Shown in pieces: positions 1-38,747 of a stretch of 38,747 nt of DNA. Position numbers and translations under genes: made by a program. Position 1 is the stretch's first letter; each line of letters starts with the position of its first letter. The DNA is from Candidatus Eisenbergiella stercoravium. Lineage in GTDB: Bacteria > Bacillota > Clostridia > Lachnospirales > Lachnospiraceae. The stretch lies in assembly GCA_019113175.1 (NCBI GenBank), contig DXHY01000086.1:1-38747 (forward strand). The letters are read 5' to 3'. The notes beneath the pieces were generated by a model. That model did no database searches. It had not been told where the DNA came from and saw only the letters and a program-made list of their open reading frames with translations.

Positions 1-40
1 AAAGAAGAAATGTCCATGAGTTCTCTCCTTTTTCTGGATT

Positions 41-98
41 TAGAGTTTTTGGAGTAATGTCTAAAAACTCTAACCCTAAGTTTACAGGAAAACTCTAA
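41..98. repeat. Inverted and direct repeats upstream of the corrinoid operon
   Basis: TAGAGTTTTT (41-50) and AAAAACTCTA (63-72) form a perfect 10-bp inverted repeat with a 12-nt spacer. A further copy, AAAACTCTAA, lies at 89-98, 25 bp after the second arm. The group lies 54-111 bp upstream of the first gene's start. It could be an operator array for a regulator of the methyl-transfer operon, or the end of an upstream transcript. No convincing -35/-10 pair was found in bases 1-151. The repeats are seen directly; their function is inference. Confidence 0.45.
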
Positions 99-151
99 AG
101 ATTTCGCTACACTTTCTTATTTGACGCATACGGCGGAACAGGAGGGTAAGC

Positions 152-793
152 ATGGATATTCTGGTTGAAATTTCTGAAAATTTGCAGAAGGGGAAGGCGA
201 AAATTGTAAAGGAGCTGGTGGGACAGGCCGTGGAGCAGGGCATCCCGGCAAAGGAAGTGCTGGAAAAGGGCCTTCTTGCCGGTATGGACGTGATCGGTGA
301 AAAGTTTAAGAATAACGAGGTGTTCGTGCCGGAGGTTCTGGTGGCGGCCCGCGCCATGAACATGGGCGCTGCGGTGCTGAAGCCTCTGCTTGCCGACGGG
401 GACCAGACCTCTGCCGGAAAGGTCTGCATCGGAACGGTTAAGGGAGATCTGCACGATATCGGCAAGAATCTGGTGAAGATGATGATGGAAGGAAAGGGAC
501 TGGAAGTGGTGGATCTGGGCACGGATGTGTCTCCGGAGACCTATGTGGAGACTGCCGTGAATCAGCACTGCCAGATCATCTGCTGCTCCGCACTCCTTAC
601 CACCACCATGCCCGTCATGGGAGAAGTGGTGAAAGCGGCGGAAAAGGCGGGAATCCGGGATAAAGTGAAAATCATGATCGGAGGAGCTCCGGTAACGGAG
701 GCATTCTGCGAACAGATCGGCGCGGATAAATATACGCCGGACGCTGCCAGCGCCGCGGACGCAGCTGTGGAGCTCTGCAGGGCTGCCGGATGA
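152..793 (+). CDS. Corrinoid (B12-binding) methyltransferase protein, MtbC/MtgC type
   Basis: This 213-aa protein has the two-domain layout of methyltransferase corrinoid proteins. A helical cap fills about residues 1-85, including GMDVIGEKFKNNEVFVPEV, followed by a Rossmann-like cobalamin domain. The B12 signature DxHxxG is present as D99-L-H101-D-I-G104, and SAL at 146-148 and GG at 177-178 match the other cobalamin-contact motifs. The protein should carry a methyl group on cobalt between a substrate methyltransferase and a methyl acceptor. A GGAGG lies about 8 nt before the ATG. A methyltransferase component I (MttB, MtaB or MtvB type) is not in the window and may lie upstream or elsewhere. 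Downstream neighbours supply acceptor-methyltransferase and activator functions. Family assignment is firm; the substrate is unknown. Confidence 0.93.
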   Translation: MDILVEISENLQKGKAKIVKELVGQAVEQGIPAKEVLEKGLLAGMDVIGEKFKNNEVFVPEVLVAARAMNMGAAVLKPLLADGDQTSAGKVCIGTVKGDLHDIGKNLVKMMMEGKGLEVVDLGTDVSPETYVETAVNQHCQIICCSALLTTTMPVMGEVVKAAEKAGIRDKVKIMIGGAPVTEAFCEQIGADKYTPDAASAADAAVELCRAAG

Positions 794-847
794 GAAATGG
801 AAAGATTCCCGCTTAAACGAAGCGCGTGAAAGAAAGGGATGGGAACG

Positions 848-1492
848 ATGGAGGAACTGATGAGGGCTCTGCGGGAGGAGGCGCTTGCGCTCGGAGCCTT
901 TCGCGCGGAACTGGTAAGGGTGGAGGACATTTCCACGGACGCTTCCTTCCGCAGTCTGTGCGCCTCCAACGCCTGCGGCAATTATGGAAAAAATTATATG
1001 TGTCCGCCGGATGTCGGCAGCATCGAGGAGCTGATGCAGGAGCTTCGCACCTATGAAACGGCTCTGGTGTATCAGACGGTGGGCCTCCTGGAGGACAGCT
1101 ATGATTTCGAGGGGATGATGGAAGCGGGAAACCGGCACAACGAGCTTGCGCAGAAGCTTCGAAGCTTTGCAGGGAAAGAGCTGGAACAGAGAAAATGTGC
1201 CAGGGGAAACCGCACGGAGGAAGGATGCGACCGGAAAGGAGCAGGCCAGGGGAGCGGGATCCGGCTGCTTCACCTTGGCGCCGGGGGGTGCCGGGTATGT
1301 ACAACATGCGGAAAACGGAGCGGCGAGCCCTGCCGTTTCCCCGAAAAGGCAATCGGTTCCCTGGAAGCATATGGGGTCAATGTGTCTCTTTTGGCCCGGA
1401 CTGCGGGCATGCGGTACATTAACGGACAGAATACGGTTACCTATTTCGGCGCCATACTCTGCCGTGCGGCTGTGACCGCAGCGACGAATTGA
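848..1492 (+). CDS. DUF2284 predicted metal-binding protein
   Basis: A cysteine-rich protein of about 214 aa. The N-terminal half has a C-x4-C-x8-CPP pattern (around CASNACGNYGKNYMCPP) and the C-terminal half has CRVCTTC followed by GEPCRFPEKAIGSLEAYG, both typical of DUF2284. The family often occurs beside corrinoid methyltransferases and probably binds a metal or Fe-S cluster, but its reaction is not established. An ATG at 839 is in frame, but AAAGGG ends one base before it. The ATG at 848 is about 9 nt from that site and is preferred. The central stretch (about 115-150) reads less like the family than the two ends, so a pair of compensating frame changes is possible but not proven. It lies 54 nt after the corrinoid gene and is likely in the same operon. 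Confidence 0.8.
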   Translation: MEELMRALREEALALGAFRAELVRVEDISTDASFRSLCASNACGNYGKNYMCPPDVGSIEELMQELRTYETALVYQTVGLLEDSYDFEGMMEAGNRHNELAQKLRSFAGKELEQRKCARGNRTEEGCDRKGAGQGSGIRLLHLGAGGCRVCTTCGKRSGEPCRFPEKAIGSLEAYGVNVSLLARTAGMRYINGQNTVTYFGAILCRAAVTAATN

Positions 1493-1544
1493 AGGATCGG
1501 CGCGGGTTCCTCAGCAATGTTTCGGAATGGAGGTAAATTTCAGA

Positions 1545-2549
1545 ATGAATATGAAAGAATGGCTGAAGGAGTTACGGGAGGCAGAACGGAAAAAAGCGAT
1601 GCCAATTCTTTCTTTCCCGGCCGTTCAGCTGATGGGAATCAGCGTGAAGGAGCTGATTTCAGACAGTGACAGACAGGCGGAGGGAATGGTACGGATTGCG
1701 GAAAGGGTGGATGCCGCGGCGTCGGTGAGCCTGATGGATCTGTCGGTGGAAGCGGAGTGCTTTGGATCGCAGATTGTGGTCAGTGAGGACGAAGTGCCTA
1801 CGGTAAAGGGCAGCATCGTAGCCGGCCCGGAGGAGGTGGAAAGCCTTCGGATTCCGCCTGTGGGAGCGGGACGAACGGATATCTATATCGATGCGGTCAG
1901 AAAAGCGGCGGAAAAAATTCAGGACCGGCCCGTATTTGCCGGCATGATCGGCCCCTACTCTCTGGCGGGCCGTCTGCTGGATGTGACGGAAATCATGTTT
2001 TACTGCTATGACGAGCCGGAAATGGTGGCTCTGCTTCTGGATAAGGCCACGGAGTTTCTGATCTCATATGGAAAGGCATATAAGGAGACCGGGGCAGACG
2101 GCATCATGCTGGCGGAGCCTCTGGCTGGTCTGCTGTCTCCCGCACTTGCCGAAGAATTTTCCGCGCCTTTCGTGAAACGGATTGTGGAAGCGCTTCAGGA
2201 TGATGATTTTCTGGTGATTTATCATAACTGCGGGAACAGCACGATTCAGATGATCGACTCCATCCTGGATACGGGGGCAGCGGCGTATCATTTTGGAAAT
2301 GCCATTGACATGGCGGAAATGCTGAAGCATATCCCGGCGGATACGATTGTCATGGGAAATGTGGATCCGGCCGGACAGTTCAGAAACGGAACTCCGGAAA
2401 GCATCCGGACAGCGACGCTTTCACTCATGGAAAAGTGCTGCACATATCCCAACTTTGTGATTTCTTCCGGCTGCGATATCCCTCCCATGTCGAAATGGGA
2501 AAACATTGACGCCTTTTTCCGGGCGGTGGCGGATTTTTATGGAAAATAA
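1545..2549 (+). CDS. Uroporphyrinogen decarboxylase-family (MtaA/CmuA-like) cobalamin methyltransferase
   Basis: This 334-aa TIM-barrel protein belongs to the UroD superfamily. Instead of a haem-pathway role, it shows the zinc-thiol site of methylcobamide methyltransferases: His227-Asn-Cys229 (in VIYHNCGNST) and a distal Cys310 (in VISSGCDIPP). In the MtaA, MtbA and CmuA group this HxC...C zinc site activates the thiol methyl acceptor. It is therefore expected to move a methyl group to or from the corrinoid protein at 152. Clostridia generally lack coenzyme M, so the partner thiol or other acceptor is open. An in-frame ATG exists at 1527, but GGAGG at 1529-1533 points to the start at 1545. 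The 3' end overlaps the next start by 11 nt, indicating translational coupling. Confidence 0.88.
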   Translation: MNMKEWLKELREAERKKAMPILSFPAVQLMGISVKELISDSDRQAEGMVRIAERVDAAASVSLMDLSVEAECFGSQIVVSEDEVPTVKGSIVAGPEEVESLRIPPVGAGRTDIYIDAVRKAAEKIQDRPVFAGMIGPYSLAGRLLDVTEIMFYCYDEPEMVALLLDKATEFLISYGKAYKETGADGIMLAEPLAGLLSPALAEEFSAPFVKRIVEALQDDDFLVIYHNCGNSTIQMIDSILDTGAAAYHFGNAIDMAEMLKHIPADTIVMGNVDPAGQFRNGTPESIRTATLSLMEKCCTYPNFVISSGCDIPPMSKWENIDAFFRAVADFYGK

Positions 2550-4155
2550 AGGATGCACAGAAGAAAAACGGATAAATGAAAGAGCTGCGGAGGAGACCGA
2601 TGTGACGGTAAACGGCAGAATCCTCCGTGCCGCAAAGGGAACGACTCTCGGAGAGCTTTTGAAAAAGGAAGGGCTTGCCATGCCCTGCGCAGGAACGGGG
2701 CGCTGCGGAAAATGCCGGGTCCGCGCGGAGGGCATGCTGAGTGAGCCGGATGCCGTGGAACGGCAAAAGATTTCCGCGCAGGAGCCTGGCAACATCCGTC
2801 TGGCCTGCCGGACCGTGATTCTCGGCCCCTGCCAGGTGGAATGGGAAACGGAAAAGAACATGGAAATCCGGCTTGGCGGCAGGGCTTCCTTCGGAAAGGG
2901 AGAGCCTCTGTTTGACAGGCTGGGAGCGGCGGTGGATGTGGGAACCACCACGCTGGCGGCGCAGCTTTACGGAAAAAGCGGGCTGCTCGCCCAGGCAGGG
3001 CTGGAAAATCCACAGAAGGCCTACGGGGCGGATGTGATATCCAGGGTGGAGAGAAGCCTTGCGGGAGAGGGAGAAGCGCTGAAAAAGGCCGTGTGCGGCG
3101 GGATCGGAACACTGCTTGAGGAGCTCGCGGCCCGCGCGGGCGTTTCGGCGGAGCAGATCGATACGCTTGTGATCACAGGGAATACCTCCATGCTGTACCT
3201 TCTTACGGGCAGAAACCCGGAATGCCTTTCCCATGCGCCCTTTCAGGCAGACTGGCTGGCGGGAGAGTGGACGGACGGAAAGGCTCTCATGCTGCCCTGC
3301 CCGGATGCAGAGGTGTATTTTCCGCCCTGCATCTCTGCCTTCGTTGGGGCGGATATCACCTGCGCCATGCTGCATACCGGTCTGGGGGATGCGGCAGAGC
3401 CGGAGCTTCTTACGGATATCGGAACCAACGGGGAAATTGTGCTGAATCAGGGCGGAGAGCTGTTCTGCTGCTCTACGGCGGCGGGGCCGGCCTTTGAGGG
3501 GGCGGGGTTAAGCTGCGGAATGCCGGGAAAGGAAGGGGCCATCTGCCGTGTGGAATGGAAGGACGGCCGTCTGGAAACCAGCGTGATCGGAGGCGGACCG
3601 GCAAAAGGGATCTGCGGAAGCGGCGTGGTGGATGCCGTCAGCTGCCTGCTGCAGAGCGGATGGCTGGATGAAACCGGCTTTCTGGAAGAAAATGCGGTTC
3701 TGGCGGAAGGGGTGGAGCTTCTTCAGGAGGACATCCGGAAGATCCAGCTTGCCAAGGGGGCCATTTCCGCCGGAATCCGGACCATGCTGCACCGGGCGGA
3801 TCTGCCTGTGGAGGGACTGGCAAAAGTGCTGGTGGCGGGCGGCTTCGGCAGCAGCCTGAATATGAAAAATGCCATTTCCATCGGCCTTCTGCCTGATATG
3901 GATGTGGAGCGGGTTGTGATCTGCGGCAATGCGGCGCTGAATGGAGCGGCGGATCTGCTTCTGGACGGCAGCAGACGGAAGGCGGCGGAGAAGCTTGCAC
4001 GACGGACCGTTACGGTGTCGCTTGCCGCGGATGAATATTTTAAAAACAGCTATATGGAAGGTATGCTGTTCCCGGAATTCATCGTCTGCGGCGTGGATAT
4101 GCCGGAACCGGCCCGGAAGGTGCAGAGTCTTGAAGTGGAGGCGTCCCCGTCGTAA
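2539..4155 (+). CDS. RACo-like reductive activator of corrinoid proteins (2Fe-2S + ASKHA/DUF4445)
   Basis: A protein of about 538 aa. The N-terminal [2Fe-2S] plant-type ferredoxin domain (about 17-105) has cysteines in MPCAGTGRCGKCRV and a fourth in RLACRT. A middle linker is followed by a large ASKHA-type ATPase domain with phosphate-binding segments DVGTTTLAAQ and TDIGTNGEIV and the C-terminal VLVAGGFGSSL. This is the layout of RACo/COG3894, which uses ATP to drive reduction of inactive Co(II) corrinoid to Co(I). It should reactivate the corrinoid protein at 152. The start at 2539 lies inside the end of the preceding gene (ATGGAAAATAA). The longer ORF from 2506 is disfavoured because it adds 11 residues that overlap the preceding gene. 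It is the last gene of the operon before the terminator at 4245. Confidence 0.92.
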   Translation: MENKGCTEEKRINERAAEETDVTVNGRILRAAKGTTLGELLKKEGLAMPCAGTGRCGKCRVRAEGMLSEPDAVERQKISAQEPGNIRLACRTVILGPCQVEWETEKNMEIRLGGRASFGKGEPLFDRLGAAVDVGTTTLAAQLYGKSGLLAQAGLENPQKAYGADVISRVERSLAGEGEALKKAVCGGIGTLLEELAARAGVSAEQIDTLVITGNTSMLYLLTGRNPECLSHAPFQADWLAGEWTDGKALMLPCPDAEVYFPPCISAFVGADITCAMLHTGLGDAAEPELLTDIGTNGEIVLNQGGELFCCSTAAGPAFEGAGLSCGMPGKEGAICRVEWKDGRLETSVIGGGPAKGICGSGVVDAVSCLLQSGWLDETGFLEENAVLAEGVELLQEDIRKIQLAKGAISAGIRTMLHRADLPVEGLAKVLVAGGFGSSLNMKNAISIGLLPDMDVERVVICGNAALNGAADLLLDGSRRKAAEKLARRTVTVSLAADEYFKNSYMEGMLFPEFIVCGVDMPEPARKVQSLEVEASPS

Positions 4156-4244
4156 ATCTCGAGGCGTTTTATTCCGCGGACAGGCATGCGGGTGCGGGAA
4201 GAAAGCAATAACCCTGTACTTCACGCAGCATAAAATTTGAGCGG

Positions 4245-4277
4245 AAGCATCTCTGTAACAGGAGGTGCTTTTGTTTT
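4245..4277 (+). terminator. Rho-independent terminator after corrinoid operon
   Basis: AAGCATCTC (4245-4253) pairs with GAGGTGCTT (4262-4270) with one G-U pair and an 8-nt loop, followed by TTTTGTTTT-like sequence. It lies 90 bp after the RACo stop and ends the first operon. The rest of the 4156-4384 gap shows no gene. Confidence 0.7.
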
Positions 4278-4384
4278 GCACAAAATCTTCCGGTTGATAT
4301 CTGAAAATTCATTCGATCTTCCTTCCGGGAAAAGAATGCTTTATGATAGACTGTATGGAAAGCTGTAAAGGAGTGATTGGAACG

Positions 4385-5431
4385 ATGCCACGAAAAGGAA
4401 AAAAGCGGCTTCATTTGGCCAGAGCTGCCGGTACAGCCATCGTAGCTGCTGCGGCAGCCGCAGGATGGTGCAAATGGAGAAACTGCCGTTACCCGCTGGA
4501 GAAGGAGTACAGATTTATCAATAAATTTTTCATCCCCGGTTTTTTCCTGTCACCGCGGTTTTTGAAATTTGCGAATGCCCGGCTTTATTCCATGAAGCTG
4601 CCGGTTCCTCCGGACGGAATAAAGCGGTACATGAAATGGATGGAAACACGGGATGGAGAGAGGATGTGGCTGACTGTCTACAGACCGTCCGATGCAAAGA
4701 AAACCTTTCCCTGTCTCGTATATTTTCATGGCGGCGGTTTCTGCCTGGCCGACGCGCCCTATCTTCATAAAACCGTTGCAGAATATGCAAGGCAGGCGGA
4801 ATGCGCGGTGGTGCTCGTCCATTACAGGACGTCTGACCGGTATCCGTTTCCGGTTCCCTTTCAGGACTGCTGCGATGGTCTGGAATATATCCGCAGGCAT
4901 GAAAAGGAGCTCCATATTGACGGCTCCCGCATCGCAGTGGGAGGAGACAGCGCGGGAGGCGCTCTGGCAGCGGCCTGTGTGCTGTGGAGCAGGGATATGG
5001 GGAAGGCAGATATCTGTTTTCAGATGCTGATTTATCCTGTGCTGGACTGCCGTATGGAGACGGAATCCATGCGGAAATTTACGGACAGTCCGCTCTGGAA
5101 TGCCGGACTGAACAGGAAAATGTGGCAGCTTTACCTGAAAAAACCCGGCCTGGAAAAAGTGGAGTATGCTTCTCCGGCGCTGGCAGAAAATCTGCATAAG
5201 CTTCCTGATGCCTATATCGAGGTGGAGCAATTTGACTGTCTGCATGATGAGGGGGCGGCTTTTGCGGAACGTCTGAGAAGTGCCGGCGCTGCCGTACAGC
5301 TTGAAGATGTGAGAGGAACCTTTCATGGATTCGATGTGTTCCGAAAGAAAACGGTCACACAGAAAATGATCCGGATGCGTATACTGGCGCTTCAGAGGGC
5401 CTTTCAGCAGGATTCCTGTATTATCTTCTAG
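4385..5431 (+). CDS. Membrane-anchored alpha/beta-hydrolase, HSL-type esterase
   Basis: A 348-aa protein of the hormone-sensitive-lipase/acetyl-esterase family. The oxyanion-hole motif HGGGF (in YFHGGGFC) and the nucleophile elbow GGDSAGG are clear. The remaining triad residues are likely Asp in QFDCLHDEG and His in TFHGFD. Residues about 12-27 form an Ala-rich hydrophobic segment after a basic start, so the enzyme is probably held in the membrane by a signal anchor. AAAGGAG at 4367-4373 supports the ATG at 4385 over the in-frame ATG at 4343. It probably hydrolyses short-chain esters such as acetyl groups; the natural substrate is unknown. It stands apart from the upstream operon, separated by a terminator. 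Confidence 0.88.
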   Translation: MPRKGKKRLHLARAAGTAIVAAAAAAGWCKWRNCRYPLEKEYRFINKFFIPGFFLSPRFLKFANARLYSMKLPVPPDGIKRYMKWMETRDGERMWLTVYRPSDAKKTFPCLVYFHGGGFCLADAPYLHKTVAEYARQAECAVVLVHYRTSDRYPFPVPFQDCCDGLEYIRRHEKELHIDGSRIAVGGDSAGGALAAACVLWSRDMGKADICFQMLIYPVLDCRMETESMRKFTDSPLWNAGLNRKMWQLYLKKPGLEKVEYASPALAENLHKLPDAYIEVEQFDCLHDEGAAFAERLRSAGAAVQLEDVRGTFHGFDVFRKKTVTQKMIRMRILALQRAFQQDSCIIF

Positions 5432-5437
5432 TTCATA

Positions 5438-5543
5438 CCGCATGATAAACTGCGAGATTCCATGCGGCAGACGGGACAGATATAATAAAAACAGCAGGAA
5501 GCCCCTGAGAATGCTGCAGGGGGCTGAGAAACGTTTCGAAACG
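5438..5543 (+). promoter_or_regulatory. Candidate promoter and leader structures before aldo/keto reductase
   Basis: CCGCATG/CATGCGG arms (5438-5444, 5461-5467) flank a 16-nt spacer. A TATAAT sits at 5481-5486 with only a poor TTCCAT 17 nt upstream. AGCCCCTG (5500-5507) can pair with CAGGGGGCT (5517-5525) with one bulge. The perfect 12-bp palindrome CGTTTCGAAACG (5532-5543) runs into the GGAGG Shine-Dalgarno sequence at 5543-5547. Together these suggest regulated initiation, but the promoter call is weak. Confidence 0.4.
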
Positions 5544-5553
5544 GAGGATTTTT

Positions 5554-6660
5554 ATGGAGTACAGACAGCTGCCCCATGGAACGGCACAGGAAAAATTCAG
5601 CGTGCTCGGTCTGGGGATGGGAGGCATTCAGAACAGCCCGGATGCGGAGATTGAGAGCGTGGTGCGCACCGCCACCCAGAACGGCATCAACTTTTTTGAC
5701 CTGTGTGCGGGAGGAAAAAATGTTTATGAACCTTTTGGCAGGGCCCTTGCCGGACAGCGGGAAAAGGTGTTTTTCCAGCTGCATTTCGGAGCGGTCTATA
5801 ACGAAAAGGGCGAATACGGCTGGTCCAGGGATCTGAACGTGATCAGAGAAACCTTCGCCTGGGAGCTGAAGGCGCTGGGAACAGACTATGCGGATTTCGG
5901 GTTCCTGCACTGTGTGGATGAGGACGAGGATTTTGACCGGCTGGTAAGCTCCGGCATTTTTGATTATATAAAGGGGCTGAAGAAAGAAGGAAAGGTGCGC
6001 CATATCGGATTTTCTTCCCACACTCCGTCCGTCGCAAACCGGGTGCTGGATACGGGAGTCATCGATATGATGATGTTTTCCATCAATCCGGCCTATGATC
6101 TGGAGCAGGGGGATGAGCTGGGCATCGGATCCACTTCGGAGCGGGCAGCGTTATTCCGCCGCTGCGAATCCATGGGAGTCGGCATTTCCGTCATGAAACC
6201 CTTCCACGGAGGGAAGCTGCTGGATGAAAAGACATCTCCCTTCCATACGGCGATGACCCGCTTTCAGTGCATCCAGTATGCTCTGGACCGTCCCGGCGTG
6301 CTTGCTGTCGTCCCCGGCGTACGGGACCTGAAGGATTTAAACGCCCTGCTTGGCTTTGCCGGTGCGCCGGATGAGGAAAAGGACTACTCCGTAATCGGGG
6401 AATTCACCCCGCAGGCAGCGCAGGGAAACTGTGTATACTGCAACCACTGCCAGCCCTGTCCCGCGGGAATCGATGTGGGGCTGGTCAACAAATACTACGA
6501 CCTGGCTCAGGCTGGAGACAGGATGGCGGCGAATCACTATGAAAAGCTCGCCGTGAAGGCGGACGCCTGCATCGGTTGCGGCCACTGTGACAGACGCTGC
6601 CCGTTCCACACGCACCAGAGCGCAAGGATGAAGGAGATTGCGGCGTATTTTGCAAAATAG
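5554..6660 (+). CDS. Aldo/keto reductase with C-terminal Fe-S cluster motifs
   Basis: A 368-aa protein with an AKR (beta/alpha)8 barrel over about residues 1-285. It is followed by two ferredoxin-like cysteine clusters: CVYCNHCQPCP and, about 45 residues later, CIGCGHCDRRCPF. The usual AKR tetrad is incomplete. The FDLC region lacks the Tyr of the normal DxAxxYG motif, and the residue normally Lys in the next strand falls in FFQLHFGAV (His or Gln). The His of LHCVD is present. This matches a clostridial subgroup of Fe-S AKRs whose electron route and substrates are poorly known. It starts at 5554 behind GGAGG. A hairpin repeat and the DUF362 gene follow on the same strand. Confidence 0.88.
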   Translation: MEYRQLPHGTAQEKFSVLGLGMGGIQNSPDAEIESVVRTATQNGINFFDLCAGGKNVYEPFGRALAGQREKVFFQLHFGAVYNEKGEYGWSRDLNVIRETFAWELKALGTDYADFGFLHCVDEDEDFDRLVSSGIFDYIKGLKKEGKVRHIGFSSHTPSVANRVLDTGVIDMMMFSINPAYDLEQGDELGIGSTSERAALFRRCESMGVGISVMKPFHGGKLLDEKTSPFHTAMTRFQCIQYALDRPGVLAVVPGVRDLKDLNALLGFAGAPDEEKDYSVIGEFTPQAAQGNCVYCNHCQPCPAGIDVGLVNKYYDLAQAGDRMAANHYEKLAVKADACIGCGHCDRRCPFHTHQSARMKEIAAYFAK

Positions 6661-6662
6661 AC

Positions 6663-6736
6663 GCCGCCTGCGGCGGCAGAGCGGGAGGACGGCATGAACC
6701 CTTTGGACATAATATGAATGCCGCCTGCGGCGGCAG
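6663..6736 (+). repeat. Two exact 17-bp palindromic repeats flanking a mini-ORF
   Basis: GCCGCCTGCGGCGGCAG occurs at 6663-6679 and again at 6720-6736. Each contains the hairpin GCCGCC-TGC-GGCGGC and each is followed within 4-10 nt by a GGGAGG/GGAGG Shine-Dalgarno sequence. Between them lies a 7-residue reading frame (6694-6717), and its TGA is directly followed by an in-frame upstream ATG of the DUF362 gene at 6718. A related sequence (CTGCCCTTCGGCGGCAG) lies at 33904-33920 before lacI. The repeats are seen directly; a role in translation is inference. Confidence 0.7.
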
Positions 6737-6750
6737 GACTGGAGGTAACA

Positions 6751-7638
6751 ATGGAAAAAGCGAAGGTTTATTTTACGAAGGAAATTACACCGGAAAGCCT
6801 GATCAGGATTTATCAGGCGCTGGGAACAAAGCTGAAGGGAAAGGTGGGCGTGAAGATTTCCACCGGAGAGCCGGGAGGACATAACTATCTGCATCCGGAG
6901 CTGATCGGAGATCTGGTTCATCAGCTGGACGGCACAATCATTGAGTGCTGTACCGCCTACGGCGGACAGCGTCAGGACCCGAAGCTTCACTGGAAGGCCA
7001 TTGAGGATCATGGCTTTAAGGCCATGGCACCCTGTGACATCATGGATGAGTTCGGAGAGATGGAGATCCCGGTGGAGGGAGGCTTCCATCTGGATAAGGA
7101 TATTGTGGGAGAGCATCTGGACAATTATGATTCCATCCTTGTGCTGTCTCATTTCAAGGGACACGCCATGGGCGGCTTCGGCGGCGCGCTGAAGAACATC
7201 AGCATCGGCATCGCCTCCACGCACGGAAAGACCAACATCCATACGGCGGGCGTGACCACGGAAGCGGCGGAGCTGTTCAACAATCTGCCGCCGCAGGATC
7301 ATTTCCTGGAGAGCATGGCGGACGCCTGCAAGGCGGTGATCAGCCATAAGGGGGCGGAAAACATGCTCTACATCAACGTGGCGAACCGGCTGAGTGTGGA
7401 CTGTGACTGCGATTCCCATCCTGCGGAGCCGGAGATGGCGGATCTGGGAATTTTCGCATCCACGGATCCGGTTGCGGTGGATCAGGCCTGTTATGATGCA
7501 GTGATTAATTCCCCTGACCCCGGAAAAAAGGCGCTCATTGAGCGTATGGATTCCCGCCACGGCATCCACACCGTGGAAGCTGCCGCGCAGCATGGTCTGG
7601 GAAGCCGTGAGTATGAAATCATCTCTCTTGACGACTGA
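6751..7638 (+). CDS. DUF362 domain-containing protein
   Basis: A protein of about 295 aa spanned by a DUF362 domain, with family-typical stretches VGVKISTGEPGGHNY, VLSHFKGHAMGGFGGALKN and STDPVAVDQACYD. DUF362 proteins are often fused to ferredoxin domains, but this copy is the short form with no CxxCxxC cluster. The biochemical role is not established. GGAGG at 6741-6745 fits a start at 6751. An in-frame ATG at 6718 would add PPAAAGLEVT encoded by the palindromic repeat and is unlikely to be the main start. It lies 90 nt after the AKR gene and is probably cotranscribed. Confidence 0.88.
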   Translation: MEKAKVYFTKEITPESLIRIYQALGTKLKGKVGVKISTGEPGGHNYLHPELIGDLVHQLDGTIIECCTAYGGQRQDPKLHWKAIEDHGFKAMAPCDIMDEFGEMEIPVEGGFHLDKDIVGEHLDNYDSILVLSHFKGHAMGGFGGALKNISIGIASTHGKTNIHTAGVTTEAAELFNNLPPQDHFLESMADACKAVISHKGAENMLYINVANRLSVDCDCDSHPAEPEMADLGIFASTDPVAVDQACYDAVINSPDPGKKALIERMDSRHGIHTVEAAAQHGLGSREYEIISLDD

Positions 7639-7691
7639 ATGGAATGAGACGGATTATTCTGACGGAAAATTTTCATAAGGGAAAAAGAACG

Positions 7692-7716
7692 GGACCGCCG
7701 GTTTAGCCGGCGGTCC
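7692..7716. terminator. Strong GC hairpin in convergent intergenic region
   Basis: GGACCGCCGG (7692-7701), a 5-nt loop TTTAG, and CCGGCGGTCC (7707-7716) form a perfect 10-bp stem. It sits between the DUF362 gene (+) and the NUDIX gene (-), as expected for a bidirectional terminator, but it lacks a clear T tract on the + side. The rest of 7639-7834 is AT-rich with loose CTAAA repeats (7799-7832) and no gene. Confidence 0.6.
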
Positions 7717-7834
7717 TGCCGTATATCTGATGGTATGCCAGCGTTACGTTTCCAGGTTCCCTTGCGGCGTCCATACATCCTTTCGTAAAAGACAATTTAC
7801 TAAACTATAAATCACTAAATCATACATTACTAAA

Positions 7835-8338
7835 TTACGTTTGATTATCCCCGGAATTGATTGCGCTTTTCACCAGCTGCCAGGCAATGCTTCCTTCCCG
7901 CAGCTTTTCCAGAGCGTGTTCGAAGGGGAACCATTCGGCCGAATCAACTTCGCCGGACAGGGTGAAATCCTTCTTTTTCACAAGGGCGCGGTAGCCGAGC
8001 ATGAGCATTTCCTTTTTTTCAAAGGGATAGCTTTTGATGAAATTCAGCTCCTCCACATCGAGACCAAGTTCCTCCTTCACCTCACGGACGACCGCATCCT
8101 CTGCGGATTCTCCCATTTTCATGATTCCCGCGACGCATACATGGCTGGCGGTGGAGACGTAGTCCTGCCGCAGCAAAGCGACTTCCTTCTGCTCATTGAC
8201 CACTGCGGCGATGATGCTGGTGGTGAACATATCCCACAGGGGAACGCTGCAGGTCTCACAGAAGGGAATCAGCCCTTCGTCGCCGATTTCCTTTTTTACC
8301 AGCCTGCTTCCGCAATGCGGACAGTATGTGAAATGCAT
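7835..8338 (-). CDS. NUDIX hydrolase with N-terminal zinc ribbon
   Basis: A 167-aa protein. A four-cysteine zinc ribbon (CPHC near residue 6 and CETC near 29) precedes a NUDIX domain with a complete Nudix box, G-x5-E-x7-REVKEELGL. The architecture resembles a shortened NADH pyrophosphatase (NudC) type, so hydrolysis of a nucleoside-diphosphate-linked compound is expected; the exact substrate is unknown. The longer ORF starts at 8395, but GAAGGAAGG just upstream of 8338 (minus strand) and the family-like start MHFTYCPHCG support 8338. Its own promoter is visible at 8440-8467. Confidence 0.9.
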   Translation of the reverse strand: MHFTYCPHCGSRLVKKEIGDEGLIPFCETCSVPLWDMFTTSIIAAVVNEQKEVALLRQDYVSTASHVCVAGIMKMGESAEDAVVREVKEELGLDVEELNFIKSYPFEKKEMLMLGYRALVKKKDFTLSGEVDSAEWFPFEHALEKLREGSIAWQLVKSAINSGDNQT

Positions 8339-8439
8339 GTGAGATTCCTTCCTTCTTCCATAATTTTTGTGACTGAAATGAAAAAGCTCCGGCACAAGAC
8401 GGCCCTTACCGGCAGCCGCCGGAACGCAGCCACGGTTTC

Positions 8440-8467
8440 ATTATAGCAGATCCCTGCTTTCTGGCAA
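8440..8467 (-). promoter_or_regulatory. Sigma-A promoter of the NUDIX gene
   Basis: On the minus strand, TTGCCA (8467-8462) and TATAAT (8445-8440) are 16 nt apart, with an extended -10 TG one base upstream of the TATAAT. This predicts a start near 8433 and a leader of about 95 nt. The leader contains a short CCGGC...GCCGG hairpin. Confidence 0.65.
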
Positions 8468-8489
8468 CCTGCTGGTGCGCAGATACCGT

Positions 8490-8518
8490 TTGAATTCATC
8501 CCGTCCTTCTGATAGACT
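8490..8518 (+). promoter_or_regulatory. Candidate promoter for the LysR/Fe-S remnant
   Basis: TTGAAT (8490-8495) and TAGACT (8513-8518) are spaced by 17 nt, upstream of an AAAGGAGG ribosome site at about 8560-8566. It may be the old promoter of the LysR gene whose 5' end survives at 8576. Confidence 0.4.
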
Positions 8519-8575
8519 GGAGCGGAGAGATACAGACAGAACGGAGAATTCGTTTGGGAAAGGAGGCAGATTTAC

Positions 8576-8779
8576 TTGCTGCTTCGACAGATCAAATATT
8601 TCGTAACCGTCGTTGACTGCAACAGCTTTACGGAGGCGGCAAAAGTGATTCAGGCGAATCTGACGATCCCCTGCACCGGCTGCGGTTACTGTACGGTGCA
8701 GTGCCCGCAGCATATTGAGATCACAAGGCATCTGCAGGAAATCTCGGAAAAATTTGACGGATTTCAGGGATGGAGATAA
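8576..8779 (+). pseudogene. Chimeric remnant: LysR HTH N-terminus fused to an Fe-S aldo/keto reductase C-terminus
   Basis: This 67-codon frame starts with TTG behind AAAGGAGG. Residues 1-22 (MLLRQIKYFVTVVDCNSFTEAA) match the first helix region of LysR regulators. From about residue 30, IPCTGCGYCTVQCPQHIEI matches the 4Fe-4S tail of Fe-S aldo/keto reductases. The simplest history is an adjacent lysR and AKR pair joined in frame by one internal deletion that removed most of both genes. It retains a promoter and a good ribosome site, so a small Fe-S peptide could still be made. Its length is far below either family (about 300 and 330-380 aa). I treat it as a deletion scar; a functional mini-ferredoxin is the less likely alternative. 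Confidence 0.75.
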
Positions 8780-8836
8780 AAGAGAACAGAATCGGCACGG
8801 ATCAAAGGAACTGTGCAGGAAGGAGGAATGACGCAG

Positions 8837-9667
8837 ATGAAAAATGTAATGATTTTAACCGGCGCCGGACAGATCGGCATGGCGATTGCCCGTCGCACGG
8901 GATATGGAATGAAGATTGTCATCGGAGACAAAAAAATGGAGAATGCCCGGACCATTTCCGGGATCATGAACGAAGCCGGGTTTGATACCGAGGCGCTGGA
9001 AATGGACCTTTCCTCCCGCAAATCGATTCTGAAGCTCATCGCGGAAGCACAGAAATACGGCCCTGTCACAAAGCTGGTGAACGCTGCCGGCGTTTCTCCC
9101 AGCCAGGCGCCCATCGAAGCCATTCTGAAGGTGGATCTGTACGGCACTGCCGTCCTGTTGGAGGAGGTGGGGAAGGTCATCGCTCCCGGCGGTGCGGGAG
9201 TGACCATTTCCAGCCAGTCCGGACACCGCATGCCGGCCCTCACTCCTGCGGAGGATGAACAGCTGGCCTGCACGCCCACGGAGGAGCTTTTAAAGCTGGA
9301 GATCCTCCAGCCGGAAAACATCCGCGACACCCTTCACGCCTACCAGCTGGCAAAGCGCTGCAATGAGAAGCGCGTCATGGCGGAATCGGTAAAATGGGGA
9401 GAGAAGGGCGCCCGGGTTAACTCCATTTCTCCCGGAATCATCGTTACGCCGCTTGCGCTGGATGAATTCAACGGGCCCCGCGGAGATTTTTATAAGAACA
9501 TGTTTGCCAAGTGCCCTGCCGGCCGCCCCGGCACCGCGGACGAGGTCGCCAATGTGGCGGAGCTCCTGATGAGCGATAAGGGCGCATTCATTACGGGCGC
9601 GGATTTCCTCATTGACGGCGGCGCGACGGCTTCCTATTTTTATGGGCCGCTGAAGCCGGAGGAGTAA
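8837..9667 (+). CDS. Short-chain dehydrogenase/reductase (SDR)
   Basis: A protein of about 276 aa with a classical SDR fold. The nucleotide-binding TGAGQIGMA lies at the N-terminus, the catalytic Ser is in VTISSQSGHRM, and the YxxxK motif is YQLAK. The C-terminal part has NSISPGIIVTPLA and ITGADFLIDGG. A long insert between Ser and Tyr (about 45 residues, MPALTPAEDEQ onwards) marks a recognisable subfamily often found beside LysR/AKR genes; substrate unknown. The ATGs at 8813 and 8828 lie before or against the GGAGG at 8822-8826. The ATG at 8837 has normal 10-nt spacing and is chosen. It follows the chimeric remnant, which suggests it was once part of the same lysR-AKR-SDR group. Confidence 0.87.
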   Translation: MKNVMILTGAGQIGMAIARRTGYGMKIVIGDKKMENARTISGIMNEAGFDTEALEMDLSSRKSILKLIAEAQKYGPVTKLVNAAGVSPSQAPIEAILKVDLYGTAVLLEEVGKVIAPGGAGVTISSQSGHRMPALTPAEDEQLACTPTEELLKLEILQPENIRDTLHAYQLAKRCNEKRVMAESVKWGEKGARVNSISPGIIVTPLALDEFNGPRGDFYKNMFAKCPAGRPGTADEVANVAELLMSDKGAFITGADFLIDGGATASYFYGPLKPEE

Positions 9668-9693
9668 AACCGGATCAGATACGGGGAAGGGGA

Positions 9694-10677
9694 TCAGGAT
9701 ACCTGAAGCACGACTTTCCCCACATTTTCCCTCCTGTACAGAATATCCTGTGCCGCTTCACATTCCTGAACAGGAAGGACGCGGTATATGGTGGGCCGGA
9801 TCAGTCCTTGTTCCACCTTCGGCCAGACATGCTTTACCAGATCGGAACAGATCTGTGCTTTTACCTCAGGCCGGCGGGAACGCAGGGTACTGCCAATGAT
9901 CCGGATGTTTTTGACATAAATATTTTTCAGATCAATCACGGTATGCGTGCCGGCCAGAGCGGCAATCATGATCCATCGTCCGCCATGGTTCATATAGGGA
10001 AGGCAGGCTCCCATGTCTTCTCCGCCTACGCAATCGATTGCAACATCCACCGGATGGCCTTCCTGAAGCTGCTGCTTTAATACCTCCATGAGATTTTCTT
10101 CAGACAGATTGATGATCCGGTCTGCCCCCAGAGGAACGATGGCCTTTTTCCTCGATTCTGAGCTGACGGTGGTGAGAACCCGGATTCCGAATGCCTTTGC
10201 CATGGGAATGATCACGCTCGCAAGGCCGCTGGTCCCGGCGAACATGAGCAGGGTATTCCCTTCCCGGATCTTTGCCTCATAAAAAAGGTTCAGATATGCG
10301 GTGGCAAAGGCTTCCGGCATGGCCGCGGCTTCCACCATGCTGCACCCTGCCGGAACGGGCATGAGCATATCATATCTCACGCTCACATATTCCGCATAAC
10401 CGCCGCCGCCCAAAAGCGCGCAGACGCGGTCGCCGGCCTTCCAGCTGCTTTTTGAGGTGGCCCCATTTCCCATCTGTTCGATCACGCCGGATACCTCCAG
10501 CCCCATCCATTTGGGACATCCGGGAGGCGGCGGATAATCGCCCTCGCGCTGCATGAGGTCGGCCCGGTTCAGAGCAGCGGCATGGATTTTAATCAGCACA
10601 TCATCTTCTCCGGGAACCGGATCCGGCACCTCCTGCCAGTGCAGGCGCTTTTCGGAATCAGTTAAAATTGCCTTCAT
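9694..10677 (-). CDS. NAD(P)H:quinone oxidoreductase-type zinc-independent MDR
   Basis: A 327-aa medium-chain dehydrogenase/reductase of the quinone oxidoreductase/PIG3 group. Hallmarks are AAALNRADLMQREGDYPPPPG at the N-terminus, LGLEVSG-like MGLEVSGVIE, GGGGYAEYV and the cofactor segment FAGTSGLASVIIPMAKAFG. It lacks the catalytic zinc ligands and the four-cysteine structural zinc site of alcohol dehydrogenases. It should reduce quinones or enones with NADPH; the true substrate is unknown. It starts at 10677 behind AAGGAG and is the third gene of a minus-strand operon (SDR, dehydroquinase-like, MDR) with a 38-nt gap to the second. Confidence 0.9.
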   Translation of the reverse strand: MKAILTDSEKRLHWQEVPDPVPGEDDVLIKIHAAALNRADLMQREGDYPPPPGCPKWMGLEVSGVIEQMGNGATSKSSWKAGDRVCALLGGGGYAEYVSVRYDMLMPVPAGCSMVEAAAMPEAFATAYLNLFYEAKIREGNTLLMFAGTSGLASVIIPMAKAFGIRVLTTVSSESRKKAIVPLGADRIINLSEENLMEVLKQQLQEGHPVDVAIDCVGGEDMGACLPYMNHGGRWIMIAALAGTHTVIDLKNIYVKNIRIIGSTLRSRRPEVKAQICSDLVKHVWPKVEQGLIRPTIYRVLPVQECEAAQDILYRRENVGKVVLQVS

Positions 10678-10715
10678 ATTGGAACTTTCTCCTTTTCATG
10701 AATTGTCTCTCCTTT

Positions 10716-11471
10716 TTATGTCCAGTTATCCCGTATGGCCTTTACCTTTCGGAGCATCGGCTGCACAGGCACTGGCTCACCCGTATCGTCCAGCGAGCAC
10801 AGATACATACAGCACCCGAGCATCGGCCCGATCCGTCTGTGGATTTCACATTGTCCGCCGGAAAGGAAGAGAAACGGCACTTTCAGATCTTTTTTCAAAA
10901 GATGGGTAATGCGCAGATTTTCCAGCTGTTCATCCATGGAGGATGCGCCGGTGACGATTTTTACGATGTCTGCACCCCGCTCCTGCTGGGAAAGGGCAAT
11001 GTCCAGCACTTCATCTGCCGGAAGGAAATGCAGGACATGGGAGGATATGATCACCTCTGCGCCGGTCTCATGGAGCTTTTCGATCAGATCTTTCTGTTTC
11101 CTGACCGCCTCCGGCCTGCAGGTCATCTCTCCTGGCTGCGGATCAAACAGATCCCCCATCACATCACAGAGTGTGGCGCCGCTTTCAGCCAACTCCAGCA
11201 ACCCGTCCGCAATCTTCTGATCAGAGACACCCTCATTGACGCCCTTGCGGTAATTGGTTACATAGACCGGACGGTTTCCCATGGCGGTAAAAATTTCTCC
11301 ATAGATTTCCGGATTGTGATACCGGGCGTCCATCTGGCAGGTCTGAAGACAGAACGCTTCCGCGCCATCCTGTATCCCTCTGTTTACGGTTTCCCTGATC
11401 TCATCCGGATCCTTCCCGGAAAAAAGGAGGGTGAGAAGCGGTTTTTCACAGTTCAAAAAGGTTGGTTTCAT
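10716..11471 (-). CDS. Type I 3-dehydroquinate dehydratase-fold protein with altered substrate site
   Basis: A 251-aa class I aldolase-type barrel. The Schiff-base Lys is K171 in DIVKIVTGA and the catalytic His is H145 in ISSHVLHF, both placed as in AroD. Arg212/213 in GGQCEIHRR and Q237 in PVPVQPM match the substrate loop. The N-terminal ELRxD motif that binds dehydroquinate in true AroD reads CLQTC here (C41, Q43, C45). The chemistry (imine-assisted dehydration or aldol cleavage) is probably kept but the substrate has changed. Neighbours are an SDR and a quinone-oxidoreductase-type MDR, so a catabolic role on a cyclic or keto-acid substrate is more likely than aromatic biosynthesis. Confidence 0.8.
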   Translation of the reverse strand: MKPTFLNCEKPLLTLLFSGKDPDEIRETVNRGIQDGAEAFCLQTCQMDARYHNPEIYGEIFTAMGNRPVYVTNYRKGVNEGVSDQKIADGLLELAESGATLCDVMGDLFDPQPGEMTCRPEAVRKQKDLIEKLHETGAEVIISSHVLHFLPADEVLDIALSQQERGADIVKIVTGASSMDEQLENLRITHLLKKDLKVPFLFLSGGQCEIHRRIGPMLGCCMYLCSLDDTGEPVPVQPMLRKVKAIRDNWT

Positions 11472-11528
11472 GATATCCTCTCTGTTGCTGAATAGCAGTG
11501 TTTAGCATTCTTATACAATATCAGGCTT

Positions 11529-12290
11529 TCAGGACTTATTGCGCATGACATTTCTGCCGCCGTCGATCAGAATGGTGGTCCCCGTGATGAAAGCTCCCTT
11601 ATCAGAAGCAAGATATAAGATCAGGTCCACAATTTCCTGAGGCTGGGCGGCTCGTCCTGCCAGTGTTTTCATGTCCGCCATCCCCGGACGGGTCAGGACG
11701 GGGCCGGGAGCCACACAGCAGCAACGGATGCCATACTGTGCGCCGTACTGTGCGACAGATTTTACCAGACCATTCATGACAGCGCTTTTTGATGCGGAAT
11801 AGGCAATATTTTCGGAACAGCCTTCTTCTCCCGTAATAGAACCGATGTTTATAATCACGCCGCTTTTCTGCTCCCGCATCTGCTTTAATACCGCATGGTC
11901 GAAGTAAAACTGCCCCTTCAGATTCACATCGATTCCCCAGTCATATACTTCAATGGGAACATCGGGAAATTCTCCGTGCGTGTTTAACATCCGGGTTTCA
12001 GCCCCTCCCGCCATGGTCACCAGCAGATCAATGGAGCCGAACGTTTCCACGGCTTGGTCCCTGGCTTTGCAGACCTGGGCATAATCCCGGACGTCACAGA
12101 CCGCGCCGATGGCGCTTCCGGGACGGATTTCATTCAGGCTGGAAACGGCCTTTTCAAGTGCTTCCGGATTAATGTCCGTCAGTACGGCATTTCCCCCTCC
12201 TTGAACGAAGCATTTGCCTGTCAGATAGCCCATACCGGAAGCTGCGCCGGTGATGAGCGCATTTTTCTTTGTTTTGTTTTCAGAATCCAT
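11529..12290 (-). CDS. SDR family oxidoreductase
   Basis: A protein of about 253 aa with NALITGAASGMGYLTG (cofactor site), NIGSITGEEG (catalytic Ser) and YSASK (catalytic Tyr/Lys), ending with FITGTTILIDGGRN. It is the first gene of the minus-strand operon and lies 57 nt before the dehydroquinase-like gene. The open frame extends to 12467, but GGAGG about 8 nt before the ATG at 12290 and the normal SDR length set the start there. The upstream part overlaps the divergent promoter region. It probably oxidises a hydroxyl group of the pathway substrate; specificity is unknown. Confidence 0.88.
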   Translation of the reverse strand: MDSENKTKKNALITGAASGMGYLTGKCFVQGGGNAVLTDINPEALEKAVSSLNEIRPGSAIGAVCDVRDYAQVCKARDQAVETFGSIDLLVTMAGGAETRMLNTHGEFPDVPIEVYDWGIDVNLKGQFYFDHAVLKQMREQKSGVIINIGSITGEEGCSENIAYSASKSAVMNGLVKSVAQYGAQYGIRCCCVAPGPVLTRPGMADMKTLAGRAAQPQEIVDLILYLASDKGAFITGTTILIDGGRNVMRNKS

Positions 12291-12315
12291 CTGTATATCC
12301 TCCCTTCTGTTTCTC

Positions 12316-12344
12316 ACTATAGGATGTTCCGGAAGAAAGTAAAA
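12316..12344 (-). promoter_or_regulatory. Candidate promoter of the SDR/dehydroquinase-like/MDR operon
   Basis: On the minus strand a TATAGT (12321-12316) lies 16-17 nt after TTTACT/TTTTAC (12344-12338). The -35 is imperfect. It is placed correctly for the minus operon and divergent to the araC promoter. Confidence 0.4.
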
Positions 12345-12398
12345 TGCAAAAAACGAATCTGTTTTTAACATTTCCGATACTATTTCCTCTGAAACTGC

Positions 12399-12426
12399 TT
12401 GTGCTTTCCTATATAACAGGTACAAT
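12399..12426 (+). promoter_or_regulatory. Candidate promoter of the AraC regulator gene
   Basis: TTGTGC (12399-12404) and TACAAT (12421-12426) are separated by 16 nt, giving a predicted start near 12433, about 50 nt before the chosen start codon. Confidence 0.5.
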
Positions 12427-12484
12427 AAGGAAAAGGCAGATGAAGGGAGTGTTTTTAGTGTTTTCAATGGGAGAAGGGATCGAA

Positions 12485-13252
12485 ATGAGAGACATTCTTG
12501 ACAAAATGGTCGTTACATCCATTCAGGATGTCTTTACGGTGGATTCCCGCAGAGGCCGGAAAGTGCAGATTAAAAACAGGGACAGCTATGGCATTTCCTT
12601 CTGCTATGGCGGGCGGATTACCTATTGCCAGGGAGAAAGGGCTGTGGTTTCCGACCACAGCCACATGGTCCTGCTGCCGAAGGGACAGGATTATACCCTT
12701 TACTGTGACAGCTCCGGACTGTTTCCGGTCATCAATATTCTCTGTACGGACGATTTTCACGTAGCCAGCCCGGAGGCATTCGAGCTCCACAGTCCGGATA
12801 CCTACCTGAAGGACTATGAACGTTTAAGAGAGCTGTTCTTTTTAAAAAATCATGACGCCCGCTGCATGAGCATCCTTTACCGTATGATCTCAGAGATCAC
12901 GACAGAATATCTTCAGGAGTATCCTGTTCTGGACGCGGCGATGGACTTTCTGGAGAAACACTATTCGGATCCGGATTTAACAAATGCAGTTATCGCCTCT
13001 CATCTGCATATCAGCGAAGTATATTTCCGTAAGCTGTTCAAAAGCAGATATGGAACCACGCCCAGGCAGTATATTCTGGAACTGCGGCTTCGAAAAGCAA
13101 GACAGCTTCTAGGAGAACACAGGAACAGCGTCGGAGAGATTGCGGAAGAATGCGGATTCTCCAGTATCTATCATTTCTGCAGGGCGTTCCGGCAGGCGGC
13201 AGGTGTCTCACCGACAGAATATGGAAAGGCGGTGAGGAAGGAGGGGATCTGA
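12485..13252 (+). CDS. AraC family transcriptional regulator
   Basis: A protein of about 255 aa. The N-terminal half (about 1-130) is a cupin-like sensing domain with ISFCYGGRITY and LLPKGQDYTLYCD. The C-terminal half carries two helix-turn-helix motifs: NAVIASHLHISEVYFRKLFKSRYG and VGEIAEECGFSSIYHFCRAFRQAAGVSP. It is divergent from the SDR/dehydroquinase-like/MDR operon and is its most likely regulator, probably responding to a small carbohydrate-like ligand. In-frame ATGs at 12344 and 12467 exist; the one at 12485 has GGGAGAAGGG just upstream and lies after the candidate promoter. Confidence 0.87.
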   Translation: MRDILDKMVVTSIQDVFTVDSRRGRKVQIKNRDSYGISFCYGGRITYCQGERAVVSDHSHMVLLPKGQDYTLYCDSSGLFPVINILCTDDFHVASPEAFELHSPDTYLKDYERLRELFFLKNHDARCMSILYRMISEITTEYLQEYPVLDAAMDFLEKHYSDPDLTNAVIASHLHISEVYFRKLFKSRYGTTPRQYILELRLRKARQLLGEHRNSVGEIAEECGFSSIYHFCRAFRQAAGVSPTEYGKAVRKEGI

Positions 13253-13266
13253 GGGCACGAAAAAAT

Positions 13267-13309
13267 TCCTTCAAAGCTATAGTGGACATCCTTCAAAGCT
13301 ATAGTGGAC
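13267..13309. repeat. Tandem 22-bp repeat upstream of the YesS-like regulator
   Basis: A 21-base match (CCTTCAAAGCTATAGTGGAC plus one leading T) occurs at 13267-13287 and 13289-13309, so the period is 22 bp, about two helical turns. It is followed by AGTGGA/TCCACT arms (13303-13308, 13314-13319). The repeats lie about 90-130 bp before the regulator gene. A pair of protein sites on one DNA face is likely. The rest of 13253-13395 holds an AT-rich stretch and a GGTGGAGGG ribosome site. Confidence 0.65.
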
Positions 13310-13395
13310 TGCTTCCACTGGACATAAAGTGAATTTTTTTTTACAATTAATGTGTGGTATGTACAGCAGTTGCATTTTAGGTGGAGGGTGGTTAA

Positions 13396-15603
13396 ATGCC
13401 ATTTAAATCAATGTTTAAGGAATCTTTTTTTCGTTATCTGTTTACTTATATCGTTTATTTACTGATTCTCCTCGGGGCTATGGCCGGGTACTACTGGAGG
13501 AACATGTATTTCTTCCAAAAAAACGAGTTGGATTCTCAATCAGAAGCATTACAGAACAAGCTGGTACAGTTTCAGGAGCAGCTTTCAAGCATTGAGTTTC
13601 TGGGAGAACGTCTTGAAAGCGATACTAGATACCGCGCCCTTTTTGTAGATAATTTTAGAACTTCAGATTATGTCAACATATCGTCTGTACAAAAAGATTT
13701 TTTCTACACAATGTTTCCTTATCTCCTGGTCAGTGACTGTGGTATTTATTATGAGAATGATCTGATAATTACCCGATATCGTTCTTTTATCGGTAAAGAA
13801 GCAATGAGCGACTATTATGAAAACTATTTTCAGGTAAAAGATCATACGATGGATGACTGGACCAGGGACTTAACAGCATTGGAAAAACAAATATTGTACA
13901 CGGATATCAAAGTTGTTTCATATGATTATGGTGAAAATGAATGCATAATTTTGATACTTCCTCTCCGGTACTGCACTTTATATGCTGTTATGAGTGTACA
14001 GGATCTTGCCCGGTTTTTTATGCCGGAAGATATTGCGGAAGAAGGCTATTTCTACATCAGTGATGCTCAGGGAAAGAACATTCTTGCTTATCAGTTTGAT
14101 CCGGATGATTCTTCCCGGGAATTCTATGAAGTGAGGGAATATGATGACATATCTCAGCTATATTTCACCTTGGGGTTCCCGAAAAGTCAGCTAAACGCGG
14201 CCACAGATTCTTTGATCAATACTTTGATTATATATATCGTATTTCTCCTTCTGGGTGGAATAATGCTTGGCGTTATTTTTGCATGGAGAAATAATGGTCC
14301 GCTTCGTGCGCTGGTTTTATCTGCAAGTTCCTATGCCCAGCCATCAGCCGGATCGTATAAAAACGAACAGGAATTTGTTTCCAACATTTTAAAGCAGCTT
14401 CATACCTCTGTAAGAGCCACAAACGAACAGCTGGAACAACAAAAAGCGGAAAAAAGGCGGCATTATCTGGATAAAGCGATTCAGGGCGGCATAAATACAA
14501 AGGAATCGCTGATACAGTTCCAAAAGCTTTTCCCGGATATGGGAGAAGGATATCGTATTGTGATATTAATATCCATGTCAGATAATGCATTCAGCGAAAA
14601 TATGCAGCTATCAAAAGAAATCCTGATGCAGCAGGTACTGAATACTTTTTATGGATGTGATATGACCATAACATCTTTTTATACGGATACATTGCTTTTT
14701 CTTTTGCCAAACTGTGTGGAACGAATGCTTCAGGAGCATGGAAAAGCGACGGTGCCCTACCTTCCGCAAATTCTGAAAGGGGTCTTTCAGGAGGAAATCA
14801 GGATTGCCATCAGCGATTCCTTCGAGGATGTCCTGGAAATGCCGTCAATCTATACCGCTACCTTATATGGATCCCGTTCGGAATGGGAGACACGGCCTCA
14901 GGAACTGGAAATGGAAATTGGGAAAACGTCATTTATTTCTCTGAATTTTATGTATCATCAGCAGTTTTTTGAAGCGTTGAGCAATGGAGAAGAAACATTG
15001 AGCATTGCTCTGCTCCGAAAAATAAAAGCCGGGATCATTTCCACGACAGAGACCTTTGGAGACAGGCATATTGGTGAAGTCGTATATCGTACAATATATA
15101 TGGGTATCCTTTCCAGTCTCTGTAATATAATCCTTCAGGTTAAGCTGAACTATTTTATTTTTTTGAACGGCGTTTCCATTCCCACCGTCCAGCGTTTCCA
15201 TGATATAGATTCTTTTTTTGAGGAACTTCAAACCTGCTGTCATAAGATTTGTTCGAACTTGAAAAGCAGTCAGGTAAAAAAAGTCCAGCTTTCTCAACAG
15301 GTGATCCTGTTTTTGCAGGAGCATTTGTCGGATCCTGATCTAAGCACGCAGATGACGGCTGAGCATTTCCATATTTCTGACAATACGCTGCAGAAAATCA
15401 TAAAGTCTCAAACAGGCAGGACCTTTGCGGAATATGTGGAAGAAGGCAGGATAAGGAAAGCGATCCAGTTGCTGAAAACAACCAACCTTTCGGTGGAAAG
15501 TATTGCACTTGAATGTGGATTTTCTTCCTATAATTCCATGTACAAGGTCTTTAAGAGGCGGTATAATCTGTCTCCCAAGGTTGTAGCGGAGACAATGGAA
15601 TGA
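13396..15603 (+). CDS. Membrane-bound AraC-type sensor-regulator (YesS-like)
   Basis: A 735-aa protein. One transmembrane segment lies at about 15-37 (YLFTYIVYLLILLGAMAG) and a second at about 274-296 (IIYIVFLLLGGIMLGVIFAW). They flank an extracellular, Cache-like sensor region of about 235 residues. A coiled linker (EQLEQQKAEKRRHY) and a cytoplasmic domain follow, and a C-terminal AraC double HTH sits at about 635-735, with MTAEHFHISDNTLQKIIK and VESIALECGFSSYNSMYKVFKRRYNLSP. This layout is typical of regulators placed just before Lpl/Yte-type sugar importers, which sense extracellular oligosaccharides and switch on the adjacent operon. Its last codons form half of a terminator stem. AT content is clearly higher than in the genes before it. 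Confidence 0.9.
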   Translation: MPFKSMFKESFFRYLFTYIVYLLILLGAMAGYYWRNMYFFQKNELDSQSEALQNKLVQFQEQLSSIEFLGERLESDTRYRALFVDNFRTSDYVNISSVQKDFFYTMFPYLLVSDCGIYYENDLIITRYRSFIGKEAMSDYYENYFQVKDHTMDDWTRDLTALEKQILYTDIKVVSYDYGENECIILILPLRYCTLYAVMSVQDLARFFMPEDIAEEGYFYISDAQGKNILAYQFDPDDSSREFYEVREYDDISQLYFTLGFPKSQLNAATDSLINTLIIYIVFLLLGGIMLGVIFAWRNNGPLRALVLSASSYAQPSAGSYKNEQEFVSNILKQLHTSVRATNEQLEQQKAEKRRHYLDKAIQGGINTKESLIQFQKLFPDMGEGYRIVILISMSDNAFSENMQLSKEILMQQVLNTFYGCDMTITSFYTDTLLFLLPNCVERMLQEHGKATVPYLPQILKGVFQEEIRIAISDSFEDVLEMPSIYTATLYGSRSEWETRPQELEMEIGKTSFISLNFMYHQQFFEALSNGEETLSIALLRKIKAGIISTTETFGDRHIGEVVYRTIYMGILSSLCNIILQVKLNYFIFLNGVSIPTVQRFHDIDSFFEELQTCCHKICSNLKSSQVKKVQLSQQVILFLQEHLSDPDLSTQMTAEHFHISDNTLQKIIKSQTGRTFAEYVEEGRIRKAIQLLKTTNLSVESIALECGFSSYNSMYKVFKRRYNLSPKVVAETME

Positions 15604-15625
15604 TCCATTGTCTCTATTTATTGAT
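15589..15625 (+). terminator. Terminator overlapping the regulator stop codon
   Basis: GAGACAATGGA (15589-15599), loop ATGA, and TCCATTGTCTC (15604-15614) form a perfect 11-bp stem followed by a T-rich run. The stop codon TGA (15601-15603) lies in the loop, so the 3' arm begins right after it. This separates regulator transcription from the transport operon. Confidence 0.75.
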
Positions 15626-15706
15626 TTTTCAGAATATCTTATTTCCTTTCTGTTTTCCTCTGAATTCGGAATTTTCAAGGCTCTTTTTTTCGCTGTTTTC
15701 CATGTT

Positions 15707-15784
15707 TTGTACCCGAAAATAGAATATCTATAACTTTTTATGCGCATATTTCCAGTTGTGGCGAATGCCGGAGGCGAGTAGAAT
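15707..15784 (+). promoter_or_regulatory. Two candidate promoters of the uronate transport/catabolic operon
   Basis: First candidate: TTGTAC (15707-15712), 16 nt, TATAAC (15729-15734). Second candidate: TTGTGG (15756-15761), 17 nt, TAGAAT (15779-15784). Both lie in the 247-bp gap before the solute-binding gene. Neither is perfect, as expected for an activator-dependent promoter controlled by the YesS-like regulator. Confidence 0.45.
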
Positions 15785-15850
15785 GAGGCCACAAACCATT
15801 CGGAATGGGAAACAAATTGTCGACTTTAATAAGGAAGAGAGTGAGAGTGA

Positions 15851-17608
15851 ATGAAAAAAAAGATGTACAGAAAACTGAGTTGTATAGTTCTTTCTGCCGT
15901 GATCAGTATATCCCTGTTATCCGGCTGCAGCAGCCAGAAGGAAGAAGGAGCGGTCTCTAATGAAAGCACGTCTCAAACGGCAGCGGGATCTGAAACTGCA
16001 TCGGAGGCTGAAACGTCGGAAGAAGCTTTTGTCCACGACAGCAATCTGAACGAGCCTGGAGAAGTTGGGGAAGGGTTGCCCACAATTTGCAAAGAAACCG
16101 TTTCCATAACCATCGGATTGCCACAGAGTCCTAACGTGGAAGATTATGATACGAACAAGCAGACGCTGTGGTTGGAAAAAGTGGGAAATTATGACATTGC
16201 TTTTAAATTGTATCCAAGCGAAGAATTTTCTACTCAGATCAATCTGGCAGCCGCTGCTGGAGGAGGAGACCTGCCGGATATTCTGCTGGTGAACGGACAA
16301 AGTGACAGTGTGGTGAATTCCTGGGGAGCGGCTGGTATTATCATACCGTTAAATGATTATTATGAAAACAGTGCGTACTATCTTCCGGAAGCGATCGAAA
16401 GAACAGGTGTGGATTATTATTCTCAAATCACGGCTCCGGATGGAAACATGTATTATGTTCCTGTGTATAATCAGTCTCTGACAAACGAATACGGTGCCAA
16501 AATGTGGATGTATAAACCATGGCTGGATAAACTCGGTCTCGATGTACCTACTACTCCGGAAGAACTGCGGGAAGTACTGAGGGCATTCACACAGGAGGAT
16601 CCCAACGGGAATGGACAGGCGGATGAGATAGGGCTTATCTCCAGACATTCCACAGATTTATTGTGGTTTGAAAACCTGATGTCCTCTTTTCAGTATATTC
16701 CGCTGTCTGATGATGTATCGGGGTGGTGGGATGTCAATGATGGTAAGGTAAGCGCGGCGTTTGCCACAGATGGATATCGGGAAGGACTGAAGTACCTGAG
16801 AAGTCTTTTTGACGAAGGATTGATCGATCCGCTGAGCTTTACCAATGATCTGTCCCAGACACAGGCGTTGCTGACACAGGCTGATACAGTGATCGGTACT
16901 TATGTGGCGAACTCTATGTCAGACATCCCGGCTTCTGATCCGCATCGTACAGAATATGTGGGAGTGGCCCCGCTGATCGCGGAAGACGGTACGCAGTATA
17001 CTCCGTGGGCTCCCAGTGCTGCGATTCCTGGCGGTGTAATCACTAAGAATTGTGAAAATCCGGAAGCCGCGTTCCGTCTGCTAGACTATTTGGTGAGTGA
17101 GAAGATGTCCATATGGACCCGGTGGGGGGAAGAGGGCACTGACTGGGTGGTTCCCGAAGAGGGAACGGAAAGCATGTTTGCGCAGATGGGATATCCCGCG
17201 GTCATTCAGGATATCCTGCCCTGGGGATCTCTGCAGAATTCTCACTGGTATCAGGCGGGGCCCTATATCAGACAGTACAGCATTGCCCTTGGTCTGGCCT
17301 GGAACGGTGATGAAACGAATGCGAGCTATCTGATTTCCACCATCCAGGACGAATATACGGATAAGCATCCGGAAGAAGTGATTTCAAAATTGATCTATAC
17401 GGAGGAAGAAGAGGGAATTGTTACGCCCATCTTTACTTCCATGGCTACTTACGTGAAAGAGATGATTGCCAATTTCTGTACAAATAACAATGGCATGGAT
17501 ATCAATGACGATACCGTATGGCAGCAATACCTTGACCAGTTGGAGAGCATTGGGCTATCTCAGGCGCAGGAGATCGTCCAGACAGTCTATGACCGCATGA
17601 ACGGATAA
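15851..17608 (+). CDS. Extracellular solute-binding lipoprotein of a carbohydrate ABC importer
   Basis: A 585-aa protein with a lipoprotein signal peptide: basic start MKKKMYRK, hydrophobic core, lipobox LLSGC with Cys26, then a Ser/Glu/Thr-rich linker. The mature part is an SBP family 1 protein of the LipO/YtcQ type (DILLVNGQSD, DPNGNGQADEIGL, GVITKNCENPEAAFRLLDYL). The DPNGNGQADEIG segment resembles the calcium-like loop common in this group. It should bind oligosaccharides outside the membrane and deliver them to the two permeases. It is the first gene of the operon. A strong hairpin directly follows it, which would keep its transcript more abundant than the permease messages. Confidence 0.93.
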   Translation: MKKKMYRKLSCIVLSAVISISLLSGCSSQKEEGAVSNESTSQTAAGSETASEAETSEEAFVHDSNLNEPGEVGEGLPTICKETVSITIGLPQSPNVEDYDTNKQTLWLEKVGNYDIAFKLYPSEEFSTQINLAAAAGGGDLPDILLVNGQSDSVVNSWGAAGIIIPLNDYYENSAYYLPEAIERTGVDYYSQITAPDGNMYYVPVYNQSLTNEYGAKMWMYKPWLDKLGLDVPTTPEELREVLRAFTQEDPNGNGQADEIGLISRHSTDLLWFENLMSSFQYIPLSDDVSGWWDVNDGKVSAAFATDGYREGLKYLRSLFDEGLIDPLSFTNDLSQTQALLTQADTVIGTYVANSMSDIPASDPHRTEYVGVAPLIAEDGTQYTPWAPSAAIPGGVITKNCENPEAAFRLLDYLVSEKMSIWTRWGEEGTDWVVPEEGTESMFAQMGYPAVIQDILPWGSLQNSHWYQAGPYIRQYSIALGLAWNGDETNASYLISTIQDEYTDKHPEEVISKLIYTEEEEGIVTPIFTSMATYVKEMIANFCTNNNGMDINDDTVWQQYLDQLESIGLSQAQEIVQTVYDRMNG

Positions 17609-17627
17609 AATGATTCGTTTAATCCAG

Positions 17628-17658
17628 GGCGGAGGTGGCTTTCAATTGTGCCTCCGCC
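17628..17658 (+). promoter_or_regulatory. Intercistronic stem-loop between binding protein and permease genes
   Basis: GGCGGAGG (17628-17635) pairs with CCTCCGCC (17651-17658) around a 15-nt loop. No T tract follows, so it is more likely an mRNA 3'-end stabiliser or partial attenuator than a full terminator. It lies between genes that need unequal protein amounts. Confidence 0.6.
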
Positions 17659-17709
17659 TTATGGAGACAGAAACGGCCGGATCATTGTTTCCAGAAAAGG
17701 AGGGGAATC

Positions 17710-18642
17710 TTGAAGCGAATAAAAACAACCTGTAAAAAAATACTGCGTTACTGGCAGGTGTATCTTTTTTTATTTATTCCAGTTATTTATCTGCTCTTAT
17801 TTTGTTACTGGCCCATGGCAGGCCTGCAGATAGCCTTTAAAAAGTTTTCGCTGGCAGATGGAATCTGGGGAAGTCCATTTGTCGGTCTGTACCAGTTTGA
17901 AAAGTTTTTTCGTTCCTATGAATTCAAAAGGATTTTAAAGAACACTCTGCTGATATCCATTTACAGTATTGCGGCGAGTTTCCCGATCCCTATTATTTTC
18001 GCATTGCTTTTGAACAGTATCAGACAGGGAAAATTCAGCAAGTGTGTCCAGACTATTACATATATTCCGCATTTTATATCCACGGTTGTGCTGGTGGGAA
18101 TGATTCTGCAGATCTTTAACAGCAGGGTAGGATTGTACGGAATTATCTATCAGGCAGTAACCGGACATTTGCCGGAAGACATCCTGTCCAAAGCGTCTGC
18201 TTTTCCTCATCTGTATGTGTTGAGTGGGATCTGGCAGAGCTTCGGCTGGGATTCCATCATCTATCTGGCTGCCCTGACCGGTATCAGTCAGGAACTTCAT
18301 GAGGCCGCTCAGATAGACGGAGCGAGCCGTTTTAAAAGACTGCTTTACATCGACCTTCCCGGAATTCTCCCGACCATAACGATCATGTTGATCTTAAACG
18401 CCGGCAGGGTGATGAGTATAGGATTTGAGAAAGTATACCTGATGCAGAATAATCTGAACCTGTCTGCCAGTGAGGTGATTTCCACTTATGTGTATAAAAT
18501 CGGTATGGGTGTGGGCGGAACGGCGATTCCGGATTATTCTTACTCTACTGCGATCAGTTTATTTAATTCTGTCATTAATTTGATGTTGATATGTACGGTA
18601 AATACTGTGAGCAGAAGATTAAGCGAAACCAGCCTGTGGTAA
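17710..18642 (+). CDS. Carbohydrate ABC transporter permease, LplB/YtcP class (subunit 1)
   Basis: A protein of about 310 aa with six predicted membrane segments, beginning WQVYLFLFIPVIYLLLFCYW. The cytoplasmic EAA loop is EAAQIDGASRFKRLLYIDLPG. It pairs with the next gene to form the channel. The open frame runs from 17635, but AAAGGAGGGG at 17696-17705 precedes a TTG at 17710 (TTGAAGCGAATA), which is the likely start and removes a non-conserved 25-residue tail encoded by the hairpin. No ATP-binding subunit is in the window; such systems commonly share a housekeeping MsmK-type ATPase. Confidence 0.9.
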   Translation: MKRIKTTCKKILRYWQVYLFLFIPVIYLLLFCYWPMAGLQIAFKKFSLADGIWGSPFVGLYQFEKFFRSYEFKRILKNTLLISIYSIAASFPIPIIFALLLNSIRQGKFSKCVQTITYIPHFISTVVLVGMILQIFNSRVGLYGIIYQAVTGHLPEDILSKASAFPHLYVLSGIWQSFGWDSIIYLAALTGISQELHEAAQIDGASRFKRLLYIDLPGILPTITIMLILNAGRVMSIGFEKVYLMQNNLNLSASEVISTYVYKIGMGVGGTAIPDYSYSTAISLFNSVINLMLICTVNTVSRRLSETSLW

Positions 18643-18651
18643 GGAGAGAAT

Positions 18652-19572
18652 ATGAAGAAAGGCCAAAAACAGATAGATGTCGGACAAACGAAAGTGAAAA
18701 TGTCCGTAAACAATAAAATTTATTTCACGATCGTGTATTCGATTCTCATATTTCTTTTGCTGATCGTGTTGTATCCTCTGATATATATTTTATCAGCCTC
18801 TTTTTCTTCACCTAACGCTGTTTCAACGGGGAAGGTGATCCTTTTTCCAGTAGATTTTTCCCTGGAAGGCTACAAGGAGGTGATTAAGTACACAGAAGTG
18901 TGGGTTGGTTACAGAAATACGATTCTGTATACCGTTCTGGGAACTACTTTGAATGTTGTTTTGACGATGTTTACAGGTTACGGACTTTCACGAAAAGGCC
19001 TGCCCGGGCAGAAAGTTTTAACATTTTTATTTACGTTTACCATGCTGTTTTCCGGAGGACTGGTTCCCACCTACCTTGTGATGAACAGGCTACATTTAAT
19101 CAATACTCCGTTTTCCATGATACTGCCGGGCGCAATTAATATCACCAATATGATCATTGCAAGGACTTTTATTGTTTCCATCCCCAGAGATCTTGAGGAA
19201 GCGGCCATGATAGACGGGTGTTCTTACGCAAGATATTTCTTTGAAATTGTGCTCCCGCTGTCGAAAGCAATCATGGCTGTGCTGGTTCTGTACTATGCCG
19301 TTGGACACTGGAACGCCTATTTTAATGCTTTGATCTATCTGAGCAACAGGGATTTATTCCCGTTACAGCTCTTTTTAAGAGAGATTCTCATTCTCAATAC
19401 AGCAAGTTCCAGCCAGATCATGGATCCGGAGATGGAAGAGAAGATGAGAGGAATGGCGGATTTGTTGAAATATGCCCTGATCGTGGTATCAACGGTGCCG
19501 ATTTTGTGTGCGTATCCCTTTGCACAGAAATATTTCACGAAGGGGGTCATGGTTGGCTCGCTGAAAGGTTGA
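18652..19572 (+). CDS. Carbohydrate ABC transporter permease, LplC class (subunit 2)
   Basis: A 306-aa inner-membrane permease with about six membrane helices. The first is at about 22-45 (YFTIVYSILIFLLLIVLYPLIYILSASFSSP). The EAA motif is EEAAMIDGCSYARYFFEIVLPLSKA and the C-terminus is FTKGVMVGSLKG, typical of LplC/YtcP partners. It starts 9 nt after the preceding stop with AAGGAGAG as ribosome site. Together with the binding lipoprotein and subunit 1 it forms the uptake system for the oligouronides processed by the downstream enzymes. Confidence 0.92.
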   Translation: MKKGQKQIDVGQTKVKMSVNNKIYFTIVYSILIFLLLIVLYPLIYILSASFSSPNAVSTGKVILFPVDFSLEGYKEVIKYTEVWVGYRNTILYTVLGTTLNVVLTMFTGYGLSRKGLPGQKVLTFLFTFTMLFSGGLVPTYLVMNRLHLINTPFSMILPGAINITNMIIARTFIVSIPRDLEEAAMIDGCSYARYFFEIVLPLSKAIMAVLVLYYAVGHWNAYFNALIYLSNRDLFPLQLFLREILILNTASSSQIMDPEMEEKMRGMADLLKYALIVVSTVPILCAYPFAQKYFTKGVMVGSLKG

Positions 19573-19600
19573 AAAGAATAGAAAAATGGGAGTTGAGAAA

Positions 19601-20308
19601 ATGGGACTGGAAGATGTAAAAAGAATCAGATATGGCGGAAATACGGTGAAATTGCCGGTCAGCGACGAAGAAATCTGTAAGAGATATGAAGGGGTATTTA
19701 CCGCTGCGGTCAATGATGTGCTACGGGAAATGGGTTTTTTATACCAGACACTCCCAAGCAGTATCCAGGCGGTCAGGGAAGGAATGAAGGTCGCGGGAAT
19801 CTGCTTTACCATCAAAGGAAGTAAAAATCTGGATCTGACAGATGAGATGATGCAGCGGGCGAGGATGCTGGAAGCAATCCCGCCCAACAGTGTATGTGTA
19901 TGGGACACCAGCGGAGATGATGAATCCGCCCAGTGGGGGGAGATCATGACTATGGCCGCTAAGAAAAGAGGATGCCGTGGAGCGGTGGTTGACGGCGGTG
20001 TTAGAGATACAGATCGAGTATTAAAAGAGAATTTTCCGGTATTCTGCAGATACCGGAGCTCAAACGGAATGATGGGAAGATTCCGCATGATCAATTATCA
20101 GATTCCCATCAGTATTGGAAATACGCTAATCCGGCCGGGAGATATAATTTTTGGGGACATAGACGGTGTGCTCATCATTCCCAGAGAAATTGCAATGGAA
20201 GTATTGGAACGCGCGGAACAGATCCGAGACAATGAAGTGGAGATTAAGGAAATGGTACAAAGCGGCACTGCACCGACGGAAGTGGTGGAAAAGGGCGGGT
20301 ATTTTTAA
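19601..20308 (+). CDS. RraA-family protein, probable class II pyruvate aldolase
   Basis: A protein of about 235 aa with the RraA/HMG-aldolase fold. The signature GAVVDGGVRDTDRV holds the conserved Arg-Asp pair, and a Glu (in QWGEIM) lies 21 residues before it, where related aldolases carry the acidic metal ligand (D-x20-R-D pattern). FRMINYQIPISIGNTLIRPGDIIFGDIDGVLIIP is also family-typical. RraA in E. coli inhibits RNase E, but the setting inside a uronate operon favours a metal-dependent aldolase or decarboxylase on a 2-keto acid. No KdgA-type aldolase is present. An ATG at 19586 is in frame; the GGGAG at 19588-19592 favours 19601. Confidence 0.85.
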   Translation: MGLEDVKRIRYGGNTVKLPVSDEEICKRYEGVFTAAVNDVLREMGFLYQTLPSSIQAVREGMKVAGICFTIKGSKNLDLTDEMMQRARMLEAIPPNSVCVWDTSGDDESAQWGEIMTMAAKKRGCRGAVVDGGVRDTDRVLKENFPVFCRYRSSNGMMGRFRMINYQIPISIGNTLIRPGDIIFGDIDGVLIIPREIAMEVLERAEQIRDNEVEIKEMVQSGTAPTEVVEKGGYF

Positions 20309-20325
20309 AAAGGAAGGAACACAGG

Positions 20326-21030
20326 ATGGAATTAAGAAAAAGAGCGATCGTGATTACCGGGGCAACCGGCGGAATGGGACAGGACTTGTGCAGAGCATTG
20401 GCTGGAGAAGGAGCAAGGCTCGCTGTATGCGGTGGACAGAAGGAAAAGGTAGCACTTTTACAGCAAAATCTGGAGAAAGAGTTTCAGGCTGAGGTATATG
20501 GAGACAGCGTGGATGTGACCAAAGAGGAACAGGTGGAAAAATTTCTGAAAGAAGCATATAGGAGATTTGGAGTACTGCATGTTCTGATCAATCTGGCTGG
20601 GCTGTCCATTCCTGGACAGATTATGGATACGGATGAAGAAGTATACGATAAGCTGATGGACGTAAATGTGAAAGGAATCTTTCTGATGTCCAAGCATTTT
20701 GTAACTTACACAGGAGAAGGAGCACAGGTAATCAATATGGGCAGTATGGCGGGAAGAAGGGTAAATGCGAACGCACCATTATATTGTATGGCAAAGGCAG
20801 CAGTTAATACTATGTCACAGGGAATGGCCATGCAGCTTGCAGAACGAAAGATACGGGTGACGACACTCAACCCTGGCGGTGTAGATACTCCATTTTGGGG
20901 AGACAGGCCGGTAAAACGGGAAAAACTGCTCCAGCCGCAGGATATTACGAATATGGTTCTGTTCGTGCTTGAGACTGATCCGAGAGTGGCCATCCATTCC
21001 ATAGATTTTGAGAGCGTTCAAATGGTTTAG
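20326..21030 (+). CDS. SDR family oxidoreductase
   Basis: A 234-aa classical SDR: VITGATGGMGQDLC (cofactor), NLAGLS, NMGSMAGRR (catalytic Ser) and YCMAK (Tyr/Lys). The C-terminus is short and lacks the usual IDGG; it ends in IHSIDFESVQMV, as in the FabG/YdfG-like group that prefers NADP. It lies 17 nt after the RraA gene and 12 nt before the GH88/105 gene, within the uronate operon. Reduction of a keto-uronate (DEH/DKI-type) is a reasonable guess, but specificity cannot be read from the sequence. Confidence 0.87.
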   Translation: MELRKRAIVITGATGGMGQDLCRALAGEGARLAVCGGQKEKVALLQQNLEKEFQAEVYGDSVDVTKEEQVEKFLKEAYRRFGVLHVLINLAGLSIPGQIMDTDEEVYDKLMDVNVKGIFLMSKHFVTYTGEGAQVINMGSMAGRRVNANAPLYCMAKAAVNTMSQGMAMQLAERKIRVTTLNPGGVDTPFWGDRPVKREKLLQPQDITNMVLFVLETDPRVAIHSIDFESVQMV

Positions 21031-21042
21031 GGGAGAGGAAAT

Positions 21043-22110
21043 ATGAGAACATTGGACATTGCAATCAATCTGTATCTGGAGTATGCGCAGGCAGAGGAAA
21101 TCATTCATTATTACGGTCTGTTGGCTCAATATGGCCTGTGTCAGGCTGCAAAGGAATCCAGACAGGAGGAACTGATAAGGGCATGTAGGACGATTTTGGA
21201 ACGTTATCCAGACCAGGTCAGACATCCTCACTATAATTTCGCCAGCTATCGGATGGGGGGAAACGCCCGAGCATGGTCTATGATGACAGGGCTTGTACAG
21301 CGGGATGATAAACTGCTGGACAATTATGCAAGGAAAACACTGAATGGATGCAAAGGAGTGGATGGGCTTCTGTGCATGCCGGGAATGGAAGAAAAAGGTG
21401 CTATCTGGATTGATACGGTTACTGCTGTTACCCCATTCATGCTGTTTGCTGGCCTTGTGCTGGATCGGAAAGACTATATGGATTTTGCCGCCGAACAGTG
21501 TTTTGGAATGTATGACGTACTGTTGGATGAGGAATGCGGCCTTCTTCATCAATGTCGGGGATTTCTGGAAGATAAGGATAAATGTTCTCAGGATCACTGG
21601 TCACGAGGGAATGGATGGGGGTATCTGGGGCTTGCAGAGCTGGTACAGTATCTTCCTGAAGACAGTGTATACCGTGCCGGGGCAGAAAAACGCTATCTTA
21701 GATTGTCGAAAGCGATCCTCAGGTATCAGACGCCAAAAGGATTGTGGAGGCAGGAAATGACGGTTCCATTATCCTGGGAAGAATCCTCGGGGAGTGGATT
21801 ATTTGTTTATGGGTTGGGAGTGGGAATCCGGTTGGGACTTCTTGCCGGGGCAGAATATCAGCAGGCTTTTGAAAGAGGATTTTACGGTTTGTTACGACAC
21901 TGCATCAATGATGATTTTTCCACGGAACGTTCCTGTCCAGGTTGTCTGTGTCCTGGAACAGGGGAGGGAAAGGGAACCATTCAGGCATATATGGAAATGA
22001 TCCCGGAACATAATGAACACCACTCTTTTGGAGCGTTAATGTTGGCAATGGTGGAGGCCAGCCGGAATGGGATCCGGGAAGTGGACTGGATGACAAGGAG
22101 GGAAAACTGA
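21043..22110 (+). CDS. GH88/GH105 unsaturated uronyl (rhamnogalacturonyl) hydrolase
   Basis: A 355-aa (alpha/alpha)6-barrel hydrolase with no signal peptide, so cytoplasmic. The conserved WIDT segment (IWIDTVTAVTPFML) holds the catalytic Asp that hydrates the C4=C5 double bond, and HWSRGNGWGYLGLAEL is the family hallmark. These enzymes release 4-deoxy-5-keto-uronate from the non-reducing end of oligosaccharides made by polysaccharide lyases. It fits with the lyase-like gene that overlaps its stop by one base and with KduD downstream. GH105 (YteR type) is favoured over GH88, with modest certainty. Confidence 0.88.
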   Translation: MRTLDIAINLYLEYAQAEEIIHYYGLLAQYGLCQAAKESRQEELIRACRTILERYPDQVRHPHYNFASYRMGGNARAWSMMTGLVQRDDKLLDNYARKTLNGCKGVDGLLCMPGMEEKGAIWIDTVTAVTPFMLFAGLVLDRKDYMDFAAEQCFGMYDVLLDEECGLLHQCRGFLEDKDKCSQDHWSRGNGWGYLGLAELVQYLPEDSVYRAGAEKRYLRLSKAILRYQTPKGLWRQEMTVPLSWEESSGSGLFVYGLGVGIRLGLLAGAEYQQAFERGFYGLLRHCINDDFSTERSCPGCLCPGTGEGKGTIQAYMEMIPEHNEHHSFGALMLAMVEASRNGIREVDWMTRREN

Positions 22111-24107
22111 TGGGATTTTTTATCAGAGAAGAGGAGCTGGAACGGCTGAGGCAGGCACCAAAAGATAGCAGACAGATCACCTTTTACCGGGCGCTGAAAA
22201 AAAGAGGATATAAAAATACGCAGGCAGACTGTCTGGTCCAGCCGGAAGATACGCAGGAATGGTATCACCTTTGTTGGGAGAGACTATCGGATGCAGCATT
22301 CCTGTGCCGTGTAGAACAGGATGAGAAGATTGGAAAATGGCTGCATACCCGGGTAATGGAAATTGTCCGGATGGAACTGGACACGTGGATTGGTCCTTGG
22401 TATCGGGAGAGAGGACCTGTCCCCAAAGGTGCTTTGGAAACAGCCCATATCACTCTGGCAGTATGCGAGGCGGTGGATATTTGTCCGTTCCTTTTTTCAG
22501 AAGAAGAAAAGAAAGAAATCCTGGTCGCACTGCGTGAAAAGGGCATGATACTGTGCAGGAGATATTGTCAGGCCATAGAGGAGGAACAGAATCATATAAA
22601 CAACTGGTTTATGGTGCTTTTGAACGGTTTCGGTACAGCTGCCGCTGTTCTGGGAGAGCAGGAGGAAATTAGGCAAGCCGTCCACTGGGCACGGCTTGCC
22701 GGCAGTCTGTATAACAGGAACGATTACGGAGAAACAGTACAATATTCCAATTATGCGACCTTGCATTTGAGCCATTTAAATGAAATCCTGCTGCGCGTCG
22801 GAGTTGCTGAGGAAGAACTGGATCTGAACTGTTATGCAGGACTGATGGAGTGGTACGCGGCTAGTTTTCTCTATCAGAAACCTCTTGATAAGGGGGGAAA
22901 ATCCTACCCCAGATCAGTAAATTTCGGAGATTGTGCTGCACTTTTCCGGCCTAGTGGGGATGTTCTCGCTCACATATCTTCGCGCAGAAAGGAAACGATG
23001 CCGAGGCAGGCACAGCTTGCGGCATGGTTGCTGGAAACCATGTATCCGGAACCTGAGCTGGGACCGGACGAACTCGCTTCTTTTGGCTTCTTTAACCAGT
23101 TCCAGTACTATACCGTTCTGATGATGCCGGATATGGCGGAGGCTGTTTCACCGGGACAGATCGGTCTGCCTGCGACTCTTTCTTTTGAAGGAGGACAGAT
23201 CATCTCCCGTGATTGCTGGGAGCAACCAAAGGTTGTAGTGGCAATCCAGGCTGGCTATCACTCTCTGAATGTAACATCACACAGACATATGGATCAGAAC
23301 AGTTTTCAGCTTGCTATAGGAAAAGAACGAATGCTGATTGATCCGGGGCATTGCTGTTACAGGCTTCGCACCCAGAGAGAGGCAGTTTCTGAGCTGTCCC
23401 ACAACACTTTTTCCATCAAATATCAGGGGAAACTGCTTATGCAGCGTGAAGTGAGAGGGAACATTTTTAAAAGGGAAGGAATAGATAATCGTCAGATCTG
23501 CAATTATTTCTGGAAATCGGTTCAAATCGTTGCCAGTGATGCTACACGACTATATGGAGATCCCATAACGAAGGCAGTGCGTGTCTGGATCATGAAGCTT
23601 CCTCATGAGATGTTTGTGGTTGATATGGTCACTGCATCAGAGCCGGTCGTTTTGTGTACGCACTTCTGTGCCAACAACAGGGATAACGGACTTTCTGTGC
23701 ATCAGAAAACGCAAGATAGGCTTGTACTGAGACGCGGAGGGCAGGCGCTGAAACTGTTCAATGCATATTCCGGGACGGATGGACGCGCAACGGAGACAAA
23801 GCTTACTTTTGACTGGACAGCAATGCATGATTATTACCATCCGCTGCCCAACCAAGGGGGTCAGGGAAAAGAAGGATCTGTCTGCAGATATCAGTGGGAT
23901 GGACCCGAGGGAAAGGAACAGATTCGTATTCATACTTTTTTGATGGATGACAGTCAGGCTGTAAAAGGATGGCATGTATATTATACGCAGGACAGTTTTG
24001 TACGGATGGAATCTCCGGACAGAAATCGTTTTCTGGATGCCAAAGTGGAAATGGGTCGCGTTATTTTAAGAGACGAGACAGAAGAGATCCACGTAGTGGA
24101 GGCATAA
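22110..24107 (+). CDS. Heparinase II/III-family polysaccharide lyase (cytoplasmic)
   Basis: A 665-aa protein. An N-terminal alpha/alpha-toroid region (about 1-330; EEQNHINNWFMVLLNGFGTAA, YSNYATLHLSHLNE) is followed by a C-terminal beta-sandwich with the heparinase II/III signature TSHRHMDQNSFQLAIGKERMLIDPG. This is the alginate-lyase/heparinase layout used by PL12, PL15, PL21 and PL33. There is no signal peptide, so it probably acts on imported oligouronides as an exo- or oligo-lyase. Its product, with an unsaturated uronyl end, suits the preceding hydrolase, whose TGA overlaps this ATG (TGATG). Exact PL family and glycan (glucuronan, glycosaminoglycan, alginate or other) are not certain. Confidence 0.82.
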   Translation: MGFFIREEELERLRQAPKDSRQITFYRALKKRGYKNTQADCLVQPEDTQEWYHLCWERLSDAAFLCRVEQDEKIGKWLHTRVMEIVRMELDTWIGPWYRERGPVPKGALETAHITLAVCEAVDICPFLFSEEEKKEILVALREKGMILCRRYCQAIEEEQNHINNWFMVLLNGFGTAAAVLGEQEEIRQAVHWARLAGSLYNRNDYGETVQYSNYATLHLSHLNEILLRVGVAEEELDLNCYAGLMEWYAASFLYQKPLDKGGKSYPRSVNFGDCAALFRPSGDVLAHISSRRKETMPRQAQLAAWLLETMYPEPELGPDELASFGFFNQFQYYTVLMMPDMAEAVSPGQIGLPATLSFEGGQIISRDCWEQPKVVVAIQAGYHSLNVTSHRHMDQNSFQLAIGKERMLIDPGHCCYRLRTQREAVSELSHNTFSIKYQGKLLMQREVRGNIFKREGIDNRQICNYFWKSVQIVASDATRLYGDPITKAVRVWIMKLPHEMFVVDMVTASEPVVLCTHFCANNRDNGLSVHQKTQDRLVLRRGGQALKLFNAYSGTDGRATETKLTFDWTAMHDYYHPLPNQGGQGKEGSVCRYQWDGPEGKEQIRIHTFLMDDSQAVKGWHVYYTQDSFVRMESPDRNRFLDAKVEMGRVILRDETEEIHVVEA

Positions 24108-24109
24108 GG

Positions 24110-25098
24110 ATGAAAAAAACTGAAATTTACATATGTGACTGCGACCATGCTGATGTGAAACAGGAGGAAAATATTTTTCGGAAAGCTGGACTGGAATTCC
24201 AATGGCTGCACTGCAGGAACCAACAGGAAGTAATTAATTCCTGTCAGGGAGCCAGGGTTTTTCTGAATCAGTATATAACTATGGACCGAAATATATTTCG
24301 TGCAATCCCCACCCTGAAATGTATTGTCCGTTATGGAGTCGGCGTAGATAACGTCAATCTGGAGGATGCTGATGAATATGGAGTTCAGGTGTGTAATGTT
24401 CCAGATTACGGAGTGAATGAAGTGTCAAACCATGCGATTGCATTGATGATGGCGCTGGTGAGAAAAATCAGACAGGCGGACGAAAATATCCGGCATGGAA
24501 TCTGGGATTATAGACAGAGCATACCGGTATATCGGGCAGAAGCTCAGACGGTAGGCGTTATCGGGACAGGAAGAATTGGTTCAGCTTTTGTGAGGAAAGC
24601 AAGAGCACTCGGTTATCGAGTGATCGGCTATGATATTAACTACAATCCCGACAGCGGACGTTTCCCGAATATAGAATTTATGCCATTTGATAGATTGTTG
24701 ACGGAATCTGATATTATTTCCGTTCATTGTCAGTTAAATGAAACCACCAGACATATGTTCGGATATAAAGCCTTTCAGAAAATGAAACGGAATGCATATC
24801 TGATCAATACGGCGAGGGGGCCATTGTAGACGAAAGGGCTCTTGATCAGGCGTTAACAGAACATTGGATTGCCGGGGCAGGAATTGACGTGGTGGAAGAA
24901 GAATCCATCCCAGCGGATCATTTTCTGCTGCGGCATGACAATCTCATCGTAACACCGCATATGGCATGGTACTCAGAGGAATCCGCACTGGAGCTGAACA
25001 GAAAATGTGCACAAGAAGCCGTTCGGTTTATGAGAGGCGAAGCGTTGCTTTATCCGGTAAACCGGGTATGGAACTGTGGACATAAGGTCGGAAAATGA
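24110..25098 (+). pseudogene. D-2-hydroxyacid dehydrogenase (CtBP-like), single-base frameshift
   Basis: The start at 24110 lies behind GGAGG, 2 nt after the previous stop. Frame 1 runs to TAG at 24827-24829 and gives YGVGVDNVNLEDADEYGVQV, the cofactor motif GVIGTGRIGSAFVRKA and NTARGPL. The next frame continues at once with IVDERALDQAL, GAGIDVVEEE and VTPHMAWYS, ending at 25098. Together they make a normal protein of about 330 aa with catalytic Arg (TARG), Glu (DVVEEE) and His (TPHMAW). One base is missing in GGGGGCC (24816-24822); a sixth G or third C would restore ARGA/PIVDE. It is either a recent pseudogene or a homopolymer sequence error. In the operon it would reduce a 2-keto acid. Confidence 0.85.
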
Positions 25099-25124
25099 GT
25101 ATAAGACGCTTTGGAGGAGGAAGA

Positions 25125-26132
25125 ATGAAAGCAATACTTTATGAAGGAGCAGAGAAACTTCAGGTGAAAGATGTTCCAATACCGGAAGTGCCGAAAGGCT
25201 GGGGGCTGATCCGGGTTTCTTACGCAGGAATCTGCGGGACCGATCTAAATATCTATGCTGGAACTCATCCGAGAGCAAAATCTCCCCTAGTTATGGGACA
25301 TGAATTTTCGGGTGTCATGGCCCAGGATGCGCCGGGACTTCCCAGAGGGACCAGAGTGACGGCCTCTCCGCTTCTGTCTTGTGGAAAATGTGAGCCGTGC
25401 AGAAATGGAAACAGTCATGTATGCAATACCCTGAAACTGATCGGAATTGATCGGGATGGCGCCATGGCAGAATATACGGTGGTTCCTCTGGAAAACATTG
25501 TCCCCCTTTCCGACCGAATTTCTGATCGGATGGGAGCTGTGGTGGAACCGATAGCCGTGGGGGTGCATACGATAAGGGAATGTGGATACCATCCAGGTGA
25601 TAATGCTCTTATTTTCGGATGTGGGGCAATTGGGCTAATTCATGCACTGATTCTGCGTCATGCAGGGGTATCCAATATCGTCATGGCTGAAACTGACCCG
25701 ATAAGGGCCGGTTTGGGAAAAGAAATGGGATTTGAGGTGATTGAATCTACACAGGAAGCTTTGGGAAAGGCTATTTGGGAGAAGACAAATGGAAATGGTT
25801 TTGATTGGGTATTTGACTGTGCAGGTGTACAGCCTGTAGCTGATAAACTTCTGGATGCGGTGAAGGTAAAGGGATGTATTGTTATTGTCGCTTCCTATAA
25901 GAAACCGGCAAGTCTACCGTTGATCAAGGGAATGTTCAAGGAGGCGCGTATCCAGTTCGTAAGGGTATACCGGCAGAAAGATTTTGAAATTGCGGCACAG
26001 CTGGTCGGTGAAGAGCCGGATTTTGAAAAGATCGTGACGCATATCCTTCCGGCACAGGATGCTCAGAAGGGATTTAATCTGTTGACTACTCGGGGAACAG
26101 GAGCAGTTAAAGTGGTATTTTCATTTATATAG
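25125..26132 (+). CDS. Zinc-dependent alcohol/sorbitol dehydrogenase-type MDR
   Basis: A protein of about 335 aa. Catalytic zinc ligands are in GICGTDLN and GHEFSG. The structural zinc lobe has CGKCEPCRNGNSHVC, and the cofactor motif is FGCGAIGLIHALI, followed by an acidic residue (MAETD) that suggests NAD use. It resembles threonine, butanediol, galactitol-phosphate and sorbitol dehydrogenases. An in-frame ATG at 25095 overlaps the previous gene's stop (ATGA), but TTTGGAGGAGGAAG directly before 25125 and the family start MKAILYEG favour 25125. It is likely a polyol or aldonate dehydrogenase acting on a product of the uronate pathway. Confidence 0.88.
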   Translation: MKAILYEGAEKLQVKDVPIPEVPKGWGLIRVSYAGICGTDLNIYAGTHPRAKSPLVMGHEFSGVMAQDAPGLPRGTRVTASPLLSCGKCEPCRNGNSHVCNTLKLIGIDRDGAMAEYTVVPLENIVPLSDRISDRMGAVVEPIAVGVHTIRECGYHPGDNALIFGCGAIGLIHALILRHAGVSNIVMAETDPIRAGLGKEMGFEVIESTQEALGKAIWEKTNGNGFDWVFDCAGVQPVADKLLDAVKVKGCIVIVASYKKPASLPLIKGMFKEARIQFVRVYRQKDFEIAAQLVGEEPDFEKIVTHILPAQDAQKGFNLLTTRGTGAVKVVFSFI

Positions 26133-26141
26133 GAGGAAACG

Positions 26142-26900
26142 ATGAACTGTTTTGATCTATCTGGTAAAACGGCGATTGTAACGGGAGGTGGCAGAGGCCT
26201 GGGACTGGGAATGTCCCAGGCTCTGTGTGAGGCAGGAGCTTCGGTTGTGATGATCGGAAGCGGTGAATCTTCACTTCAGTCGGCTGGAAAATTGTCAGAG
26301 CAGGGATACAAAGCCTGTGGCATGAAAGGAGATCTGAGCCGCAGAGAAAACATCCCGGATATATTTGAACAAGCTGTGAAACTCTTGGATGGACATCTGG
26401 ATATCCTGGTGAATGATGCAGGGGTTCAAAGGCGGAACAGATGTGAGGATTTTTTACCGGAAGACTGGGATACTGTTCTGGCAGTTAATCTTACAGCAGT
26501 ATTTCAGATGTGCCAGCTGGCGGGAAGAAAGATGCTTGTGCAAGGGAGTGGAAAAATCATCAATGTGGCTTCTATGTTAAGCTTTTTTGGCGGTTTCACT
26601 GTTCCGGCGTATGCGGCAAGCAAGGGAGGCGTCGCACAATTGACCAAGGCACTGTCCAACGAATGGGCAGGACGGGGAATTCAGGTGAATGCCATTGCGC
26701 CCGGATATATGGCAACGGAAATGAATGAAGCATTGATTCGTGACAGAAAGAGAAATGAGGAAATCCTTCATAGAATTCCAGCGGGGCGCTGGGGCACGCC
26801 GAGTGATATGAAGGGACTGGTAATTTTTCTGGCGTCCTCGGCCTCGGATTATGTCAGTGGCACAGTGATTCCGGTAGATGGAGGCTATCTTGGAAAATAA
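26142..26900 (+). CDS. kduD: 2-dehydro-3-deoxy-D-gluconate 5-dehydrogenase KduD-like SDR
   Basis: A 252-aa SDR close to KduD: NCFDLSGKTAIVTGGGRGLG at the start, NVASMLSFFGG (catalytic Ser), YAASK (Tyr/Lys) and the very KduD-like tail with NAIAPGYMATEMN, EEILHRIPAGRWGTPSD and VSGTVIPVDGGYL. KduD interconverts 2,5-diketo-3-deoxygluconate and KDG, the step after KduI for unsaturated uronates. No KduI, KDG kinase or KDPG aldolase is in the window, so the rest of the pathway is encoded elsewhere or replaced by the RraA-type aldolase. It lies 9 nt after the MDR gene and is the last gene of the operon. A gluconate 5-dehydrogenase is the alternative. Confidence 0.85.
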   Translation: MNCFDLSGKTAIVTGGGRGLGLGMSQALCEAGASVVMIGSGESSLQSAGKLSEQGYKACGMKGDLSRRENIPDIFEQAVKLLDGHLDILVNDAGVQRRNRCEDFLPEDWDTVLAVNLTAVFQMCQLAGRKMLVQGSGKIINVASMLSFFGGFTVPAYAASKGGVAQLTKALSNEWAGRGIQVNAIAPGYMATEMNEALIRDRKRNEEILHRIPAGRWGTPSDMKGLVIFLASSASDYVSGTVIPVDGGYLGK

Positions 26901-27307
26901 TTTCTAAAAGTATCCACTATTCTTATAGAAATAGCTTTATTTAATGTGTAGAAAAATGTAAAATGTTGCTTAATGGCAATCGGCAGGATTCCCTTGCATA
27001 GGCCTTCCTTTCTCCCGGATTCTTGTGTGCCTGGAAATAGAGGCATCCTTTCGGTGTTATTTCAATAAAACAAAATATTTATCTGATTTTTATTATGTAC
27101 GACGTAGATGTTGATCGGAACATCTATACGGTGGTGACTTCAAAATACAGTGACATTTGAGGAGAATTTATTTCAAATGGGTGATACAATCATGGTACAA
27201 AGCCTGCTTCTTGAAGATCATAAAACGGGGAAATAGGATGTGTTTATGAAATGGTTCGCAGAGAATTAAGGGAAAACGAAGATACTCAGTAACGGAGGAA
27301 AAACAGT
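26901..27307. other. AT-rich intergenic gap without a visible gene
   Basis: Four hundred bases between KduD and the alpha-galactosidase. No reading frame with a family match was seen. TAGATGTT (27105-27112) and AACATCTA (27119-27126) form a perfect 8-bp inverted repeat with a 6-nt spacer that could be an operator or a weak hairpin. No clear promoter pair was found; GGAGG before 27308 serves the next gene. Base composition changes here from AT-rich to GC-rich. Confidence 0.5.
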
Positions 27308-29355
27308 ATGCTCAGAATCAGGGGGATGGAAATCCGGCTGTCCGGGGGAAAGGCCTTCAGGGTCCCGGGAAAAGACCTCTCAGACGGCCGGAGAGAAGAA
27401 AATCAGGAACTCTCGGCGGGCCTTTCCATGATACCGGCCGGAGAGGGAATGGCCGTATTCGTGGAAGTTTCGCTGAAGGAAGGAACTCTGGACGGCGCCT
27501 GTGCGGTCAGACTGGAGCTGGACTTGCCGGAAACAGCCTTCTTGGCGGATTACCGGCATAAAGAATACTGGTGCAGTCCGTTTTTCTGCAAAGGAGCGGA
27601 TGAGATCCCGGATCAGACACAGGCCCTTCTGTGGAAGGAAGGAGAGATGTTCAGGTATCTTCTTCCTGTCTGCAGCGGACAGTATAAGGCGGTAATGAAG
27701 GGGAACTGCCTGCGCCTGGAAAGCGGATACGACGGGCTGTCCGCCTGCAGCGGCCTGGCGTTCGTATGGGGAGAGGGAAAAAATCCGTACCGCCTGGCGG
27801 AACGGGTGACGGAAGCGGCCTTTTCCCTGCTTCCGGGCGGCATGCGGGGCAGAACGGGAAGAAGATACCCGGAAGTGTTTGAGTATCTGGGCTGGTGCAG
27901 CTGGGACGCTTTCCAGATCCGGGTGTCTGAGGAAGGGCTTCTTGCCAAGTGTAAGGAGTTTGCTGAAAAGAAGATTCCGGTCAGGTGGGCGGTGATCGAT
28001 GATATGTGGGAGGATGTGAAAGACCTTTATGATCTGGAAAAACCGGATTATGAGACAGTGTTTGAAAACAGGCATAATACCAAACTGGCATCCTTCGAAG
28101 CGGACCCGTACCGCTTTCCCGGAGGGCTTGCCCGCTGCGTGAGGAGGATGAAGGAAGAGTGCGGGATACAGGCCGGAGTCTGGCACACCATAAACGGTTA
28201 CTGGAAGGCGTGGATGAAACCGGGAAGCTGGCTGAGGAATATCAGGACTGCCTGATGAAGGGAAGCAGCGGCCAGCTGGTGCCGGACTGGCACTTTGAAA
28301 AAGCCTTCCGGTATTATGAGGGGTGGCACCGCTTCCTGAAGGAGTGCGGGGTGGCGTTTGTCAAGATCGACAACCAGAGCACGCTGGAAAGAAATTATGG
28401 AGGAAAGGCGCCGATTGGAGAAGTGGCGGAGAATCTCCACAAAGCCATCGAGGCTTCTACCGGCCTGTATTTTGACCAGGCGGTGATCAACTGCATGGGA
28501 ATGGCCGGAGAAAACATGTGGAACCGTCCAGCCACCGCGGTATCCCGGTGCAGCGACGATTTCCTGCCGGAGAACCGGGAGTGGTTTACAAAGCATATCC
28601 TGCAGTGCTCGTACAATTCGCTGGTGCAGGGGAATTTTCTGTGGTGCGACTGGGATATGTGGTGGACCTCAGACGGACAGGCGTTAAAGAACAGCCTGCT
28701 GAGGGCGGTGAGCGGAGGTCCGGTATACGTGAGCGACCGTCTTGGAGAGAGCAGGAAGGAGATTCTGGAGCCGCTGGTGCTTTCTGATGGAAGGGTGTTA
28801 AGATGTGACAGGCCGGGAGTGCCGGCGGCGGACTGCCTGCTGGAGGACCCGGTGGAAAGCGGGAAACCGTTCAAGGTATACAGCACCTGTGGAAACAGCG
28901 CTGCGGTGGCGGTGTTCAACCTGGATGAAAGGGAAAAGCCGGTGGAAGGAAGCCTTGGAACGCAGGAGCTGGAAATGGAGGAGACAAAAGTCCTCGCCTG
29001 GGAAAGCCTTTCCGGTGGATGGAAGGTTCTGGAAAAAGGGGAAAGAGAAGCCATACGTCTTGAGAACCGCGATGATTTCCGGTTTTACCTGATGATACCG
29101 CTGGAAGAAGGATTCACGCCGGTGGGTCTGAAGGAAAAGTGGATCGCTCCGAAAACAATAGAAGGAAGGAACGGGAACACGGTTATTCTGAAGGAGGGAG
29201 GAACGTTCCTGTTTTACAGCGATCAGAAGATCAGTCATGCGGTTGTTAATGGAAGAGAGGAAAAGGTGTCGAATGAGAAAGCGCCTCTCTATGAGATCTG
29301 CTGTGAAACAGACGGCCCATGGTCTGTGAGCATTTTTCAGCGGGCGGAAGATTGA
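27308..29355 (+). pseudogene. Sip1/raffinose-synthase-type (GH36-like) alpha-galactosidase, single-base frameshift
   Basis: It starts at 27308 behind GGAGG. The first frame (to a TGA at 28253-28255) gives YLGWCSWDAFQIRVSEEGLL, WAVIDDMWED and GVWHTINGYW. The overlapping second frame carries on with GVDETGKLAEEYQ, AFVKIDNQS (nucleophile Asp), SRCSDDF (acid/base Asp) and LWCDWDMWWTSD. Joined, they form a full protein of about 680 aa of the Sip1/raffinose synthase group of clan GH-D. One base is missing at 28203-28208 (TGGAAGGC); TGG-AAR-GGC would restore it. Either the gene has just decayed or the sequence has an indel error. No signal peptide, so likely cytoplasmic cleavage of alpha-galactosides. 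Confidence 0.85.
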
Positions 29356-29376
29356 TGCCTGGAAATGGAGGAAACG

Positions 29377-30606
29377 ATGAAAGATTATGTGACGGAAAGC
29401 TCCCATAAGCTTTCGATTGCGTATGAGCCGGACGTTCTTATAGCAGGAGGCGGGATTGCCGGTGTTGCAGCCGCTCTCGCCGCTGCAAGGAACGGCGCAA
29501 CAGTTCTTCTGGTAGAAAAGCAGTGTATGGTTGGGGGACTGGCAACCTCCGGCCTGGTGGCGGAATATCTTCCGCTGTGTGATGGAATGGGGCATCAGGT
29601 GTGTTTTGGAATCGCGGAAGAGCTGCTCCGCCTTTCCCTGGAGTCCGGCGCAAAGCAGCCGATTCCCACCGCATGGCTTCAGGACGTTCCCGGGGAAGAG
29701 AGAAAAAAGATGCGTTATCGCGTTCAGTTTAATCCGCATCATTTTGCCCTTCTGCTGGAGCAGCGGCTGCTCAGGGAAAAGGTTCAGCTTTTATACGATA
29801 CGAGGATCTGCGCGGCTCTATGCCGGGATCAGCGCATTGAATATCTGGTTGCGGAAAACCGGAGCGGTAGATTTGCCATAAAGGCAAAAACATATGTGGA
29901 CGCCACAGGCGATGCGCTGTTGTATGAACTGGCAGGCCTTCCGGTCAGAACATTTTCAAAAGGTAATATACTGGCAGGCTGGTATTACTTCTTTGATGGG
30001 AAAAAGGTAAATCTCAGACCGCTGGGATTTGCGGAAGTATTTGACGGGAGCAAAAAAGAAAATGTCAGACCGCTGGCCGACAGAAGATTTTCCGGTACAA
30101 GTGGTGAAGATATCACGGATTTTCTCCTTCTGTCTCACCAGGCCATTCTGGATGATATCAGAGAAAGAAAGGAGTCCGGAGGAAATCCGGATCTGGAACT
30201 TACCACGATTGCCGGAATGCCGCAGCTGCGGATGATCCGCTGTATCGAAGGAGAATACTGCCTGAAGGAGACGGAAAATGAGGTCTGCTTTCCTGACAGC
30301 ATAGGAATGACAGGGGACTGGAGAAAGAGCGGTATGAGATATGAAATCCCATACCGCGCCTTATATAACAGTGCCCTTCGTAATGCAATTTGTGCAGGAA
30401 GATGTATCAGCGTGGACGATGGCATGTGGGACATCTCCCGGGTGATTCCGCCCTGTGTGGTGACTGGGGAAGCGGCAGGAACGGCAGCGGCCCTGGCGGA
30501 GGATTTCCACACGCTGTCCTATGATAAGCTTGCGGAAAGGCTGGAAGCGCAGGGCCAGAAGCTGAAAATTTCCCAGGTGTCTACAGACTCAGCTCAGCTC
30601 TCTTGA
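29377..30606 (+). CDS. FAD-dependent oxidoreductase (PF12831-type)
   Basis: A protein of about 409 aa. The N-terminal dinucleotide fold is DVLIAGGGIAGVAAALAAARNGATVLLVEK, followed by MVGGLATSGLVAEY, typical of the FAD_oxidored family. A second FAD-contact segment, TYVDATGDALLYELAG, lies in the middle, and CAGRCISVDDGMWDISRVIPPCVVTGEAAGTAAALA lies near the C-terminus. Reactions in this family are mostly unknown; the members are common in plant-glycan loci. An ATG at 29365 is in frame, but the GGAGG inside that codon run serves the ATG at 29377. It lies 21 nt after the alpha-galactosidase gene. Its 3' end overlaps the convergent glycyl radical enzyme gene by 26 bp. Confidence 0.87.
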   Translation: MKDYVTESSHKLSIAYEPDVLIAGGGIAGVAAALAAARNGATVLLVEKQCMVGGLATSGLVAEYLPLCDGMGHQVCFGIAEELLRLSLESGAKQPIPTAWLQDVPGEERKKMRYRVQFNPHHFALLLEQRLLREKVQLLYDTRICAALCRDQRIEYLVAENRSGRFAIKAKTYVDATGDALLYELAGLPVRTFSKGNILAGWYYFFDGKKVNLRPLGFAEVFDGSKKENVRPLADRRFSGTSGEDITDFLLLSHQAILDDIRERKESGGNPDLELTTIAGMPQLRMIRCIEGEYCLKETENEVCFPDSIGMTGDWRKSGMRYEIPYRALYNSALRNAICAGRCISVDDGMWDISRVIPPCVVTGEAAGTAAALAEDFHTLSYDKLAERLEAQGQKLKISQVSTDSAQLS

Positions 30607-32656
30607 TGATGTGGTCCTGGTAATCCTTATCCAGTTCCACAAAGTAGCCGCTCCATCCCCAGACGCGCACGATCAGGTTCCTGTATTTCTCCGGATGCTT
30701 CTGCGCGTCAAGCATGGTATCCCGGTTGACGGAATTGAGCTGAAGCTGATGGCCGCCCAGATCTACAAAGGATTTGACCAGTGCGGCGACCTTGGAGATG
30801 CTTTCCTCATTGCGGAACAGGGTATCATGCAGCTCCAGCGTCAGGGGTCCTCCGTTTATGACTTCGCTCAGCTCCGGCTTTGTGAAGGATTTTACAATGG
30901 AAACGGGCCCCTTGTTTCTTGCGAACAGGCTGGGAGAATAGTTGCAGGCAAAGCCTTCGCCGGCCCGGCGGCCGTCCGGAGTAGCTCCCAGATCGCGGGA
31001 AAACCACAGATAATACATGGCGGAACCGGTCCCTGCCCGGAAGCAGCCGCCTCTTTCGTTCCGGCGTCCCTTCAGGGATTCCGAAAAGGCATGCAGAAGA
31101 TCTGATGCGATGGAATCCGCCAGGGGATCATTATTCCCCATCTTGGGCGCTTCGTAGCGCAGGAGATGAAGCAGGTGGTCATATCCTTCAAAATCCTTTT
31201 CCATGGCATCCAGCAGGTCCGTGTGGGACACCTCACCGGTATCAAAGATATATTTCTTTACCGCAGCCAGGGAGTCTGCCGCTGTGGAAAGGCCTGCGCC
31301 GTGGAAGCCGTAATTGTTGTATACACAGCCGAGAGAGACATCTTTTCCCTTTTCCACGCAGCTTTCCATCATCAGGGAAAGGAAGGGAGAGGGGTAAATA
31401 TAAAGATTTTTCGTGTTTTCACACATCTGATCCACCCGGCTGCGGATTTCCGCCTTTACCTGATCCCAGACCGACTCATAGTCAGGCGCCTGCGGAAGAG
31501 CGCGGACGATGACGTCTCTCACTACCTGGGCAAAGCAGAGTGCGTCGATATTTGGAATCTCCATGCCTTTGCCGGGGATGATGAACTCCCAGCAGGCCGC
31601 CACGGCATAATCTCTGGCATCTTCTGTCCTGTATCCAAGCCTTTCCAGACCGGGAATGACTACGTCGTCATTGGAATACTGAGGAAAGCCGAGTCCCTGT
31701 TTGGTCAGTCTGGTTCCCAGCTCATAAATGGAAAGAGGCGTATCTTTATTGACTCGGAGGTTGATTTTGGGATCGATGAGCTTCAGCTCCAGGCTTGCCT
31801 GAAGGCAGAGCGCGGAAAGCCGGCTGAAGCCATCCTTTCCATCCGGCGTGAGGCCTCCGAGCACCATGCTCTGGCCGTTATCTCCCTGCTGCATGCCGGG
31901 GTAGAGATCACTGTCTATGTTAAAGGTAAGAAAATATTCTTCCAGAAGCTCCAGAGCGGATTCTTCCGTCAGCCGCCCACTTTCCAGATCCTTCTGAAAC
32001 CAGGGAAGCATATACTGGTCAAAGCGTCCCAGTGTATTGTGGTAGCTGCCGGAAAGCCACATGGTAAAGTGCATGATTCTCTGCATCTGCAGAGCATCCT
32101 GCAGTGTTTCCGGGGCGTTTCCCAGCAGGCGGGAAAGACGCTCTGCGATTTCCGTAAGTCCCTGTCTGCGGGCTTCCTGGCTGTAGCGCAGGATCAGATC
32201 CGTCATGGCATCCAGAATTTCCAGCTCCCCGTTCAGATATTCCGCTTCGGAGAGCTTTCCCTGTGTCAGAAATTCCCTTTCCTGTTCCTCCACACGCCGG
32301 CGCATGCCCGCAAATCCAAGGGTGAGAAAACGGCTGTAATCCACGCAGATGTTGGACAGCTCGCCGGATTCGTGCAGGCGGTGATGCATGGTGATCTCCT
32401 CCTTTTCTTCCGGAGTAAAAAGCGCCTGCAGAGTAGGATTGGTGCGCACAAATGCGATGGTCTGGTCAGGGAAAAAGGCCGGAGTTTCTTCGTTCAGCAT
32501 ATAGACCAGGCGCTTTACGGCGCGTCTGGTATCGCAAAGTCCCTCCTTTTCAAAGGTGCGGGCCAGAAGAAACTCATCGGAGGCAGCCTTCCGGCAGGTC
32601 CGGTGTCCATGATTCTCCACGAAAAATTTTCTCAGTCTGCTGATTCGTTCTGTCAT
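30581..32656 (-). CDS. Glycyl radical enzyme of unknown substrate (PFL-like family)
   Basis: A 691-aa member of the pyruvate formate-lyase superfamily. The thiyl-radical site is Cys355 with Glu357 in AVAACWEFI, the CxE arrangement of dehydratase/lyase-type glycyl radical enzymes, where PFL itself has adjacent Cys-Cys. The glycyl radical is expected at Gly667 in RVWGWSGYFVELD, 24 residues from the end. Most characterised relatives read RVxGYSxxF, so two Trp here are unusual. The protein is shorter than the characterised dehydratases (about 780-850 aa), mostly at the N-terminus. It is made after its activase with an ATGA overlap, under a perfect promoter and LacI-type operators. The neighbouring arabinofuranosidases suggest a sugar- or polyol-derived substrate. 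Confidence 0.9.
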   Translation of the reverse strand: MTERISRLRKFFVENHGHRTCRKAASDEFLLARTFEKEGLCDTRRAVKRLVYMLNEETPAFFPDQTIAFVRTNPTLQALFTPEEKEEITMHHRLHESGELSNICVDYSRFLTLGFAGMRRRVEEQEREFLTQGKLSEAEYLNGELEILDAMTDLILRYSQEARRQGLTEIAERLSRLLGNAPETLQDALQMQRIMHFTMWLSGSYHNTLGRFDQYMLPWFQKDLESGRLTEESALELLEEYFLTFNIDSDLYPGMQQGDNGQSMVLGGLTPDGKDGFSRLSALCLQASLELKLIDPKINLRVNKDTPLSIYELGTRLTKQGLGFPQYSNDDVVIPGLERLGYRTEDARDYAVAACWEFIIPGKGMEIPNIDALCFAQVVRDVIVRALPQAPDYESVWDQVKAEIRSRVDQMCENTKNLYIYPSPFLSLMMESCVEKGKDVSLGCVYNNYGFHGAGLSTAADSLAAVKKYIFDTGEVSHTDLLDAMEKDFEGYDHLLHLLRYEAPKMGNNDPLADSIASDLLHAFSESLKGRRNERGGCFRAGTGSAMYYLWFSRDLGATPDGRRAGEGFACNYSPSLFARNKGPVSIVKSFTKPELSEVINGGPLTLELHDTLFRNEESISKVAALVKSFVDLGGHQLQLNSVNRDTMLDAQKHPEKYRNLIVRVWGWSGYFVELDKDYQDHIIKRAELSL

Positions 32657-33534
32657 AATATAACACTCCTTATTTTATATTTTTCAAAAATATGTTCCGG
32701 TATCTGAAGCGGGGCGGAGGTGTCGAACTCCGGACGGTATTCCATGCCCACCATACTGTATTTTGCACCCGCGGTCTGGTGGTAGGGGAGCAGCTCTACA
32801 CGAAGCAGGGAAGGGGCCCCGGACAGGAAGGCGGCAGTCTGCTCCAGGTTTTCCTCCGTGTTATTCACTCCGGGAATCAGGGGAATACGGACCACAAATT
32901 CCTTCTTCCCCCGGCAGAGACGGGTGAGATTTTCCAGAATGATCCGGTTGTCTGCCCCTGTATAGTGGCGGTGAAGCGCAGGGTCCATCAGCTTTACGTC
33001 CATCATGATGAAGGACAGACGGTCCGTCACTGCCTGAAAAAGATCGGACGGAGCATAAGCGGAGGTTTCAATGGCCGTATGCAGATCCGGAATCTGATCC
33101 AGTACCTCAAGAAGAAACTCTCCCTGCATCAGAGGTTCTCCGCCGGAAAAGGTGACGCCGCCTCCCAGTGCGGTATAGTAGTCGCTGTTTTCCCGGATGA
33201 GGCTTACCAGCTCCCGGGAAGACATTTTCTTCCCGCTGATCTGACGCATCCCGAGAGGACAGACCTCCACACAGGCTCCACAGGCTGTGCAGCCTTCGGG
33301 AGAAGCCGGGGCATGAATCTCCTTCTGTTCGGTAAGGGGGCAGACCTGCCGGCATTTTCCGCAGCTGCTGCAGGAGCTCCGGCTGAACATGAGCTGCGGC
33401 TTCGCGGAAAGTCCTTCCGGATTATGACACCACTGACAGCGCAGAGGGCAGCCCTTGAAAAAAACGGTCTGCCTTACGCCCGGTCCGTCATGAACGGCAA
33501 ATTCCTTTACATCAAAAATGGTTCCTGATTTCAT
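32653..33534 (-). CDS. Glycyl radical enzyme activating protein (radical SAM)
   Basis: A 293-aa activase. The radical-SAM cluster motif is C29-x3-C33-x2-C36 in FKGCPLRCQWCHNPEG. It is followed by a ferredoxin-like insert with two CxxCxxCxxxC clusters (CSSCGKCRQVC near 55-65 and CTACGACVEVC near 83-93), and then the SAM-binding GGG/GGEP segments GGGVTFSGGEPL. This form with extra clusters activates dehydratase-type glycyl radical enzymes by abstracting H from the target glycine. It is the first gene of the minus-strand operon; its last four bases (ATGA) overlap the start of the glycyl radical enzyme. The leader contains a GTCTGT/ACAGAC hairpin (33570-33585). Confidence 0.94.
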   Translation of the reverse strand: MKSGTIFDVKEFAVHDGPGVRQTVFFKGCPLRCQWCHNPEGLSAKPQLMFSRSSCSSCGKCRQVCPLTEQKEIHAPASPEGCTACGACVEVCPLGMRQISGKKMSSRELVSLIRENSDYYTALGGGVTFSGGEPLMQGEFLLEVLDQIPDLHTAIETSAYAPSDLFQAVTDRLSFIMMDVKLMDPALHRHYTGADNRIILENLTRLCRGKKEFVVRIPLIPGVNNTEENLEQTAAFLSGAPSLLRVELLPYHQTAGAKYSMVGMEYRPEFDTSAPLQIPEHIFEKYKIRSVIL

Positions 33535-33619
33535 GAGAAATACCCCCGCGTTCTCTGTATTTTAGTAATGTCTGTGTTGACAGACGGAATCCGTAAAAAA
33601 TGAATCAAATGAACTGCAA

Positions 33620-33648
33620 ATAACATTAACGTTAATGTTATCGATAAC
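33620..33648. promoter_or_regulatory. Overlapping LacI-type operators at the glycyl radical operon promoter
   Basis: A perfect 22-bp palindrome spans 33620-33641 with core CATTAACGTTAATG. A second perfect palindrome, GTTATCGATAAC, spans 33637-33648. Both have the central CG typical of LacI-family sites and their centres are 12 bp apart. They lie immediately downstream of the minus-strand -10 box, where bound repressor would block initiation. The divergent lacI gene is the natural source of the regulator. The 14-bp core of the first site recurs at 35044-35057. Confidence 0.8.
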
Positions 33649-33651
33649 TGG

Positions 33652-33680
33652 ATTATAATTCAAAAGATATTTTCTGTCAA
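33652..33680 (-). promoter_or_regulatory. Consensus sigma-A promoter of the activase/glycyl radical enzyme operon
   Basis: On the minus strand, TTGACA (33680-33675) and TATAAT (33657-33652) are separated by exactly 17 nt, a full-consensus promoter. The predicted start is near 33645, inside the second operator palindrome, giving a leader of about 110 nt before the activase. Confidence 0.85.
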
Positions 33681-33792
33681 TGCAAACAGAATTACAAAAT
33701 AAATAAAAATATACAGAAAATATGCCATATAATATAAATAATAACTACAATAAAAGATTGTAAATCAAAAGACAGGAGAAGAAAATGCGGAA

Positions 33793-33820
33793 TTGACATA
33801 TCAGGATTCTGTGTTATTAT
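33793..33820 (+). promoter_or_regulatory. Promoter of the lacI-arabinofuranosidase genes
   Basis: TTGACA (33793-33798) and TATTAT (33815-33820) with a 16-nt spacer. The predicted start is near 33827, giving a leader of about 130 nt that contains the duplicated hairpin/start modules. The interval 33661-33792 is AT-rich with no gene. Confidence 0.75.
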
Positions 33821-33839
33821 GAAAAAGAGTTGTGAAAAG

Positions 33840-33961
33840 GGAGGCGCACGAACCGGCGGTTTGTGCAGAAGAATGGACGGTACCATTCTCTTTGTAAAAA
33901 ATACTGCCCTTCGGCGGCAGGAAAGGAGGCGCACGGACCCGGCGGTTCGTGCTGAAGGATG
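33840..33961 (+). repeat. Duplicated Shine-Dalgarno/hairpin/start-codon module in the lacI leader
   Basis: Copy A (33840-33876) and copy B (33925-33962) share order and most bases. In copy A, GGAGG (33840-33844), a hairpin (GCACGAACC/GGTTTGTGC, 33846-33866), 6 nt and ATGG follow in order. In copy B, GGAGG (33925-33929), a hairpin (GCACGGACC/GGTTCGTGC, 33931-33952), 6 nt and ATGG follow. Folding the hairpin leaves exactly 7 unpaired bases between GGAGG and ATG in both. Copy A starts a 38-codon frame, copy B starts lacI. A CTGCC/GGCAG hairpin (33904-33920) and the GAATGG/CCATTC arms (33871-33888) lie within or between the copies. Confidence 0.7.
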
Positions 33962-33989
33962 GCACAGAGAAAAAAAAGCGGAAGCGTGA
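33873..33989 (+). CDS. Possible 38-aa upstream ORF overlapping the lacI start
   Basis: Starts at the ATG of module copy A and ends in TGA at 33987-33989, 31 nt inside lacI in another frame. The peptide begins MDGTILFVKNTALRRQ and is Arg-rich, with no known family. Ribosomes translating it would unfold the copy B hairpin and could couple translation to lacI. It may instead be only a by-product of the duplication. Confidence 0.3.
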   Translation: MDGTILFVKNTALRRQERRRTDPAVRAEGWHREKKAEA

Positions 33990-34978
33990 CATTGAAGGAT
34001 ATTGCCGCCGCTACAGGATTTTCCGCAAATACGGTTTCCAGAGCACTGGCGGACAAATCCGATATATCGGAGGAAACCAAAGAGGTAATCCGGAAGAAGG
34101 CCGAAGAGATGGGATACATTGCAAACGCTCTGGCCAGCTTTCTTCGTTCCGGAGTCAGCAGGAATATTTCCATCATTGTGGGTGATATTTCCAATCCCCA
34201 CTTTTCCGTTATGGTGAAGGAAATGCAGATGCTGCTGCAAAAAAAGGGATATAATTCCATTATTTTTAATACGGAGGAAAATCCTGAAATGGAGCGTCAG
34301 GCGGTTACGGTTTCCATCAGCCAGAACGTGGACGGAATCATTATCTGTCCGGCTCCGGGAGGAGAGGCCAACATCGGGCTGCTCCGGCATTATGGGAAGC
34401 CCTTTGTACTGATCGGAAGAAGGCTGGAGGAAGAAACCAGCTACGTCATCTGCGACGATGAGAACAGCGGTTATCTTGCGGCCTGCTATCTGATGGATAT
34501 GGGGCACAGGGAGATCCTGTTTCTGAACGGGCCGAAGGGGATTTCCAGCGCGGCAGAGCGTCTTTCGGGTTATCGCCGTGCACTGAGGGAAAGAGGGATT
34601 CCCTATAACGGACGGCTGGTTCATACGGTGCCTGTTACGGCGGGAAAGGGAACGGAACGGATGCGCAGGGCCCTGGCGGGAGAGCAGCATTATACAGCGG
34701 TTCTGGCGTTCAGCGATATTCTGGCCTGGCAGGCAGTCTGCATTCTGGAGGAGCTGGGGAAAAAAGTGCCGGATGACTGTTCCGTTATCGGATTCGACAA
34801 TATCCGTTTCACCTACCCGCGCCGGCTCACCTCAATTTCCTCTTCCAAAACCACCATGGCCAGAAAGTGCGCGGGAATTCTTCTTGGACAGCTGGAAGGA
34901 AAGGCCGGCCGGAAGGAGCAGATCGTTCTGGAAACCGGGATCGTACAGGGGGATACGGTGAGAAGGATCAGAAAATAA
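33959..34978 (+). CDS. LacI family transcriptional regulator
   Basis: A 339-aa protein. The N-terminal HTH is VTLKDIAAATGFSANTVSRALADKSDIS, the hinge helix is ANALASFLRSG, and a periplasmic-binding-protein-like effector domain follows (SIIVGDISNPHFSVM, DGIIICPAPG, FVLIGRR, VIGFDNIRFTY). It probably represses both the divergent glycyl radical operon and its own downstream glycosidases, because the same palindrome core occurs at both places. The effector is likely an arabinose- or glycan-derived sugar. At 33959 the only close purine run touches the ATG; a GGAGG 30 nt upstream is brought to 7-nt spacing by a hairpin. A GTG at 33985 would cut the HTH leader and is less likely. Confidence 0.92.
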   Translation: MAQRKKSGSVTLKDIAAATGFSANTVSRALADKSDISEETKEVIRKKAEEMGYIANALASFLRSGVSRNISIIVGDISNPHFSVMVKEMQMLLQKKGYNSIIFNTEENPEMERQAVTVSISQNVDGIIICPAPGGEANIGLLRHYGKPFVLIGRRLEEETSYVICDDENSGYLAACYLMDMGHREILFLNGPKGISSAAERLSGYRRALRERGIPYNGRLVHTVPVTAGKGTERMRRALAGEQHYTAVLAFSDILAWQAVCILEELGKKVPDDCSVIGFDNIRFTYPRRLTSISSSKTTMARKCAGILLGQLEGKAGRKEQIVLETGIVQGDTVRRIRK

Positions 34979-36574
<1,596 letters not shown>

Positions 36575-36590
36575 AAGGAGTTTGCAGACA

Positions 36591-38558
36591 ATGATGAACA
36601 GACCCGAGCACCGCATGGTGCGCATTACAGAAGGTTTCTGGAAGGAACAGCTGGACAAGATTCATCATGTTACCGTCTGGGATGTGCTGAACAAATTTGA
36701 GCACGACCATGAGGACGGCATCATGAAAAACTACGAATGGGTGGCGGAGGGAAAGCCTGGAAAGCACGTGGGACCGCCCTGGTATGATGGCCTGATCTGC
36801 GAAGTAATCCGTGGAATCAGCGATATCATTGCGGCCTCCTATGATGAGGCGCTGGATCAGAAAATTGAATATTATACGGAAAAAATCAGCCAGGCGCAGT
36901 CGGTGGATCCGGACGGTTACATCAATACTTATACTACGCTGATCTGTCCGGACAGACGCTGGGGAGAAAATGGAGGAAGCCTGATCTGGCAGCATGAGAC
37001 CTATAATATAGGTTGCCTTGTGGAAGCTGGAGTTCATTATTATAAGGCGACGGGAAAGACGAAGCTTCTCTCCTGCGCCATAAAGGCGGCGGACTGCATG
37101 TGCTCTGTGATGGGGCCGGCTCCCAGAAAGAATATTGTTCCGGCTCATTCTCTGGCGGAAGAGGCCATGGTAAAGCTGTACCGGCTGTTGAAGGACGATG
37201 AAAAACTGGACCAGGCTCTGAAAGAAGAATACGGTCTGGCAGTACAGCCGGAAAAATATCTGGAGCTTGCCTGTTTCTGGATGGATCACAGAGGCGTGCA
37301 TGCTGACCGGGCTTCATTCCCCCATTATATGGGAGAATATGCTCAGGATCACTGTAGAATCGAGGAACAGTCCGAAGCGGTTGGACATGCGGTGCGGGCG
37401 GCTCTTATGTATACGGGACTGACGGCGGTGGGAATTGAGACCGGCGAAGAAAAATACCTTTCGGCCGCAAAACGTCTCTGGGATAATGTGGAGCAGACAA
37501 AGCTGCATATCAGCGGAGGAATCGGAGCGGTTCACAATGAGGAACGCTTTGGATATCAGTATGACCTTCCAAACGATGCCTATCTGGAAACCTGTGCCGG
37601 CGTGGCGTTTGCTTTCTGGGCGGGAGAGATGTACCGGGCATTCGGAGAGAGCAGATACATGGACGCTTTTGAGTGTGCGCTGTGCAATAACGTGCTGCCG
37701 GGACTTTCTGCGGACGGTGTCCATTACTTCTATGAAAATCCGCTGATCAGCGATGGAACGGTGGAGCGCTGGTCCTGGCATGGCTGCCCCTGCTGTCCTC
37801 CCATGTTCTTAAAGCTGATGGGCTGCCTGCAGGATTATATATATGCGTCCGGAGAAAACAGGATTGCGGTGAATCTTCACATCGGAAGTGAAGCGGATTT
37901 GTCGCTGGACGGTCTGCATGTGAAGATTGAACAGAAAGACTGCGGGATACCGTGGAGCGGAGAGAATACCATCGTTCTCCATCCGGAAAGGGAGGCGGCC
38001 TTTACGCTGGCAATCCGCAGGCCTGCCTGGTCAGGAAAATTCTGCGCGGTATATCGGGGGCGTAAGTTTGAAACCTGCGATGAGAAGGGTTACGTTCTGA
38101 TTTCAGATACCTTCCGGGATGGGGATGAAATTCGGATTTCCATGGAGCTTCCTGCCATGAAAGTGGAGGCCCACCCGTATGTGAGTGCGGATGTGGGAAG
38201 GGTTGCCCTGATGCGCGGCCCGCTTCTGTACTGCCTGGAGGAGGTGGACAATCCGAGCGGCGTGGATGTTACCCTTGGAAACGGCGGACTTTCAGTATCG
38301 GAACGGGATGTCTGCGGTCTGGTCAGGGTGCTTTCCGGAGCCTGCGCGGACGGGGAAACGTTTACCGCAGTGCCATACTACCTGTGGAACAACCGCGGCA
38401 AAGGCAGGATGGCTGTATGGGTGAAGCAGGAGGGTAAGGATATGGATGCGGTGAAAACCTGGGAGACTGCAGGAGAATATGCGGCGCACCGAACCGGAGC
38501 CGGGACGGCGGCAGATCTGACAGGATGGGAAGGAAGGCTGTATCGGAGATATCTGTAA
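36591..38558 (+). CDS. GH127 beta-L-arabinofuranosidase (DUF1680)
   Basis: A 655-aa cytoplasmic enzyme with an (alpha/alpha)6 barrel and C-terminal beta-domains. The zinc-thiolate active site of the family is visible: Glu333 and Cys335 in YLETCAGVAF and Cys401-Cys402 in WHGCPCCPPM, with the likely acid/base Glu317 16 residues before Glu333 (HNEERFGYQYDLPND). GH127 enzymes remove beta-L-arabinofuranose, including that linked to hydroxyproline in plant cell-wall glycoproteins. Next to GH51, the cell can handle both anomers. AAAGGAG at 36574-36580 supports the ATG at 36591 (or 36594); the open frame begins with a TTG at 36582. Confidence 0.94.
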   Translation: MMNRPEHRMVRITEGFWKEQLDKIHHVTVWDVLNKFEHDHEDGIMKNYEWVAEGKPGKHVGPPWYDGLICEVIRGISDIIAASYDEALDQKIEYYTEKISQAQSVDPDGYINTYTTLICPDRRWGENGGSLIWQHETYNIGCLVEAGVHYYKATGKTKLLSCAIKAADCMCSVMGPAPRKNIVPAHSLAEEAMVKLYRLLKDDEKLDQALKEEYGLAVQPEKYLELACFWMDHRGVHADRASFPHYMGEYAQDHCRIEEQSEAVGHAVRAALMYTGLTAVGIETGEEKYLSAAKRLWDNVEQTKLHISGGIGAVHNEERFGYQYDLPNDAYLETCAGVAFAFWAGEMYRAFGESRYMDAFECALCNNVLPGLSADGVHYFYENPLISDGTVERWSWHGCPCCPPMFLKLMGCLQDYIYASGENRIAVNLHIGSEADLSLDGLHVKIEQKDCGIPWSGENTIVLHPEREAAFTLAIRRPAWSGKFCAVYRGRKFETCDEKGYVLISDTFRDGDEIRISMELPAMKVEAHPYVSADVGRVALMRGPLLYCLEEVDNPSGVDVTLGNGGLSVSERDVCGLVRVLSGACADGETFTAVPYYLWNNRGKGRMAVWVKQEGKDMDAVKTWETAGEYAAHRTGAGTAADLTGWEGRLYRRYL

Positions 38559-38616
38559 AACAGAATTGAGAACGGCCGGAAATCATGAAAAAAATCATAG
38601 CCTGAAAACAGGGAAG

Positions 38617-38648
38617 GGGGCTGTCGGTTAATACCGATTTTTAGCCCC
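38617..38648 (+). promoter_or_regulatory. Hairpin downstream of GH127
   Basis: GGGGCT (38617-38622) pairs with AGCCCC (38643-38648), and inside it TCGGT (38624-38628) pairs with ACCGA (38633-38637) around a TAAT loop. No T run follows the outer stem. It may be a processing or partial termination structure before the main terminator. Confidence 0.5.
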
Positions 38649-38660
38649 TGATATGCGGGA

Positions 38661-38730
38661 AAGAGACACTTCCACAAAATTCAGGCTTTTTCAGGTCTGA
38701 ATTCACTGTGAGGGTGTCTCTTCCTTTTTT
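38661..38730 (+). terminator. Terminator of the lacI-GH51-GH127 operon
   Basis: AAGAGACAC (38661-38669) and GTGTCTCTT (38714-38722) form a perfect 9-bp outer stem followed by CCTTTTTT. An inner inverted repeat, AATTCAG/CTGAATT, lies in the loop. It is about 100 bp after the GH127 stop. The last bases of the window hold no gene. Confidence 0.7.
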
Positions 38731-38747
38731 CACTGCCCTGTTTTTGG

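Follow-up and report, generated by a model that had tools for sequence, protein, structure and literature searches.

The window, by which we mean the whole stretch of 38,747 nucleotides analyzed from Candidatus Eisenbergiella stercoravium (Lachnospiraceae), is contig 21 of its genome and carries a gene for an oxygen-sensitive glycyl radical enzyme (GRE) together with that of its activating enzyme, and both run divergently from a LacI-family gene and two arabinofuranosidase-family genes:

30581..32656, (-) strand: glycyl radical enzyme (GRE), 691 aa, with C355-W356-E357 and with G667 within RVWGWSGYF
32653..33534, (-) strand: GRE-activating radical SAM enzyme, 293 aa, Pfam Radical_SAM and Fer4
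33620..33641: putative operator 1, a perfect 22-bp palindrome, ATAACATTAACGTTAATGTTAT, between the activase and LacI genes
33959..34978, (+) strand: LacI-family regulator, Pfam LacI (3.9e-12) and Peripla_BP_3 (1.7e-26)
35043..35058: putative operator 2, GCATTAACGTTAATGT, upstream of GH51 and 19 nt before its likely start
35078..36574, (+) strand: GH51 alpha-L-arabinofuranosidase, ArfA-like (NF051901, PF06964)
36582..38558, (+) strand: GH127 beta-L-arabinofuranosidase family (PF07944, 3e-81)

The first of these proteins is a member of the glycyl radical enzyme superfamily by its domains, PFL-like PF02901 (1.3e-99) and C-terminal Gly_radical PF01228 (7.6e-19), and by its predicted fold: the AlphaFold model, built from 12 sequences (pLDDT 86.7, pTM 0.87), has as its nearest PDB folds glycerol dehydratase 1r8w (TM by query length 0.88), PflD, CutC and HypD. 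Alignment to a HypD brings C355/E357 and G667 into register with C434/E436 (Cys434-Val-Glu436) and G765, which confirms the catalytic residues named in the original prediction and places the CXE motif of the GRE eliminase class, a class defined by C-O, C-N or C-S elimination, in the window enzyme. The protein had also been described as about 100 residues shorter than its relatives, and this holds as well, since its 691 aa compare with 785-845 aa in 19 other GREs of the host's family; against a 790-aa HypD the shortfall amounts to 20, 40, 13, 6 and 20 residues in the blocks 1-100, 100-200, 200-300, 300-434 and 434-560, respectively. The sole segment of the model with pLDDT below 50, residues 253-261 (PGMQQGDNG), is mostly conserved across the clade delimited below and, being conserved despite its low pLDDT, may constitute a gating loop. 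A near-identical protein (99% over 651 residues) is on record for Candidatus Eisenbergiella merdipullorum.

The activase passes TIGR02494, the PFLE_PFLC subfamily (308.8 bits, cut-off 174.35), the end of its gene overlaps the start of the GRE gene by 4 nt, and its protein cluster is represented at 78/88 clade loci. The GH51 protein exceeds the NF051901 cut-off of 625 with 773.4 bits, scored on the longer ORF that begins at 34988, its likely start being the ATG at 35078, which is preceded by AGGAGG; the GH127 ORF begins 7 nt further downstream of GH51, and the 4.1-Mb host genome contains five GH127 genes. On the other side, a convergent FAD-dependent oxidoreductase gene (29365-30606) overlaps the 3' end of the GRE gene by 26 nt. 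As for the earlier statement that none of the known GRE partners lies nearby, it stands for the aldehyde dehydrogenase, microcompartment and proline-pathway families, none of which is found among the Pfam hits of the 30 window ORFs scanned.

A clade with tryptophan-rich catalytic loops

Close relatives of the window GRE occur in Lachnospiraceae, other Clostridia, Spirochaetota, Bacteroidales and Opitutales, and cultured carriers include Eisenbergiella tayi and Diplocloster. Matches of at least 40% identity over at least 580 residues were found in 12 of 299 Lachnospiraceae genomes, the host's own included, and the genus Eisenbergiella has a match in 8 of 13 genomes, one of them a fragment. The corresponding counts were at least 2/393 in a Bacteroidales-order sample and at least 20/391 in a class sample around an Oscillospiraceae genome, five genomes of the latter having two matches; both are lower bounds, obtained at E <=1e-200 with the center genome included and two candidates scored per genome. 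Three of 296 Spirochaetota genomes, again counting the center genome, have a match, and a scan of GTDB contigs confirmed at least 559 relatives among at least 592 stretches, the best 80 of which all reach at least 51% in their best segment. When 100 sequences were placed in a quick tree (LG+G4), the 89 clade members formed one group (SH-aLRT 100, stem length 0.72), leaving outside it four HypD proteins, two other GREs of the family, PflD, YbiW, PflB and two short GREs.

What sets this group apart is best appreciated at the catalytic loops. Comparison of 86 clade proteins with 22 other GREs, 17 of them HypD-like, shows that the Cys and Glu of the CXE motif are present in 86/86 and the radical Gly in 84/86 (the exceptions being one Asp and one gap), while the surroundings of these residues differ from those of the other enzymes: Asn102 is found in 86/86 clade proteins as opposed to His in 21/22 of the others, Trp356 in 86/86 as opposed to Val or Ile, Trp666 in 85/86 as opposed to Ala (21) or Ser (1), and Trp668 in 85/86 as opposed to Tyr in 22/22. 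The radical loop RVWGWSGYF is thus as unusual as had been supposed, and five GREs from the PDB read VAGYS at the same place. A further set of residues, Tyr205, Asp248, Tyr252, Gln256, Asp259, Asp295, Lys297, Asn369, His452, Tyr549 and Glu608, is present in 86/86 clade proteins. Such near-invariant, clade-specific positions suggest that the members catalyze one reaction, and the conserved Tyr205, Asn207, Tyr252, Asp259, Asn260 and Asn369 are candidate pocket residues.

Clustering within a characterized isofunctional group, which would have spoken against the original prediction, did not occur: neither the tree nor the NCBIfam profiles place the enzyme in one. The window GRE reached no NCBIfam equivalog cut-off for a named GRE function, its scores being 311.5 bits for HypD NF043068 (cut-off 1100), 261.8 for CutC (1050), 265.4 and 267.4 for HpsG/HpfG (1000), 203.9 for indoleacetate decarboxylase (1100), 187.4 for hydroxyphenylacetate decarboxylase (1150) and 93.1 for PFL (994.2); it also falls below the cut-off of the broader TIGR01774 (354.7 against 678.2). 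The open literature consulted, which includes passages of PMC7077986 and PMC11574389 and lies mostly outside the subscription journals, describes no sugar-linked Trp-loop GRE. The clade is a real, widespread and apparently uncharacterized GRE subfamily.

A shared operator and variable gene neighborhoods

The 14-bp core of the operator 1 palindrome recurs at operator 2, and its exact form exists at only these two places in the host genome. At two mismatches the core has two further places in the genome and the reversed pattern has 12 hits per strand, so that only exact or near-exact copies are meaningful. The LacI-family regulator probably reads this operator, and LacI relatives adjoin clade GREs that have the same operator. 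The original prediction was that the GRE, GH51 and GH127 genes share operator sequences; this is upheld for GH51, which the operator directly precedes, and GH127 is included only as the next gene.

We surveyed the clade loci with the pattern CATTAWCGWTAATG, allowing at most one mismatch, and found 36 sites at 28/108 loci, or at 25/89 once redundancy was removed. Among the first 88 loci, 19 of the 29 sites are found no more than 450 bp ahead of the start codon of an activase, GRE or LacI gene, and what follows the remaining sites is an isomerase gene, one for a sugar-binding protein, a GH127-family gene or nothing recognized; at L071 and L092 the site is upstream of a GH127-family gene that adjoins the GRE. 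Five sites at loci without a GRE bring the total to 41. The reversed pattern occurs at 2 sites in this DNA (1.89 Mb), and the 20 non-clade GRE loci contain no operator site. Three columns outside the searched core, T, A and T, are each conserved in 33/41 sites. Whole-genome searches gave one or two exact sites in 17/23 genome entries and a single hit of the reversed pattern in each of four; since G305/G733, G304/G311 and G309/G310 look like the same genomes, the distinct counts are about 16/20 for the operator and two for the reversed pattern.

The five sites that we examined away from a GRE (L151-L155) are informative to different degrees. In Gallacutalibacter (L152) the operator stands between a LacI gene and a GH51 gene, in a member of the Spirochaetaceae (L155) it is upstream of GH127, and in a Clostridia genome (L153) it is upstream of a GH36-like gene. 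In Hungatella (L151) it falls inside a predicted ORF some 1.1 kb before a LacI gene that neighbors GH38, and in Treponema (L154) it falls inside an ORF of no evident relation; neither locus has an arabinosidase, and these two of the five add nothing. In keeping with a LacI-controlled arabinoside regulon, one palindrome is common to the GRE and arabinosidase genes, and this shared operator is the strongest evidence for a putative role of the GRE in arabinoside use, suggesting that the enzyme is probably switched on together with genes that release arabinose.

Proximity to arabinosidases is a poorer argument. GH51 or GH127 genes are found at 31/108 clade loci, and the non-redundant count of 20/89 compares with 1/20 at the control loci around non-clade GREs (Fisher p=0.11; GH51 taken singly p=0.21, GH127 p=0.46); addition of GH36-like genes yields 24/89 against 1/20 (p=0.04), a class that was added after having been noticed. 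The control set is small, with a mean locus of 18.4 kb as compared with 16.7 kb for the first 88 clade loci, a difference in length that does not favor the clade. We have consequently rejected proximity as weak, and the case rests on the operator. The presence of GH51/GH127 requires at least 13 changes on the tree, so the arabinosidase link recurs in separate lineages. A link to glycan genes in other genomes, on which the original prediction depended, recurs in other phyla, but 69/89 non-redundant clade loci lack GH51/GH127 in the DNA examined.

Other neighbors point to sugars in a broader sense. Sugar porters were found at 17/88 clade loci and aldose 1-epimerases at 10/88, both at 0/20 control loci; LacI is present at 29/88 and RbsA at 23/88, with LacI or ribose-type ABC genes at many loci of Clostridia and Spirochaetota. 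The Bacteroidales and Opitutales loci keep activase, GRE and a sugar porter close together, and several of them also carry GH51, GH127, a GntR regulator or an aldose 1-epimerase (the Bacteroidales GntR, checked as AraR, gave helix-turn-helix hits only). One group, L064, L066, L073 and L106, carries various combinations of genes for aldose epimerase, fucose-isomerase-like proteins, class II aldolase and FGGY kinase, L073 having an MglB-type binding protein as well. Across the clade loci no downstream catabolic enzyme accompanies the GRE consistently.

Candidate substrates and chemistry

The window GRE is likely an eliminase, and its substrate is probably related to arabinose. Our preferred reading, which we hold with somewhat better than even confidence, is that it acts as a C-O eliminase (dehydratase) whose substrate is either the L-arabinose that GH51/GH127 set free or a C5 compound separated from it by a single enzymatic step. 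CXE is the motif of GRE eliminases, in which the Glu is proposed to deprotonate a substrate hydroxyl, and the motif predicts hydrogen abstraction next to a hydroxyl followed by loss of a neighboring leaving group, according to PMC7077986. The LacI repressor would keep the GRE, activase and arabinofuranosidase genes silent unless an inducer related to arabinose appears; the activase would then place a radical on G667, which would move to C355, and C355 would take a hydrogen from a hydroxyl-bearing carbon, with E357 deprotonating the hydroxyl on that carbon, the neighboring C-O bond breaking and the hydrogen being given back to leave a deoxygenated C5 carbonyl compound. We rate removal of the arabinopyranose 2-OH as the most likely step: abstraction from C1 would yield a 2-deoxy-pentonolactone, and abstraction from C3, as in ribonucleotide reductase, a 3-keto-2-deoxy sugar. 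On arabinitol the same chemistry would give a 2-deoxypentose. A sugar ring would fit well with the aromatic side chains that both catalytic loops carry.

Use of free L-arabinopyranose needs no reductase and fits both L114 and L121, where GRE, sugar porter and mutarotase stand together, and the lactonase-family SMP30 where present. Among the points that lead elsewhere than arabinose are an MglB-type protein at L073, a GH78 rhamnosidase near the GRE at L077, a xylose isomerase near that of L087 and the operator sites of Hungatella and Treponema. Also counting against the proposal, the host has a gene for L-arabinose isomerase (AraA) on a different contig and hence an alternative route for arabinose. 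The same is true of the operator's presence at only 25/89 non-redundant loci and of the 69/89 that lack GH51/GH127, with no significant enrichment over controls. AraA is over its cut-off in 15/32 clade genomes, the host included, and the notion that the GRE replaces AraA is thereby rejected. More tentatively, and with well under even confidence, the clade as a whole might consist of free-sugar deoxygenases, which would take the 2-OH off unphosphorylated L-arabinose in a single radical step (2-deoxylactone or 3-keto-2-deoxy product). Gut and rumen anaerobes would then have a third way of using L-arabinose, next to the isomerase and oxidative pathways, with one conserved operator from Lachnospiraceae to Spirochaetota.

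A different reading, which we deem unlikely, is that the GRE dehydrates a pentitol, L-arabinitol formed from L-arabinose by an aldo-keto reductase (AKR) or Zn-dehydrogenase, to a 2-deoxy-L-pentose, from which a XylB-like kinase and deoxyribose-phosphate aldolase would give acetaldehyde and L-glyceraldehyde 3-phosphate, the latter being reduced by an L-GAP-reductase-like AKR. This matches the chemistry of glycerol dehydratase on an open-chain diol and fits the presence of DeoC and of such an AKR. Seven GRE loci (L067, L069, L038, L077, L096, L116 and L199, the sets of L077 and L096 lying partly in extended flanking DNA) combine FGGY kinase, DeoC, Zn-dehydrogenase and SMP30, at four tree positions and with at least 4 changes; an AKR match also occurs at L067, L069, L038, L077, L096 and L116, that of L069 scoring 411.9 of 448 for L-GAP reductase, and DeoC passes TIGR00126 in 2/2 tested and FGGY the XylB cut-off in 2/3 tested. 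However, Hungatella (L207) and Bacteroides (L210) have loci in which the FGGY-SMP30-ADH-DeoC set occurs with no GRE, so that it need not be downstream of the GRE and does not permit a choice between the free-sugar and arabinitol routes; neither is it enriched over controls (DeoC 6/108 against 1/20, FGGY 9/108 against 2/20, ADH 5/108 against 1/20), and together these facts weaken the DeoC module as an obligatory downstream pathway. Furthermore, a search of the host genome for that SMP30 gave nothing at E 1e-10, and Eisenbergiella and Bacteroidales loci have no AKR match.

It is rather improbable that the true substrate is D-galactose or a derivative and that arabinose appears only since L-arabinopyranose shares its ring stereochemistry: the galactose/glucose binding protein of MglB type at L073 (190.7 bits), the aldose 1-epimerases and FBA/GatY-like class II aldolases near clade GREs and the GH36-like PF05691 genes at 6/108 clade loci and 0/20 controls would all agree with it, but the operator is common to GH51/GH127 arabinofuranosidase families in Eisenbergiella, Gallacutalibacter and Spirochaetota. 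Least probable of all is a substrate other than arabinose that occurs together with it, whether an aglycone such as a hydroxyproline derivative or a small diol, for example ethylene glycol from a later pentulose-1-phosphate aldolase route. In its favor, Hyp-arabinosides are among the compounds on which GH127 can act, and a small pocket could be lined by the three Trp of the Cys and Gly loops. Against it, the residues of HypD are lost, the GRE has sugar porters and ABC systems of sugar type as its neighboring transporters, and the 30 scanned window ORFs include no aldehyde dehydrogenase or proline family.

Some of the reactions with the greatest consequences in the anoxic gut are carried out by GREs, a group in which only a small number of functions have been established. 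The present clade spans several phyla with Cys and Gly loops unlike those of the GREs compared here, and the compact regulon found in part of it probably narrows the substrate to an arabinose-related sugar, making the function directly testable. If the C-O eliminase reading is true, a common dietary sugar would be deoxygenated by a radical route, and the current picture of plant-fiber pentose fermentation would have to be revised.

Comparison with known glycyl radical enzymes

B12-independent glycerol dehydratase 1r8w is the best profile hit of the window GRE (389.3 bits) and its best fold match by E-value, with 25% identity and a length of 787 aa. Its CVE aligns with C355-W-E357, and its loop reads VAGYSA as opposed to VWGWSG. 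Two residues that we take to be catalytic, the His within GHVSVDY and an Asp located 14 positions past the Cys, align with window Asn102 and Asn369, respectively, on our reading of the alignment. PflD comes second both by profile (380.6 bits) and by fold. PflD/YbiW structures (PDB 8yjo, 8id0 and 8id7) are GREs crystallized with sugar-type ligands, anhydromannitol and anhydroglucitol 6-phosphate by their PDB titles, which are our source for the reported anhydrosugar work on these enzymes; E. coli PflD and YbiW both fall outside the clade in the tree, and at the positions of the clade's Asn, Trp and VWGWSGYF, PflD shows His, Val and VAGYSAFF.

HypD (PDB 6vxc) is a CXE eliminase of the same fold (TM 0.89), and HypD-type proteins are among the best non-clade relatives within the host's family. 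Of the eight HypD positions that passages of PMC7077986 name, R156, H160, D278 and K326 correspond to window G98, N102, N207 and Y252, and S334, D339, Y450 and T645 to N260, a gap, A372 and A546. All eight are changed or deleted in the clade. With the substrate-site residues replaced and the HypD score far below its cut-off, the hydroxyproline dehydratase function raised earlier as an alternative is unlikely and is rejected. The HypD His equivalent to Asn102 lies 2.5 A from the Glu of the CXE motif (PMC7077986). Since Asn102 replaces that His, the known eliminase chemistry may not carry over as such.

Class III ribonucleotide reductase, which uses radical chemistry to remove the 2-OH of a pentose, serves as a model for one of the proposed steps. 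PMC7077986 names it as the GRE whose substrate resembles that of HypD. The Pfam and NCBIfam hits of the window GRE include no RNR domain.

Glycyl radical enzymes at the clade loci

In the AlphaFold model of the window glycyl radical enzyme (GRE), residues 253-261 (PGMQQGDNG, mostly conserved) form the sole run of at least three residues with pLDDT below 50. At two loci, L199 and L205, the GRE of its Trp-loop clade is adjoined by a second, short GRE:

L199:11792-13798, (-), second, short GRE of 668 aa
L205:11496-13475, (+), second, short GRE of 659 aa

Both score far under the NCBIfam cut-offs reported in the profile search. The L199 protein, which is itself adjoined by an activase gene, carries a Cys-Cys site from which the CXE motif is absent, and its loop reads MYGFSEYF. 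At a further clade locus, two tandem copies of an activase and GRE gene pair occupy L094:1-5882; the second GRE ORF (793 aa) probably encodes a type other than the clade, since this genome yields a single clade match at E 1e-150.

GH36-like and cupin genes

Successive parts of PF05691 (Pfam), the raffinose synthase/GH36-like family, are matched piecewise by two overlapping window ORFs, which read as if one gene had been split by a frame change:

27308-28255, (+), PF05691 ORF
28159-29355, (+), PF05691 ORF

Intact PF05691 relatives lie close to other clade GREs, and DUF4867/ureidoglycolate-lyase-like cupin genes are repeatedly found near them (L041, L059, L085, L069).

Corrinoid genes and a sugar gene set

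Domain matches at the window start identify a consecutive gene row:

152-4155, (+), corrinoid-binding protein, DUF2284 protein, URO-D-type protein, RACo-like reactivase

The row suggests a putative corrinoid demethylation system.

Genes for an FGGY kinase, SMP30, Zn-dehydrogenase and DeoC are grouped without a GRE in Hungatella (L207) and Bacteroides (L210); at L209 the first three are likewise grouped without a GRE, DeoC being absent from the stretch in view. The full set, together with the partial one of L209, looks like a sugar pathway.
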